Shown here piece after piece: positions 1 to 47,455 of a DNA stretch of 47,455 nucleotides (position 1 is the stretch's first letter; each line of letters begins with the position of its first letter). The notes beneath the pieces are model-generated. The model did not search any database. It was not told the origin of the DNA and saw nothing but the letters and a program-made list of their open reading frames with translations. Position numbers and translations under genes: made by a program. Origin of the DNA: a virus; IMG/VR virus record IMGVR_UViG_3300044726_000050, positions 1 through 47,455 of that record, one strand, 5' to 3'.

Positions 1-127
1 GCAGGAAGAACTGTCCGGAGCATTAATGGTGGAACTGGTCAATTAGGTGGTTCTGATACACATACTCATGGATTTTCTGTTCCTGCTGGTGGTGGTAGTG
101 CTGCTTATGGAAAGGATTCTGGGCCTG
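1..127. repeat. Terminal direct repeat, left copy (assembly overlap)
   Basis: Bases 1-127 are identical to 47329-47455. An exact 127-base overlap equals a common maximum assembler k-mer, so it most likely marks a circular or circularly permuted molecule rather than a biological terminal repeat. The reading frame of the tail-fibre gene continues through the junction, which supports circularity. Confidence 0.92.
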
Positions 128-357
128 CTATTGGTGATATTTCTGGAGCAGCATCAAACGGAACTTTTAGAAACTTCGACTCTGGTAGTTCATTTAGTGG
201 CTATTTAGATGGAGCTTCTAGTCATAGCCATACTATCGGTCATAACCATAATTTCACTATTGATGCTGTTCCAGGATTTCCGGGTCATAATGGTGATACA
301 AATCCGGGAGATAGTTGGCCGCCGTTCGTTGACTTTTCATTGTGCATGAAGAACTAG
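1..357 (+). CDS. Tail fibre / collar protein, C-terminal part
   Basis: This is the 3' end of the fibre gene that begins at 46618; on the closed circle the whole protein is 355 residues. The frame is open from base 1 to the TAG at 355-357. The sequence is rich in Gly and Ser and carries paired histidine motifs (THTHG, then SHSH and HNHN). In short tail fibres and phage tail-collar domains such histidines coordinate metal ions along the trimer axis. The C-terminus ends near PPFVDFSLCMKN, typical of collar-type tips that close with a conserved core strand. Role: host recognition at the distal tail. It is partial only because the circle was opened inside the gene. Confidence 0.85.
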   Translation, partial: AGRTVRSINGGTGQLGGSDTHTHGFSVPAGGGSAAYGKDSGPAIGDISGAASNGTFRNFDSGSSFSGYLDGASSHSHTIGHNHNFTIDAVPGFPGHNGDTNPGDSWPPFVDFSLCMKN

Positions 358-366
358 GAGTTAAAG

Positions 367-738
367 ATGAATCAGGTTACGAAGAAGTTTGAGTTGACTA
401 AAGGTGTAGAGCAAGACGATAAGCGATTTGAATTCCTTTATGAGGGATTCATTATCGGAGGAACTCTAACGCAATCTAAAGGATTGCCAGTTCTTCGTCG
501 AGAACTTTCCATTCTTGATAAGCTGATGGCCATTAGCAAGGATTGCGAATGTGGCAAAAAGATTATTCAGGATGAGACAAAAAGAGAGCTTCTCGAAGGA
601 ACTCAGACTTTTGAGTTTGATAGAGCGGAATATGAGCTTGTTAATCAATACATTGGCTCTGTTCCGTGGTCTACAGGTAAGTCTTTAAGGACTGCCTTAG
701 AAACTATTGATTGGCTTCAGGCACTTCCAAATGCTTGA
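367..738 (+). CDS. Hypothetical protein (123 aa) after the tail fibre
   Basis: The ATG is preceded by GGAG at good spacing and lies 9 bp after the fibre stop. The protein is soluble and mixed-charge, with CECGKK near residue 60 and no membrane segment. I do not recognise the family. Its position between the fibre and a GNAT-like gene suggests a late, virion-related or chaperone role, but that is inference. Its end overlaps the next gene by 8 bp. Confidence 0.8.
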   Translation: MNQVTKKFELTKGVEQDDKRFEFLYEGFIIGGTLTQSKGLPVLRRELSILDKLMAISKDCECGKKIIQDETKRELLEGTQTFEFDRAEYELVNQYIGSVPWSTGKSLRTALETIDWLQALPNA

Positions 739-1114
739 AGTTCGCCGCGGAGAACATAAGGATTGGGATGATATTGTTCGTCTCTCTAAAGAACAAGATT
801 ATCCCTTTCCGGATTTTTCTCATTTGCACTCGTTCTGGGTCGTAGTTAAAGATGGTAAAGTCATAGCCTTCGGATACGTTAAACTGCTTGCGGAAGCAGT
901 ATTCGCACCTAGCAAAGAGTCTAAGAAAGATATAGGTGCATCGTTAAAGTTAATACATGAGAAGATGCTTGAAGATGTTAAAGTAATGGGATTCAGGCAG
1001 GTTCATGTATTTAGTATGCCTCACGAGTACGGAGACATACTAATCAAACATTTTGGCTTCGAAGATGTAATCGGTAGAAGCCAGGTTTTGAATATCGAGG
1101 ATTCCGATGGCTAA
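731..1114 (+). CDS. GNAT-like acetyltransferase (127 aa)
   Basis: The start chosen is the ATG at 731, overlapping the previous stop; an in-frame TTG lies upstream at 707. Residues 1-60 give the beta-strands expected of a GNAT N-terminus, including FWVVVKDGKVIAFGYVKLL. A helix beginning KKDIGASLKLIHEKM sits where GNAT enzymes bind acetyl-CoA, although the classic Q/R-x-x-G-x-G/A loop is degenerate. HFGFEDV matches the common closing strand of the fold. GNAT genes between tail-fibre and ejection genes are seen in other podophages, but the substrate is unknown. Catalytic activity is uncertain because of the weak loop. Confidence 0.7.
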   Translation: MLEVRRGEHKDWDDIVRLSKEQDYPFPDFSHLHSFWVVVKDGKVIAFGYVKLLAEAVFAPSKESKKDIGASLKLIHEKMLEDVKVMGFRQVHVFSMPHEYGDILIKHFGFEDVIGRSQVLNIEDSDG

Positions 1115-2444
1115 AGGTAATCAGAAATACGAACGGGAAGCGACTGAAAGAGAACAAGCTCGTTCTCAAGGTGAATACGACTCTTTCTTAAATCAGTTCT
1201 TAGGCAGAAGCTCTACTCCTAGCTCTGTAGCTAAGGATACAGCTGACTATAAAAAGCCAGGTGGCATTGCTGGCGGTATTTTTGGTGCTGCTAAAGGAGC
1301 AATAGGGGGAGCTGGCGGTGGCCGACATAATACCACTGGAACTTCGTCAGGAAATGCTGTAGCTAGAGAAGATGAGGGTGGTGGATTAACTCATTCCTCT
1401 AGATATGAGCAACTCCAGAAACAAGGAGATGAAGAACGCGATTATATGCGTTCTGGACTCCGAGGTTTAGCTGAAACTGGAGGATTTGACCAGGGTGGAA
1501 TTGACGATTTTCGTGCTCGATATCAGGGAGCTTTAGGACAGAAAGCTACAGCTAATCTGTCTGACTTTACTGATGTTGATAAGAGATATACTGACTTTGC
1601 TGATACAGGTGGATACTCTGGTGGAGACATTCAGAGAATTCGAGCACAGTCAGCACGAAATGCTCCATCCTTTTATAATGCCCTTCGTGACCAGCAAGGA
1701 ATTGCTGCATCTAGAATGGGAGCTAATGCAGGTGCCGGGGCCGGTCTTGATATGAAGATGGCAAGACAGGCTGCACAAGGTTCTGCACAAGATAAGTTAG
1801 CAGCTAATATCGGATTAGCTGAATCTCAGAGAGAGGGTAAGAAATACGGCATCACAGGTCTTGAGGGAACTCAGACTGAGAGAGGCCGTCAGTCTCTTGA
1901 GCAGGCTGGACTTGACAATCAGTATAACCTTGGTGCAGGTGGAATTACTGCCGATGCCGAAGGTCGAATTGCTGATATGTCACAAAAAGGTAAGATTGCC
2001 GGTTACGGCGGTCTTATGGACTTGTATGGTTCTAATTACAAGCCACAGTCTGACTTCGAGAATACCTGGCTTTCTGCTGTTGGAGATTCCTCGAAATCTA
2101 CTCAGGGTAATCGTGGTCTGCAATTACAGAACGACGAAGTTAATCGTTCTAGACTTGCGGAGAACATTATCGGAGGAATCGGAGCTGCTGCTGGTGGCTT
2201 GACTGGAATTGGAGCTATTGGTAGTGCTATTGGTGGATTGACAGGTGGTGGCGGTGGTGGAGGTTCTGCTCCAGCTCCCGGTTTATCTCAACAGAATCTA
2301 TTTCAAGGTAGTTCTGTAATGAGGCCCGGTCAATTTGGTGGTAGCACAATGCAACAGCCAAATTATGGATATGGCCAGAATATCGGCATGTTCGGACAAC
2401 AACAGCAGCGTCAACTCCCCGGTTTAAGTGGGTATAGGTTCTAA
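1107..2444 (+). CDS. Probable internal virion / ejection protein (445 aa)
   Basis: The ATG overlaps the previous stop by 8 bp. The N-terminus is charged; residues about 52-75 and 350-390 are Gly/Ala-rich with small-residue zippers such as GGIGAAAGGLTGIGAIG. The C-terminus is rich in Gln, Gly and Pro. Long repeats of Ala-Gly-Gln helices fill the middle. Podophage ejection proteins delivered into the envelope often combine glycine zippers with helical segments. The gene is the first of three such proteins (1107, 2447, 3817), reminiscent of the P22 gp7/gp20/gp16 trio in number and place. The assignment rests on context and composition, not on a recognised domain. Confidence 0.65.
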   Translation: MAKGNQKYEREATEREQARSQGEYDSFLNQFLGRSSTPSSVAKDTADYKKPGGIAGGIFGAAKGAIGGAGGGRHNTTGTSSGNAVAREDEGGGLTHSSRYEQLQKQGDEERDYMRSGLRGLAETGGFDQGGIDDFRARYQGALGQKATANLSDFTDVDKRYTDFADTGGYSGGDIQRIRAQSARNAPSFYNALRDQQGIAASRMGANAGAGAGLDMKMARQAAQGSAQDKLAANIGLAESQREGKKYGITGLEGTQTERGRQSLEQAGLDNQYNLGAGGITADAEGRIADMSQKGKIAGYGGLMDLYGSNYKPQSDFENTWLSAVGDSSKSTQGNRGLQLQNDEVNRSRLAENIIGGIGAAAGGLTGIGAIGSAIGGLTGGGGGGGSAPAPGLSQQNLFQGSSVMRPGQFGGSTMQQPNYGYGQNIGMFGQQQQRQLPGLSGYRF

Positions 2445-2446
2445 TC

Positions 2447-3808
2447 ATGCCATACGAACGCTTTAGCTTAGGCAAAAAACAGAACTTGTTTGGCGCTCCT
2501 GAATCATTCCCAATGGATGATTTAGTTCAGAGAGGTATAGCACCTCCACCGGAACCTATTGGAACTCATCCTGCTAATGCTCCATTAGCTATGCAGAATT
2601 TGTTGCAAAGGCAACAGAGTCCATTAAGTCCACAAACAAGTCCATTTGGGCCGGGCGGAATGTTACCGCGGCCCACTTTTGACCCTTCTTCTGTTCAACA
2701 GCAGGAGCTTCCTTCTCAAGGAACAAATCCGACTGTTTCTAAGCCCAGTGTCTTGGATGAATATAACAAGATTATTGGAGCTAGACCAGATAGGACTAAA
2801 CTTCGAGAAATGATGGAAGGTGCTCCAAGACGAGAGGACTTTAAGCCTAATAAGCTTACTCGTCTTGGAGCTACTTTAGGTGGCATCTCTGCTGGATTTA
2901 GAGACCCATCTAAAGGAGTTGAATTAGCTCAATCAATGCTTGATAGACCTTATAACGAAGCTTCTGCCGAATACGATAAGAAGCTCCGTAATGTTTCTGC
3001 ATTAGCAGGAATGGAATCAGAGGACGTTCAGCAGAGATTACAAGGATTCAATCTCCAGCGTTCTGACGAGAAAGATACCAGAGACTTCGACCTTCGCAAA
3101 CAAGAATTTGATGCGAAGATGGAGGAATTCAAGGAAAGAGGTTGGGTTAAGGGCACGGATGAAAACACTGGAGAAGTGGTTTATACAAATCACAGATTCC
3201 CCGGTCAAGCTATTCGTGGACCGAAGCTCAATGAGTCTATTAAAGAAAAGACTGATAGAGAAGCAAAGATTGCTAAAGCTCAGGAAGATGCAGCTATGGC
3301 AAGGACTAAGGAAGCTACTAATAGGGCAACTGAAGTAGAAAGAATGAAGGGGGAATCTAAGAAGGCTATTGAGACTATGAAGCTTCAAGGTGCAATGGAT
3401 AAGTTTAAGTATGCACCAATGACTGAATCTCAGCAGAAGGCTGGATTGAGAGATAAGCTTCAAGGTCTTGGTAAGATGGGTATTAATGCTCTTGATTACC
3501 TCGATTACGATGAGGAAACAGGGCTTTACTCTATCAAACCTGAAGGCTTTAGCTTCTTCGAGCAAGACCCTGTTGAAAAAGCTACTAAGGATGCTCAAAA
3601 AGCAATGGTTATGAGCCAACTTGGTAATATTATTCAGCAAAAACCTGCTGGTCAAGCGGGTCAAACAAGCGGTGGCTTAGGTGAAGATGAAGTAGAACTA
3701 TTAGATGCTAAAACTGGCAAGTCTGTTGGCGCTGTAAAGAAGTCTGAATTAGCAGCAGCGTTAGCCGATAAGAATCCTGATGGTTCTGCTAAGTATAAGC
3801 AGCGATAG
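2447..3808 (+). CDS. Probable internal virion protein with coiled coil (453 aa)
   Basis: It starts 2 bp after the previous gene. Residues 1-110 are Pro-, Gln- and Ser-rich and probably disordered. From about 190 to 340 the sequence is strongly charged and helical (runs of Lys, Glu and Arg with heptad-like spacing), suggesting a coiled coil. The rest is acidic and mixed. The gene is late, plus-strand, and sits between two glycine-zipper proteins. I infer a structural or ejection role from the neighbours and length; no family was recognised. Confidence 0.6.
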   Translation: MPYERFSLGKKQNLFGAPESFPMDDLVQRGIAPPPEPIGTHPANAPLAMQNLLQRQQSPLSPQTSPFGPGGMLPRPTFDPSSVQQQELPSQGTNPTVSKPSVLDEYNKIIGARPDRTKLREMMEGAPRREDFKPNKLTRLGATLGGISAGFRDPSKGVELAQSMLDRPYNEASAEYDKKLRNVSALAGMESEDVQQRLQGFNLQRSDEKDTRDFDLRKQEFDAKMEEFKERGWVKGTDENTGEVVYTNHRFPGQAIRGPKLNESIKEKTDREAKIAKAQEDAAMARTKEATNRATEVERMKGESKKAIETMKLQGAMDKFKYAPMTESQQKAGLRDKLQGLGKMGINALDYLDYDEETGLYSIKPEGFSFFEQDPVEKATKDAQKAMVMSQLGNIIQQKPAGQAGQTSGGLGEDEVELLDAKTGKSVGAVKKSELAAALADKNPDGSAKYKQR

Positions 3809-3816
3809 GAGATACA

Positions 3817-6800
3817 ATGCCACCACAGGAAAAAGGATATACCTTACGTCCTCTTAGTGGGCCGTCGCAAGGCGGTTATTCTCTTAGAAAGCTTGAACCA
3901 GAGCTTTCTGAGGAAGAACGTCTTAAGCAGGAATATGAGGCTAAGCTTGCGGAAATAAAGGAAAGGGCTAATCAGCCTAAACCTTTTAATCCAATGCCGA
4001 CTCCTTTAGAGTATTACACTAGGAGTCGTAGAACTCTCGGTCCTGATGATGTTTATAGTGATATGCCTAAATCCTCTGTTGGGGGTGGGGCACAAGTAGG
4101 CGAAGGAGAACACGAATTTAGTTGGACTGAACAGGCATTACGAACAGTTCCTGCTGTTGGTGGTTCACTAATTGGCGGAGCTTTAGGATTACCAGCAGCT
4201 TTACCAACTTTAGGAGGTAGTACTGTTGGCGGAGCTATGGCCGGCGGTGCGATTGGTTCTGGAGTTGGAACCTTTTTAGGTAATTGGTATGCAGGAAGAA
4301 AGACTACACCAAAAGAACTCTTAGTTGAGAGTGCTGTTGGTGCTATTCCTCCAATCATTAAACCTGCAAAGTATGCTGGTCAAGGTGCAAGTGCGATACT
4401 TAAGTATGGAGCAAAGACAGCAGGTAGAAGTGCCTTAGAAGGTGCTGCTGTATCTGGTGCTGCAACTCCATTCCAACATTGGGCACAGACTGGTAGTTTT
4501 GATGCACCTATTGAAAATTATGGTAAAAACATAGGTGCTGGCGCATTAATGGGTGGTGCGTTAGGTGGAACTGTCGGAACTTTACATGGCAGGAGTTTGA
4601 ATCGTCAAGCTATTGCTAATGTTCCGCCTCCTCCAGCTCCTATTACTAATCCTGCTAGATTACTAGGTGCTCCAGAGGTTGTAAAACCACCTGCTGTTCC
4701 TCAAGATGTTCCACTGAACTTTGGTCGTGACCCATTACCAAAGATTGGTAGACCTGAAGCTACAGTTCCAACTCCTGTAGAAGCAAAAACTCGTGCATTT
4801 GCAAAGATTGATGCTGAAGTTGCAAATAAAGTTCATGAACTTGAACTGCAACAGTCAATCGCTAAAAGAGAAGGAGATTGGGGAAAAGTAGCTCAGTTAG
4901 ATATAGAGATTCTTACTACCAAGACTGATGCTTCTGCATTAAAGAGGAACTATGACTCTGCTCCACCTGAATTCAAGGCAATGCCTGAGAATCAAGGTGG
5001 ATTAGACTTTGGAGCTGGAGAATTCGGCGGTGGAGAATTAAGACCTACTCCGTTTGATTTTACTCCAAGAGGAAGAAGGCCGGGAGTATTTGAAGCTTCT
5101 CCAGGAACATATGAAACTGGAGCAAGTAGAACTCTACCTCCAGATAGAGGTATGCCTCCGGGAACTGAAGTTCCTGTTCCTGAACGTCCATTAGGTGCAA
5201 CTATTCCTCCTGCTTCTGAGTTACCAGGAAGAAAGCCCGGAACTACATTCAGAAACTTAGCTGGTAAGTTTGTTGGTGAGAAGAATGTAGTTGGCGATGC
5301 ATGGCCACTTCCAGAGGGAGTTCAAGCTAGAGCTGCAACTCCTGAAGGAACTCGTCAATTAGATAGAACTCCTGATGAAGCTCGCGGACGAGAAAGAGGC
5401 GCAGTTGAATTAGAAGTTTTACGTGAGAAGGTTGCTCGTCAACCTGATTCACCTACTAAAACTTCGACTCTTGAAAGATTAGATAAGCAAATTTCAGAGA
5501 AGAAGGCTGCTGAAGTCGCTCAAGAACTTAAAAATCAGTCTGAGAAAGCTAGTATTCTTCAGAACATTACTGCTGCTGAGAGGATTAAGATTTCTGCTCG
5601 TTATCCACACATTGCTGCAAAGAATATTGATGATGCAGTTATGCGTGGTATTAACGATGTAGAAAGAGCACGTATTCTGGAACGTGCAGCTAAGGCTACT
5701 GAGGCGGCCGAAAGAAAAACTACAGCTCAAGCTGAAACAGATACATCTACTCCAGAAGGTAGAGTGAAAGCTGCTAGAGAAGCAGCTGAGTTAGAAGAAC
5801 TGCGTGTTGCTGAGGAAGCTGCTGGAATTAAGCCAAAGGGAACATCTACTGGGATGTTTAACCTTCAGGACTTCTATGAGAAACTTCGAGAGACTCAGTA
5901 TGGAAAGAAGCTTGCTGAAAAGTTAAGCAAGGCTCGATTCCATATCATTGATGTTGAATCTGGCAGACCTATTGCTGGAAGAAAGACTCTTGAAGAAGCA
6001 CGAGTCTACGCAAAGGGGATTAACGAAAATATCGGAGCTGGAGCTGCTCGTTATCAGGTAATGGATAATGAGACAGGAACTCCTCATGTAACTCCTGATA
6101 TTAAGCCGTTTATTACTCCTGCTGAGAGGGCCGTCCGATTCAAGGAGAAGCTTGCTGAACGTAAAGTTCGAGCAGATGAAAAGAAGGCAGCTTTAGCAGA
6201 GGAATATCCAGTAGAACCAAGGAGCATGGTTGATAAACCATCTGTTCCTACACCTCCGTCTGTAAGAGCTGAAGTTCCGGCTCCTAAAGGTAGAGGATAC
6301 TTACCTTCTCCAGACTCTTTCGATGATGTAACTGTTAGAAATTGGGCTGAGCAAGTAGCTCAATTAGATAAGGCTGGAGCTGGAGATTTTGCTTATCGTC
6401 AAATCCTTTCTACTGGAGCTAAGGATGCTCTAAAGAAAGGTGAGACTTGGCGCGGTCGAGTTGTTCGTTATATCGATCAAAAGGAAAATGCCTATCGAGA
6501 GCTTAATAAGACTCCAGAGGTAGTATTTAAGCCGAAACAGGGAGTAAAACCACCCAAGCCGACTTTAGTAGCTCTTAGGAATCGTCTGGAAGATGTCATT
6601 AAAGAGACAGCTAATGACGCTACTTCTCCCAGAATGAGAGAGCTTCTATTAGATGAGGCTAAAGCTCTAAGGAAGCAGATTAAGATAGCTGAATCTGAGG
6701 GTGGAACTTTCTTAGGTAGTGGAGTTGGAGCCTTACAAGAGTTCTATGAGAAGCTTAAAAACAGCGATAAAGGCAAGGCTCTCTTAAAGGAACTTAAGGA

Positions 6801-8940
6801 ATCAGCGTTCCATCTTTATAATGAAGATGGCTTACCAATTAAGGGCTTTGCTACTAAGGAAGCTGCTGAGGCTAAGGCTCTTATCTGGAATAAGGCAAAA
6901 GCTCGCTCTCTTAAACTTGGAGCGAATGAGGAAATTCCAGATTACTTTACTGTTAGAGCTAACAAAAAAGGAGTAGCTGGAGCTGAACCTCCTAAGCCTG
7001 TAGTAGAGGAAGTTGCTGAAAGACCAGCTCCTGTATCTTCTGCAAAGAAACCAGAGGATATTGCTCCAGAAGATAGGTTTGACCCTTCGTCTCTCTTTTC
7101 TACCCTTAAAGGTATGGATAAGAAAGCACGAAAGATTGTTGGTCGAGTTGCTGAACAATTTGAGTATAAAGATAGGCCAGTTAAGGGTCAAGTTGAAGTA
7201 GAAAGACCTGCACCTATCAATATGGATACTCCTATTGGTAAGCTTATGCAGCGACTTCGAGATAATACTAGACTAGCTGCAATTCGTGATTTTGATGTTA
7301 AAGCATGGAGAGAGCAGAAAGCAGCTAAATTACGTGGGATTGAAGAAACTGGAGAAGCTGGTCATCTTAAGAGAATGGCAGCTTTACAAGGAGAAGCTCC
7401 AAAACTTAAGTTTAAGCCTCTTGATATGCCTCAATATGTCTTAGATGAGCTTATTGATGCATCAGATAGGCTGTATAGTAAAGACCAATTCAAGCGAATT
7501 CGAGCAGCCGAGGCTATTAGAGCATTAGATAGAGGTGAATATATCACTGAATCTAGACGTGCTCTTTTGGCTAATTTACTGCCTGAGCCAGCCCTTAGAA
7601 AAGAGATGATGAATCTCTATTCTAACCTTCCGTGGGAGCATATCGGTGAACTTGCTGAGCCAGTAAAAGGGCTGGTTCATAACATCGCAGCTAATGCTTT
7701 TAAGTGGACGTATGGTTCAACTACCACTCTAAAGGCAGCTTTTGATGCTTCATTCGTAGGTATCCAAGCTCGCGGAGCTTTGCATACAAAGGCTTTCCGT
7801 AGAGCATTTGTACCTGCTCTTAAAGCTTTCAAAAGTCAGGATGCTTTTGATGCTCAACAGTGGGAGAGAATCAACAGTCCTTACTACGATATGCTTACTG
7901 AGGATATGAAGGTTCACTTCGGAGGATTAGAGAATGGCCGAGTTCTAGAGCAATTCACTGGTGGTAATAAGGCTCTAGAAAATCACTGGACTGTTAAGCC
8001 ATTCCATCGGGCCGCTATTGCCTTCTTGAATCACATTCGATTTGAGAATGGTAAGCTGTTCGCTAAACTTGCAGAAAAGAGAGGACTGGACTTAACTAAT
8101 CCAGAAGTAGCTGAAAGTATTGGCCGAGTAGTTAATGAGATGACTGGTCACGGTAGTTTGAGTAAGAAACTTGGTATGCCTCAAGCTTCTGAACTACTAT
8201 CTCATGGACTTTGGTCACCAAGATTGACTGCCTCTAGAATTAATATGCTTAAACTGTTTGATTACAGAGAGTATACTAAGGCTAATAGATTTGCTCAGAA
8301 ACAACGAGCTATGAGTGCGGTTAGTGTTCTTGGTAGCTCTCTTGCTGCGATGAAACTACTTGAATTAGCAGGGGGAGAAGGTAATTACGACCCAACTTCC
8401 AGTAAGTTCGGCAAGGTTGAACTTAATGGACAGTTAATAGACACTACTGGCGGATTTGGCTCTCTAGCTACATTAGTTGCTAGAATTGTCTCTGGTAATG
8501 TGACCGACTTTAAGGGCAAAACTCACAAGATTTATGAGGGTGAGTTTGGAAAGGACTCCGCAACTGAGCTGATTGGAAGCTATTTAGAGAATAAGATGAA
8601 TCCGAAGTTATCTTATATCACTAAGCTTATCAATCAGACCAATCCGTATACTGGTAAGCCATACAACATTCCAGCAGAAACACTTGGATTAGTACTTCCA
8701 TTGTTTGTTGAGAACGTGTATGACTCAGTTCGGAATGTCACTGAGGGTGATGGTCAATTACAGGACTTATTCATGCTAATTCCTGGGTTTGCTGGCATGA
8801 ATATGTATGACACTAATAGAAAGAGGGCCTCTCTCCCAGAGTTCCTTCTCTCTCCAGTAGTGAAGCCAAAACCGAAATACACTCTTAGGAAGAACATCGA
8901 AAGAGCTGTTGAGCCATTCCTAAGAGATGTAGTTCGTTAA
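3817..8940 (+). CDS. Giant ejection / polyvalent internal virion protein (1707 aa)
   Basis: The ATG follows AGGAGATAC. Order: a charged N-terminus; a long Gly/Ala zipper at about residues 113-160 that could insert in a membrane; a Pro-rich linker (about 265-510); helical charged regions; two copies of a motif beginning LQ-D/E-FYEKL at about 683-745 and 973-1035; and a conserved-looking C-terminal module (about 1270-1700) with long helices. The C-terminal module resembles the large polyvalent-protein-associated domains of giant phage virion proteins (LPD38 type is my best guess). The likely role is transport of DNA across the envelope after injection. There is no recognisable lysozyme, protease or polymerase motif. 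It is the last gene of the late unit, and its stop overlaps the stop of the opposing gene. Confidence 0.7.
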   Translation: MPPQEKGYTLRPLSGPSQGGYSLRKLEPELSEEERLKQEYEAKLAEIKERANQPKPFNPMPTPLEYYTRSRRTLGPDDVYSDMPKSSVGGGAQVGEGEHEFSWTEQALRTVPAVGGSLIGGALGLPAALPTLGGSTVGGAMAGGAIGSGVGTFLGNWYAGRKTTPKELLVESAVGAIPPIIKPAKYAGQGASAILKYGAKTAGRSALEGAAVSGAATPFQHWAQTGSFDAPIENYGKNIGAGALMGGALGGTVGTLHGRSLNRQAIANVPPPPAPITNPARLLGAPEVVKPPAVPQDVPLNFGRDPLPKIGRPEATVPTPVEAKTRAFAKIDAEVANKVHELELQQSIAKREGDWGKVAQLDIEILTTKTDASALKRNYDSAPPEFKAMPENQGGLDFGAGEFGGGELRPTPFDFTPRGRRPGVFEASPGTYETGASRTLPPDRGMPPGTEVPVPERPLGATIPPASELPGRKPGTTFRNLAGKFVGEKNVVGDAWPLPEGVQARAATPEGTRQLDRTPDEARGRERGAVELEVLREKVARQPDSPTKTSTLERLDKQISEKKAAEVAQELKNQSEKASILQNITAAERIKISARYPHIAAKNIDDAVMRGINDVERARILERAAKATEAAERKTTAQAETDTSTPEGRVKAAREAAELEELRVAEEAAGIKPKGTSTGMFNLQDFYEKLRETQYGKKLAEKLSKARFHIIDVESGRPIAGRKTLEEARVYAKGINENIGAGAARYQVMDNETGTPHVTPDIKPFITPAERAVRFKEKLAERKVRADEKKAALAEEYPVEPRSMVDKPSVPTPPSVRAEVPAPKGRGYLPSPDSFDDVTVRNWAEQVAQLDKAGAGDFAYRQILSTGAKDALKKGETWRGRVVRYIDQKENAYRELNKTPEVVFKPKQGVKPPKPTLVALRNRLEDVIKETANDATSPRMRELLLDEAKALRKQIKIAESEGGTFLGSGVGALQEFYEKLKNSDKGKALLKELKESAFHLYNEDGLPIKGFATKEAAEAKALIWNKAKARSLKLGANEEIPDYFTVRANKKGVAGAEPPKPVVEEVAERPAPVSSAKKPEDIAPEDRFDPSSLFSTLKGMDKKARKIVGRVAEQFEYKDRPVKGQVEVERPAPINMDTPIGKLMQRLRDNTRLAAIRDFDVKAWREQKAAKLRGIEETGEAGHLKRMAALQGEAPKLKFKPLDMPQYVLDELIDASDRLYSKDQFKRIRAAEAIRALDRGEYITESRRALLANLLPEPALRKEMMNLYSNLPWEHIGELAEPVKGLVHNIAANAFKWTYGSTTTLKAAFDASFVGIQARGALHTKAFRRAFVPALKAFKSQDAFDAQQWERINSPYYDMLTEDMKVHFGGLENGRVLEQFTGGNKALENHWTVKPFHRAAIAFLNHIRFENGKLFAKLAEKRGLDLTNPEVAESIGRVVNEMTGHGSLSKKLGMPQASELLSHGLWSPRLTASRINMLKLFDYREYTKANRFAQKQRAMSAVSVLGSSLAAMKLLELAGGEGNYDPTSSKFGKVELNGQLIDTTGGFGSLATLVARIVSGNVTDFKGKTHKIYEGEFGKDSATELIGSYLENKMNPKLSYITKLINQTNPYTGKPYNIPAETLGLVLPLFVENVYDSVRNVTEGDGQLQDLFMLIPGFAGMNMYDTNRKRASLPEFLLSPVVKPKPKYTLRKNIERAVEPFLRDVVR

Positions 8941-9161
8941 GCGTTAGGAATAAGCTCTACGCTAATCGCTCGTGGCCCTCTATTGTGCTTCATTTCCTTG
9001 AAGTACACTAGGGGGCCTTCTTTATTGTCACAAAGCTCTGTTAGAGCGGCCCATTCTACTCCTTTCAGGGCAGACATATGGAAGAAGAATTCATCCCCTT
9101 CTTCTGTCTTAATGAAGCCATAGCCTTTTCCAGGGAAAATACGAGAAACTTGTCCAATCAC
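8937..9161 (-). CDS. Cold-shock domain nucleic-acid-binding protein (74 aa)
   Basis: This is a compact cold-shock (OB-fold) protein. RNP1 is KGYGFIK (about residues 12-18) and RNP2 is EFFFHMSAL (about 24-32), both with the aromatic residues that stack on single-stranded nucleic acid. The length matches CspA-type proteins. The GTG start overlaps the previous stop as GTGA, so translation is probably coupled. The role is probably RNA chaperoning or antitermination during infection; family function is established, the phage role is inferred. It is the last gene of the minus unit and meets the late unit tail to tail. Confidence 0.9.
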   Translation of the reverse strand: MIGQVSRIFPGKGYGFIKTEEGDEFFFHMSALKGVEWAALTELCDNKEGPLVYFKEMKHNRGPRAISVELIPNA

Positions 9162-9463
9162 TTTTTATACTCCAACGGAATCTTCATGTTCCTAGATGAG
9201 ATTACTTCTACACCTCGATGCATGATTTGATTGTAGAATACATCGTCAGCATCGAAAAGGCCACTAATTTTACCCATCATTCTTGGGTTATGTACAAATA
9301 ACTCATGTTGCATTATGAGTGTATGAACATATACCTGCCTAGCAGAAGGTAGAAAGATAGTTTTAGCTCCTGGAACCCAAAGGAGCTTATCTACATCTAC
9401 AGCATGGCCTACTAATCCGGCCGCCAGAAGCTTTAGAAACCCTCGTCTAGAAGTGCCTTCCAT
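9158..9463 (-). CDS. Tat-like signal protein with a capsid N-arm-like C-terminus (101 aa)
   Basis: I chose the ATG at 9463 (GAGG 10 nt upstream) over an upstream TTG at 9505. The N-terminus reads MEGTSRRGFLKLLAAGLVG, a textbook twin-arginine motif followed by a hydrophobic stretch. Next comes LLWVPGAKTIFLP, a block I associate with short phage proteins of unknown function that bear RR motifs (memory, unchecked). The last 34 residues, from GLFDADDVFY to the C-terminus, are about 50 percent identical to residues about 21-54 of the major capsid protein at 37190, with shared DD-FY, VEVIS and M-IP positions. Whether the protein is exported is unknown. It overlaps the MazG-like gene by 17 bp. Confidence 0.8.
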   Translation of the reverse strand: MEGTSRRGFLKLLAAGLVGHAVDVDKLLWVPGAKTIFLPSARQVYVHTLIMQHELFVHNPRMMGKISGLFDADDVFYNQIMHRGVEVISSRNMKIPLEYKK

Positions 9464-9797
9464 GTTTTTCTGGCCTCGTTTTGTTATAAGCAATCTTCTG
9501 CTCAATAACTGCGTTTAGGTCAATACCGACCGCGTGGCCGATATGAAATAGCCGAATAATTGCATCAGCAAGTTCGATTGGAAAACCTTCTGGCTTAGGT
9601 TCGACGGTCTTTCTTGGGTCAGTTTCGTAATAGATTTCATTCAATCCATATCCATCACGTAACTGCTCTTGAGCTTCACAAATCTCACTTACTGCAAGTA
9701 AGAGTTTTTGATTGATGTTCTCCATATTAGGAGCATCAAAACCCTTTGATTTGGAGGTAAATGCAATATCAGCGGCAATCTCATTAATTGTTCTCAT
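9447..9797 (-). CDS. MazG-like nucleotide pyrophosphohydrolase family protein (116 aa)
   Basis: The ATG at 9797 has GGGAGAAG upstream and shares a base with the stop of the preceding small gene (TGATG). An alpha-helical core carries acidic positions typical of all-alpha NTP pyrophosphatases: LLLAVSEICEAQE (E-x-x-E-like) and ELADAIIRLFHIG (E-x-x-D). These bind magnesium in MazG enzymes. Phage MazG homologues hydrolyse NTPs or alarmone-type nucleotides. The metal-binding pattern supports the fold; the substrate is unknown. Confidence 0.8.
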   Translation of the reverse strand: MRTINEIAADIAFTSKSKGFDAPNMENINQKLLLAVSEICEAQEQLRDGYGLNEIYYETDPRKTVEPKPEGFPIELADAIIRLFHIGHAVGIDLNAVIEQKIAYNKTRPEKHGRHF

Positions 9798-9970
9798 CAC
9801 TTCTCCCACATTAAGCAAACTACTGGTGTTTGAGTATCCTTCTGGTCAATAGTAACTGCTACTATCTTAGCTATTTTCCAACCAGACATTTCTAAACTTG
9901 TAGGAATAATCACTACAACTTCGAGGTTTGGACAGCTAGTTAACTGTCTAATTAGCTCTTTAGAGTTCAC
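9797..9970 (-). CDS. Small hypothetical protein (57 aa)
   Basis: The GTG overlaps the previous stop as GTGA and the stop overlaps the next ATG as TGATG, so the frame exactly fills the gap between two genes. It encodes a 57-residue protein with a hydrophobic middle (LEVVVIIPTSL) and C-terminus (TPVVCLMWEK). The beta-strand pattern suggests a small alpha/beta fold. Function unknown. The coupling on both sides is the main evidence that it is real. Confidence 0.75.
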   Translation of the reverse strand: MNSKELIRQLTSCPNLEVVVIIPTSLEMSGWKIAKIVAVTIDQKDTQTPVVCLMWEK

Positions 9971-11157
9971 GCCTTCTCCTTTGCATCTTCCCAGATTTTC
10001 TTACCCTTAGCACTCATCTGGTAGACAATCTCTTTAGTGCCTATTTGCTTGATGAAATCTGACTGAATTAGAGTCTCTACAATCTGGTCTAATTCAGATG
10101 AATTGAAGTCTCCAAAGCCCTTCTGGAGTAGATATTCTCTACTAATCCTACCATCTGGAGCTTTAAGAATAATCTCTAACGCACTCCTAGTCTGAGCGGC
10201 CATATTGGACTTACCAGAGCTAGAAGTAAGCACCTTAACAGAGTGCTTCAACTTCATGCACAATTTTAAGGCTTCTTGTAAGTCCTCATTTCTGATGATT
10301 AGCTCAGTTCCCTTACTCAAACTGAGACACATAGCTACTTTTAAGATATGGTCTGGGAATCTCTCAGCGGTTCCAGTCTTATCATCATGGTCACGCGGCC
10401 GGAAATCCTCATACCACTCTACATAGCTCTTTTTAGCCTCTGGACTCCACTTAAATCCTCCTGATAACTCTTTCAACTTCTTTAGATGGCAAGCTAACTT
10501 ATCGAAATCAATGTCAGCTTCTTCTTCATCTACTAGAGGATTGAGTCGCCAGCGTTTTTCTTCATATATAAGGAGAGTTCTTCCGATAAACCCTCCAGCG
10601 ATGTTGACCTTAGGGACAAACTCCTCAAAATGCTCGGGACTACTTCCTGAAAATAAGGTAACGCAAGGAGCTTTAAGGTACTCTGCTCCTCCTGCCTTAG
10701 TAGAATTAACCCAGCCGTCAGCATTTGCGTGAGTATCGTATATATCTGTAAGGATGGTAAATAAATCTGTGTCTGATTGCATTGAAACAGAGAATTCACC
10801 TGAGACAATAAATCCTCTAGCATCCTTGAACTTGGCAATTCCTGTTTTTTCATCTGTTTCACTCTTACTCAAATCCATGATGATTTTCTGAATAGTGCTT
10901 CTACCCGAAATTACACGGGTATTGCCTACCATAGTGACTAATTTCTTAGCCATGAAAATCGGCAAAGATTTGCCTAATCCACTCTTTGCTACAAGCAAGC
11001 AGTAGATATTAGGAGAAAGATGATACTTTCCTGCCTTATTCAACCAGACATTTGGACTAACTACTGCTGCTATACTACATATACCACTCCATAAAATGAA
11101 ACTTCTTGGTGTTTCGGCCTCTTTTGTAGCATCATGCAATAGATTAAGCCATGACAT
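9967..11157 (-). CDS. DUF3987-like P-loop ATPase, probable replicative helicase/primase-type (396 aa)
   Basis: The Walker A motif AKSGLGKS lies at residues 57-64. Preceding sequence (RSFILWSGICSIAAVVSPNVW) and the following IFMAKKLV region match DUF3987-type proteins, a family found next to DNA polymerases in phages and plasmids and thought to supply helicase or helicase-loader activity. The C-terminal 80 residues look like a winged-helix domain (ALEIILKAPDGRISREYLL onward). The gene overlaps the polymerase end by 14 bp, supporting a replication role. No separate DnaB-like helicase exists in the window, so this is the best candidate for the replicative motor. Confidence 0.75.
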   Translation of the reverse strand: MSWLNLLHDATKEAETPRSFILWSGICSIAAVVSPNVWLNKAGKYHLSPNIYCLLVAKSGLGKSLPIFMAKKLVTMVGNTRVISGRSTIQKIIMDLSKSETDEKTGIAKFKDARGFIVSGEFSVSMQSDTDLFTILTDIYDTHANADGWVNSTKAGGAEYLKAPCVTLFSGSSPEHFEEFVPKVNIAGGFIGRTLLIYEEKRWRLNPLVDEEEADIDFDKLACHLKKLKELSGGFKWSPEAKKSYVEWYEDFRPRDHDDKTGTAERFPDHILKVAMCLSLSKGTELIIRNEDLQEALKLCMKLKHSVKVLTSSSGKSNMAAQTRSALEIILKAPDGRISREYLLQKGFGDFNSSELDQIVETLIQSDFIKQIGTKEIVYQMSAKGKKIWEDAKEKA

Positions 11158-13621
11158 TTAACTTAACCATTTCTTTGTAGTTGTCCCCATGCTCGAAATC
11201 GCAAGGCAATACGAGCTTAAAGTCCCTTTTGAGCGTGCAATTACTAAAGTCGATTGGCTCTGCAAAAGCCGGTCTAATTACTTCTCTACAAATTGCGATT
11301 GTCTCTCCACGAGGTATTTGCATCGTAAAGGAATCGTGAGCCTCTCCGCAGAATAATACGGACGGTGCCTCTCGCTTAATCTTAAAACCGGCTCTCGTAA
11401 GACGACCTTTAACTGTTTCCTGTGGGATGTATGCGAATCCCTCTCCATACAGTCTATCAGAAGCTCTATCGAAGAATCTTCTAAGACGGCCATACGGAGT
11501 AACCAAAGCCCTAGTCGTATCAATAGCGTCTTTAATCTCAGCATGAAATACACCTCTAATTTTAGGCGAAGCTGCATGGAATCGATCTAGTATCTGCTCT
11601 GCCTTGAACTTGGATATAGTGAAGTCGATATTGAATCGACGACAATCTGAAATGACGTTAGACATAAATTCACGCCATTTCATGTTGTAGTTACCTGCGT
11701 GCCTTGTTTTCTTACCTATGAATCTCTCAGGGCTATCCTTTCCTAGACTGTCAGAATGATGAGGGCCGACTTCTAAATCAAGAACTCCTGATACTAGAGC
11801 AAGCCAAGCAGTTCGACGATGAATATCAATCGAGTCAAACGCAGTTAGTAAGTCCCAGTCTTTGCATAGAACACAAACTACTCGTGCTTCGGCCTGGGAC
11901 AAATCGACGTTAACAAGGTCATATCCGGGTCTTGGGATAAGATAGCTTCTAATGTCATTTCCAATGTCTCCGTGTTTAGTGAGCGTTTGGAAAGCGAATC
12001 CAATATCTTCTGGTCTAACTGGCTCGCTAAGAATAGATGTGCTAGAGCGTCCGGTCTCTGTGCCAATGATACGATATTGACTTCTAATACGGCTGTCGTA
12101 GTCACGTTCACAGAGAAGATATGTGGATAGAGTTTTGCTAACTCTGCGAAATTCGAGAATAGAATTAAGAATTTCTCGCTTTGCTTCATTTTTGACCCTA
12201 TCTTTCAGAAGTTTGGCGATAGCATCTTCATCGCCTTTTACTTTACCATTTCGGTCAGTCATTACAGGGAGTCTCATGACTCCATATAAGAACTCATTGA
12301 CCTGTTTAGGTGAGTTGATATTGATGTTGTAGCCTGCTGCACTATCCAGCTTAACTTGAAGTATGTCTCTCCAAGTCTCGTATTTCATTTGCAGAAACTT
12401 TAGAGTTCCCTCATCTACGTCAAATCCAACCTTTTCGAGGTCGAAATAAAACTGATGTTGAGGGACTACGTATTCGTAGTAGAACTTAACTAGGTCTGTC
12501 TTGAACTGTTCGCTCAGTTCTTTAAGTTCTAACTCTAAAGCCTCATCTATCTCAGCGGTAATAACGCAGTCCTTTGCGTTATATAAAAATAACCGCCGTA
12601 TGTCGTGCTTTGCGGGATTGAACTCTTTTCCCTCGTCTTTGTAGTATGGTTCCTTCGTGTAAATTGATGACAAGAAACTCAGACTTACGGAAGGCAGCTC
12701 CGAGTTCACTGTATGTGCCTTCAGCATAACATCTGAAAACACGGCCATCCTGAAACCTAATAGTTCCAACTTCGACTGGTCGAACTTCAGGTTTTGGCCC
12801 GCTATTTTTATCCTTGAGAACAGGGCTTGAATTTCTTGCCATATTCTTGCGAGGTCGCTGTGGGGAATTGTGCATAGCTTGATATCTCCTACCTTCTGAA
12901 ACAGAGGAATAGACATAGCTTCATACTTATCGAAAGCTATGCCTAGACAACTACAGAGAGTCGAGCGGAATGTTTCTACGTCGGCGTATGGGACACGCCC
13001 CTTGTTCTGATTAAAGAAGCGAATAACGTCGAGTGAGTTAGTCGCTACTTTAAGTAGTCTGTCTGGTGGGTGGAACTCTCTAGAACTAGATTCTTCGAGA
13101 GCTTTCAGGAGGTCGAGTTGGAGAATATTCTTCCAAATCCCGTTGTAGAGCTTCTTTGTCTCGAAGTAATCCCCACTAAGCTTAGTCGGCATCGTTAGAT
13201 GCAGAGGATGGATTGTAGGGATTACTTTTGGAAGATAACCGAACTTCTCGTTAGGTAATACCGTACCACGATAGGTCATTACCTTTTTTACGCCGCATAC
13301 GACATTCAGTGGTAGCTCACCGAGAGTTACAATGACATTAGGGTTAATATCTTGTATCTCTGCCCAGAGCTTACGGGTAGAGTCCGCTAGTAATTCCTTG
13401 TCTAATGCTCCATAGACATTCCCAGGATGATACTTGTAGACGTTACTAAAGTAGAGTTGGCTCCGATAATCTGGATAGCCTATCTCTGAAAATGCACGGT
13501 CTAATACATCCCCAGTTGAACCTACGAGAGATTCCTTCTGGTTAATCTCACTCTGACCGGCCCAATCGCCAATCAGCATGATTTTGGAATGAGGATTGCC
13601 TGTTCCGGGAGCGTAGTCCAC
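11144..13621 (-). CDS. Family A DNA polymerase fused to an N-terminal uracil-DNA glycosylase-like domain (825 aa)
   Basis: Residues 1-170 resemble family-4-type UDG (GSTGDVLDR, SNVYKYHP, VIVTLGELPL, VIPTIHP), but the usual GEAPG-type motif is GDWAGQSE, so glycosylase activity is doubtful. Residues about 205-370 hold a 3'-5' exonuclease with D214-x-E216 (ADVETF). The polymerase domain has motif A DLSQAEARV (D573), motif B with the K-K-x-R-H-x-x-N-Y pattern near 635-650, and motif C HDSF (H762, D763). Both catalytic aspartates are present. UDG-PolA fusions are known in SPO1-like phages. It starts at GTG, with an in-frame TAG seven codons upstream. This is the replicative polymerase. Confidence 0.93.
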   Translation of the reverse strand: MDYAPGTGNPHSKIMLIGDWAGQSEINQKESLVGSTGDVLDRAFSEIGYPDYRSQLYFSNVYKYHPGNVYGALDKELLADSTRKLWAEIQDINPNVIVTLGELPLNVVCGVKKVMTYRGTVLPNEKFGYLPKVIPTIHPLHLTMPTKLSGDYFETKKLYNGIWKNILQLDLLKALEESSSREFHPPDRLLKVATNSLDVIRFFNQNKGRVPYADVETFRSTLCSCLGIAFDKYEAMSIPLFQKVGDIKLCTIPHSDLARIWQEIQALFSRIKIAGQNLKFDQSKLELLGFRMAVFSDVMLKAHTVNSELPSVSLSFLSSIYTKEPYYKDEGKEFNPAKHDIRRLFLYNAKDCVITAEIDEALELELKELSEQFKTDLVKFYYEYVVPQHQFYFDLEKVGFDVDEGTLKFLQMKYETWRDILQVKLDSAAGYNININSPKQVNEFLYGVMRLPVMTDRNGKVKGDEDAIAKLLKDRVKNEAKREILNSILEFRRVSKTLSTYLLCERDYDSRIRSQYRIIGTETGRSSTSILSEPVRPEDIGFAFQTLTKHGDIGNDIRSYLIPRPGYDLVNVDLSQAEARVVCVLCKDWDLLTAFDSIDIHRRTAWLALVSGVLDLEVGPHHSDSLGKDSPERFIGKKTRHAGNYNMKWREFMSNVISDCRRFNIDFTISKFKAEQILDRFHAASPKIRGVFHAEIKDAIDTTRALVTPYGRLRRFFDRASDRLYGEGFAYIPQETVKGRLTRAGFKIKREAPSVLFCGEAHDSFTMQIPRGETIAICREVIRPAFAEPIDFSNCTLKRDFKLVLPCDFEHGDNYKEMVKLNVMA

Positions 13622-13636
13622 TTTTACCCACTTTAA

Positions 13637-14074
13637 CTAGATGGAGTCTTTGGTATTCCATACCTGATACACATTTCCTCGCGGAGAGAGGAGATATGTA
13701 TCTTTACCTCTAGAAATGGCGTAGTTCACGGTCTTGAAAAGTGGAGAATCTTCGTACTCGAATACAACCATCGGAATAGCAATCACGATATCAGCCGTAT
13801 CTACGAGTGCGCGGTTCCTCTCGGTATTTGAGGTTGACGGTAATACTTTACCATCACTAATATCCGGTGACTTGGTTGGATGAATAACGATACCGAATCC
13901 GGCCGCTTTTCCAACCGAATGAACTGACTGATTTTGTTTTTCACCAGTATGAGCGAACGTGAAACCTTCACTTTTCGTTTCGCTTTCTGCAATCAACTCA
14001 GCTACTAACTTCTTCAACGAATTGAGTTGACGGTAATTAGCCCCGCGTGGATTGGTGAGAACTGAAATGTTCAT
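13637..14074 (-). CDS. SLOG-like Rossmann nucleotide-binding protein (145 aa)
   Basis: The ATG overlaps the previous stop as ATGA. The central and C-terminal part shows the alternating strand/helix pattern of the SLOG (LOG/DprA-like) superfamily: GFGIVIHP, an asparagine-arginine patch LPSTSNTERNRALVDTADIV, then AIPMVV and AISRGKDTYLLSP. SLOG proteins bind nucleotides or nucleotide-derived signals. The N-terminal NPRGANYRQLNSL may provide the ligand loop. A second, clearer SLOG protein is at 19729. Function in the phage unknown; nucleotide metabolism or signalling is inferred. Confidence 0.6.
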   Translation of the reverse strand: MNISVLTNPRGANYRQLNSLKKLVAELIAESETKSEGFTFAHTGEKQNQSVHSVGKAAGFGIVIHPTKSPDISDGKVLPSTSNTERNRALVDTADIVIAIPMVVFEYEDSPLFKTVNYAISRGKDTYLLSPRGNVYQVWNTKDSI

Positions 14075-14361
14075 CTAGATAACTTCCTTTTCTTCAACAC
14101 GAAACGATAGGCACTATGCCTTGTCTTGAAATCCTTTAGCATGGGATTTATCCTTAGACCTATTGCAAGTCTAAGAGATTTATCTACCCATGACTTCGAG
14201 CGGCCGATTAAATCAGCCAGTTTCCGGACAGAAGGTTTATTGTTATCATACCAAATTTCTTCGGTAAGGATAACTTCCTGCGTCCAGTGTTTCTGTTGGT
14301 TGAGCTGTGCTATCTTATCCATGTAAAGGTGAGGGAGTGAGCAGACAACTTTTCCACTCAC
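14071..14361 (-). CDS. Helix-turn-helix DNA-binding protein (96 aa)
   Basis: The GTG start is at 14361. The segment KPSVRKLADLIGRSKSWVDK has the shape of a ParB/MarR-type helix-turn-helix, with the recognition helix near SKSWVDKSLRLA, followed by a basic C-terminus ending KKRKLSR. It is probably a transcriptional regulator or DNA-organising factor. It overlaps the SLOG-like gene by 4 bp. An internal ATG at residue 14 lacks an RBS, so the GTG start is preferred. Confidence 0.7.
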   Translation of the reverse strand: MSGKVVCSLPHLYMDKIAQLNQQKHWTQEVILTEEIWYDNNKPSVRKLADLIGRSKSWVDKSLRLAIGLRINPMLKDFKTRHSAYRFVLKKRKLSR

Positions 14362-14376
14362 TCCCCCGATAACTAA

Positions 14377-14541
14377 CTACTCGTCGTCTTTTTCGTCGTC
14401 GTCCTCATCGTCATCTTCGTCGTCGTCGTCATCGTCGTCAGAAGTTTCATCGTCGTCATCGTCATCTTCTTCTGGCGTATCAGCGTCGTCGGCGAACATC
14501 TGAAGAACTTCGATTTCGTGGTCGTTGAGGTCGTTGAACAT
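14377..14541 (-). CDS. Highly acidic small protein (54 aa)
   Basis: The ATG at 14541 has AAGGAG eight bases upstream, an excellent RBS, so the shorter frame is chosen. Residues 1-25 (MFNDLNDHEIEVLQMFADDA) form a short helix; the rest is almost only Asp and Glu (about 28 acidic of the last 30). Such proteins can mimic DNA or sequester basic proteins; that is inference. It lies just downstream of tRNA-Leu on the same strand. Confidence 0.8.
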   Translation of the reverse strand: MFNDLNDHEIEVLQMFADDADTPEEDDDDDDETSDDDDDDDEDDDEDDDEKDDE

Positions 14542-14588
14542 GCTTTTTCTCCTTAACAAATCAGCCTAAGTTACTAACAAGAGAGAAG

Positions 14589-14672
14589 TCCGAGGGAAGG
14601 GAATCGAACCCTTACTCTCCGGAGAGAAGGAGCTTTTAAGGCTCCAGCGTCTACCAATTTCGCCACCCTCGG
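14589..14672 (-). tRNA. tRNA-Leu (anticodon UAA)
   Basis: An 84-nt cloverleaf on the minus strand. The acceptor stem CCGAGGG/CCCTCGG is perfect, the D-arm is GCGAAATTGGTAGACGC, the anticodon stem is GGAGC/GCTCC with loop CTTAAAA (anticodon UAA), a long variable arm (CTCTCCGGAGAG) marks class II, and the T-arm contains GGTTCGATTCC. CCA is not encoded. It reads UUA, a leucine codon used often in the late genes. The first pair is C-G rather than the usual G-C. Confidence 0.96.
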
Positions 14673-14777
14673 ATAAAAGCTGGCAGTTTTCTTTATTAAT
14701 AGCCTCGCTACTAGCTAACTAGTAACCCGTAACTACTAATCAGGTCAACAACTGCCAAACTCGCCTGTCCGCGGACT
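14673..14777 (-). other. Intergenic leader before tRNA-Leu with inverted repeats
   Basis: No gene seen. TGGCAGTT (14681-14688) and AACTGCCA (14751-14758) form an 8-bp inverted repeat enclosing a CTAG-rich stretch. A perfect 10-bp palindrome GTCCGCGGAC (14767-14776) touches the end of the preceding gene. These may define tRNA processing or terminate the upstream transcript. Confidence 0.45.
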
Positions 14778-15158
14778 TTAGCTCAGAGCAGCATATTCCG
14801 CGATTTCGTTCTTCGGTTTCCCGTCGAACTCACCACGCTTAATGAAGCCCTGAACTCGCTTGCCCTCCAACTGCTTCGAGAACACAACAGAAAGAGAACC
14901 ATCCTCTAACTGTTCCGCACCCAAAGCAATCATGAATGGAACCGCAATACCGGGAGCTTTCTCGTTGAACCAAACCCGGATTTCGACTCCATTGGCATTG
15001 GGGTCATCAGAAACAACGCGGAAATCAAACACCGCGTTAGTTGAATCACCCTTCTTGGATTGCTCCTCATTGTACTTAGCAATCTCAAGAGTGTACCAAC
15101 CGGGCTTCTGAATAAGCTTGCCCCGGCTCACATCACTTGGACTCACATTCCACTTCAT
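14778..15158 (-). CDS. Single-stranded DNA-binding-like / DUF669-type protein (126 aa)
   Basis: The sequence (MKWNVSPSDVSRGKLIQKPGWYTLEI, then AVFDFRVVSDDPNANGVEIRVWFN) matches the OB-like phage proteins annotated as DUF669 or recombination-associated ssDNA-binding proteins. The order is beta-rich with a GWYTLEIAKYNEE strand and a C-terminal GKRVQGFIKRGEFDGKPKNEI block. It is usually encoded beside Sak4-type ATPases and Cas4-like nucleases, both of which are present at 16963 and 18016. Likely role: coating ssDNA during replication and recombination. Confidence 0.75.
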   Translation of the reverse strand: MKWNVSPSDVSRGKLIQKPGWYTLEIAKYNEEQSKKGDSTNAVFDFRVVSDDPNANGVEIRVWFNEKAPGIAVPFMIALGAEQLEDGSLSVVFSKQLEGKRVQGFIKRGEFDGKPKNEIAEYAALS

Positions 15159-15217
15159 CGTTTTTCTCGTTTCGTTTGTTTGTTGACGTTTGCGTTATTA
15201 AGCAGGAGAATTCCTAC

Positions 15218-15541
15218 TTAATCTTGTTCGTCCGCTTTCTTGCTACGGACATAATCTGACTTCCAGATGGTTGCGTAGACAATCAAATCATCGAAAGTAT
15301 CTTCGACTGATTCGTTGCTTGCCTTTCCACCTCGATTAAGAAGGACGACTAACCGGGCAATTTTTACTCCGATGATTACTGCATAGACCTTATCTCTCGC
15401 ATTGGTAAAGAGAGCTGAGAGATACTTTGCAAAATCGAAGTTGAAGAATGGCCCTTGTTCCCCTGCGTAGTCGTCGTTCTTTTTCTCATGAAGCTTAGTT
15501 AGCTTCGTGAATGTCTCTTTTACGCCTGGAATCTGTGGCAT
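15218..15541 (-). CDS. MazG-like / DUF1599-type nucleotide-modification-associated protein (107 aa)
   Basis: The start at 15541 has GGAG seven bases upstream and lies one base after the previous stop, so the longer frame is rejected. Features: KKNDDYAGEQGPFFNF near residue 25, a central helix VKIARLVVLL, and ESVEDTFDDLIVYA (E-x-x-D-T-x-x-D). This arrangement is typical of phage MazG-like proteins close to DUF1599. A role in nucleotide metabolism is inferred; it would be the second such protein besides 9447. Confidence 0.7.
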   Translation of the reverse strand: MPQIPGVKETFTKLTKLHEKKNDDYAGEQGPFFNFDFAKYLSALFTNARDKVYAVIIGVKIARLVVLLNRGGKASNESVEDTFDDLIVYATIWKSDYVRSKKADEQD

Positions 15542-15542
15542 C

Positions 15543-15755
15543 TTATTCTCCGCAAGCAATCGACTGGTTAGCAGTCATTACAGCTTCCCGAACTTTCCGA
15601 ATAGCTGTAGTCTGGTCTGGCCCTGCTGGAGTATTCTGAAGAATAATCTCAGCGAGATTCAGAGCTGCCTCTCGAATGATTACATATCGCTCCGCTTGGT
15701 CGCCTTTTGGAGCATGATATGTAAACCAGTTCTGCAAGTCCTGTGGAGTAACCAT
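15543..15755 (-). CDS. Probable Acb2/Tad1-type cyclic-nucleotide sponge (70 aa)
   Basis: A short helical protein with the pattern FTYHAPKGDQAERYVIIR, then LAEIILQNTP, then AIRKVREAVMTANQSIA. This order (Y-H-x-P, Q-x-x-R-Y-x-x-I-R, A-I-x-x-x-x-x-A-V-M-x-A-N-x-x-I-A) is what I recall for the Acb2/Tad1 hairpin family. Members bind CBASS cyclic oligonucleotides or Thoeris signals and hide them from host effectors. The family match is from memory and not searched. Start ATG with AGAGGG upstream; the stop of the preceding gene overlaps as TAATG. If correct, it is an anti-CBASS or anti-Thoeris protein. Confidence 0.65.
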   Translation of the reverse strand: MVTPQDLQNWFTYHAPKGDQAERYVIIREAALNLAEIILQNTPAGPDQTTAIRKVREAVMTANQSIACGE

Positions 15756-16132
15756 TAGAGAATCCCTCTAGAAAGATTCATGAACCTCTCGATGACAGGG
15801 TTCTCATCTAAAAGCTTCTTGAGTTCCTGTTGAACTGCAAGCTGCTTCTCAAGATGAGAAATCTGTAGCTCTACTTCCTTCTTGATAGAGATTTGACCTG
15901 CTGGACGGTCGTAATCTCCAGTAGTTCTTTCCATTTGCGCTCCACCTAAACCTTCTCCATACATACTGTGCCTCTCTATTCCTAACCAAGTGAATTCTCC
16001 CAAACTTTCATAGTATGGGAGGCCGTAAAGTGAATCACTCCAATTAATAGAGCTGCCGTTCTTGAACTTCATCGAGCGGCCAATTCCGAAGCCGATTCGA
16101 TTAATTTGTTCTCTACTCATTAGAGCAATCAT
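15755..16132 (-). CDS. Hypothetical protein with C-terminal coiled coil (125 aa)
   Basis: The N-terminal half is aromatic and Gly-rich (INRIGFGIGRSMKF, LYGLPYYESLGEFTW); the C-terminal half (about residues 78-115) is a charged coiled coil. A second in-frame ATG lies four codons downstream. It is translated just ahead of, and coupled to, the sponge candidate. It follows the structured non-coding stretch at 16136-16541. Family not recognised. Confidence 0.75.
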   Translation of the reverse strand: MIALMSREQINRIGFGIGRSMKFKNGSSINWSDSLYGLPYYESLGEFTWLGIERHSMYGEGLGGAQMERTTGDYDRPAGQISIKKEVELQISHLEKQLAVQQELKKLLDENPVIERFMNLSRGIL

Positions 16133-16135
16133 AAT

Positions 16136-16541
16136 CTTGTAGTCCGTTTTTAATTATAGAACGGACAAACTATTATCTACAGGTTCTCTCCGTTATCGGC
16201 ACAGCCTGTAGTTATGGATGAATCCATCCACAAATCTCAATATGTGGCCGGTTGATTTTTTCCTCCCAACCGGCTCCCCAAAGGAGTATCTAGTTTATTC
16301 TGTACTAGCAAAGGGGTTCTTGTTTTTAAGGTCGAATCACCCACAACATAGACCCGTTTGCATGAGCTTCATACGACTCTGGGCGAGTTATACCTCATGC
16401 AAATACCAGAAAAGATGCTCGATAGACCGGCCTCGCAAAGAAGGAGCGACTGTATGTATTCCGAGCGTATTAGCATACAGAGTCTATTTCTACTCTAACT
16501 ACCGGGACAGGGACAAAGCTGCTAGTAGCCAGAGTAAATTT
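16136..16541 (-). ncRNA. Candidate structured non-coding RNA made of about nine consecutive hairpins
   Basis: No convincing gene occupies this 400-nt gap. Inverted repeats follow one another: 16142-16148/16160-16166; 16177-16183/16205-16211; 16214-16218/16223-16227; 16228-16232/16243-16247; GCCGGTTG 16247-16254/16267-16274; 16290-16294/16304-16308; TTTGCATGAG 16357-16366/16394-16403 (10 bp); 16450-16456/16474-16480; and 16492-16502/16525-16535 (11 bp with two G-U pairs on the minus strand). The minus strand is chosen because both flanking genes lie there. A TATAAT inside the loop of the first hairpin could also be a promoter -10. Large phage RNAs such as GOLLD and ROOL are comparable in idea only. 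Confidence 0.55.
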
Positions 16542-16542
16542 G

Positions 16543-16731
16543 TTATCGAACTAACGCCCTATCAATCTGTGGCCCGAAGTAATACACGAGCCAGAGAATC
16601 AACATGATAGCGACTACAACTCGAATCACTACCTTGAACGAAGCTGCACCGGGAATCTGAGTCTCAATTAACCAGACAATCAACCCAACAACAGCTAGAG
16701 CCAGAATCAAGTAGATGAGTGTTGTGAACAT
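16543..16731 (-). CDS. Small two-helix membrane protein (62 aa)
   Basis: Two hydrophobic segments, about residues 3-22 (TLIYLILALAVVGLIVWLI) and 34-53 (VVIRVVVAIMLILWLVYYF), are joined by a short ETQIPGAASFK turn. GAGG lies before the ATG. The size and hairpin topology would suit a class II holin, but similar small proteins are common in phages and bacteria without that role. No endolysin is nearby, so holin is only a possibility. Confidence 0.75.
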   Translation of the reverse strand: MFTTLIYLILALAVVGLIVWLIETQIPGAASFKVVIRVVVAIMLILWLVYYFGPQIDRALVR

Positions 16732-16738
16732 GATATCC

Positions 16739-16966
16739 TCAGATTTTTCTTTGCTCTAAACCCTCTCCGATAGCTTGAGCAATCGTGTTATTTAACTTGG
16801 ACACAGACTCAATCCAGCTATTAACTGCGATGTATCTATGTCTAAAGAGTTCCTCATCCTTCTTCTTTAACTCGGCCTTTAACTGAGCTATTTGATTTTG
16901 GTCTCTTTCCCACAACTCCTTGAGATGATTTATCTCAGATTGTTTGCTCTTTAACGTAGACCTCAC
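16739..16966 (-). CDS. Coiled-coil protein (75 aa)
   Basis: The GTG start overlaps the preceding stop as GTGA. Residues about 5-42 form a strong charged coiled coil (Lys/Glu/Gln heptads), followed by an amphipathic C-terminal helix. It is co-translated with the Sak4-like ATPase and might be a partner or oligomeriser. Family unknown. Confidence 0.7.
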   Translation of the reverse strand: MRSTLKSKQSEINHLKELWERDQNQIAQLKAELKKKDEELFRHRYIAVNSWIESVSKLNNTIAQAIGEGLEQRKI

Positions 16967-17718
16967 AAATACTCCTTGATTACGTCGTAAAAGTTGCGTC
17001 CAGTAATCTCTAACTTTGGTGGGAGTCCCTTTAACGCGGTCTTTACATCGGGATAGTCGGCGGTCGGAGCGGTGTAAACATACCGTTTGACTGGTTTGTT
17101 TGCATTGAGGTCGAAGTCGTAATCGAAGGCATAAACTTCGTCAAAGTAAGTCGGTACCATCGGAGCCAGCTTCGTTCCGAAGGAAATGATTGAAGTTTCT
17201 TTGATTGATTTAGTGCCTTCGATTCTTGTCTTGTGAACCGGGTGAGCGGTTACAAAGAGATTGGATTCGATTGACTTCAATGTTTCAAGAAGCTGTGTGA
17301 TTAACATAGCCTCTCCATTGAACTCATCCCAAGATGGAACTGCAACTCCACCTTTGGTTATCTTTCCTTTTTCTGGCCCTTGTCCTTTGACCATCATTTG
17401 CATTACTACAGTTGTATTGCTAAGAGTAGTAATACCATCAAGAAGGACATTATCAAAGCGCAGCTTACCGGATTCAAGGTCATCAATAAGAGGCTTGAAT
17501 GTAGTCCAGTAATTAATCGGAGTAATGACTTCAACGGAAATCTCCGCTAGACGTTCGGGATACCAATCAATGATTGGCTTGTGTCTTTTATCAAAGTCAA
17601 TGACGAGAGTTTTACCGGGCCAACTACAGGCCGCGATAGTTTTGCCTCGACCTGTCGGGCCGATTAGTAAAGCCCGAAAGTTCTTGTCGATTCTAGCCTT
17701 ATCAAGCGTTATCGGCAT
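16963..17718 (-). CDS. Sak4-like RecA-fold ATPase (251 aa)
   Basis: Walker A GPTGRGKT is at residues 20-27 and Walker B VLLDGITTL at 91-99. The remainder (PSWDEFNGEAMLITQLLETL, then LFVTAHPVHK, then a final beta-rich domain) fits the phage AAA_24/Sak4 family of single-strand annealing and recombinase-like ATPases. Sak4 proteins anneal ssDNA together with an SSB; an ssDNA-binding-like gene is at 14778. Its stop and start codons are coupled to both neighbours (TAATG and GTGA), so the cluster with the nuclease at 18016 is one recombination operon. Confidence 0.85.
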   Translation of the reverse strand: MPITLDKARIDKNFRALLIGPTGRGKTIAACSWPGKTLVIDFDKRHKPIIDWYPERLAEISVEVITPINYWTTFKPLIDDLESGKLRFDNVLLDGITTLSNTTVVMQMMVKGQGPEKGKITKGGVAVPSWDEFNGEAMLITQLLETLKSIESNLFVTAHPVHKTRIEGTKSIKETSIISFGTKLAPMVPTYFDEVYAFDYDFDLNANKPVKRYVYTAPTADYPDVKTALKGLPPKLEITGRNFYDVIKEYL

Positions 17719-18023
17719 TACATATCCTTCATGATTGCATCGAGGATGTTATCTACCTGTTCCTCGATAGCCCGGTTCTTGTTGTTCTTTGCAACGCAAT
17801 TCGCACAAGTCGGTTTAGCGATTACGCTTGCGTGTTTTGCTGTGATAAAGAATCCAGCATTACACTTGTAACAGCGAGCTTCCATTCCAACTGCAAGGTC
17901 TGTCTTGATATAGTGCGGACAATCCATGCACTTGAAAACGAGATAAGGTTTGTCCTTATCCTTGCTGAGATTCCTTCTCCTGTATTTGTGTGGAGGACAA
18001 ATTGCCTCTCTTTTTTTACTCAT
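17718..18023 (-). CDS. Zinc-ribbon protein (101 aa)
   Basis: The start at 18023 has AGGTG eight bases upstream and replaces a GTG three codons earlier. Three Cys pairs are visible: FKCMDCPHY, ARCYKCNAGF and PTCANC, with a basic N-terminus (HKYRRRNLSKDKDK). It probably binds DNA or RNA through one or two zinc ribbons. It lies between the Cas4-like nuclease and the Sak4-like ATPase, suggesting a recombination accessory. Confidence 0.75.
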   Translation of the reverse strand: MSKKREAICPPHKYRRRNLSKDKDKPYLVFKCMDCPHYIKTDLAVGMEARCYKCNAGFFITAKHASVIAKPTCANCVAKNNKNRAIEEQVDNILDAIMKDM

Positions 18024-18873
18024 GAGATTCACCTTCCAATGCGCCGCTTACATCCCACGGCTCGCCAATGACGTAGTTAGTTCTGAGTTTACGCTCTCTT
18101 TCTTCTTCATTCGATGACTTACAAGCTGGAGCAAAGATGCAATTCTTACAGTTCCAGGGATTCCAAATCTCCGGCCAAACATTCTCCTGAAGATGATAAT
18201 CCAACTGTCGAACCCAATACTTCAGGATGTTATTTAGCCAATGAGCTTTCATCCCGTCAGTATAAGAGAGTGGCATCCTTCGGAACTTTTCCTCTGGAGC
18301 TTTAGAAGTCTGCAAACCAAACTCATTGACATAGACGATATTGCAATCCGAATTGATTGCATAGCCAATGAACTGATTGTTGAGTTCTGTTTCGTCGTTC
18401 TTTCTCGTCCTTGATTTATGGTCGAGAGCAGTTCTTCCAATCAAAGGAAGCTCTGCAATCAAGTCAATCTTTCCGGCGTAGTAGACGATAAGATAATCGT
18501 CCTCATACACCTTCATCATGAAAGCCTTTTCAACTTCGAGGACTTTCAATCCATCGTTTCTCCAGCGGTCTACATACTGATGAAATGACTGGATAATCCA
18601 CTCGCAAGCAGAAGCATCCATGTGGAGAGTAGGATATTTAACTCTCCCTTTATCTGTTGCGAAATCTCTTGCATCATCAATCTTGGCTCCATCTTTAATG
18701 GAGAGATAGTAGTGTTCAAGAATGTGATGCGTTAGGTCGCCTCTTTCTAATGGTTCTGCTGTGACCATAGCACGCAGATTCTTATGGAAAGAGAGAAATG
18801 TGTAATAGGGACACTTCTGAAGTGCGTTCAGAATAGTGGAATCTATTACAAGTACTCGTTTATCTGTTGGCAT
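18016..18873 (-). CDS. PD-(D/E)XK nuclease, Cas4/RecB-like, with Fe-S cysteines (285 aa)
   Basis: The nuclease motifs are GDLTHHILEHYY (helix with H49/H50), E115 upstream of the core, GKIDLIAE (D137) and the D-x-K motif ALDHKSR (D151, K153). C21 together with the C-terminal C-x2-C-x5-C (CKNCIFAPAC near residue 245) matches the iron-sulfur cluster of Cas4 and AddB. The likely reaction is ssDNA or end-directed exonuclease activity in recombination. It is first in the operon driven by the promoter at 18930-18958. Confidence 0.88.
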   Translation of the reverse strand: MPTDKRVLVIDSTILNALQKCPYYTFLSFHKNLRAMVTAEPLERGDLTHHILEHYYLSIKDGAKIDDARDFATDKGRVKYPTLHMDASACEWIIQSFHQYVDRWRNDGLKVLEVEKAFMMKVYEDDYLIVYYAGKIDLIAELPLIGRTALDHKSRTRKNDETELNNQFIGYAINSDCNIVYVNEFGLQTSKAPEEKFRRMPLSYTDGMKAHWLNNILKYWVRQLDYHLQENVWPEIWNPWNCKNCIFAPACKSSNEEERERKLRTNYVIGEPWDVSGALEGESHE

Positions 18874-18929
18874 ATAGTTCTATTTTTAGCTCAAGATAAA
18901 GGTGATTAAGGGTAGTCCCCAACCTTACG

Positions 18930-18958
18930 ATTGTAGCACACTTTTACGTTTCTGTCAA
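18930..18958 (-). promoter_or_regulatory. Strong sigma70-type promoter inside a palindrome
   Basis: On the minus strand TTGACA (18953-18958) and TACAAT (18930-18935) are separated by exactly 17 bp, with TGC before the -10 (extended -10). It sits 57 bp upstream of the nuclease gene. The arms GTAGC-A-CACTT and AAGTG-GCTAC (18933-18965) form a 10-bp inverted repeat around it, suggesting an operator for a repressor or activator. Confidence 0.88.
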
Positions 18959-19008
18959 GTGGCTACATCTAAAGCTCAAAAATGTCCTGTTTTGGTGACG
19001 TTGATTCA

Positions 19009-19242
19009 TTAAAAGCTGTTAAAGACTCGCCTTAGAATAAAATTCTCCTCCTTCTTAGTTCGATGTGCTTCGATGAGTAATCTATCAGTTCCATCCTGCT
19101 CATAGTACTCATAGATACCAATACGTTGAATATCAGTATTGAGCATTGAGAAGAAGGCTTGACAGATTACCTTCAATTCGTGATAGGTATGAGTCTGCTC
19201 AGTTCCATCGAACTTCTTAAACTTAACTTGAAATAGGGGCAT
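19009..19242 (-). CDS. Hypothetical protein (77 aa)
   Basis: A mixed alpha/beta protein beginning MPLFQVKFKKFDGTEQTHTYHE with a YEYYEQDGTDRLLIEAHR strand region. It overlaps the upstream gene by 20 bp and ends before the promoter at 18930, so it is the last gene of its block. No family recognised. Confidence 0.7.
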   Translation of the reverse strand: MPLFQVKFKKFDGTEQTHTYHELKVICQAFFSMLNTDIQRIGIYEYYEQDGTDRLLIEAHRTKKEENFILRRVFNSF

Positions 19243-19414
19243 TTTTTCCTTCTATCCTTTCGAGTTTTTCGAGAAGCTTCGTATGATATTCGATATGAAT
19301 GAACTTTGAGCCGGACGGAACTAATGCCGCACAAAAAGGACATTCAAGCATCATCGTATCATGCTGAAGAACTATCGGCCAATACAGATTAAGCTTTTCT
19401 CTTGGACTAGGCAT
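19223..19414 (-). CDS. Small zinc-finger-like protein (63 aa)
   Basis: ECPFC (residues 24-28) followed by HIEYH (about 40-44) gives a C-x2-C-x12-H-x3-H arrangement, like a classical C2H2 finger, which is uncommon in phages. GAGGTAAAGG precedes the ATG. It overlaps both neighbours, as in a compact operon. Confidence 0.7.
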   Translation of the reverse strand: MPSPREKLNLYWPIVLQHDTMMLECPFCAALVPSGSKFIHIEYHTKLLEKLERIEGKNAPISS

Positions 19415-19541
19415 CCTTTACCTCATGTCTAATGCAACAGAAAGGAAACTGAAATACGTAAGCTTCTGCTTCTGCTTTATTCAGAAAGCAAGTTACGTAA
19501 ACAGAGTTAGCACACTTGACGATGATGTAAATGGTTGTCAT
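19407..19541 (-). CDS. Tiny hypothetical protein (44 aa)
   Basis: The ATG overlaps the preceding stop (ATGA) and the end overlaps the next start by 8 bp, so the frame fills the gap. The sequence begins MTTIYIIVKCANSVYVTCFL and contains a Cys-Cys pair near residue 35. Function unknown; coupling on both sides supports it. Confidence 0.65.
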   Translation of the reverse strand: MTTIYIIVKCANSVYVTCFLNKAEAEAYVFQFPFCCIRHEVKDA

Positions 19542-19732
19542 TTCAACTCTTTCATTAGCTTGATTATTTCTTCAAGCTCAGAGATATCGAGAGTCGAATC
19601 ATCATAAAGATAAAGGAGCCAACGACCCCTCATATCTTTACGAATGTATCCAACAAAGATTGGGTCCTCTCCATTAGATACATCTAGTAAATCAAACATC
19701 TTTGGTTCTTTACTCGATGCTACAAGTTTCAT
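19538..19732 (-). CDS. Hypothetical protein (64 aa)
   Basis: A beta-rich sequence (DPIFVGYIRKDMRGRWLLYLY) then a C-terminal helix (ISELEEIIKLMKELK). The same strand-then-helix plan appears in the proteins at 20515 and 25612, so the three may be distant paralogues, although identity is low. No family recognised. Confidence 0.7.
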   Translation of the reverse strand: MKLVASSKEPKMFDLLDVSNGEDPIFVGYIRKDMRGRWLLYLYDDSTLDISELEEIIKLMKELK

Positions 19733-20085
19733 GTTGAGCTAATGACCTCCGTTGGGATTCCCTTTCTTTTTGCTTGCTCAACCATATTCTTAGTTCCTTT
19801 GCTATTCCTAATGTCGTCATGGAAAGCAATAACTAAGTCAGGTTTACCTTCGACTAACATCTTTCTATTACGAATAGGACCGGCCGCCTTGCCATACTTC
19901 TCCCATTCCGCCTGAAAAGACCTAACAGATAGACCTAGCTTTGCTGCAATTAAAGCAGACATTCTATCTGCACCTTGAGCATTACCGTGAATAATAGTTA
20001 CATCTTTTCCACGGTATTCGGAAAGCCGGGCTTCTATTGCATACCCGGCCTTCCAGTTCCTATCTCCGCAACAAAGAATGGTCAC
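19729..20085 (-). CDS. SLOG-family DUF2493/YspA-like nucleotide-binding protein (118 aa)
   Basis: CCGDRNWKAG at the N-terminus, IIHGNAQGADRMSALIA in the middle, then AAGPIRNRKML and PDLVIAFHDD: this is the characteristic order of DUF2493, a Rossmann-like SLOG family common in phages and near defence loci. SLOG domains are thought to bind nucleotide-derived ligands such as ADP-ribose or NAD products. The start is GTG, immediately after the previous stop, with a purine-rich stretch upstream. The phage role is unknown. Confidence 0.88.
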   Translation of the reverse strand: MTILCCGDRNWKAGYAIEARLSEYRGKDVTIIHGNAQGADRMSALIAAKLGLSVRSFQAEWEKYGKAAGPIRNRKMLVEGKPDLVIAFHDDIRNSKGTKNMVEQAKRKGIPTEVISST

Positions 20086-20343
20086 TTATTCTTCTTTCTT
20101 GTAAGTACCATTCTTCTTAGCAGCGTGCATCGCTTTCATTCGCTTTGAGATTGCTTTCCTCATCGCAGGACTCATCTTCTTCTTTACTGAATCCTTGAGC
20201 TTATGCTTTCCAGCTCGAATGAATCTCTTGAGTTCTTTGATGTCCCTGTCGATTCTATGCTTTTCTTCGACGAGAGACTTTATCTTTTCTCTTGCTCCGA
20301 AGTAAGCGAGTTGTTGAAGGTTCGGTTCTGTTGATTCCGTCAT
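20086..20343 (-). CDS. Basic helical protein (85 aa)
   Basis: The start at 20343 follows GAGGAGAG and replaces an upstream in-frame ATG. Residues 13-45 are a charged coiled coil; the C-terminus (SPAMRKAISKRMKAMHAAKK) is very basic and may contact nucleic acid. Its first 89 bp overlap the RHH gene upstream in another frame. Confidence 0.7.
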   Translation of the reverse strand: MTESTEPNLQQLAYFGAREKIKSLVEEKHRIDRDIKELKRFIRAGKHKLKDSVKKKMSPAMRKAISKRMKAMHAAKKNGTYKKEE

Positions 20344-20509
20344 AACTCTCCTCAATATGCACGTCATAATAACGTGCTAGAATGGTATGAATCACGAAGG
20401 ACATACTGCAATTATGTGATGCAGCGTCCCTTCTTACGTGCCTCTTTACTGACTTGTCTGCTCTACCTCCTACGTGCTCTCGATTCTTATCGGGTTTCTG
20501 ATAGAACAC
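20255..20509 (-). CDS. Ribbon-helix-helix (Arc/CopG-like) protein (84 aa)
   Basis: Residues about 14-48 (GRADKSVKRHVRRDAASHN, then CSMSFVIHTILARYYD) fit a ribbon-helix-helix fold, with the typical A-x(n)-S-x-S helix-capping turn. It starts at GTG. Its last 89 bp overlap the start of the next gene in another frame, unusually long for this compact genome. Without it, 20344-20508 would be an unexplained gap. It is probably a transcriptional regulator. Confidence 0.6.
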   Translation of the reverse strand: MFYQKPDKNREHVGGRADKSVKRHVRRDAASHNCSMSFVIHTILARYYDVHIEESYDGINRTEPSTTRLLRSKRKDKVSRRRKA

Positions 20510-20514
20510 TTTAA

Positions 20515-20697
20515 CTACCCTCTCAGCTTCTTTATCTCGGCTAAGATGTTCTCAAGATGGTTGAGTGGAATACCTATTTGCACGTAGATATACCATTCGT
20601 TCATCGCATAAGAAAAGATACCGTAACCAACTTGCCTACCATCATCTATTCTTATGTCGAGATTGTCATCATCGACTAGATGGATTGTGTACTTCAC
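20515..20697 (-). CDS. Hypothetical protein (60 aa)
   Basis: The chosen GTG at 20697 has GGAAG upstream, giving VKYTIHLVDDDNLDIRIDDG at the N-terminus; an earlier start would lengthen the overlap with the upstream gene. Beta strands (MNEWYIYVQIG) are followed by a helix (ENILAEIKKL), a plan shared with 19538. Function unknown. Confidence 0.65.
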   Translation of the reverse strand: MKYTIHLVDDDNLDIRIDDGRQVGYGIFSYAMNEWYIYVQIGIPLNHLENILAEIKKLRG

Positions 20698-20866
20698 GTT
20701 TCTTCCTTTTTGGTTCCTCAAACTTCGGTTCATAAAGAATCTCAAAAGCGGAACCGTTCTCGAATATCACGGCGGCCGTCTTATTAGGATTCTTCTTACA
20801 CCACTGTTTAATGATGTTCCAATTATGAGGATGACGGAATTGGATTGATGTGAAGATGTTATTCAT
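20669..20866 (-). CDS. Hypothetical protein (65 aa)
   Basis: A basic, Asn- and Lys-rich protein (IIKQWCKKNPNKTAAVIFENG) with a very basic tail (PKRKKREVHNPSSR). The ATG overlaps the preceding stop as TAATG. No family recognised. Confidence 0.7.
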   Translation of the reverse strand: MNNIFTSIQFRHPHNWNIIKQWCKKNPNKTAAVIFENGSAFEILYEPKFEEPKRKKREVHNPSSR

Positions 20867-21156
20867 TACTCTTTGATATTGAACTGTGCGAGGAGCAATT
20901 CAACATCATCCTTTTCAACCCAGATTGCATACTGAGGATTCGGATTCGATTTCATGTCAACAATGAACATGGTCTTTTTGCGGTAGCCTTCCATGCGGCC
21001 CGTAAAGACAACATCTTCATCGTCCTGATAATCTTCGTATTCCTCCTCGACCTTCTGTTTGACTTTGACTTCACGAATAGCAGCAACATCATTCGGATTG
21101 ATGTAGTGCTTGCCTACCTTAATAAGAGTAGGCTTTACAGACTTTACCTTTCGCAT
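20866..21156 (-). CDS. Hypothetical protein (96 aa)
   Basis: The start at 21156 follows AAAGGAG. It contains a KVKQKVEEEYEDYQDDEDV acidic linker between two beta-rich parts (TLIKVGKHYINPNDVAAIRE and TMFIVDMKSNPNPQYAIWVE), resembling small host-derived sheet proteins. First gene after the structured gap at 21165-21388. Function unknown. Confidence 0.7.
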   Translation of the reverse strand: MRKVKSVKPTLIKVGKHYINPNDVAAIREVKVKQKVEEEYEDYQDDEDVVFTGRMEGYRKKTMFIVDMKSNPNPQYAIWVEKDDVELLLAQFNIKE

Positions 21157-21164
21157 CACTTCTC

Positions 21165-21388
21165 CTTTAGTTGTTTACGACCTTTATCTACCACGCACGA
21201 ACTGTCCTCAAATATGGCCCTTCGGAGGCTATATATAAAGGACAGGAAGCTCACCAGATTGCCCCATATTAGCTCACGTTTCGATATAGGCTGAGTAAGC
21301 CACGAAAACGGGTCTGGACTAAGCTAGGCCCGTTTTAATCGCTCACAGAGCCGCTAATAGGTTTTGTCCCGAAATAGGGACAGCAATA
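21165..21388 (-). other. Hairpin-rich non-coding region
   Basis: No gene seen. Stems: CTGTCCT 21202-21208/21239-21245 with an inner hairpin near GGCCCTTCGGAGGC; AAAACGGG 21305-21312/21329-21336; TGTCCC 21365-21370/21377-21382; plus a small GGCT/AGCC loop. It lies between a terminator at 21390-21432 and the next gene, and may hold a processed leader or an unrecognised RNA. No clear -35/-10 pair was seen here for the downstream genes. Confidence 0.5.
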
Positions 21389-21389
21389 C

Positions 21390-21432
21390 AAAAAAGATAA
21401 GAGAGGAACGATGTTCTGTTCCCCTCTTATCT
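21390..21432 (-). terminator. Rho-independent terminator
   Basis: Read on the minus strand, AGATAAGAG (stem 21424-21432/21395-21403, 9 bp, extended by GGAAC/GTTCC after one mismatch) is followed directly by TTTTTT. It ends the transcript of the gene at 21445-21915. Confidence 0.88.
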
Positions 21433-21444
21433 GTGTCTGAATTA

Positions 21445-21915
21445 CTACGCCGAAACTTCTTCCGTAGAAGCAGCAGCCGCAGCGACAATCTCCGCAGCTT
21501 CCAAAACTCCAATCGAAAGAGTCTTTGCAAGTCCACGAATGACCGTCTTACGAGCTTTTGCAGCCTTCGGTTCCAGACCCATAACATACGGGTCAAGTTC
21601 ATCCTTATCAGCTTCCGTCTGATAAGACTCACGATTGAATCCGAAAGAGAAGTCGTCCAACATTCGCTGCAAATCTCCGCCGGTAAGTTCCAGCGCATCT
21701 TCGAGCGAAGTAACAACACCACGATGGTCAAGCTCGGTGATTGTCTCCGAACGGGTAATCTGATTACCCTGAGCATCTTTTCCGAGAGGAGTTCCATCTT
21801 CAGCAGTCTCACGTTCAATAACACGTTCGACTGGGCGGCCGATACCCATGTACGTAATAGTACGGGAATCCTTGCCGCGAGTGTTCTTCGACATCTGTAC
21901 GAGTTCTACTGACAT
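21445..21915 (-). CDS. Hypothetical early protein (156 aa)
   Basis: It has its own promoter (22011-22039), a leader hairpin and a terminator, so it is a single-gene transcript, probably well expressed. The N-terminus is basic/polar (KNTRGKDSRTITYMGIGRPV); the middle is acidic; the C-terminus is Ala-rich (IGVLEAAEIVAAAAASTEEV). AAAGG lies before the ATG. I do not recognise the family. Dedicated regulation suggests an abundant product such as a host-takeover or DNA-binding protein, but that is inference. Confidence 0.8.
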   Translation of the reverse strand: MSVELVQMSKNTRGKDSRTITYMGIGRPVERVIERETAEDGTPLGKDAQGNQITRSETITELDHRGVVTSLEDALELTGGDLQRMLDDFSFGFNRESYQTEADKDELDPYVMGLEPKAAKARKTVIRGLAKTLSIGVLEAAEIVAAAAASTEEVSA

Positions 21916-21934
21916 TGTTCTTTTCCTTTGCTTT

Positions 21935-21959
21935 AAGTACTAACAAAAGGTTAGTACTT
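21935..21959 (-). promoter_or_regulatory. 10-bp stem-loop in the 5' leader (also a plus-strand terminator shape)
   Basis: AAGTACTAAC (21935-21944) and GTTAGTACTT (21950-21959) form a perfect 10-bp stem with a 5-nt loop. In the leader of the 21915 gene it could stabilise the mRNA. On the plus strand it is followed by a seven-T run, so it would also act as a rho-independent terminator against antisense transcription. Confidence 0.7.
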
Positions 21960-22010
21960 TTTTTCATCCACGCGAAACCACGACCGCGGAACGCTCGCTC
22001 CGCTCTGGTC

Positions 22011-22039
22011 ATTGTATCATACTCTGAAACACTTGTCAA
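22011..22039 (-). promoter_or_regulatory. Strong sigma70-type promoter
   Basis: On the minus strand TTGACA (22034-22039) and TACAAT (22011-22016) have a 17-bp spacer and TGA before the -10. CTGAAAC (22024-22030) and GTTTCAG (22046-22052) form an inverted repeat over the -35, a likely operator. The -35 flank (GATTTGACAAG) is identical to that of the late promoter at 30412. Confidence 0.88.
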
Positions 22040-22084
22040 ATCAGCGTTTCAGTGTCCACTTTTTGAGACTTCCTGCGAATCGTG

Positions 22085-22106
22085 AGTTAATCTTTAGTGA
22101 TTAACT
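22085..22106 (-). terminator. Hairpin after the 22118 gene
   Basis: AGTTAATC (22085-22092) and GATTAACT (22099-22106) form an 8-bp stem with a 6-nt loop just beyond the stop of the minus-strand gene at 22118. There is no T-run on the minus side, so it is a weak or processing-type terminator. Confidence 0.45.
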
Positions 22107-22117
22107 TTGATTTGTAT

Positions 22118-22423
22118 TTAATCTATATCCTCCTCTATCTCTTTAAGTTCTTCGAGCTTTGGCAGTTCATGAATCCAGAAGCTTTCTTCTGGACAGGCAA
22201 AGCATCCTTCTCTGTCAGTTACTTGATAGTGTGAAGGATACCATACCTTTGCTGACTCAGCCCTTCGGAAATTACCCTCCATTCCTTCTGGAGTTTTAGT
22301 GATACCGAGATACTTCTTGTGATTGCATGGAAAGAGTAATGCAACTACATGGCAGAGCTTTGGATTCTTCTTAGAACGATTGAGATGTAACTCAATGATT
22401 CTTGTTTGTTTCTTCTTTGTCAT
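22118..22423 (-). CDS. Hypothetical protein (101 aa)
   Basis: Basic N-terminus (MTKKKQTRIIELHLNRSKKN), a CFACPEESFW motif near residue 74 and an acidic end (LPKLEELKEIEEDID). It could be a small nucleic-acid-binding protein. No family recognised. It is followed by a hairpin at 22085-22106. Confidence 0.7.
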   Translation of the reverse strand: MTKKKQTRIIELHLNRSKKNPKLCHVVALLFPCNHKKYLGITKTPEGMEGNFRRAESAKVWYPSHYQVTDREGCFACPEESFWIHELPKLEELKEIEEDID

Positions 22424-22439
22424 GGCCTGACTCGCCTTT

Positions 22440-22637
22440 CTATTGTTTACAGAGATTCGATATCTCTGCGGCTATCTTTGACGCATCTTTCAACTGTGAT
22501 GCTAATGTAGCCCAAAGTTCTGCATCAACTGTCATTACTCTGAAATCAATACAGGACATTCCATCGTACCTGTTATTGATTACTGTCATCAATGATAACA
22601 GCTCTCCTGCTTTCTTGTCCACTTTTACGCTATTCAT
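22440..22637 (-). CDS. Hypothetical protein (65 aa)
   Basis: Helical, beginning MNSVKVDKKAGELLSLMTVI, with a C-terminal helix (ASQLKDASKIAAEISNLCKQ). AAGGAG lies before the ATG. Function unknown. Confidence 0.7.
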   Translation of the reverse strand: MNSVKVDKKAGELLSLMTVINNRYDGMSCIDFRVMTVDAELWATLASQLKDASKIAAEISNLCKQ

Positions 22638-22656
22638 TCTTTCTCCTTAACGAACG

Positions 22657-22682
22657 AACGACTAAGGGATTAGAATCCCCTA
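22657..22682 (-). terminator. Hairpin overlapping the end of the SNF2 gene
   Basis: GACTA-A-GGGATT pairs with AATCCC-C-TAGTC around a 2-nt loop (11 bp with one mismatch), covering the last codons of the helicase at 22670. It resembles a terminator stem but lacks a T-run on the minus side. Confidence 0.4.
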
Positions 22683-24361
22683 GTCGTCCTGTTTCTACCC
22701 TGGTGAATGATTACTTTCATGAGTTCCTCTAACAACGAACCCATTTCCATAACCTCTTTACCTGACATTGTTGACTTGAAAGCTCTACGTTTCTCCTCAA
22801 CAATCTCTGTGAACCATTCATCAATCGTCCCTGATACAATCATGTAAATCGCATTTACCTGATTGCGTTCCTGACCGATTCTAATGAATCTTCCTTCTGC
22901 CTGTTCCTCGTTTGCAGGATTCCACTGTCTTTCTACCAGAATACAATCTGAGCAGAATTGCAGGTTTAATCCCTCTCCTGCGGCTAGTGTTGAAGCTATC
23001 ATGACTCTACAATTAGAGTCTCTAAACTTCACAATCATGTCTTGGCGTTCTTCAGCTCCAAGACCTGAGTGAAATTTCAGTGGTAGTTCGTAGCCTCCAT
23101 CCAAACACCAGTTTGTTGTGAGTAGATGAACTAACTCCATAACATCCTGATGATGGGCGAATACTACTAACTTTCTGTCAGTCTCTAGCAGGAACTCTGT
23201 AATCTTTTCAACTGTAGGTCTAACCTTTGTTAATCCTACAATGTGACGACAGACTGCCATGATTCCTAACAGTTCTTGCGGGGACTTACTTCTAGCAGCT
23301 TTCTCGTAATTCCTAATCAGCTCATCTTCTGCTGAATAGTAATCACGTTTCATCTTCTCCGTCTCGAAATCAACGTGATGAAAGACCCTGTTAATTTCAG
23401 GTAATTGAGGCATTACTTCTTTCCTCTCTCGCCTGATAACAAAGTTCTCAGTGATTTCCTTGAAGTAGCTTGGGTCTCTCAATCCTACTGCTTTGTAGGA
23501 ACTACCAATCCAACCATACTTTACAAACAACTTCTCGAACCGTTCTTCACTAGAGAATATGTCTGGTCTAAGTAGGTGAAGTATTGGATAGTATTCAAGA
23601 ATGTTGTTCTTGAACGGTGTTCCTGACAATGCAATCACATTAGGCTTACCTTCACAGATTCTAAATACTTCCTCTGTTCTAGTAGACTTAATGTTCTTGA
23701 TTGACTGAGCCTCATCTAAGATGATGGTCTTGAATGGGAAGTCATAGAATGGATTAGAGTATTCAGTGACTTCTTTCTCATTACCCCACTGAGTCTTAAT
23801 GGTTTTCTTCGACTTCTTAGTGAAACGTCTTAGAACGTCATAAGAAGCTATGTAAACCTTAAAACCCTGTACTGGCTCAGTCTTTCCGTCTGTGATTATC
23901 TGACATAGATAACCTTTTACTCCGCACCAGCGAACTAACTCTGAGAACCACTGAAGTTTCAGTGAACTCTTAACCAGTATCAATACTGGCAAAGTGTCTT
24001 TCGGATTCTTCTTTAATGCGCCTAGAGCTTGGATTGTTTTACCAAGTCCCATCTCATCAGCGATTAAACATCTGAATCCTGACTCTCTGATGAAATCAAT
24101 TCCTTGTTCTTGAAACTCATAAGGAACTCGACCATCAGATGACTCAAACTTCACTTGGGATACTTCGCCTACTTTCAATACTTCAGGCTCAATAACCTTC
24201 GGAAGTTCAGGAAGTGGAAGGAAGTCTGCTACTTTAAGTAGTTCAACTTCTTCTTCTTCTATTTCCTTTGGCTTCGGAACCGCGTGGCCGCAAGTAAGAG
24301 TGAGAATGTTTAGAAACTCACTCTTTACTTCTGCCTCTTTACTACACTTTGGACAAATCAT
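22670..24361 (-). CDS. SNF2/SWI2-family helicase (563 aa)
   Basis: A likely zinc finger lies at the N-terminus (CPKC, then LTCGH). Motif I is DEMGLGKT (102-109), motif II DEAQ (216-219), motif III near SGTPF, and motif VI QAEGRFIRIGQ (about 485-495). These are all hallmarks of SNF2 helicases, which translocate on double-stranded DNA and remodel nucleoprotein. In phages such enzymes may assist replication, recombination or removal of bound proteins. The start overlaps the preceding stop as TAATG. The long insertion between motifs III and IV is typical of the family. Confidence 0.92.
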   Translation of the reverse strand: MICPKCSKEAEVKSEFLNILTLTCGHAVPKPKEIEEEEVELLKVADFLPLPELPKVIEPEVLKVGEVSQVKFESSDGRVPYEFQEQGIDFIRESGFRCLIADEMGLGKTIQALGALKKNPKDTLPVLILVKSSLKLQWFSELVRWCGVKGYLCQIITDGKTEPVQGFKVYIASYDVLRRFTKKSKKTIKTQWGNEKEVTEYSNPFYDFPFKTIILDEAQSIKNIKSTRTEEVFRICEGKPNVIALSGTPFKNNILEYYPILHLLRPDIFSSEERFEKLFVKYGWIGSSYKAVGLRDPSYFKEITENFVIRRERKEVMPQLPEINRVFHHVDFETEKMKRDYYSAEDELIRNYEKAARSKSPQELLGIMAVCRHIVGLTKVRPTVEKITEFLLETDRKLVVFAHHQDVMELVHLLTTNWCLDGGYELPLKFHSGLGAEERQDMIVKFRDSNCRVMIASTLAAGEGLNLQFCSDCILVERQWNPANEEQAEGRFIRIGQERNQVNAIYMIVSGTIDEWFTEIVEEKRRAFKSTMSGKEVMEMGSLLEELMKVIIHQGRNRTTRGF

Positions 24362-25029
24362 TAGTCATAGTCCTCGTCATTCATTAGCTGCGGTGCTAAT
24401 GCTGTAGTTGATTTCGGAGCGGCTGGAGCAGCTGGTTTTACTTCTGTCGTTGTTTCATCTTTCTTGACAGGTAGAACCATTGGCTTCTTTGCTCTTTCAA
24501 GCATCTTCTGCTTAATCAGCTCTTTCAGCTTAACAGGGTCAATCCCTGCTGCCTCAGTCTGTTTAGCAGCCTTTTCTTCCTTCGTTTGTTTGACCTTTGG
24601 AGTTCTTTCCCGCTGGTCAACATCATAGTTCACTCTAAAGTCTGGTGAACTAATCGCTCGTGAGTTATTGGCCCAATCCTTGCCAATTAACTTCATCTTC
24701 TTGTCGTTGGCGATTGAAACTCTTACCTTTGTCTCAAAGATAATCTTTTCAAGGTCGAATATCCTAGCTTGAATCTGCTCAAGCGTAAGAGCTTCTACTC
24801 GATTAGTTTCATCTTCAAGCCAAGACTGGTAGAGTTCTTTCGGCAACTCTATCTTCTCACTTTTCATTACTGCTCCTCCTACGATTCGCGCGTTTACTGG
24901 AAACTCGAATGTTAGTTCAGTTGTTCTTTCTACTACAATTCGATAGTATTCAGAACATTGCATATCACAGAAAACATAGTGTTCATCTTCTGTCTCTGCA
25001 CTACAGAACTTACACTTCCCTATCGACAC
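24361..25029 (-). CDS. Zinc-finger protein with long helical and disordered parts (222 aa)
   Basis: CKFC and CDMQC (residues 6-25) make a possible four-Cys zinc site. Residues 55-115 are helical; the rest is Lys/Glu/Ala/Pro-rich and probably disordered. It is coupled to the SNF2 gene (TAATG) and may be its partner or loader. Start GTG, 20 bp inside the preceding gene. Function unknown. Confidence 0.7.
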   Translation of the reverse strand: MSIGKCKFCSAETEDEHYVFCDMQCSEYYRIVVERTTELTFEFPVNARIVGGAVMKSEKIELPKELYQSWLEDETNRVEALTLEQIQARIFDLEKIIFETKVRVSIANDKKMKLIGKDWANNSRAISSPDFRVNYDVDQRERTPKVKQTKEEKAAKQTEAAGIDPVKLKELIKQKMLERAKKPMVLPVKKDETTTEVKPAAPAAPKSTTALAPQLMNDEDYD

Positions 25030-25261
25030 GATTCAATCTACCTTCAGCTTGTTCTTTATTAGCTGGCTTCCAAGCAGATTGTTCTAACTCTCGTAAACGA
25101 GAGTATTCCTTCTCCATCTCATGCCACTCTGTTTCAGCGTTATTAGTGGCATCTTGTAACTTGAAGAACTTAGCTCTCGCTGAATCAATCAAGCTAGGGA
25201 TTTGTTGTCGGAGATTAGGATATTCCCAAAACTTCCTAATCAAGTCTGCCTTACTCGGCAT
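25010..25261 (-). CDS. Small coiled-coil protein with an echo of SNF2 motif VI (83 aa)
   Basis: GGAG precedes the ATG. Residues about 45-62 are a charged helix; the C-terminus contains WKPANKEQAEGRLNRV, closely matching WNPANEEQAEGRFIRI of the helicase at 22670 (11 of 16 identical). The corresponding DNA is also similar. It may be a decayed or duplicated fragment of the helicase, or a short regulatory mimic. Function unknown. Confidence 0.65.
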   Translation of the reverse strand: MPSKADLIRKFWEYPNLRQQIPSLIDSARAKFFKLQDATNNAETEWHEMEKEYSRLRELEQSAWKPANKEQAEGRLNRVDREV

Positions 25262-25274
25262 AGTTTACTCCTTT

Positions 25275-25466
25275 CTAGTTCCTACGAAGGAAATCCTCAT
25301 CAAAAGTACAGAATGGACAGTCATTACTAGCAAATCGCATAATGACTGTATCACCGTATCTCTGAAGATTGAATTCATAGAGACCATGAGGTAATCTGAA
25401 ATCCAAGTAATACAAAGTATTACAAGTCTTGCAGAGTACCTCGAAGTGCCTAAAATCTTTCTTCAC
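25275..25466 (-). CDS. Small zinc-ribbon protein (63 aa)
   Basis: The GTG at 25466 overlaps the stop of the upstream small gene (GTGA), so the shorter frame is preferred. Two Cys pairs (CKTCN and CPFC) about 35 residues apart predict a zinc ribbon. Family unknown. Confidence 0.65.
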   Translation of the reverse strand: MKKDFRHFEVLCKTCNTLYYLDFRLPHGLYEFNLQRYGDTVIMRFASNDCPFCTFDEDFLRRN

Positions 25467-25615
25467 AGATTGATTCCTACTAGAATCCCAATGAAAGCTC
25501 CGACAAAGAAACCGTACCAAAGTCCTCGTTTCATACCTTCCTTATAGTAGGTATGAATGACTGTTCGACGCTGTTCTGCATCTTGCATGAGATGAAGATT
25601 GGAGATGTTCTTCAT
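25463..25615 (-). CDS. Small single-pass membrane protein (50 aa)
   Basis: ATG with GGAG upstream, overlapping the preceding stop as ATGA; its own stop overlaps the next GTG. Residues about 31-50 (GLWYGFFVGAFIGILVGINL) form a glycine-zipper membrane segment. Unknown role; a single-span holin-type or envelope peptide is possible. Confidence 0.75.
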   Translation of the reverse strand: MKNISNLHLMQDAEQRRTVIHTYYKEGMKRGLWYGFFVGAFIGILVGINL

Positions 25616-25815
25616 TTGCGAATCTCCTCAATGAACTGTTCGATTGCAATCCGAGTTTTACCGATTGAAGTAGCGTGCGCGCCTTCTTCAATTACTACGG
25701 GAGGGACGAGTAAGTTGAGAACTTCTTCAATCTTAACTCGATTGAGTGAAAACAGAGTCATCGTCTGTTTACTTCTCGAATCAGTGATAGTGACTGTGAA
25801 CATATTGACTCTCAT
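25612..25815 (-). CDS. Hypothetical protein (67 aa)
   Basis: Beta-rich start (MFTVTITDSRSKQTMTLFSL), then a helix (KTRIAIEQFIEEIRK). An alternative ATG four codons in has GAGAG upstream. The plan is similar to 19538 and 20515. Function unknown. Confidence 0.65.
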   Translation of the reverse strand: MRVNMFTVTITDSRSKQTMTLFSLNRVKIEEVLNLLVPPVVIEEGAHATSIGKTRIAIEQFIEEIRK

Positions 25816-25817
25816 GC

Positions 25818-26054
25818 TTAATTAACCTTGTTCTTCGGGAAATGTAGATTAAGCAGCCACATTTCCTCTCGTAAATCAGCCTCGTTCTGAATACAACTAC
25901 GAATCGTTGAGCCTAATCCTTGGAATGGATTATCTTCAATCACTCCAATGATATCTTTCGGATTGAGTGTGTTTGCGAATGAGTTTAATTCTTGTTCAGT
26001 CTTAAACTCCTGTTCGCAAAGGTCTCCTTCTTCATCGAAGTATCGTAACTTCAC
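25818..26054 (-). CDS. Hypothetical protein (78 aa)
   Basis: GTG start with GAGGAGGG upstream, overlapping the preceding stop (GTGA). Acidic at the start (FDEEGDLCEQEFKTEQEL) and helical towards the end (EMWLLNLHFPKNKVN). No family recognised. Confidence 0.7.
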   Translation of the reverse strand: MKLRYFDEEGDLCEQEFKTEQELNSFANTLNPKDIIGVIEDNPFQGLGSTIRSCIQNEADLREEMWLLNLHFPKNKVN

Positions 26055-26248
26055 TTACCCTCCTCAATCTCAACCATGTGGGAGATATCTTCACACTCAC
26101 ACATCCTCGGAGTTGAGTCTGTGTATGGAACATAATCACTGAGAAGATACTTCTTAATGATTGGATGCTTTGTCTTACAGTCTGAACAAATATAGAACAA
26201 TCCGAGAATTGTTCTAACTTGAAAGACTGACTTCTGAGTACAACTCAT
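26051..26248 (-). CDS. Small Cys-rich protein (65 aa)
   Basis: CSDCKTKHP and MCECED give a possible four-Cys/His zinc site around a 25-residue loop. It is coupled to both neighbours. Function unknown; one of many small zinc-type proteins in this region. Confidence 0.7.
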   Translation of the reverse strand: MSCTQKSVFQVRTILGLFYICSDCKTKHPIIKKYLLSDYVPYTDSTPRMCECEDISHMVEIEEGK

Positions 26249-26529
26249 TCACAATCCTCCCAAAACTCATTCCATTCTTTGATATCTTCAAGCATGGATT
26301 CGAGTTCTTCAATCAGTTGATTCTCAATCTCTTTCTTAATCAACTGTCTTTCAACGTGCTTTGCATATCGTCGTGTCTTGACGATTCGATTCTGATGATG
26401 CTTCGGATAGAGCTTCTTTCCTTTAGAAAGAAAAGACTTCTCTATTCTTCCGAACTTATTACCGCAACAAGAGAAATCGCAGCACGGCGGCCGTTTCGTT
26501 TTACCTGACACTCTAAAGTCAGATACCAT
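26245..26529 (-). CDS. Basic Cys-containing protein (94 aa)
   Basis: GGAGGAG precedes the ATG. CCDFSCCG near residue 16 and the basic stretch PKHHQNRIVKTRRYAKHVER suggest metal and nucleic-acid binding; the C-terminus is an acidic helix ending EFWEDCE. Family unknown. Confidence 0.7.
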   Translation of the reverse strand: MVSDFRVSGKTKRPPCCDFSCCGNKFGRIEKSFLSKGKKLYPKHHQNRIVKTRRYAKHVERQLIKKEIENQLIEELESMLEDIKEWNEFWEDCE

Positions 26530-26545
26530 TAACTCCTCCTTCGAT

Positions 26546-26561
26546 TAAGTTCTAGAACTTA
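26546..26561. promoter_or_regulatory. 16-bp perfect palindrome, possible operator
   Basis: TAAGTTCTAGAACTTA is a perfect palindrome 17 bp upstream of the gene at 26529. A further half-site CTAGAACTTAA follows at 26571-26581. The spacing (about one and a half helical turns between half-sites) suits a dimeric repressor. The regulator is not identified. Confidence 0.5.
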
Positions 26562-26588
26562 TTAGGTTCACTAGAACTTAAATAAAGG

Positions 26589-26613
26589 GACGAGTTTTTG
26601 TGGAGAACTCGTC
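26589..26613 (-). terminator. Stem-loop between 26529 and 26651 genes
   Basis: GACGAGTT (26589-26596) and AACTCGTC (26606-26613) form a perfect 8-bp stem with a 9-nt loop. It follows the minus-strand gene at 26651 and is followed by CCCTTTATTT on that strand, so it may be a weak terminator. Confidence 0.5.
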
Positions 26614-26650
26614 ATTAAACTCACTCAGCTATCGCTTCATTAGAACCTCC

Positions 26651-26947
26651 TCAAGTTCTGATTGTGTATTCTTCAGCGTGACGAAGAACACATCCAATCA
26701 ATAGCCGGTAGTCATTAACTGAGTAGATGGTAATTTCCAATCCATCATCGCTCAGATAAAAACCTTCCTTGTCATCTCCAGCTTTGTTATCGCTATCTAA
26801 TGACTTACTTGCAGCCATCATGTTCTCGATAACGTAAACACGCAAGCTTTCAATGACTTCAGCAGAATCTCTGATAGTCAGAGTTCGTAACACTACTTGT
26901 AGCCTCCCGATGCAACTAAGTAAACGAGCAGAATCAACCAGAAACAC
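26651..26947 (-). CDS. Hypothetical protein (98 aa)
   Basis: The GTG start lies within a hairpin (CACCAGA/TCTGGTG), which could repress translation. N-terminal helices (SARLLSCIGRLQVVLRTL, then EVIESLRVYVIENMMAA) are followed by an acidic loop and beta strands. No strong SD was found. Function unknown. Confidence 0.6.
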   Translation of the reverse strand: MFLVDSARLLSCIGRLQVVLRTLTIRDSAEVIESLRVYVIENMMAASKSLDSDNKAGDDKEGFYLSDDGLEITIYSVNDYRLLIGCVLRHAEEYTIRT

Positions 26948-26999
26948 CAGATTAAGTTTCTGGTGAATTGTAGAAACTCAATAGTTGCTTTACTGAGTT

Positions 27000-27320
27000 T
27001 CATTCAATATCCTCATCATCTTCGTCGTCATCTTCGTTGTCGAAGGGATAATCTGGTTCACAATCATCCCAATCGTTCTCTAATGAGTCATCCTCATAGA
27101 GCTTGAGTAATTCATCCGGGCACCAACCAGCCCAAGAATGAGCATGAATAAAATGAGCGAGTTCAATCGTTCCATCTCCTCGCATCACTTTAACTGGATG
27201 ATTCAGTTCTCGTTCAGTATCTTCTTGACAGATACCATACTTGATTACTGAAGTATCAGCTGGTGGATAAGACTGATACCATTCATCGGTGAATTCAACG
27301 AACGCACCTTTCCTAATCAT
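27000..27320 (-). CDS. Acidic hypothetical protein (106 aa)
   Basis: GAGG before the ATG. Contains FVEFTDEWYQSYPPADTSVIKY and HFIHAHSWAGWCPDELLKLY and ends in a long Asp/Glu tail. The middle resembles host-derived beta-grasp-like folds, but no family was recognised. Downstream, GAAACTCA/TGAGTTTC forms an 8-bp hairpin. Confidence 0.7.
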   Translation of the reverse strand: MIRKGAFVEFTDEWYQSYPPADTSVIKYGICQEDTERELNHPVKVMRGDGTIELAHFIHAHSWAGWCPDELLKLYEDDSLENDWDDCEPDYPFDNEDDDEDDEDIE

Positions 27321-27401
27321 AACCTCCTCGATTAGTTCCTCATGGCATAAGGAACTAAATAAAGAAGTGATGGTTATACGATACCTACAAACGTATCGGA
27401 A

Positions 27402-27569
27402 CTACTTGCTCTTACGTCCCGAATCGAATTGAGTCCGAACTCGTGAGAGACTCTTTAGAGTCTTTACTCTACCTCTCGCACGAATCTTCTTCTTGCAAGC
27501 TTCTTCAGCTCCGACCTTTCGAGCATCCTCTAAAGAACACTCTGAAAGAGTCATTGTTGGTCTTGGCAT
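27402..27569 (-). CDS. Small basic protein (55 aa)
   Basis: AGGTGAATAAG precedes the ATG. Residues 1-15 are neutral/acidic, residues 17-55 strongly basic (EACKKKIRARGRVKTLKSLS). It is probably a nucleic-acid-binding peptide. The codon frame and RBS support it. Confidence 0.7.
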   Translation of the reverse strand: MPRPTMTLSECSLEDARKVGAEEACKKKIRARGRVKTLKSLSRVRTQFDSGRKSK

Positions 27570-27600
27570 CTTATTCACCTACCTTTCATTGCCTGAATGA

Positions 27601-27852
27601 TTACGCTGTTCCTAGAATCAGTCTTTCGTTAAACAGTGGAAGAACGTGCTGTCTAACGAATACGTTTGGATATGACCATACGATTAAACAACCGCATGAA
27701 CATTCTCGGTAGTGTCGGACGGACGAGTTAGAACCATAAAGATGCTTCCAGTGATTGTTGTCATACCTTACTTCTGACATCTTTCTGTTGCAGTCAGGAC
27801 AATTCACTGGCATCTTAGTTCTACTGAATCCAAATCTCGATTCAGTTCTCAC
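27601..27852 (-). CDS. Zinc-ribbon protein (83 aa)
   Basis: The GTG at 27852 has GGAGGT seven bases upstream and is preferred to a GTG ten codons earlier without an RBS. CPDCNRK and CSCGC form a zinc ribbon. It is the first gene served by the promoter at 28014-28043. Function unknown. Confidence 0.72.
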   Translation of the reverse strand: MRTESRFGFSRTKMPVNCPDCNRKMSEVRYDNNHWKHLYGSNSSVRHYRECSCGCLIVWSYPNVFVRQHVLPLFNERLILGTA

Positions 27853-27925
27853 TAGCTTTACCTCCAATTCAACTACTTTCACGCAGGGACACTGAGAAAT
27901 TTATGCCCTTTTTATGTAGTCTTTC

Positions 27926-27946
27926 GGCATTATTTATGCCTTTTTT
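27926..27946 (+). terminator. Short plus-strand terminator-like hairpin
   Basis: GGCAT/ATGCC (5-bp stem, loop TATTT) followed by TTTTTT on the plus strand. It would block plus-strand transcription entering the promoter region at 28014. The stem is short, so confidence is modest. Confidence 0.4.
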
Positions 27947-28013
27947 CCGCTGTTTCTCAACTGCTGAAAACTGGCTAACCCGTTACTACACAACGACTTA
28001 CGAGGGCGAAGCC

Positions 28014-28043
28014 AGTATACCCCATCCCCCCGGTCATTGTCAA
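28014..28043 (-). promoter_or_regulatory. Sigma70-type promoter
   Basis: On the minus strand TTGACA (28038-28043) and TATACT (28014-28019) are separated by 18 bp. It reads towards 27852 and the small-gene block beyond. The G-rich spacer is unusual. Confidence 0.8.
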
Positions 28044-28100
28044 CCTGTCCTCATTAGGCTACACATCACTATCTTTTTCTCCCATTCTTTTATCCATCTT

Positions 28101-28290
28101 TATATTTATATATATATTATGTATATATATAGTATATAGAGGGGGAGGGGTAGTGTGTGAAAAGCCCGTAAGTCCTTTGTTTGCAACGAGTTACGGGGAT
28201 TCGGGTCGGTAAAGAACGGCAGAAAGAATACCGAAATAGCACAGGAATACTACAGAAATACGGCACAAATAAAAATCGCCTTTCCTGCTG
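28101..28290. other. AT-rich tract with adjacent G-run and repeats: possible origin of replication
   Basis: 28101-28139 is nearly pure A+T (two G). It is followed by a G-rich run (GGGGGAGGGG), a CCCGTAA/TTACGGG hairpin (28165-28197) and two related blocks, ACCGAAATAGCACA at 28230-28243 and a variant at 28252-28267. This combination resembles a DNA-unwinding element with short iterons. It lies within the 27883-28615 gap, where no gene is seen. Inference only. Confidence 0.4.
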
Positions 28291-28615
28291 TATTAGGCAC
28301 TAAAGCGTGTATTCTAATCTACTGTCCTAGAATCACCTCTTTCTATCTAAGGATACGGGGAGATTTGCTAGGTCTCATTCAATACTCAAGCTATTGCAGA
28401 TTGAATACTCAATGAGAACTTGGAAATAAAAGGAACTGAGTGAATAAAGATTTCCGTCCCTATTCACCCCGATAGGCTGGACTCTACAATGTTACCGGCT
28501 TTCGGAAAGTAGATATCTCACTATCTTTGCCGCTATCCAGTTGACTCAGCCATCGCGGACTATATCTGGCACTATTGTCGTTAATACCCGGAAAGATATT
28601 AACATCTGGTAATGA
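28291..28615. other. Non-coding region with serial hairpins
   Basis: No gene seen. Hairpins include ATTCTA/TAGAAT (28313-28332), TCTCATT/AATGAGA (28373-28417), GTGAATA/TATTCAC (28440-28467) and GTTAATA/TATTAAC (28580-28603). It may be an extended leader or an RNA of unknown kind. Confidence 0.5.
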
Positions 28616-28640
28616 TAATCATGCGCTCTATAAGTGGCCT
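28616..28640. repeat. Inverted repeat arm 1 bracketing gene 28649-28846
   Basis: 25 bp, inverted copy at 28862-28886 with 22 of 25 matches. It lies 9 bp beyond the stop codon. It contains ATCATGCG and AAGTGGCCT. On the transcript the two arms could pair almost fully and close a loop around the whole gene. Confidence 0.82.
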
Positions 28641-28648
28641 GAAATAGA

Positions 28649-28846
28649 TTACTTACTGCCGAGTGGATTCATCATCTTGTGATATTCTTCAGGATGATTG
28701 ATAGCGAGATATACAGATATCTCAATCAATGAGCGAAGCTTCTGTATATCATCTTGAGACTTCAGCTTGGATACGATTGATTGCCGGAATAGACCAGCAA
28801 TAGATACGTAACCTTGTAGAGATGGTTCGACGTTAATGTGTTCCAT
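28649..28846 (-). CDS. Hypothetical protein inside an inverted-repeat cassette (65 aa)
   Basis: AGGA before the ATG. A mostly helical protein beginning MEHINVEPSLQGYVSIAGLF with a middle helix (SKLKSQDDIQKLRSLIEISV) and a short end. The gene is enclosed by a 25-bp inverted repeat (28616-28640 and 28862-28886) whose arms stand 9 bp from the stop and 15 bp from the start. Family unknown. Confidence 0.7.
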   Translation of the reverse strand: MEHINVEPSLQGYVSIAGLFRQSIVSKLKSQDDIQKLRSLIEISVYLAINHPEEYHKMMNPLGSK

Positions 28847-28861
28847 TAGTTATTCCTTTCT

Positions 28862-28886
28862 AGGCCACTAACAGAACGCATGATTA
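28862..28886. repeat. Inverted repeat arm 2 bracketing gene 28649-28846
   Basis: Partner of 28616-28640 (22 of 25 matching). It forms most of the leader of the 28846 gene and touches the next cassette's arm at 28894. Confidence 0.82.
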
Positions 28887-28893
28887 GGATATT

Positions 28894-28927
28894 CGTACTT
28901 GAGTGATTGATAAGTGGGCCACTGAAG
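28894..28927. repeat. Inverted repeat arm 1 bracketing gene 28929-29261
   Basis: About 34 bp, inverted partner at 29271-29306, sharing a TTGAGTGATTG core and GTGGGC. It reaches to within one base of the stop codon. Confidence 0.75.
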
Positions 28928-28928
28928 A

Positions 28929-29261
28929 TTAACTTAGGAGCTTTTCTGCCGGTGGAAAGTCGATTGCGTTCTGACGCATCTTTGTAGCGATTTCTTCTAT
29001 CTTCTCAAGTTCATCTCTCTTGAGAAAGTCTAGAATCAATAAATCGCCACAGAATCCGTCCTTTGTCACATACAGACAGTATTCTCTGCCTGAGTGTGTG
29101 TTATTGACGAGAACGATATCATTTCTGTGAAACTCTCGTCTGTTCAATTCCTCTCGGAGAGAAACCTGCAACGTCTTGTCTGTAGGATTCTCTTTATGTC
29201 CTTTTGGAATGAGACAAACGATTTCATCCAGATTTGACCTGTCATTGATGAATAGATACAT
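28929..29261 (-). CDS. Hypothetical protein inside an inverted-repeat cassette (110 aa)
   Basis: AAGGA before the ATG. It has alternating beta/alpha structure (MYLFINDRSNLDEIVCLIPK, then NDIVLVNNTHSGREYCLYVT). The gene is enclosed by a cassette-specific inverted repeat (28894-28927 and 29271-29306). Its predicted fold suggests a small enzyme-like or ligand-binding protein, but no family was recognised. Confidence 0.7.
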   Translation of the reverse strand: MYLFINDRSNLDEIVCLIPKGHKENPTDKTLQVSLREELNRREFHRNDIVLVNNTHSGREYCLYVTKDGFCGDLLILDFLKRDELEKIEEIATKMRQNAIDFPPAEKLLS

Positions 29262-29270
29262 GAGATTGTC

Positions 29271-29306
29271 CTTTCATGTAGCCCACCAACCAATCACTCA
29301 AATACG
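29271..29306. repeat. Inverted repeat arm 2 bracketing gene 28929-29261
   Basis: Partner of 28894-28927 (about 27 of 34 aligned positions). It is immediately followed by the next cassette's arm at 29307. Confidence 0.75.
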
Positions 29307-29331
29307 ATACGGGTGCTCTATTAAATGGCCG
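29307..29331. repeat. Inverted repeat arm 1 bracketing gene 29357-29854
   Basis: 25 bp, inverted copy at 29886-29910 with 22 of 25 matches. It begins ATACGGGTG and ends ATGGCCG, sharing a short core (TGGCC) with the 28616 arm family. Confidence 0.85.
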
Positions 29332-29356
29332 AAGATGCTGGTTGATTGTGGAAGAA

Positions 29357-29854
29357 CTATTCTTCCAAGCAGCGCGTGTAGCAGAAGTCGATAGTCCACT
29401 TCTCGCTTTTCTTCTCGCGATTCTTGTCTCTGTAGAGAGAAAGAATTGTCGTCGCCATCGCAGCGGTTGCGGTCTTGCGCTTTGCTTCGTCCTTTTCATA
29501 CGAAGCGTAGTTGTCCTTGATAAGACGCATAACCATGTCATCATGCATCCCACCTTTGGCAGCAGCGATACGCAAGATACGTGAACCGCCGAGAACCAGA
29601 GCCTTGACAATGCTCACGTTGTTTGCCGTGAGAAAGTCTCGGATGGTTTTCTCATCCAAAGCGAAGAAAGGTTTGTAGTCTGCCTTGATGACAGTCTGGC
29701 CTTTCGTCTTTCCACGCTGAAGGACAACCACCGTTGGAACTGCCAACTGTTGTGCTTCATAAGTCTGGTCAGACTTCTTACGTCGGAACTTGAAGATTCC
29801 GAGTTTCAGAATTGCCTTGTTTGAGGAGTCAGGAGTGTTAGTTGTTGTAGCCAT
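29357..29854 (-). CDS. Hypothetical early protein inside an inverted-repeat cassette (165 aa)
   Basis: AAAGG before the ATG; the first early gene. The N-terminus is basic (KLGIFKFRRKKSDQ), then beta strands (LAVPTVVVLQRGKTKGQTVI), a helical middle (EKTIRDFLTANNVSIVKALV) and a helical C-terminus with a Cys pair (DFCYTRC). Overlapping shorter frames are shadows. Family unknown. The bracketing repeat lies at 29307-29331 and 29886-29910. Confidence 0.75.
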   Translation of the reverse strand: MATTTNTPDSSNKAILKLGIFKFRRKKSDQTYEAQQLAVPTVVVLQRGKTKGQTVIKADYKPFFALDEKTIRDFLTANNVSIVKALVLGGSRILRIAAAKGGMHDDMVMRLIKDNYASYEKDEAKRKTATAAMATTILSLYRDKNREKKSEKWTIDFCYTRCLEE

Positions 29855-29885
29855 TGATACCTTTCGTTGGATTGAATGGCATCGT

Positions 29886-29910
29886 CGGCCACTTAAAAGA
29901 ACACCCGTAT
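29886..29910. repeat. Inverted repeat arm 2 bracketing gene 29357-29854
   Basis: Partner of 29307-29331 (22 of 25). It lies in the leader of the 29854 gene, 31 bp before its start. Confidence 0.85.
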
Positions 29911-30411
29911 CCTTTTTTCTTACTTCTACTAGGTTCTCATGGTTTCTGGCGTTAGTAGAGTTTACCTTTCTCTACAGGCTTGACGCTTCCACTAGTGACC
30001 TACTGGTAGTTTCAGATATTTAGTTCTCAGTTATCTACACCCGTCCCCAACGATGTTACGAGGGACGCAGAAATAGGAACTATCGTCAATACAGCGTGAT
30101 AATGGTTTAATGCTCGGATGAGCGTTCAGAATGAACTAACCAGAATGGTTCTTCATCATCACCGTCAATGAACAACTACTTCATTGACTTGACGATGATA
30201 CACCAGTTACCCCCATCACACGGATGCAGAGAGTCTCATCTTTCTGTCCCAGGGGGAAGCTTGATTACGCTCAACTTTTTACTCCAAAAAGAAAAAAGTA
30301 ATAGCTACAATCAAAGGAATTATTATAGAAAAAAATCAAAACAACTGTCCCTAGAATGTCCTCAAATAGGGACTGGCGCTTTGCGCTAAAAGACTCAATG
30401 TTTTGAGTGAT
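29911..30411. promoter_or_regulatory. Divergent control region
   Basis: No gene seen. It contains hairpins GTCAATGAA/TTCATTGAC (30164-30188, 9 bp), GTCCCTA/TAGGGAC (30347-30373), ACTCAA/TTGAGT (30393-30408) next to the late promoter, and CGTCCC/GGGACG near 30040. A clear promoter for the leftward genes was not found. Confidence 0.5.
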
Positions 30412-30440
30412 TTGACAAGACCTTTATCCTATGAGACAAT
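30412..30440 (+). promoter_or_regulatory. Late promoter (sigma70-type)
   Basis: TTGACA (30412-30417), 17-bp spacer, GACAAT (30435-30440). The -35 flank GATTTGACAAG is the same as that of the early promoter at 22011, and the -10 flank is similar (TATGA-ACAAT). It is followed by the TerS-like gene 38 bp later. Confidence 0.8.
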
Positions 30441-30477
30441 CGCGTGCGCGTGACGCCTCTATCTGGAAATAAGGGTT

Positions 30478-30996
30478 ATGTATATATCTAAAGAACAATT
30501 AGAGAATAGACTGAAAGGTCAGTCTAGCCTCGAATTGAAGGGCCGTCAAGGAATCGGAAAGCATCGAGAACTTTCTCGCGAAGAAAAGGTTCTCGCAGGA
30601 ATTCTTGCCAAAGTCGATACTCAAGCAAATGTTGCTAAAGCGTTAGGAACAAGTCAAGCTAATGTTAGCAACATTGTTAATGGCAAGGGTGAGAAGAACG
30701 CAGAACTTCAACCTTCTATATCGGCCGCCTCCAAGGAAGTCCGCGAGGCCGTGTCGAATAAAGCCATTGACATCCTAGTCAAATCTCTTGGCGTTGTAGA
30801 AGATAAGGTTCATAAAGAATCGGCGATTGACGCGTCAACTGTAGCCAAGAACATGACCGCGGTTATTGATAGGATGAATCCTAACCGTGGAGCTTCTGAA
30901 GGCTTCTCCCCTAAAATTCTTATTAACATTCATGGCTCTAAGCAGAAAGATGAAGATGCTTATGAGACTATTGATGTTGAGGCGGTCAGCGCATGA
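30478..30996 (+). CDS. Putative terminase small subunit (172 aa)
   Basis: A helix-turn-helix occupies about residues 37-70 (LAGILAKVDTQANVAKALGT then SQANVSNIVNG), followed by a helical middle (EVREAVSNKAIDILVKSL) and an acidic C-terminus. The DNA-binding N-domain, size and position at the head of the late unit, upstream of TerL, fit a small terminase. The gene immediately follows the late promoter. The leader ends AAGGGTT before the ATG. Confidence 0.7.
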   Translation: MYISKEQLENRLKGQSSLELKGRQGIGKHRELSREEKVLAGILAKVDTQANVAKALGTSQANVSNIVNGKGEKNAELQPSISAASKEVREAVSNKAIDILVKSLGVVEDKVHKESAIDASTVAKNMTAVIDRMNPNRGASEGFSPKILINIHGSKQKDEDAYETIDVEAVSA

Positions 30997-31163
30997 AATC
31001 CCTAATTGACGCTCTTGAAAAAGAGAACGTAAAGCAAGGATTGAATAGACCTGGAGTTCGTCCGGGTAAGAAAGTCAATCCAAAGCGAAACGCGGTTAAT
31101 CCTGCCACTAAAGGCTCTGTAGGTCAGAAGGGCCGATTCATGAAATTGATTGGAGCTGCGTAA
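30993..31163 (+). CDS. Small basic protein (56 aa)
   Basis: The ATG overlaps the TerS stop (ATGA) and the stop overlaps the next ATG (TAATG). GAGG lies upstream. It contains RPGVRPGKKVNPKRNAVNPA and QKGRFMKLIG, basic and Pro/Gly-rich, perhaps nucleic-acid or capsid binding. Function unknown. Confidence 0.78.
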   Translation: MKSLIDALEKENVKQGLNRPGVRPGKKVNPKRNAVNPATKGSVGQKGRFMKLIGAA

Positions 31164-31405
31164 TGCCTATCATGGTTCTCGCTCTTAATAGACATACGCT
31201 TCTTCAGAACGTAGTCTATGCACTTCCTTCTATTTCAACAACGATGTTCTGCGATACTGGGGCTGCCGTATTTGAAAAGGCCACTAAATCAGACTTCGTT
31301 CTTAACTCATCTGTAAATCTTACGGATGGACGAGCTACTTTACCAGGTAATGCTTTCATTCGTTGCACCTCTGGTTCTGTTCCTATTACCTTGAGTAGGT
31401 CTTAA
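31163..31405 (+). CDS. Hypothetical small protein (80 aa)
   Basis: Beta-rich (LPSISTTMFCDTGAAVFEKA, then LTDGRATLPGNAFIRC), resembling a small jelly-roll or decoration fold. Coupled to the preceding gene. Virion role inferred from place and strand pattern only. Confidence 0.65.
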   Translation: MPIMVLALNRHTLLQNVVYALPSISTTMFCDTGAAVFEKATKSDFVLNSSVNLTDGRATLPGNAFIRCTSGSVPITLSRS

Positions 31406-31413
31406 GGAGTAAC

Positions 31414-31764
31414 ATGAAGTTAAAGTTTTTAGTCTTAGTTGCTTTACTCGGCGCGGTCGGATGTGACATTAGAGTAGACAATCCAACTCAGCCGACTAAT
31501 CCGATTGTAGTTGTTCAGCCAGAGGTAGTAATCAATCTATTTACTGCTGAACCTGGAACGACAGTTTTCGCGGGGACGACAGTTACATTACGTTGGGCTA
31601 GTTCAAATGCATTAAATTGCAGAATTGACCCAAGTGTAGGAGATGTTCCGGCAAGTGGATTTACTCAACTTACTTTAGTTAACTCGGCTACCTTTACTCT
31701 AACTTGCGTCAATGGAATTAAGACAGCAAGTAGGGTTCTTTCGGTAGTTGTCGTTGCGAAGTAA
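31414..31764 (+). CDS. Lipoprotein with Ig-like domain (116 aa)
   Basis: A signal peptide (MKLKFLVLVALLGAVGC) ends in a lipobox-like AVGC, so Cys17 would be lipidated. The mature part has a Pro-rich linker (about 24-40) and a beta-sandwich with an Ig-like pattern (TVTLRWASSNALNCRID, then FTLTCVNGI). Phage lipoproteins of this kind often act in superinfection exclusion by blocking receptors or DNA entry. It is unusual to find one between the terminase subunits. GGAG before the ATG. Not like Rz1, which is shorter and proline-rich. Confidence 0.75.
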   Translation: MKLKFLVLVALLGAVGCDIRVDNPTQPTNPIVVVQPEVVINLFTAEPGTTVFAGTTVTLRWASSNALNCRIDPSVGDVPASGFTQLTLVNSATFTLTCVNGIKTASRVLSVVVVAK

Positions 31765-33396
31765 ATGGATGTTCAAGTCCAATCGACGTTAGAGAAGGAA
31801 TGGACTCCAACTAAAAAGCAGCAGGAGTTAATTCAGCTTCCTTTCTCTATCTTCGAGGCTCTATACGGGGGTTCGGCTGGTTCAGGTAAGAGCGAGATAT
31901 TAATCGTTCTTCCTTTGATTTATGGATTCTATGAACATCCTCTTTTCAAAGGACTTATTCTTCGACGAACTTTCCCCGAGCTTGAGTCAGAAATTATCCT
32001 CCGCAGTAAGGAATGGTATCCCTCTGTCGGTGGAGTTTACAATGAATCAAAACGTCAGTGGACGTTTCCGTCTGGGGCAATTATTAAGTTCGGCCATGCA
32101 GACAAAGAACAAGACGTTAGGAAATACGATACAGCTCAGTACAATTACATTGCTTGGGATGAAAGTACTTCGTTTACTGGATTCCAGTACGAATATCTTT
32201 CAATGTCCCGTGCTAGAAGTCGAACCAGTGACTTACCAGCAATTATTAGAAGCGCCACGAATCCTGGCAACGTAGGTCACACTTATTTCAGAACGAGGTT
32301 TGTTGACCCATATAAGAATGGTGGGAAGATATTAGCAGATTCTAAGACTGGACAGAAGCGAATCTTCATCCAAGCTAAGATTACTGATAATCCTCACATT
32401 CTAAAGGCTAATCCGACTTACATTCAGCAGCTTCAGTCATTACCTGAAGCAGAACGTAGAGCGAAGTTACTAGGAGATTGGTACACTTATCAAGGTCAGG
32501 TATTCAATGAATGGAGGCTTGAGCCACTTTCAGACGAACCTGAAAATGCTAGACACGTTATTGACCCATTCGAGATTCCGAACTGGTGGCCGAAGATTGT
32601 CGGAATTGATTGGGGGTTCAAAGCATATACTTGGGTTGGTTGGGCGGCCTTATCTCCAAAAGGTCGCACTTTTGTCTACCAAGAATATGCAGAGAAGGAA
32701 AAGAAAACAGCTGAGTGGATAAACGATTTCATTAACTTAACGGGCGAACACGCTCAGGAGATTAAAGGAATCAGAATATGCCACTCAGCTACTCAACAAC
32801 GCGGAGAGATGCTAACTATTCTCTCTCAGTTACAGAAGGCAGTAAACGCGAATCACTTCAAGTGTGGAGTGGTTCTAGGAGAAAAGGCTAGAATCTCTGG
32901 GAAGATGTTGGTTCATGAATATCTCCGGTGGACGCCGAAGGCAGATATTCAGAAGTATTTAGAACCATATGATTCAGAGTTTGCTGACCATCTCTTTAGG
33001 AACAAAGGAACTAAGGCTTATGAGAATTACGTTTCAGCTTATAAGCCACAAGAGCCGGAAGTAAATCTTCCTAAGCTCCAGGTTTTTAACACCTGTCAGA
33101 AACTAATAAATGCGATTCCGGATTGCATTTACGACCAGATTAATACTGAGGATGTTGCCGAATTTGCAGGTGACGACCCATACGACGGACTTAGAATACT
33201 ACTTAGCGGCGTCAAAGATTACATGATTCGGGATGCTGCGACGATGGAGAACTTAAAAAGTGTGGAAGCTGCGATTGCTGGGACAGAGGATATTACAAGC
33301 TTGTATCGTAAGCTTGAACATCTTGAGCGCAAAAATCGGCGCGTTACTACGACGCGTAGGCGCCGCTTTTCAATGTCCAACATGCGTCGTCACTAA
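31765..33396 (+). CDS. terL: Terminase large subunit
   Basis: The ATPase has Walker A GGSAGSGKSE (K42) and Walker B YIAWDES (D132, E133), with the coupling motif RSATNPGN after it. The RNase H-like nuclease begins IVGIDWGF (D282) and has later acidic positions near CIYDQ and GDDPYDG. The length (543 aa) is normal. It packages DNA into procapsids through the portal. The ATG follows directly on the lipoprotein stop. The end overlaps another coding frame by 83 bp. Confidence 0.96.
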   Translation: MDVQVQSTLEKEWTPTKKQQELIQLPFSIFEALYGGSAGSGKSEILIVLPLIYGFYEHPLFKGLILRRTFPELESEIILRSKEWYPSVGGVYNESKRQWTFPSGAIIKFGHADKEQDVRKYDTAQYNYIAWDESTSFTGFQYEYLSMSRARSRTSDLPAIIRSATNPGNVGHTYFRTRFVDPYKNGGKILADSKTGQKRIFIQAKITDNPHILKANPTYIQQLQSLPEAERRAKLLGDWYTYQGQVFNEWRLEPLSDEPENARHVIDPFEIPNWWPKIVGIDWGFKAYTWVGWAALSPKGRTFVYQEYAEKEKKTAEWINDFINLTGEHAQEIKGIRICHSATQQRGEMLTILSQLQKAVNANHFKCGVVLGEKARISGKMLVHEYLRWTPKADIQKYLEPYDSEFADHLFRNKGTKAYENYVSAYKPQEPEVNLPKLQVFNTCQKLINAIPDCIYDQINTEDVAEFAGDDPYDGLRILLSGVKDYMIRDAATMENLKSVEAAIAGTEDITSLYRKLEHLERKNRRVTTTRRRRFSMSNMRRH

Positions 33397-33598
33397 TAAG
33401 TGGAACGAAGAGTTAAAGGCTGAGAATCACTATTTGAAATCGTTACTACTCGAACCGAGAGAAGTAACAGAAGAAGTGCAAGCTCAGCCCGTTTTTAAGA
33501 GTATGAGACGGCCGTCTTGGAAAGAGACTCAAATGTCTTTATCTAAGAAGGCTCATAAGCTTCATAAAGAACTTGAGTCCTCAATGGAAGTTGAGTAA
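33314..33598 (+). CDS. Small coiled-coil / zinc-type protein overlapping terL (about 94 aa)
   Basis: The frame is open from at least 33260 to the TAA at 33596-33598, which overlaps the portal start (TAATG). Contains CPTC near the start of the unique part and a charged coiled coil (NKWNEELKAENHYLKSLLL). The exact start is uncertain (GTG 33260, TTG 33314 or 33323). All options overlap terL in another frame. It is probably a portal- or terminase-associated factor. Confidence 0.6.
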   Translation: MNILSAKIGALLRRVGAAFQCPTCVVTNKWNEELKAENHYLKSLLLEPREVTEEVQAQPVFKSMRRPSWKETQMSLSKKAHKLHKELESSMEVE

Positions 33599-35922
33599 TG
33601 GAAGATTTAACTGTTGCTCCAACTACAGATACTCCAGTAACTGACCCAGTTGGGTTGGAAGATAAGGATGAGAATCCTAATCTCCCAATCTCTGAGGATT
33701 TACAAGGAGAGCTTTTACAGATTCTGCGAGCTTGCGAGCGAGAGGACCAGGGCGTTTATTGGGCAATGATTCAGAAATGGGCTCGTTTAGAGTACTATTT
33801 CAATAACATCATTGCACTTTTTTGGGACGCCGGAATGGGTGGGGGATTAGGTGGATGGAGAATTCCCGACTGGGACTCGCTCGAAGCAGATGACGACCTT
33901 AATATTCCTCCTCGTATTATTGCTGTTTACAGAGCACATGCTGAGGCCGTTATTGCTGCTTTGTCAACTACTGTTCCGTCAGTTGTATTCTTTCCTGACG
34001 ATGCTGAAAATCCCCTCGATATTGAGGCGGCTGATGCCCATTCCCAGGTTTCTGCTTTAATTCAGAAACATATCAAAGCTCCCATGATTTTCATGAGAGC
34101 ACTCGCAATCTTTTTCAATCACGGAACCATCTTTGCTTACAATTACTATAAAACTGACGAAAAATACGGAGTCATTCATAAGCCCAAGTATGAAACGATT
34201 CCAATTCCGGAGTTTACCAACAACTGTCAGTCGTGTGACTATGAGTTCGGGCGGACGGCTGAGCCAGTTCTTGAGCCAATTCCTTGTGATGTTTGTGGTC
34301 AAACCCTTCCTCCTCGTTCCAATCCTGTTATGTCTGAAATGGAAGTTCAGACAGGAACAGACAAGATTAATAAAGGTCGAGTCCTAATTGATATCTTTGA
34401 CCCCCGTTCGGTCAAAGTCAGTATCTATGCAAAAGAACAAGTTAATTGTGGCTACCTCCTACTTAACTTCTCTCAAAACGTGGCATATATTCGGTCATGT
34501 TTTTCTGACAATAAGATTGGAACATACACCAATCAGGACTCGATGGATTGGGCGCGCAATGCTACAAACTATTTTGGAGCCGCGCCAGAAAACGTCGCTT
34601 CCGTCAAATGTTTATGGCTTCGTCCTTGGCAATTTCATATTCTTGGTGATGGAAAAACCAAAGAAATCAATCAGCTCCTTGCCCTTTATCCCGAAGGGTG
34701 TTATACCATCTTCATTAATGATGAACTTAAGTATATTACAAAGGAGTCGCTTGACGAGCATTGGACCATCTCGATTAATCCTTTATCATCCTTTATTCAT
34801 GGCGAACCACTCGGAACAAACCTTGCAACGGCCCAAGATATCCAGGCTGAAATTGATGAACTCAGATTACAAACTGTTGAGCACGGAATTCCTGAGACAT
34901 TTGTAAAGCCTGAAGTCCTTGATTTGGATGAATATAACAAATCAATGGCTCGTCCCGGCTCAGTTACCTTAACTAAGGGTTCTGACCCAGGAAAATCTCT
35001 CGCAGAAGGTTTCTTTCAGACTAAAACAGCGACTCTTTCGTCGGAGATTGAGACATACAATCAAGATATCACTCAAAGAGCGCAGTTTGTGACTGGCTCT
35101 TTCCCATCTATTTATGGCGGTGCTGTAGAAGGTGGTGGAGGAACTGCTTATGAATACAAAAAGTCCAACGCCAATGCATTACAAAGGCTTGGAATCACTT
35201 GGAAGATTATTGCAGAGTTCTGGTGCGACGTAATCACTAAATCCACCTCAGAATTCATCTCTTTCATGGAAGGTGATGAAAGATTCACTCAGAAAGAGGG
35301 TTCGGGCTTTAAGAACGTCGATATTAAGAAGTCTGTCATTGATTCAGGTAAGGTTAATCGAGCTGAACCTGAGTTCTCTGACCAACTTCCAATTACCTGG
35401 GAACAAATCAATCAGGTTGTTACTCAGTTAATGCAAATGGGTTCACCTGAGATTAATGAAGTCTTGTTTAATCCGAATAACGCTGGCTTGATGAAGAAAG
35501 CCGTCGGATTACATGACCTTTATATTCCGGGAGAGGAAGATAGGACTAAACAGTATTCTGAATTCCTTGCATTAAGTCAAGCTCAGCCAATGCCGATGAT
35601 TCCACCTGAAATTCAGGCTAGGATTCCTCCCGGTGTTGACCCAATGAGCTTATTACCTCCCGGAGTTTCTCCGGAACAGCTTGGCATACAGATGCAGCCA
35701 TCTATTATGCCTGAGCCGATTGATAATCATGAAGTTCATTTGCAGATTCTCTCTGCAATTATGAATAGTCCAAGAGGACAAAGGTTGAAGGCAGAAAACC
35801 CGGCAGGTTATCAGAACTGTATGCTTCATTATGAAGCTCATCAGATGATGGTAGCTCCACCAATGCCGGCCGAAGGTGAAGAAGTAAAAGGTAACGACAA
35901 CAAGGCAAAGGAACAGGTATAA
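33598..35922 (+). CDS. Portal protein with a zinc-ribbon insertion (774 aa)
   Basis: Large helical portal: the N-terminal part (LQILRACEREDQGVYWAMIQ, then ALFWDAGMGGGLGGWRIPDW) and the later alpha/beta part with LATAQDIQAEIDELRLQTVE and TGSFPSIYGG match podovirus portals. A zinc ribbon is inserted, with Cys at 210, 213, 230 and 233 (C-x2-C, C-x2-C). The C-terminus is Pro/Met-rich and disordered. It forms the dodecameric DNA gate of the head. Confidence 0.88.
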   Translation: MEDLTVAPTTDTPVTDPVGLEDKDENPNLPISEDLQGELLQILRACEREDQGVYWAMIQKWARLEYYFNNIIALFWDAGMGGGLGGWRIPDWDSLEADDDLNIPPRIIAVYRAHAEAVIAALSTTVPSVVFFPDDAENPLDIEAADAHSQVSALIQKHIKAPMIFMRALAIFFNHGTIFAYNYYKTDEKYGVIHKPKYETIPIPEFTNNCQSCDYEFGRTAEPVLEPIPCDVCGQTLPPRSNPVMSEMEVQTGTDKINKGRVLIDIFDPRSVKVSIYAKEQVNCGYLLLNFSQNVAYIRSCFSDNKIGTYTNQDSMDWARNATNYFGAAPENVASVKCLWLRPWQFHILGDGKTKEINQLLALYPEGCYTIFINDELKYITKESLDEHWTISINPLSSFIHGEPLGTNLATAQDIQAEIDELRLQTVEHGIPETFVKPEVLDLDEYNKSMARPGSVTLTKGSDPGKSLAEGFFQTKTATLSSEIETYNQDITQRAQFVTGSFPSIYGGAVEGGGGTAYEYKKSNANALQRLGITWKIIAEFWCDVITKSTSEFISFMEGDERFTQKEGSGFKNVDIKKSVIDSGKVNRAEPEFSDQLPITWEQINQVVTQLMQMGSPEINEVLFNPNNAGLMKKAVGLHDLYIPGEEDRTKQYSEFLALSQAQPMPMIPPEIQARIPPGVDPMSLLPPGVSPEQLGIQMQPSIMPEPIDNHEVHLQILSAIMNSPRGQRLKAENPAGYQNCMLHYEAHQMMVAPPMPAEGEEVKGNDNKAKEQV

Positions 35923-37184
35923 TGGCTAACGAAACAGGTTCTCCGACGATTACGACGTTTGATAAGTCTCAGCCTGAAGGTAAGGCTGAAATGGACATTC
36001 TTAATGCCGATGATTCTACTGAAGAAACTATAGATGAATCATCTGATGACAAAGAAGGTCCAGATGATGAAGAAGGCGGAATAGACGATGATTCTGAATC
36101 AGAAGAAACCGACACGGATGATGAGTCAGATTCTGATGATGAAGAATCTGGAGAGGATTCCGAGGACGATTCCGATGATAGCGAGGCTGGCGACGTTTCG
36201 CTATATCAAGCTATTAAGAAAACGAATCCAGAGCTATTCAAGAAATACCCTGACCTAAAGAATGTTATCTTTAGGGAGCAACGTTATGCAACCATGTTTC
36301 CTTCAGTTGAAGATGCTGAGGAAGCAAAGAGTCGTAACGAGGCGTTTAGCAGATTAGAGAGTGATATCCTTGATGGAAATCCCAAGGAACTACTCCAGGC
36401 AGTAGAAGCGACGGATAAAGCTGCACTTGGTAAGTTTGTGCACAATATCCTGCCGGCTCTACTCACTCAGGACAAGGAGCTTTACTCGGAGGTAATCGCC
36501 CTTCCGATTAAGAGAGCTATTCAGCAGGCATACATTCAGGCTAAGAAGTCGAACAACACAAACCTGATGAACTCTGCGCTCTATTTGGACGATTTCTTCT
36601 TCGAGGGGGACGGAATTAGTAATGACCCGAAACTTAATTCTGCCCCTAAAAAGGAATCAAAGAAAGACCCAGATGTTGAGCGCCTTGAGCGAGAAAGAGA
36701 CGAACACGCTGAAAGAATCCGTGGAGAATTTAACGACAGTGTTATCGAGTCGTTACGATTCCGTCTCGGCAAAGAAATTACTGGTGCATTAACCCAGTAC
36801 GAATTCGATAGTTACAAGCGAAAGAACGTCGCTCGTGACATTGAGAACGAAGTCAACACGATGTTGACAAATGATGCTAGATATCAGGCTAGTATCAAAT
36901 CGCTCTACAAGCAAGCAAGTTCGGCAAGGTTTACACCCGAATGGAAAGCTAGAATCATATCCGCGTACCTAGCACGCGCCAAAGCGGTGTTACCAGTTGC
37001 CAGAAAAAAAGTTATAGAGGAAGCAACTGGTCGGAAATCTGCGCCTTCTGAAAAGAAGCGTTTAGTTCCGACTAATCTATCAACTCAGACACATCATACT
37101 CTGAATGCTAAAGATATTGACCGTTCTAAGACCTCTGATAGGGATATCTTAGACGGTAAAATCACATTCAAGAGTAAGAAATAG
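35922..37184 (+). CDS. Scaffolding protein (420 aa)
   Basis: The first 90 residues are extremely acidic (Asp/Glu/Ser). The rest is helical and charged, with a basic C-terminus rich in Lys and Arg (KARIISAYLARAKAVLPVARKK). This pattern, location between portal and capsid, and lack of other domains match head scaffolding proteins, whose basic C-terminus binds the capsid protein. The ATG is coupled to the portal stop. Confidence 0.82.
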   Translation: MANETGSPTITTFDKSQPEGKAEMDILNADDSTEETIDESSDDKEGPDDEEGGIDDDSESEETDTDDESDSDDEESGEDSEDDSDDSEAGDVSLYQAIKKTNPELFKKYPDLKNVIFREQRYATMFPSVEDAEEAKSRNEAFSRLESDILDGNPKELLQAVEATDKAALGKFVHNILPALLTQDKELYSEVIALPIKRAIQQAYIQAKKSNNTNLMNSALYLDDFFFEGDGISNDPKLNSAPKKESKKDPDVERLERERDEHAERIRGEFNDSVIESLRFRLGKEITGALTQYEFDSYKRKNVARDIENEVNTMLTNDARYQASIKSLYKQASSARFTPEWKARIISAYLARAKAVLPVARKKVIEEATGRKSAPSEKKRLVPTNLSTQTHHTLNAKDIDRSKTSDRDILDGKITFKSKK

Positions 37185-37189
37185 GTCAC

Positions 37190-38452
37190 ATGGTAAATTC
37201 ACAGTCAGTCCTCGCGACTGAGATGGAGAAAGTCACCAAGAAGGTGCCTGTTCTCTATGATTTAGACGACCTTTTCTATACCGAGATTGAAAAGCGTCCC
37301 GTCGAAGTCATCTCAGAACGCGATATGCGGATTCCCATGAATCTGCGCCCCGGTGGTTATTTCGGTTATTATGACCCCGATGGTGGAGATTTAGGGACGG
37401 GTTCCGGTCCCGATTGGCAGAAGGGTGTCATTAATACTAATCACTTCAAGATTGGTATTCAGTGGACCAAGAAAGCTGAATGGGGAACCGACGATTCTAA
37501 GAAGGCGGTAATTAACACCTTCCGTGAATTGATGGCTAAAGCAATGCCAGAGTTCCGTAAGCAGAGTGACAATCAGTGTCATACTGCTGGTAACGGTATT
37601 CTTGGTGTTGTTTCTACTCAGGCTCCCGGCCCCGGTGGAACGACGGAGTTAAAGCTCAACACCGACGGCTATCAGATTCGCCTGCTTCGATTTGGTCAGC
37701 GTATTAACTTCTACAACGCTGCTCAGACGATTCAGAAAACGGTAAATCCGAGCAAGATTGTCTACTACGATGTGAACGCAGCTATTATTCGCGTTCTCCC
37801 GGCAGTAGCTGGTCTGGTTGCTGGAGACGTTGTTACTCCAGAAGGTCTGAATGGCCCAACTCCGACGGGCTTATTCGGTATTCCTTATCACATTTCCAAC
37901 TCCTCTGTTGGTCTGTGGCTTGGATATGACCGTGCAACTACGCCGGAAATCCGTGCAAACGGTGTTGATGCTGGAGGTGCAGCTTTAGCACTTCCATTCC
38001 CTCGTCTTGCAATTAATCTCATTGGCGACCGCGTTGGTATCAATGAGCGCACTAAATTGCAGGCTCGTATGCATCCTTGCCAGGTTCAGGCATACGAGGA
38101 CTTGGGTCAGCTCGTGTCTATTATCCAGAAACAGGCGAGCGATGAAGCTCTCAACCTGTATTTCTCGGATAACATCCGGATGGCAGGCGCTCCTGTTAAG
38201 CAGGACTATTCGCACGACAAAAAGCGCATTGACATCATGAAGATGGAAACGTGGGGTCGTGCAGAGTTGCATCCTGCGGGATTCTATGAGGTAGATGGTC
38301 GTCGTATCTTTGAGATGCGCGGACCTTCAGGCGGAGTTGCTACGTCGCAAATCTTCTACATTGTTGCGTCGTGGAATCTCTATACCGATAACCCAGCAGC
38401 GCAGAGCTATATTTACAACTTAGCTGTGCCGACGGGTTATATTCCTGCGTAG
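37190..38452 (+). CDS. Major capsid protein (420 aa)
   Basis: Length and place fit an HK97-fold capsid protein. An N-arm (DLDDLFYTEIEKRPVEVIS, then RDMRIPMNLRPGG) precedes a beta-rich E-loop-like region and a P-domain with NLIGDRVGINERTKLQ. C-terminal strands include SQIFYIVASWNLYTDNP. AGG before the ATG. A terminator follows at 38459. The N-arm segment reappears in the Tat-like protein at 9158. Confidence 0.93.
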   Translation: MVNSQSVLATEMEKVTKKVPVLYDLDDLFYTEIEKRPVEVISERDMRIPMNLRPGGYFGYYDPDGGDLGTGSGPDWQKGVINTNHFKIGIQWTKKAEWGTDDSKKAVINTFRELMAKAMPEFRKQSDNQCHTAGNGILGVVSTQAPGPGGTTELKLNTDGYQIRLLRFGQRINFYNAAQTIQKTVNPSKIVYYDVNAAIIRVLPAVAGLVAGDVVTPEGLNGPTPTGLFGIPYHISNSSVGLWLGYDRATTPEIRANGVDAGGAALALPFPRLAINLIGDRVGINERTKLQARMHPCQVQAYEDLGQLVSIIQKQASDEALNLYFSDNIRMAGAPVKQDYSHDKKRIDIMKMETWGRAELHPAGFYEVDGRRIFEMRGPSGGVATSQIFYIVASWNLYTDNPAAQSYIYNLAVPTGYIPA

Positions 38453-38458
38453 TTGACG

Positions 38459-38485
38459 GGGGGCAGAATATCGCCCCCTTTCTTC
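38459..38485 (+). terminator. Terminator after the capsid gene
   Basis: GGGGGC (38459-38464) and GCCCCC (38473-38478) form a stem with an 8-nt loop, followed by TTTCTTCT. Partial termination would raise the ratio of capsid to downstream gene mRNAs. Confidence 0.85.
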
Positions 38486-38508
38486 TAAGCTTTCTTCAGG
38501 AGAAACAA

Positions 38509-38856
38509 ATGCCGGAACAGGACTTCTTAGCATTTCAGTCGCCGGGTACACCATTAAAGTGGCCGTCGATTGAAAACCCTGTCACAGTAGCTTCTGCGGC
38601 TGGATTAAATCCCGCCCCATCAGCTTACTTGACAACTGTAAGCGGTGCATTGGCAATGACCTTGATTCCACTTCCGTGGCCTGGTTTTGCTGGCACTGTT
38701 TGTTTCATTCCAACAGGTGCATTTACTGGTGCAACTGGTGGAGTTGCGACTGCTACTGATAAGCCAATCGCTTTGGCTTTTACGGCAGTTCCACAGCGTG
38801 CTATGTTACTGACTTATTCGCCGAAGTCAGGAATGTGGCACCCGCACGCGGCGTAG
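38509..38856 (+). CDS. Small head or decoration-type protein (115 aa)
   Basis: CAGGAG before the ATG. Pro/Ala/Gly/Thr-rich and beta-like (LTTVSGALAMTLIPLPWPGF, then RAMLLTYSPKSGMW). Position after the capsid suggests a minor capsid, decoration or head-completion role. Family unknown. Confidence 0.65.
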   Translation: MPEQDFLAFQSPGTPLKWPSIENPVTVASAAGLNPAPSAYLTTVSGALAMTLIPLPWPGFAGTVCFIPTGAFTGATGGVATATDKPIALAFTAVPQRAMLLTYSPKSGMWHPHAA

Positions 38857-38863
38857 TTCTAAA

Positions 38864-38892
38864 GGAGAGAGGGACTAATAATTCCTCTCTCC
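38864..38892 (+). promoter_or_regulatory. Hairpin in the leader of the 38900 gene
   Basis: GGAGAGAGG (38864-38872) and CCTCTCTCC (38884-38892) form a 9-bp stem. The only SD-like sequence (AAAGGAG) overlaps its 5' arm and lies far from the ATG at 38900. Similar to the hairpin at 41752-41781; translation may depend on folding. Confidence 0.6.
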
Positions 38893-38899
38893 ACTCTTT

Positions 38900-39442
38900 A
38901 TGGATGCATTTGATATTAACGCTAAACTCCTTCGGTTACATGGACACGATACTGTCTATGAAATGCCCGTTTGGAGATTAATGTGGTCGGATAATCTGAC
39001 CGTCAAGCGTCATGCTACTTATGAAGATATCACCGAGAGCGGAATATATCTCGGAACAAAGACTGGGATTCGGGAGCATAAGAAATACTGGCATCTTCCG
39101 AAGTGTTGGGTTTTAGAGCGTATTCAGCATGTTCAGGTTAAGGGCGTTCATAGTGAAATTAATATGCCCTATTCCTATGAACTCGTTTACGCTTTCTTAG
39201 ATAGAAACAATAAGCCATTACCATTGGCTTGGGCACCGATTGAGTTCTTACTTAAAGTCTGGGCAGAAGCTGAGCGAACACACCTCGCTACCTATCCAGA
39301 AGTAGTTGCGAAGAAGGAAGCGAACGACGTAAAGATTGCTAGAGATATTCTCGAAGAAGAGGACCCAAAGTGGCAACCTACATTCGAGAGTTCAGTTCAT
39401 GTTAAAGAGCCTGAAGTTAAAACAGGGATAGTTAAGGAGTAG
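38900..39442 (+). CDS. Late structural protein (180 aa)
   Basis: No normal RBS; see the hairpin just upstream. Alpha/beta mixed (LLRLHGHDTVYEMPVWRLMW, then SEINMPYSYELVYAFLDR), with a Lys/Glu-rich C-terminus (VHVKEPEVKTGIVKE). Possible head or connector component. Family not recognised. Confidence 0.65.
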   Translation: MDAFDINAKLLRLHGHDTVYEMPVWRLMWSDNLTVKRHATYEDITESGIYLGTKTGIREHKKYWHLPKCWVLERIQHVQVKGVHSEINMPYSYELVYAFLDRNNKPLPLAWAPIEFLLKVWAEAERTHLATYPEVVAKKEANDVKIARDILEEEDPKWQPTFESSVHVKEPEVKTGIVKE

Positions 39443-39445
39443 AAG

Positions 39446-40090
39446 ATGAATAGTCAAGGTGCAACGATTGTTAGTCTATGTCCATTCCCGATTGATGAAT
39501 TCAAGCCGGGAATTATTCCGTCGAATTTCCATATTGACCCAGCTAAAGAGGGAGATATCGAGATTCTGAACATCGGAACTAATGTCACTTCCCGTATGCG
39601 CGTTCCTGTAATGGGAAACGTAATCGACATGACAGTTCCAGCGATGACGCTGGCAAGAGCTATCGTTGAAGATAGGAATACTGGACAGCTCTATTACAGT
39701 CCAGAAGCAAAGCCTGGTCTTTTCTTCGTGGAAGGAACTTACTCGAAAGAGGAAGTAAAAAAGCACTTCCAGAAGGAAATTGATGAAGCCAATATGTATC
39801 AGAAGAATTGGTTTCTTCAGCTTGTTAAGCTCGCTGATGATGATTGGCAGAAGTCTCATCAGCATCGTTACATTTCAGACACGCAAAGATACGCCGCTCG
39901 CGCGCTTGGATTAACGAAGGATTGGAATCTCACGATTACTGAAGTTGCAGATAAGCGTTGTGTTGCTTGCTTCTCTCAGATGCATCAGCAGGCTTCTATT
40001 TGCCCAATCTGCAAAACGAATCAGTCTGAATTTCTAGCTGCACAGGCCGCTGTTGCAGCTGGAGTTCCGAAAGCTGCTGTAAAGGCATAA
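39446..40090 (+). CDS. Head-tail structural protein with C-terminal zinc ribbon (214 aa)
   Basis: Beta-rich first half (GDIEILNIGTNVTSRMRVPV), then a helical segment (YQKNWFLQLVKLADDDWQKS). Near the C-terminus CVACFSQMHQQASICPIC gives two Cys pairs for a zinc ribbon, and the end is Ala-rich. Probably a connector or minor head protein between capsid and adaptor genes. Confidence 0.65.
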   Translation: MNSQGATIVSLCPFPIDEFKPGIIPSNFHIDPAKEGDIEILNIGTNVTSRMRVPVMGNVIDMTVPAMTLARAIVEDRNTGQLYYSPEAKPGLFFVEGTYSKEEVKKHFQKEIDEANMYQKNWFLQLVKLADDDWQKSHQHRYISDTQRYAARALGLTKDWNLTITEVADKRCVACFSQMHQQASICPICKTNQSEFLAAQAAVAAGVPKAAVKA

Positions 40091-40091
40091 A

Positions 40092-40754
40092 ATGGCCGCC
40101 ATTAGTGATGTGTTCGATAAAGCTCGTTCAGTTCTTAACGATACCCTCGTTGTAGGTGGAACTATCTATAACGATGCGGCATTACTTCCATTCGTTAAGA
40201 TTGCAAACGATGAACTCGGAGACTATTTACTCACTAATGGCGTAACCGTTCAGAAGCAAATCATCGAGGATATCCCGGTATTAGCTGGAATTAAGGAGCT
40301 TACACTTCCAGCTAATATCATTAATCCAATTACCTTGTATGAAAAAGCAGTTGGCGCTCCTGATGCTGATTATGCAAGGATGAATGAGAGAGCTTGGGAA
40401 CCAAATACTCCTCAAGCAAATACTCTTATTCTTTGGGTTTGGAGGAATCAGAAAGTTCTATTCAACGGAGCTACAACGGATAGAATGGTTCGGCTAGACT
40501 ACAATCGTTTGTTAGCCGACATTGTTGATGAAGATACTCTCGTTGAAGTAATTGGCTCTTCTAATTTCCTCTCTTTCCGGACGGGCGCACTTGGAGCTAG
40601 ACATATCGGAGAGAATCCGATTAAAGCTAATGAGTTGGATTTAGAAGCAATCCGATTCAGAGATAATTTGCTTCAGATTGGAGTGAGGAAGAATCAAAGC
40701 ATTAGAGGACGGCGTAGACCATTCCGTCTACCGTTCATGTCTCGTTACTACTAA
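40092..40754 (+). CDS. Head-to-tail adaptor protein (220 aa)
   Basis: The pattern FDKARSVLNDTLVVGGTIYN, DELGDYLLTNGV and a later LILWVWRNQKVLFNGAT is that of phage adaptor proteins (connector-type; DUF6682 is my best guess). The C-terminus is basic (SIRGRRRPFRLPFMSRYY). Such proteins link the portal to the tail nozzle. Position between head genes and nozzle supports this. Confidence 0.78.
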   Translation: MAAISDVFDKARSVLNDTLVVGGTIYNDAALLPFVKIANDELGDYLLTNGVTVQKQIIEDIPVLAGIKELTLPANIINPITLYEKAVGAPDADYARMNERAWEPNTPQANTLILWVWRNQKVLFNGATTDRMVRLDYNRLLADIVDEDTLVEVIGSSNFLSFRTGALGARHIGENPIKANELDLEAIRFRDNLLQIGVRKNQSIRGRRRPFRLPFMSRYY

Positions 40755-40758
40755 CCTT

Positions 40759-40773
40759 GCGATTAACAATCGC
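40759..40773 (+). terminator. Short intergenic hairpin
   Basis: GCGATT/AATCGC (6-bp stem, 3-nt loop) between the adaptor and the next gene, followed by a clear SD (GAGGTGGG). Likely a processing or weak termination site. Confidence 0.4.
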
Positions 40774-40791
40774 TTGCCGTAGAGGTGGGTT

Positions 40792-41742
40792 ATGATTAAT
40801 TCTCCGAGTATCTGGGGCGCATTGAAAGATGCGGCCGAAGTTGGTGTCTTTCACTTAGTTAACTCTGGTGTTCCTGTAAATGGAACTACTGGCAAGTATA
40901 TTGCTGGTAAGGGTTGCTTGCTTACAGATATCCTTACTGGAATTCTGTATGTAAATACTGGCACTAAACTAGTTCCAGCATGGACTACTGCTGGAAGCCA
41001 GACCTTTGGCTCCTTAGCTAATGCCTGGGCTTTAGACCCACAGGGTGGTCAGTCTGTTCCAGTTACGGACAATCAGCCTTCTGTTACCTTAGCTTCGGGT
41101 ATCCGAGTCTTTGGTAATGGTTTAGCTGACAACGATAGTGGAGTTGTTGTCTCTATCCTTCCTGAAGGTGCGATTGCTACGATGATTGCTTCAGCTAATG
41201 CTGGAGAGACTATCGCAGCGGGAGTAGGTAACTCTGCTTCTCAGCCATATAAGCCGGGAATTAATGGAGCAATCACGCTCCAGACTGTAGTTCGGATGGT
41301 TACTGACCATCTGAATCGTAAGTTCTTCTTCGGCTTAGTTACTGCTCCGATTATCGACGGAGTTTTAGCTCCTGAGACTTTTGCGGCAGGAAACTTCACG
41401 TTAGGTCCGACTAATTTAGTTGGATTCGTAACTGATACGGCTGTTGGAACGACGAGAGATTTCTATGCTCTTTCCAACAAACTGAATCTGACTCCTGTAA
41501 TTAGTGCTGCCTCAGCATTGTTACCGGCTCAGTTTCCAGTTACTCCAGCGTGGGTTACTCTTAAACTCACAGTTGATGTAGACGGAACTGCTGAGTTCTT
41601 TGTGGATGATGTCTTAGTCAAGACAATTCCACAGGCATTAGACCCGACTGTTGCTGTTGCTCCACTTCTCTTGCTCGGTAATACCTTAAACGGTGCTACT
41701 CGTTCAATGGATGTGAAGCAATTTACTTCAATCGGTAAGTAG
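40792..41742 (+). CDS. Lectin-fold (concanavalin/LamG-like) virion protein (316 aa)
   Basis: The C-terminal 150 residues show the jelly-roll pattern of LamG/concanavalin domains: FFFGLVTAPII, FYALSNKLNL, VTLKLTVDVDGTAEFFVDDV, then MDVKQF. The N-terminal part is Gly/Thr-rich. Probably surface-exposed on the head or tail, binding sugars. GAGGTGGG precedes the ATG. A folded hairpin region follows the gene. Confidence 0.7.
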   Translation: MINSPSIWGALKDAAEVGVFHLVNSGVPVNGTTGKYIAGKGCLLTDILTGILYVNTGTKLVPAWTTAGSQTFGSLANAWALDPQGGQSVPVTDNQPSVTLASGIRVFGNGLADNDSGVVVSILPEGAIATMIASANAGETIAAGVGNSASQPYKPGINGAITLQTVVRMVTDHLNRKFFFGLVTAPIIDGVLAPETFAAGNFTLGPTNLVGFVTDTAVGTTRDFYALSNKLNLTPVISAASALLPAQFPVTPAWVTLKLTVDVDGTAEFFVDDVLVKTIPQALDPTVAVAPLLLLGNTLNGATRSMDVKQFTSIGK

Positions 41743-41744
41743 TT

Positions 41745-41792
41745 AAAGGATAGGGAGAGGAGTAGCAATACTTCTCTCCCTACACTCTAATG
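41745..41792 (+). promoter_or_regulatory. Hairpin-bridged ribosome binding site of the tail-nozzle gene
   Basis: The SD AAAGGA lies at 41745-41750. A 12-bp stem (41752-41763 with 41770-41781, one G-U pair) and six-base loop follow, then eight bases to the ATG at 41790. Linear distance is too large (39 nt), but folding brings the effective spacing to about nine. This arrangement is known for T4 gene 25. Confidence 0.75.
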
Positions 41793-43667
41793 CCAAAAAC
41801 TAGCTTAGAAATTCACACTCCTATAGAGACTAAAGAGTTCAAAGGACTCTTTTCTCGTGGCAAACATGATACTGTGCCACAGGGATTCTTTCAGGACTGT
41901 CTTAATCTAGCTATTAACGATACAGACGAGATTTCTACTCGTTTTGGCGTTAGCTCTATCTACACGCGGCCGAACATTCGGCGAACTTTCTTCTATAAGA
42001 GACTGAATGAAACAAGCCGGTACTTGGTTCTTGATACTTCTGGTAATTTCTTTGATAGCCTTTATCCAGCACCTCTTATTACCGATGTTAATTTCGAAGA
42101 TTTTTCAGTAGTTAACATTAACAACAGAGCTTATATAACCTTTCACAATAGAGTGAGAGGATTTGGAAGTGTCTATGTTTATCAAGGTGATGGAACCATT
42201 CGACTCGCTGCGGGAACTCCACCATCAGCTTTCGTCCTTTCTGTTGCAACATCGGCGAACTCAGGAAATATCGAAGCAGGAACTCATTTATTTGCAATCT
42301 CTTTTGAGACAGACACAGGATTCATTACTGCTCCAGGACCAGAAATCTTCACTGTGTATGAAGCTCCGGGGGGATTCAAGGCTGTAGTATCTAACATTCC
42401 TATTGGTCCTGCTGGAACAGTAGCTCGATGGGTTATTGCTACTCAAGTTCAGCCAGATTTCGATGGGAATCAATTAAGTCCGGAATACTTCTTCTTACAG
42501 AGGATTCCTGATAATACAACTACGTTAGTCGAAGTAGATTTCTTCGATTCGGAGTTATATATCTCGGCAGACTACTTATTCGATTTGATGCCGACCATCC
42601 CTGCCGGGACTTTTATCTTTTCTTATCAGGACCGATTAACAGTCGGTGGATTTGCTGCTCAGGCTCATTCAGTTCTCTCTAGTAAACAGAGAGATTATGA
42701 ATCATTTGATACTGCTACGAGCAGACTTATAATTGACCCATCAGATGCTCAATCTGGATGCACTAATGGGCTTCAATTCCGTAATTCCATGATAATAACG
42801 AAGGGCAATAGAAGTTATATTGCTCAAGGAGTCTTAGAGAATCCATCTGATTGGCCTGTGGATTCATTAGACCCAGGTATTGGAACTCAATGCTTTGGTA
42901 TCGCTCAATTCATCGACGCTAAAGGCGGAACTACTGAGAGATTCTTTCAGGCGGACGGCGCAGGTATCTTCTTATTCGAGTCTGCACTCTATAAGAGAAA
43001 TGAATTTACTTATAACATTGCAGATATTTGGAAGCGAATCAATCGAAATGTCTTTAATAAAGTTCAGCTTGCATTAGATGCTGAGAATCAAATTCTCTAT
43101 GCTGCCGTGCCTCTTGATGGCGCTACGGAGATTAGTCATTTATTAACAGCTTACTTCTCAGACGCAGTTTCTAACTATGCGTTAGTAGATGCAAAGAAGG
43201 TTCGCTGGACTATTAGCACCTTTCAACAAAGGCCAAGCTCTATTCTCGTAGATGTTGATTTAGGTGGAGCGGCTACCTTCAAATATGGCTCAATGGATGG
43301 AGACATTCACGAACAGAGTCAGACTTCGTATCTTGATAATGGGTTTAAGATTGATTCTTTCGTCCATTTCGGACCACAACAGTTAATGGCAGGTTGGGTT
43401 CATCATTTTGCGAAACTTCATTTCCGAATCTGGGGAGTTGGTCAATTAGACCTCTTTATTGCTGGAGAAGATGGTGCCCTGCCACAAACTATTAATAATG
43501 CTTTCGCATTAAGTCTATCGCCTGGTAGAGAGTTCTCTCGTAAGATTAACTTTATGAATGAAAAGATGACTGTCCGATTAGGAACAGTCAATAATGCTGG
43601 CGACCATTTCATTCTCTACTCTCTAATTGTAGAAATGAAACCGAAATGGAAGTCTCGTGTCGAATAA
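41790..43667 (+). CDS. Tail nozzle / tail-tube-like stabilisation protein (625 aa)
   Basis: The start (EFKGLFSRGKHDTVPQGFFQ, then DCLNLAIN, TRFGVSS) is the signature of podovirus nozzle proteins. The rest is a long beta-propeller-like sequence (FSYQDRLTVGGFAAQAHSVL, then RFFQADGAGIFLF). These proteins form the end of the short tail after the adaptor. Translation probably depends on the leader hairpin. Confidence 0.82.
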   Translation: MPKTSLEIHTPIETKEFKGLFSRGKHDTVPQGFFQDCLNLAINDTDEISTRFGVSSIYTRPNIRRTFFYKRLNETSRYLVLDTSGNFFDSLYPAPLITDVNFEDFSVVNINNRAYITFHNRVRGFGSVYVYQGDGTIRLAAGTPPSAFVLSVATSANSGNIEAGTHLFAISFETDTGFITAPGPEIFTVYEAPGGFKAVVSNIPIGPAGTVARWVIATQVQPDFDGNQLSPEYFFLQRIPDNTTTLVEVDFFDSELYISADYLFDLMPTIPAGTFIFSYQDRLTVGGFAAQAHSVLSSKQRDYESFDTATSRLIIDPSDAQSGCTNGLQFRNSMIITKGNRSYIAQGVLENPSDWPVDSLDPGIGTQCFGIAQFIDAKGGTTERFFQADGAGIFLFESALYKRNEFTYNIADIWKRINRNVFNKVQLALDAENQILYAAVPLDGATEISHLLTAYFSDAVSNYALVDAKKVRWTISTFQQRPSSILVDVDLGGAATFKYGSMDGDIHEQSQTSYLDNGFKIDSFVHFGPQQLMAGWVHHFAKLHFRIWGVGQLDLFIAGEDGALPQTINNAFALSLSPGREFSRKINFMNEKMTVRLGTVNNAGDHFILYSLIVEMKPKWKSRVE

Positions 43668-45078
43668 GAATCAGGGCACGATTAGTAACTTAATAAGAAG
43701 TGTAAGTCAGAACGACCCGAAGCTGTATCAGGCTTTACAGCTTCTAGTTGATGACTTATACGAAGTCTATGGAGAGGTATTTCCTCCATCTGGAGATATT
43801 CCGGGTTTAGATGGCTTTCAACGTGGACTTCCAGCTGATGTAACTGGGTTTACATTAGAGGCATTTCCTACTAATCTTAGAGCTACTTGGCTACCTGCTC
43901 TAAATGCAGTAGGATATGAAATTAGGAAGGGAACAGTTTGGTCTACTGCTGAGTTCGTATTAACTACAGCTACTACTGTAGCGAATATGGACCCGATTGT
44001 TCTTGATTTAACTACTGGAAGCCATACTTTCTTAGTTAAAGGAATTAACTTCTCAGGGCAGGAATCAGTTAATGCGCAGAGTGCAGTATTAGTTGTTCCA
44101 CAGATACCGGGGCCGGCTTTAACTGGAACTGCTATTGCTAATTCGGCACTATTGAGTTGGGCCGCGCCGGTTTCTACTTGGAGAGTTAGATTCTACAATG
44201 TCTTTCAAGACGGCGTTCAAATTGCTCAGATTGACTCAAACTTCTTTGTCGCTTCAGTCTTGATTGCTGGAACTTATGAATTTACGGTTCAGGCTGTTGA
44301 TATTGTTGGTAATCTTAGTGACTTATCAGCCGCTCTTGAGCTAGATTTAGATGACCCGATTGATTTGTTCTTCATTAACTCATTCCCTGCTAATCTGAAT
44401 GGGATTTATGTAAGAACAAAGAGGGGATTTTATAACGCTGCTGATGGGGTATATGGACCTCTTGATGATGTAAAGACTTGGGAAACTCACTTTACATCAC
44501 AAGGATGGAATACAATTCAAGACCAGATTAACGCTGGTTATCCATACTATATTCAGCCAACGGTTGCTAATGGTTATTATGAGGAAAAGTTCGACTTCGT
44601 TAACATCTATAATGATGTAACGATAGTTGTTGGATTCTCTAGCTTTCAACTAATTGGGACAACACTCTTTGGAACAGAAATTTCATACTCGACTGATGAT
44701 ATCACTTATACTCCTTTTGCTCCTGGACCTGCTGTTCTTGCTTCCTCGATTAGATATGTAAAGGTTCGGTGGACGTTTACTAATGTTAATGATTTAGATT
44801 TAGGATTCATTACTGGTCTTAAAGTCTCTATCTCGACTCAGTTAACATTAGACTCAGGTGCAGGAGTAGCGATTGCAACTGATTTGAATGGAACGTTGAT
44901 TCCTCTGAATAAAGTATTCTTAGGAGTCAATTCAGTTACAATGACTTCTGATACTGTTCAACCTGTTACATTAGTATTCGATGAAGTAACAGGAACATCA
45001 TTCAAAGTCTTTGCTTATGATGCAGCAGGTAATAGAGTAACCTGCAACTTTAACTGGAAAGTTCGGGGCGTTATCTAA
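43657..45078 (+). CDS. Tail protein with fibronectin-type III-like domains (473 aa)
   Basis: GTG start inside the preceding gene. N-terminal helix (PKLYQALQLLVDDLYEVY) probably attaches to the nozzle. Two FN3-like units follow (about residues 60-150 and 150-230), then beta-rich tail domains. Probably a tail hub or fibre base with carbohydrate-binding surface modules. Confidence 0.72.
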   Translation: MSNKNQGTISNLIRSVSQNDPKLYQALQLLVDDLYEVYGEVFPPSGDIPGLDGFQRGLPADVTGFTLEAFPTNLRATWLPALNAVGYEIRKGTVWSTAEFVLTTATTVANMDPIVLDLTTGSHTFLVKGINFSGQESVNAQSAVLVVPQIPGPALTGTAIANSALLSWAAPVSTWRVRFYNVFQDGVQIAQIDSNFFVASVLIAGTYEFTVQAVDIVGNLSDLSAALELDLDDPIDLFFINSFPANLNGIYVRTKRGFYNAADGVYGPLDDVKTWETHFTSQGWNTIQDQINAGYPYYIQPTVANGYYEEKFDFVNIYNDVTIVVGFSSFQLIGTTLFGTEISYSTDDITYTPFAPGPAVLASSIRYVKVRWTFTNVNDLDLGFITGLKVSISTQLTLDSGAGVAIATDLNGTLIPLNKVFLGVNSVTMTSDTVQPVTLVFDEVTGTSFKVFAYDAAGNRVTCNFNWKVRGVI

Positions 45079-46256
45079 TGGCTTTCGTTAGATGGAATCA
45101 ATTAACTAATATCTGGGAGGTTGCTGCTACTCCTGAGAATCCATCTACGGCTTGGAATCATCTTCCTATTGGAACTCCTACGCTTCCGGGAGATACAGTT
45201 AATAAGGCTTATGTAGATGGATTGATTGGCGGTGGTGGATTTGTTCCTTATAATGGAGCAACTGCAAATGTAAATTTAGGTAACTTTACCTTATTTTCAA
45301 CTAGGGTAGTATCTAAGAATCTTGCAAATGCAAATGGGCCAACTCTAGGAAGTAATAATGGAGTTAATCTATTTGTATTAGACCCCGGCTCTCTTTATGG
45401 GATGTTAGTTGGGAATTCTAATTCAGGAGATTCTTGGGTTCAAGTTCAGAGATTAGACGGTCTTACTACTACTTATAATTTACTCCTACAACCAGCAGGA
45501 GGTAAAGTAGGAGTCGGTTATCCTGATGCAACCTCTCAATATCAATATGCAAAACTTAATATAAGCTCAGGTGGCGACCCATGGACTTCTTCTACTTGGA
45601 GTAGAGGAATTCAACTCGCACTTGGCTCTGTCATAAAATGGGGTGTTTATAATTACGCTTGGGGAATAGGAGCTAGTGGAGATAGCCTCTATTTCATGAA
45701 CTCTAATGGAGAAGGAACTGGAACTCCAGTTAATTATACATTTAGACTCGATGGTGGCCCTAATGGTAATGCCGTCTTTGCTGGTAATATAACATTAGCT
45801 GGTGCAATAGTTTCATACAATTATACCAATTTCATGGGGTTTTGGTCAGCGTTTACCCCAGCTTGGAAAACTTATGGTGGAACAGCTGACGGAGTAATTG
45901 GAGATGGGTTATTAGCTGGTAAATTCACAGTAATTGGAAAGACTGTTCATTACTACATTGAGTTTGTTGTTGGAACAACTACTGTCTTTCCAGCTAGTTA
46001 TTGGGCATTTACATTACCATCCGGATTTCCACTCCAACTTTACAATGTTAACGGTGTTGTAAATATGGCTACTGGTGGATTGTATATGACGGGTTCGGCA
46101 ATTCCGGGTAATTATCATTACGGAGTTGCAAATTCTGTTGGTATTCAATCTCCTAGCCCTAGTAGTCCTAGTAATGGTTTAGTTGCTCAAGGTTTTCCTT
46201 GGACTTGGACTACTGGTATGAGAATGTGGATTACTGGAACTTACGAAACGGTTTAA
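45078..46256 (+). CDS. Tail fibre protein (392 aa)
   Basis: The N-terminal GDTVNKAYVDGLIGGGGFVP and PYNGATANVNLGNFTLFSTR are typical of long, trimeric phage fibres. The middle is Gly/Ser/Asn-rich. The C-terminal domain (YYIEFVVGTTTVFPASYWAF, then GMRMWITGTYETV) is a probable receptor-binding tip. Coupled to the preceding gene (TAATG). Confidence 0.8.
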   Translation: MAFVRWNQLTNIWEVAATPENPSTAWNHLPIGTPTLPGDTVNKAYVDGLIGGGGFVPYNGATANVNLGNFTLFSTRVVSKNLANANGPTLGSNNGVNLFVLDPGSLYGMLVGNSNSGDSWVQVQRLDGLTTTYNLLLQPAGGKVGVGYPDATSQYQYAKLNISSGGDPWTSSTWSRGIQLALGSVIKWGVYNYAWGIGASGDSLYFMNSNGEGTGTPVNYTFRLDGGPNGNAVFAGNITLAGAIVSYNYTNFMGFWSAFTPAWKTYGGTADGVIGDGLLAGKFTVIGKTVHYYIEFVVGTTTVFPASYWAFTLPSGFPLQLYNVNGVVNMATGGLYMTGSAIPGNYHYGVANSVGIQSPSPSSPSNGLVAQGFPWTWTTGMRMWITGTYETV

Positions 46257-46265
46257 GGAGAGCAA

Positions 46266-46610
46266 ATGGCTGCTGAAACTTCTACAAAACAAATGGCTCT
46301 TACTCGTAACGTCGGCTTTATGGAGCGCGTTACGGCAATGTTAGCTCAAGCTGCTGGAGTGGTATTAGCTGAACCATTAGCTACTCCATTTCATGCTGAA
46401 CGAGCGCAGTATGCTAAACAGGTAGTATTAACTCCTGTTCAGGCAACGGTTCAAGCTGGTCCACAAGTAGTAATGGGAGTTAACGTAGTTATTACTACTA
46501 CTTACGATGAAGTAACTCAAATTGCTCAGTGTTCTATTTTGGACATTGACTTAGAAGCCCAGATTAATACTCTCTGGAACGCTTTAGGTGGAATTGACAC
46601 AGCGGTCTAG
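46266..46610 (+). CDS. Small late protein (114 aa), fibre-associated
   Basis: AAGGAG precedes the ATG. Helical start (NVGFMERVTAMLAQAAGVVL) and beta end (GVNVVITTTYDEVTQIAQC). Comparable small proteins near fibres in other phages are virion components, but this is from memory. No fold assigned. Confidence 0.65.
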   Translation: MAAETSTKQMALTRNVGFMERVTAMLAQAAGVVLAEPLATPFHAERAQYAKQVVLTPVQATVQAGPQVVMGVNVVITTTYDEVTQIAQCSILDIDLEAQINTLWNALGGIDTAV

Positions 46611-46617
46611 GTGAACA

Positions 46618-47455
46618 ATGGCTAATTGGAATAATCCACTCTTAACATCTCTATACGTTGACTTCCTTGCTGAAGTTAAAGCAAGGGACGTTGATGTATT
46701 AACTATGAATCCGGGCACTAATCTGCCTGTTGGTGCTAAGAGATGGAATGTTCCAACTAATACCTTCCAAGTTTGGGATGGTGCTGTTTGGAATAATCTA
46801 GTAATAGCTGCTGCTGGAGGCGGAACAGGTTCTACTGTTCTAACTCTAGGAACTATGGCCGCCCAGAATAGTAATGCTGTTGCTATTACTGGCGGCACAA
46901 TGTCAGGAGTAGCTCTTAATGCTGGAGATGTTACTTCTGGTATCCTTGCATTAACTAGAGGAGGAACTGGAGCTTCTTTAGCTTTAGGAGCTGCTAATAC
47001 TTTCCTTCAATCTAATGGAGCGGCAGTAGTATTTGGAGTAAATGGCTCTGCATTAACTTCTCTTAATGCTTCTGCTTTAGCATCTGGTAATGTTCCGATT
47101 GCAAGGATGCCTGTTGGTGCTCAACAGTGGAATATTGCACCTTGGATTCAAGTAGTTGGTGGTGGGTGGATTGTTGGGCCTATTGCAGATATGGGGCCAG
47201 GAACCATTAATGCTCAAGGTATCTACATCAATGGAGTCCCATTAGCTACTGGAGCTGGAGTTCCTGCTGGAGCAATGCTTTACTTTAGTGGCCCATGTCC
47301 TGCTGGATATACTTTCGTTGCAGGAACAGCAGGAAGAACTGTCCGGAGCATTAATGGTGGAACTGGTCAATTAGGTGGTTCTGATACACATACTCATGGA
47401 TTTTCTGTTCCTGCTGGTGGTGGTAGTGCTGCTTATGGAAAGGATTCTGGGCCTG
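46618..47455 (+). CDS. Tail fibre / collar protein, N-terminal part (continues at base 1)
   Basis: Starts 7 bp after the previous stop. The N-terminus (NNPLLTSLYVDFLAEVKARD) probably anchors it; a Gly/Ala/Asn-rich shaft follows, and PAGAMLYFSGPCPAGYTFVA begins the collar-type tip. The frame leaves the window and continues at base 1, giving 355 residues in total on the circle. Receptor-binding fibre. Confidence 0.85.
   Translation, partial: MANWNNPLLTSLYVDFLAEVKARDVDVLTMNPGTNLPVGAKRWNVPTNTFQVWDGAVWNNLVIAAAGGGTGSTVLTLGTMAAQNSNAVAITGGTMSGVALNAGDVTSGILALTRGGTGASLALGAANTFLQSNGAAVVFGVNGSALTSLNASALASGNVPIARMPVGAQQWNIAPWIQVVGGGWIVGPIADMGPGTINAQGIYINGVPLATGAGVPAGAMLYFSGPCPAGYTFVAGTAGRTVRSINGGTGQLGGSDTHTHGFSVPAGGGSAAYGKDSGP
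47329..47455. repeat. Terminal direct repeat, right copy
   Basis: Identical to bases 1-127; see that entry. Confidence 0.92.

Follow-up and report, generated by a model that had tools for sequence, protein, structure and literature searches.

Consecutive genes of a virus are each enclosed by complementary arms, candidate leader–trailer helices of their messages

Results

Three consecutive genes are each enclosed by an inverted repeat

The window, by which we mean the whole stretch of DNA analysed (47,455 nucleotides; IMG/VR virus record IMGVR_UViG_3300044726_000050, positions 1 to 47,455), carries three neighbouring minus-strand open reading frames (ORFs), designated genes A, B and C in their order of transcription. 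They are the first genes leftward from a divergent region that precedes a rep-like gene at 30478-30996. Since the genes lie on the minus strand, the higher-numbered arm of each enclosing pair is the 5′ arm of the message; all features of the unit are given for that strand, and the function of all three genes is unassigned. Gene A (29357-29854, 165 aa), recognized as an ORF with homologues in relatives and third-position bias, is preceded by a Shine-Dalgarno-like AAAGG at 29860-29864. Its 5′ (leader) arm at 29879-29911 is complementary to its 3′ (trailer) arm at 29306-29338, with 29 of 33 positions forming Watson-Crick pairs on the RNA and two more forming G·U pairs. Gene B (28929-29261, 110 aa), an ORF with no copy outside this virus in a scan of viral contigs, has a Shine-Dalgarno-like AAAGGA at 29269-29274 and lies between a 5′ arm at 29278-29307 and a 3′ arm at 28893-28922; here 25 Watson-Crick and four G·U pairs leave a single U·U, so that 29 of 30 positions pair. 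The ORF of gene C (28649-28846, 65 aa) follows an AAAGGA at 28854-28859, and its arms (5′, 28862-28886; 3′, 28616-28640) combine 22 Watson-Crick pairs of 25 with two G·U pairs and one U·U. An ungapped, strand-neutral scan returned the same borders for stems B (29307-29278/28922-28893) and C (28886-28862/28640-28616) and placed stem A at 29917-29879/29338-29300. Downstream of gene C, a terminator-like hairpin at 28438-28469 (13 pairs followed by CCTTTT, a consensus match only) probably marks the end of the three-gene unit.

An earlier note on this DNA had described an inverted repeat around each of the three genes, and every pair was found where it had been placed, with small corrections of the coordinates. 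Its description of adjoining cassettes with TGGCC-type cores also holds: the outer arm of C lies 6 bp from the arm of B, the arms of B and A overlap by 2 nt, and a GTGGCC core is common to the arms of A and C and altered in B (GTGGGC/GGCCCAC).

Structure prediction for gene A was weak (pLDDT 66) and gave no structural match. An Rfam scan of the whole window returned no match except one tRNA, whose gene lies among early genes at 14589-14672 on the minus strand. The product of 30478-30996 is a Rep-like or regulator-like protein with an N terminus (MYIS..QL..RL.GQS) that is strongly conserved in all relatives.

The enclosing repeats exceed chance expectation

The repeats enclosing A, B and C are real and well above chance. 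Among inverted repeats with arms up to 1.5 kb apart, they are the top three of the 47-kb window (21, 21 and 20 of 24), and the best repeat in five whole-window shuffles scored 20/24, a value reached in two of the five. By ungapped extension, the three stems score 24, 17.5 and 17.5, followed in the window by a repeat at 13.5. Equal numbers of enclosing repeats in dinucleotide shuffles had been named in advance as grounds for abandoning the observation; in 100 such shuffles of the 1.5-kb region the highest maximum was 14, below all three stems, and across six regions 0 of 100 shuffles reached any stem. Likewise, the three stems of the relative G001 (48 kb) are the top three of its whole record.

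Stems persist around gene A in relatives while other genes turn over

Relatives were found by the terminase (31765-33396), which yielded about a dozen IMG/VR contigs. One of them, IMGVR_UViG_3300012232_000421, encodes identical proteins in the region and is the same virus; six other contigs show the unit in full (L005, L006, L008, L009, L010 and L013). All six carry a homologue of gene A (38, 37, 33 and 23% identical to the window protein) within its own strong stem, the sequence of which is unlike that in the window. Gene A is the sole enclosed gene kept in relatives. Its proteins in L005 and L009 are about 75% identical, and the differences between the two genes are biased to the third position (22, 23, 67). 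Two further enclosed genes are present in L005, two in L008 and one in L009. Relatives with armless genes would have counted against the design: every gene A homologue seen in full has arms, whereas some lower genes do not, namely those of 57 aa in L005 and L008 and of 61 aa in L010. Only the leading genes of each operon, one to three in number, thus follow the design.

A search for the same arms around different genes produced one case. Between arms that are identical in L005 and in L006/L008, the ORFs differ (50 and 56 aa), and the sequences switch where the 5′ arm ends on its inner side and again at the stop codon. The suggestion that the arms are insertion sites for gene exchange therefore receives partial support, as a secondary property.

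Several other features were seen in these contigs. L006 and L008 carry ~30 extra nt relative to L005 between the gene A stop codon and the 3′ arm (L008 7454-7415), with identical arms. On the minus strand of L005 (758-590) and L008 (6575-6409), AGAAAGGAGTGTTGTGAGATT / AATCTCACAACA.. form a strong long-range repeat whose 5′ arm takes in the Shine-Dalgarno sequence and whose 3′ arm falls within the ORF; this layout differs from that of the enclosing stems and is possibly repressive. In L009, a perfect 12-bp repeat (GAATACTAGATA / TATCTAGTATTC; 1000-120, minus strand) surrounds both cassettes and overlaps the outer edge of the first arm.

Searches among annotated phages gave no relatives by DNA, by the rep-like protein or by gene A, and the terminase found matches there at about 30% only. 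Bacterial genomes searched with the terminase gave no match, and a scan of viral contigs for TTAGTGGCCTAGAAAGG returned this virus only.

Pairing is kept on the sense RNA

We next consider the level at which the arms are matched. Mismatches were taken from the strand-neutral scan, in which all are penalized equally, and each stem was then classified on the sense transcript. Ten distinct stems, taken from five lineages, contain 18 G·U, one A·C, nine U·U, one A·A and four other mismatches, and the three window stems contribute eight G·U and no A·C on the sense strand. Selection for a DNA palindrome would give equal numbers of G·U and A·C, so the ratio of 18 to 1 indicates that pairing is kept on the sense RNA; the asymmetry has a one-sided binomial probability of ~4e-5, a figure drawn from five lineages only and from cassettes several of which have a common core and are not independent. 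The long inverted repeat at 27899-28270, which served as an internal control, has little bias (10 versus 8; 23 versus 15 when pooled with three relatives).

Covariation of the arms between phages, which the earlier note had proposed to look for, was observed. When the L005 and L009 stems were compared, 7 of 30 pairs had both partners replaced without loss of pairing and two had changed on one side; 3 of 500 shuffles were as good. The arms thus combine pairing conserved on RNA (18 G·U versus one A·C) with compensatory changes (7/30), as leader-trailer helices do. Taken alone, pairing of the arms at the RNA level can be proposed with very high confidence.

Each stem spares the ribosome binding site and the ORF

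Across 11 cassettes, 16-34 nt separate the end of the 5′ arm from the start codon, and 3-18 nt (mostly 6-9) separate the stop codon from the first position of the 3′ arm; with this spacing, the helix spares just the ribosome binding site (RBS) and the ORF. The helices are 18-38 bp long, that is, over about 17 bp and flanking one gene, as in a leader-trailer arrangement. An internal mismatch is present in every stem except that of L013, and in most it is a U·U.

Folding of the transcripts, run as had been suggested, recovered the stem in the minimum free energy (MFE) structures of 11/11 whole cassettes. In natural context (±350 nt), 63-95% of each 5′ arm was paired with its own 3′ arm. Cognate arm duplexes have predicted energies of -36 to -56 kcal/mol, compared with -9.5 to -26.5 for non-cognate duplexes within the same phage. 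A GTGGCC/GGCCAC core is common to several cassettes, whereas the remainder of every arm is unique, so that a 5′ arm pairs preferentially with the 3′ arm of the same gene. We infer from this pattern that the unique part may act as an address that keeps the loops private. Together, the strand-specific G·U bias, the compensatory changes and the folding in context strongly support the earlier suggestion that each arm pair folds back over a whole gene on the mRNA.

The inner 5′ arm also pairs with the ribosome binding site

The inner part of the 5′ arm is complementary to its own RBS as well, through CTGTCTC/GAGACAG in L005, GATTGTC/GACAATC in L009, and GGTTCTAATC with GATTAGAACC in L013. Measured against a shuffled RBS side, this pairing exceeds chance (Stouffer -7.0, over cassettes that are not all independent), and the same statistic for 31 other genes of the window has a mean of +0.12 (sd 1.0). 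The pairing is clear in most cassettes, with little in gene B, L005_3 and L010. These three apart, the RBS is predicted to be hidden by a strand with which the trigger also pairs, as in a toehold-type switch. Thus, the sequences support two rival partners, the RBS and the trailer, for the 5′ strand, and the stability of the RBS/inner-arm pairing suggests a leader that refolds.

Both the pairing statistics and computed accessibility suggested that the trailer frees the RBS: adding the trailer raised RBS accessibility from 0.39 to 0.53 (p 0.007). This idea was not upheld against shuffled RBS segments, since the rise was no larger than theirs (1.57 versus 1.62 ± 0.46, summed). Until the trailer has been made, pairing of the 5′ arm is divided about equally between the coding region and the RBS.

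Control elements near the unit

Elements resembling boxA (e.g., GTTCTTTGACAACTGAATA) are present in L009, L010 and L013, with matches at 15-17 of 17 positions compared with shuffle maxima of 13-14. They lie on the minus strand (L013, 1800 and 1025; L010, 1850; L009, 1013) and border the first 5′ arm on its outer side; the second element of L013 follows the gene A cassette. No boxA above chance was found in the window, L005 or G001, and no phage-encoded RNase III or antiterminator was found among the proteins scanned.

In addition, 11-nt phased repeats (TTTGTGNNNNN, TTTTTCCGTAG and similar) form two arrays that stand in opposite orientation around an AT-rich stretch. Such arrays occupy 27899-28270 in the window, 5746-6114 in L008, 573-918 in L010 and 491-904 in L013, and the AT-rich stretch between the window arrays contains a promoter-like TTGACA/TATACT (28043-28014, minus strand). 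In sequence, the region at 27899-28270 looks like an iteron-type origin or control region. The 106-nt inverted repeat that it forms was considered as a fourth stem and rejected, because it has little strand bias and is made of the opposed 11-nt phased repeats.

Discussion

Based on these findings, we propose that the arms are per-gene mRNA leader-trailer helices, a reading that takes in pairing, licensing of the message and definition of its ends together and that we hold with slightly better than even confidence. Each pair of 5′ and 3′ arms would close one gene and its RBS into a private loop on the message. During transcription, the inner 5′ arm would fold on the RBS and damp initiation. The emerging 3′ arm would then pair from its unique outer end inward, displacing the RBS and licensing the finished message. 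As in pre-rRNA, the closed helix may in addition define or protect the ends of the message, either by serving RNase III as a substrate or by blocking exonucleases. Host Nus factors may be recruited in some relatives by the boxA-like element that adjoins the first 5′ arm. The most specific form of the proposal, in which translation of each gene waits until its transcript has been completed, by way of a private helix whose 5′ strand serves both the RBS and its own 3′ end, and in which genes can be swapped inside ready-made clasps, is tentative, and we consider it possible rather than probable. If true, such delayed-translation clasps would be a natural cis-acting toehold-type switch repeated gene after gene, an undescribed way to run a phage operon.

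The rival that survives best, although we think it rather unlikely, confines the stems to processing or protection of message ends: they would be RNase III sites or exonuclease blocks from which monocistronic messages are cut out, with the RBS ungated. The range of 18-38 bp fits the rRNA leader-trailer helices cut by RNase III (PMC10250234), the boxA-like element adjoins the first 5′ arm in three relatives, and the test of RBS gating was negative, all as this explanation would have it. However, it leaves the stable RBS/inner-arm pairing, which stands out against shuffles and other genes, unexplained, and short local intergenic hairpins would do as RNase III sites without enclosing genes.

Closed-loop translation, in which the helix sets the stop codon beside its own RBS so that ribosomes finishing the gene start again on that message, appears improbable. 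The tight geometry of the 11 cassettes (3-18 nt and 16-34 nt) implies that the stem can survive translation, but any stem that has to spare the RBS and the ORF should show this geometry, and nothing supports this explanation directly.

Slightly less credible still is a DNA-level origin, in which the arms would mark recombination borders or be what is left of mobile-element ends, and RNA pairing would be a by-product. Gene content varies among relatives, and the ORFs of L005 and L006/L008 differ between identical arms, as such cassettes would predict. Nevertheless, the one-strand excess of G·U over A·C cannot come from selection for a DNA palindrome, and the single exchange seen is explainable by ordinary homologous recombination in conserved arms. 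The decayed mobile cassettes suggested by the earlier note are not supported: the arms differ between cassettes and phages yet stay complementary, and no common terminal sequence of the transposon or integron type and no scattered copy was seen; no recombinase family was found among the proteins scanned, which are part of the ORFs.

Chance or a compositional artefact can practically be dismissed: weak inverted repeats up to 20/24 do arise in shuffles, but none of 100 matched any stem in the six regions, stems recur around the same gene in five lineages, and the both-sided pair changes between L005 and L009 refute it as well.

The proposed leader-trailer helices have a counterpart in Escherichia coli, where complementary sequences flanking each rRNA form helices that are cut by RNase III, with boxA upstream (PMC10250234). 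As in pre-16S and pre-23S rRNA, a helix of similar length closes a whole gene and one transcript carries several such units in a row; the arms vary in sequence yet remain complementary, and a boxA-like element lies upstream in three phage relatives. Unlike the rRNA helices, the phage clasps enclose protein genes, adjoin the RBS and stop codon, and have a 5′ arm that also pairs with the RBS. The window itself has no boxA, and RNase III cleavage and Nus recruitment are only putative in the phage. Among mRNAs, the icaR 3′ untranslated region (UTR) of Staphylococcus aureus pairs with its own Shine-Dalgarno region and is an RNase III substrate; the authors discuss leader refolding when the 3′ end is made, and hok mRNA is mentioned in the same paper (PMC3868564). 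The phage units resemble icaR in that the 3′ and 5′ UTRs of one mRNA pair with each other, and the refolding logic may be common to both. They differ in that the icaR 3′ UTR covers the Shine-Dalgarno sequence and represses, whereas the phage 3′ arms listed here all pair upstream of it and compete with the RBS, and in that many phage genes stand in series, each with private arms. The phage units share the geometry of rRNA and possibly the logic of icaR, and differ from both.

In the hok mRNA of plasmid R1, 5′-3′ pairing and timed refolding control translation, the full-length folded form being inactive; hok is a single toxin gene with an antisense RNA. The pairing within one message is alike, while neither a toxin nor an antisense RNA was identified in the phage unit. 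In cluster K mycobacteriophages, the SAS/ESAS elements repeat at translation starts, about half with imperfect 17-bp inverted repeats (PMC3203893). Both ESAS repeats lie upstream with a common consensus, in contrast to the arms described here, which stand on opposite sides of each gene and differ between genes. In T7 early mRNA, RNase III divides the operon into single-gene messages at local intergenic hairpins; phage operon and double-stranded RNA are common to both cases, but the pairing here spans each gene. A literature search of open-licence papers found no phage precedent for per-gene enclosing helices.

In bacteria, rRNA and individual messages such as icaR and hok are known cases of long 5′-3′ pairing across an entire gene. 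If the proposal is true, a phage lineage that clasps gene after gene, with private arms and a pairing that outlasts near-complete turnover of sequence, would extend the closed-domain design to mRNAs, and it would offer natural, orthogonal cis-acting clasps with which to test how transcript completion is coupled to translation and decay.
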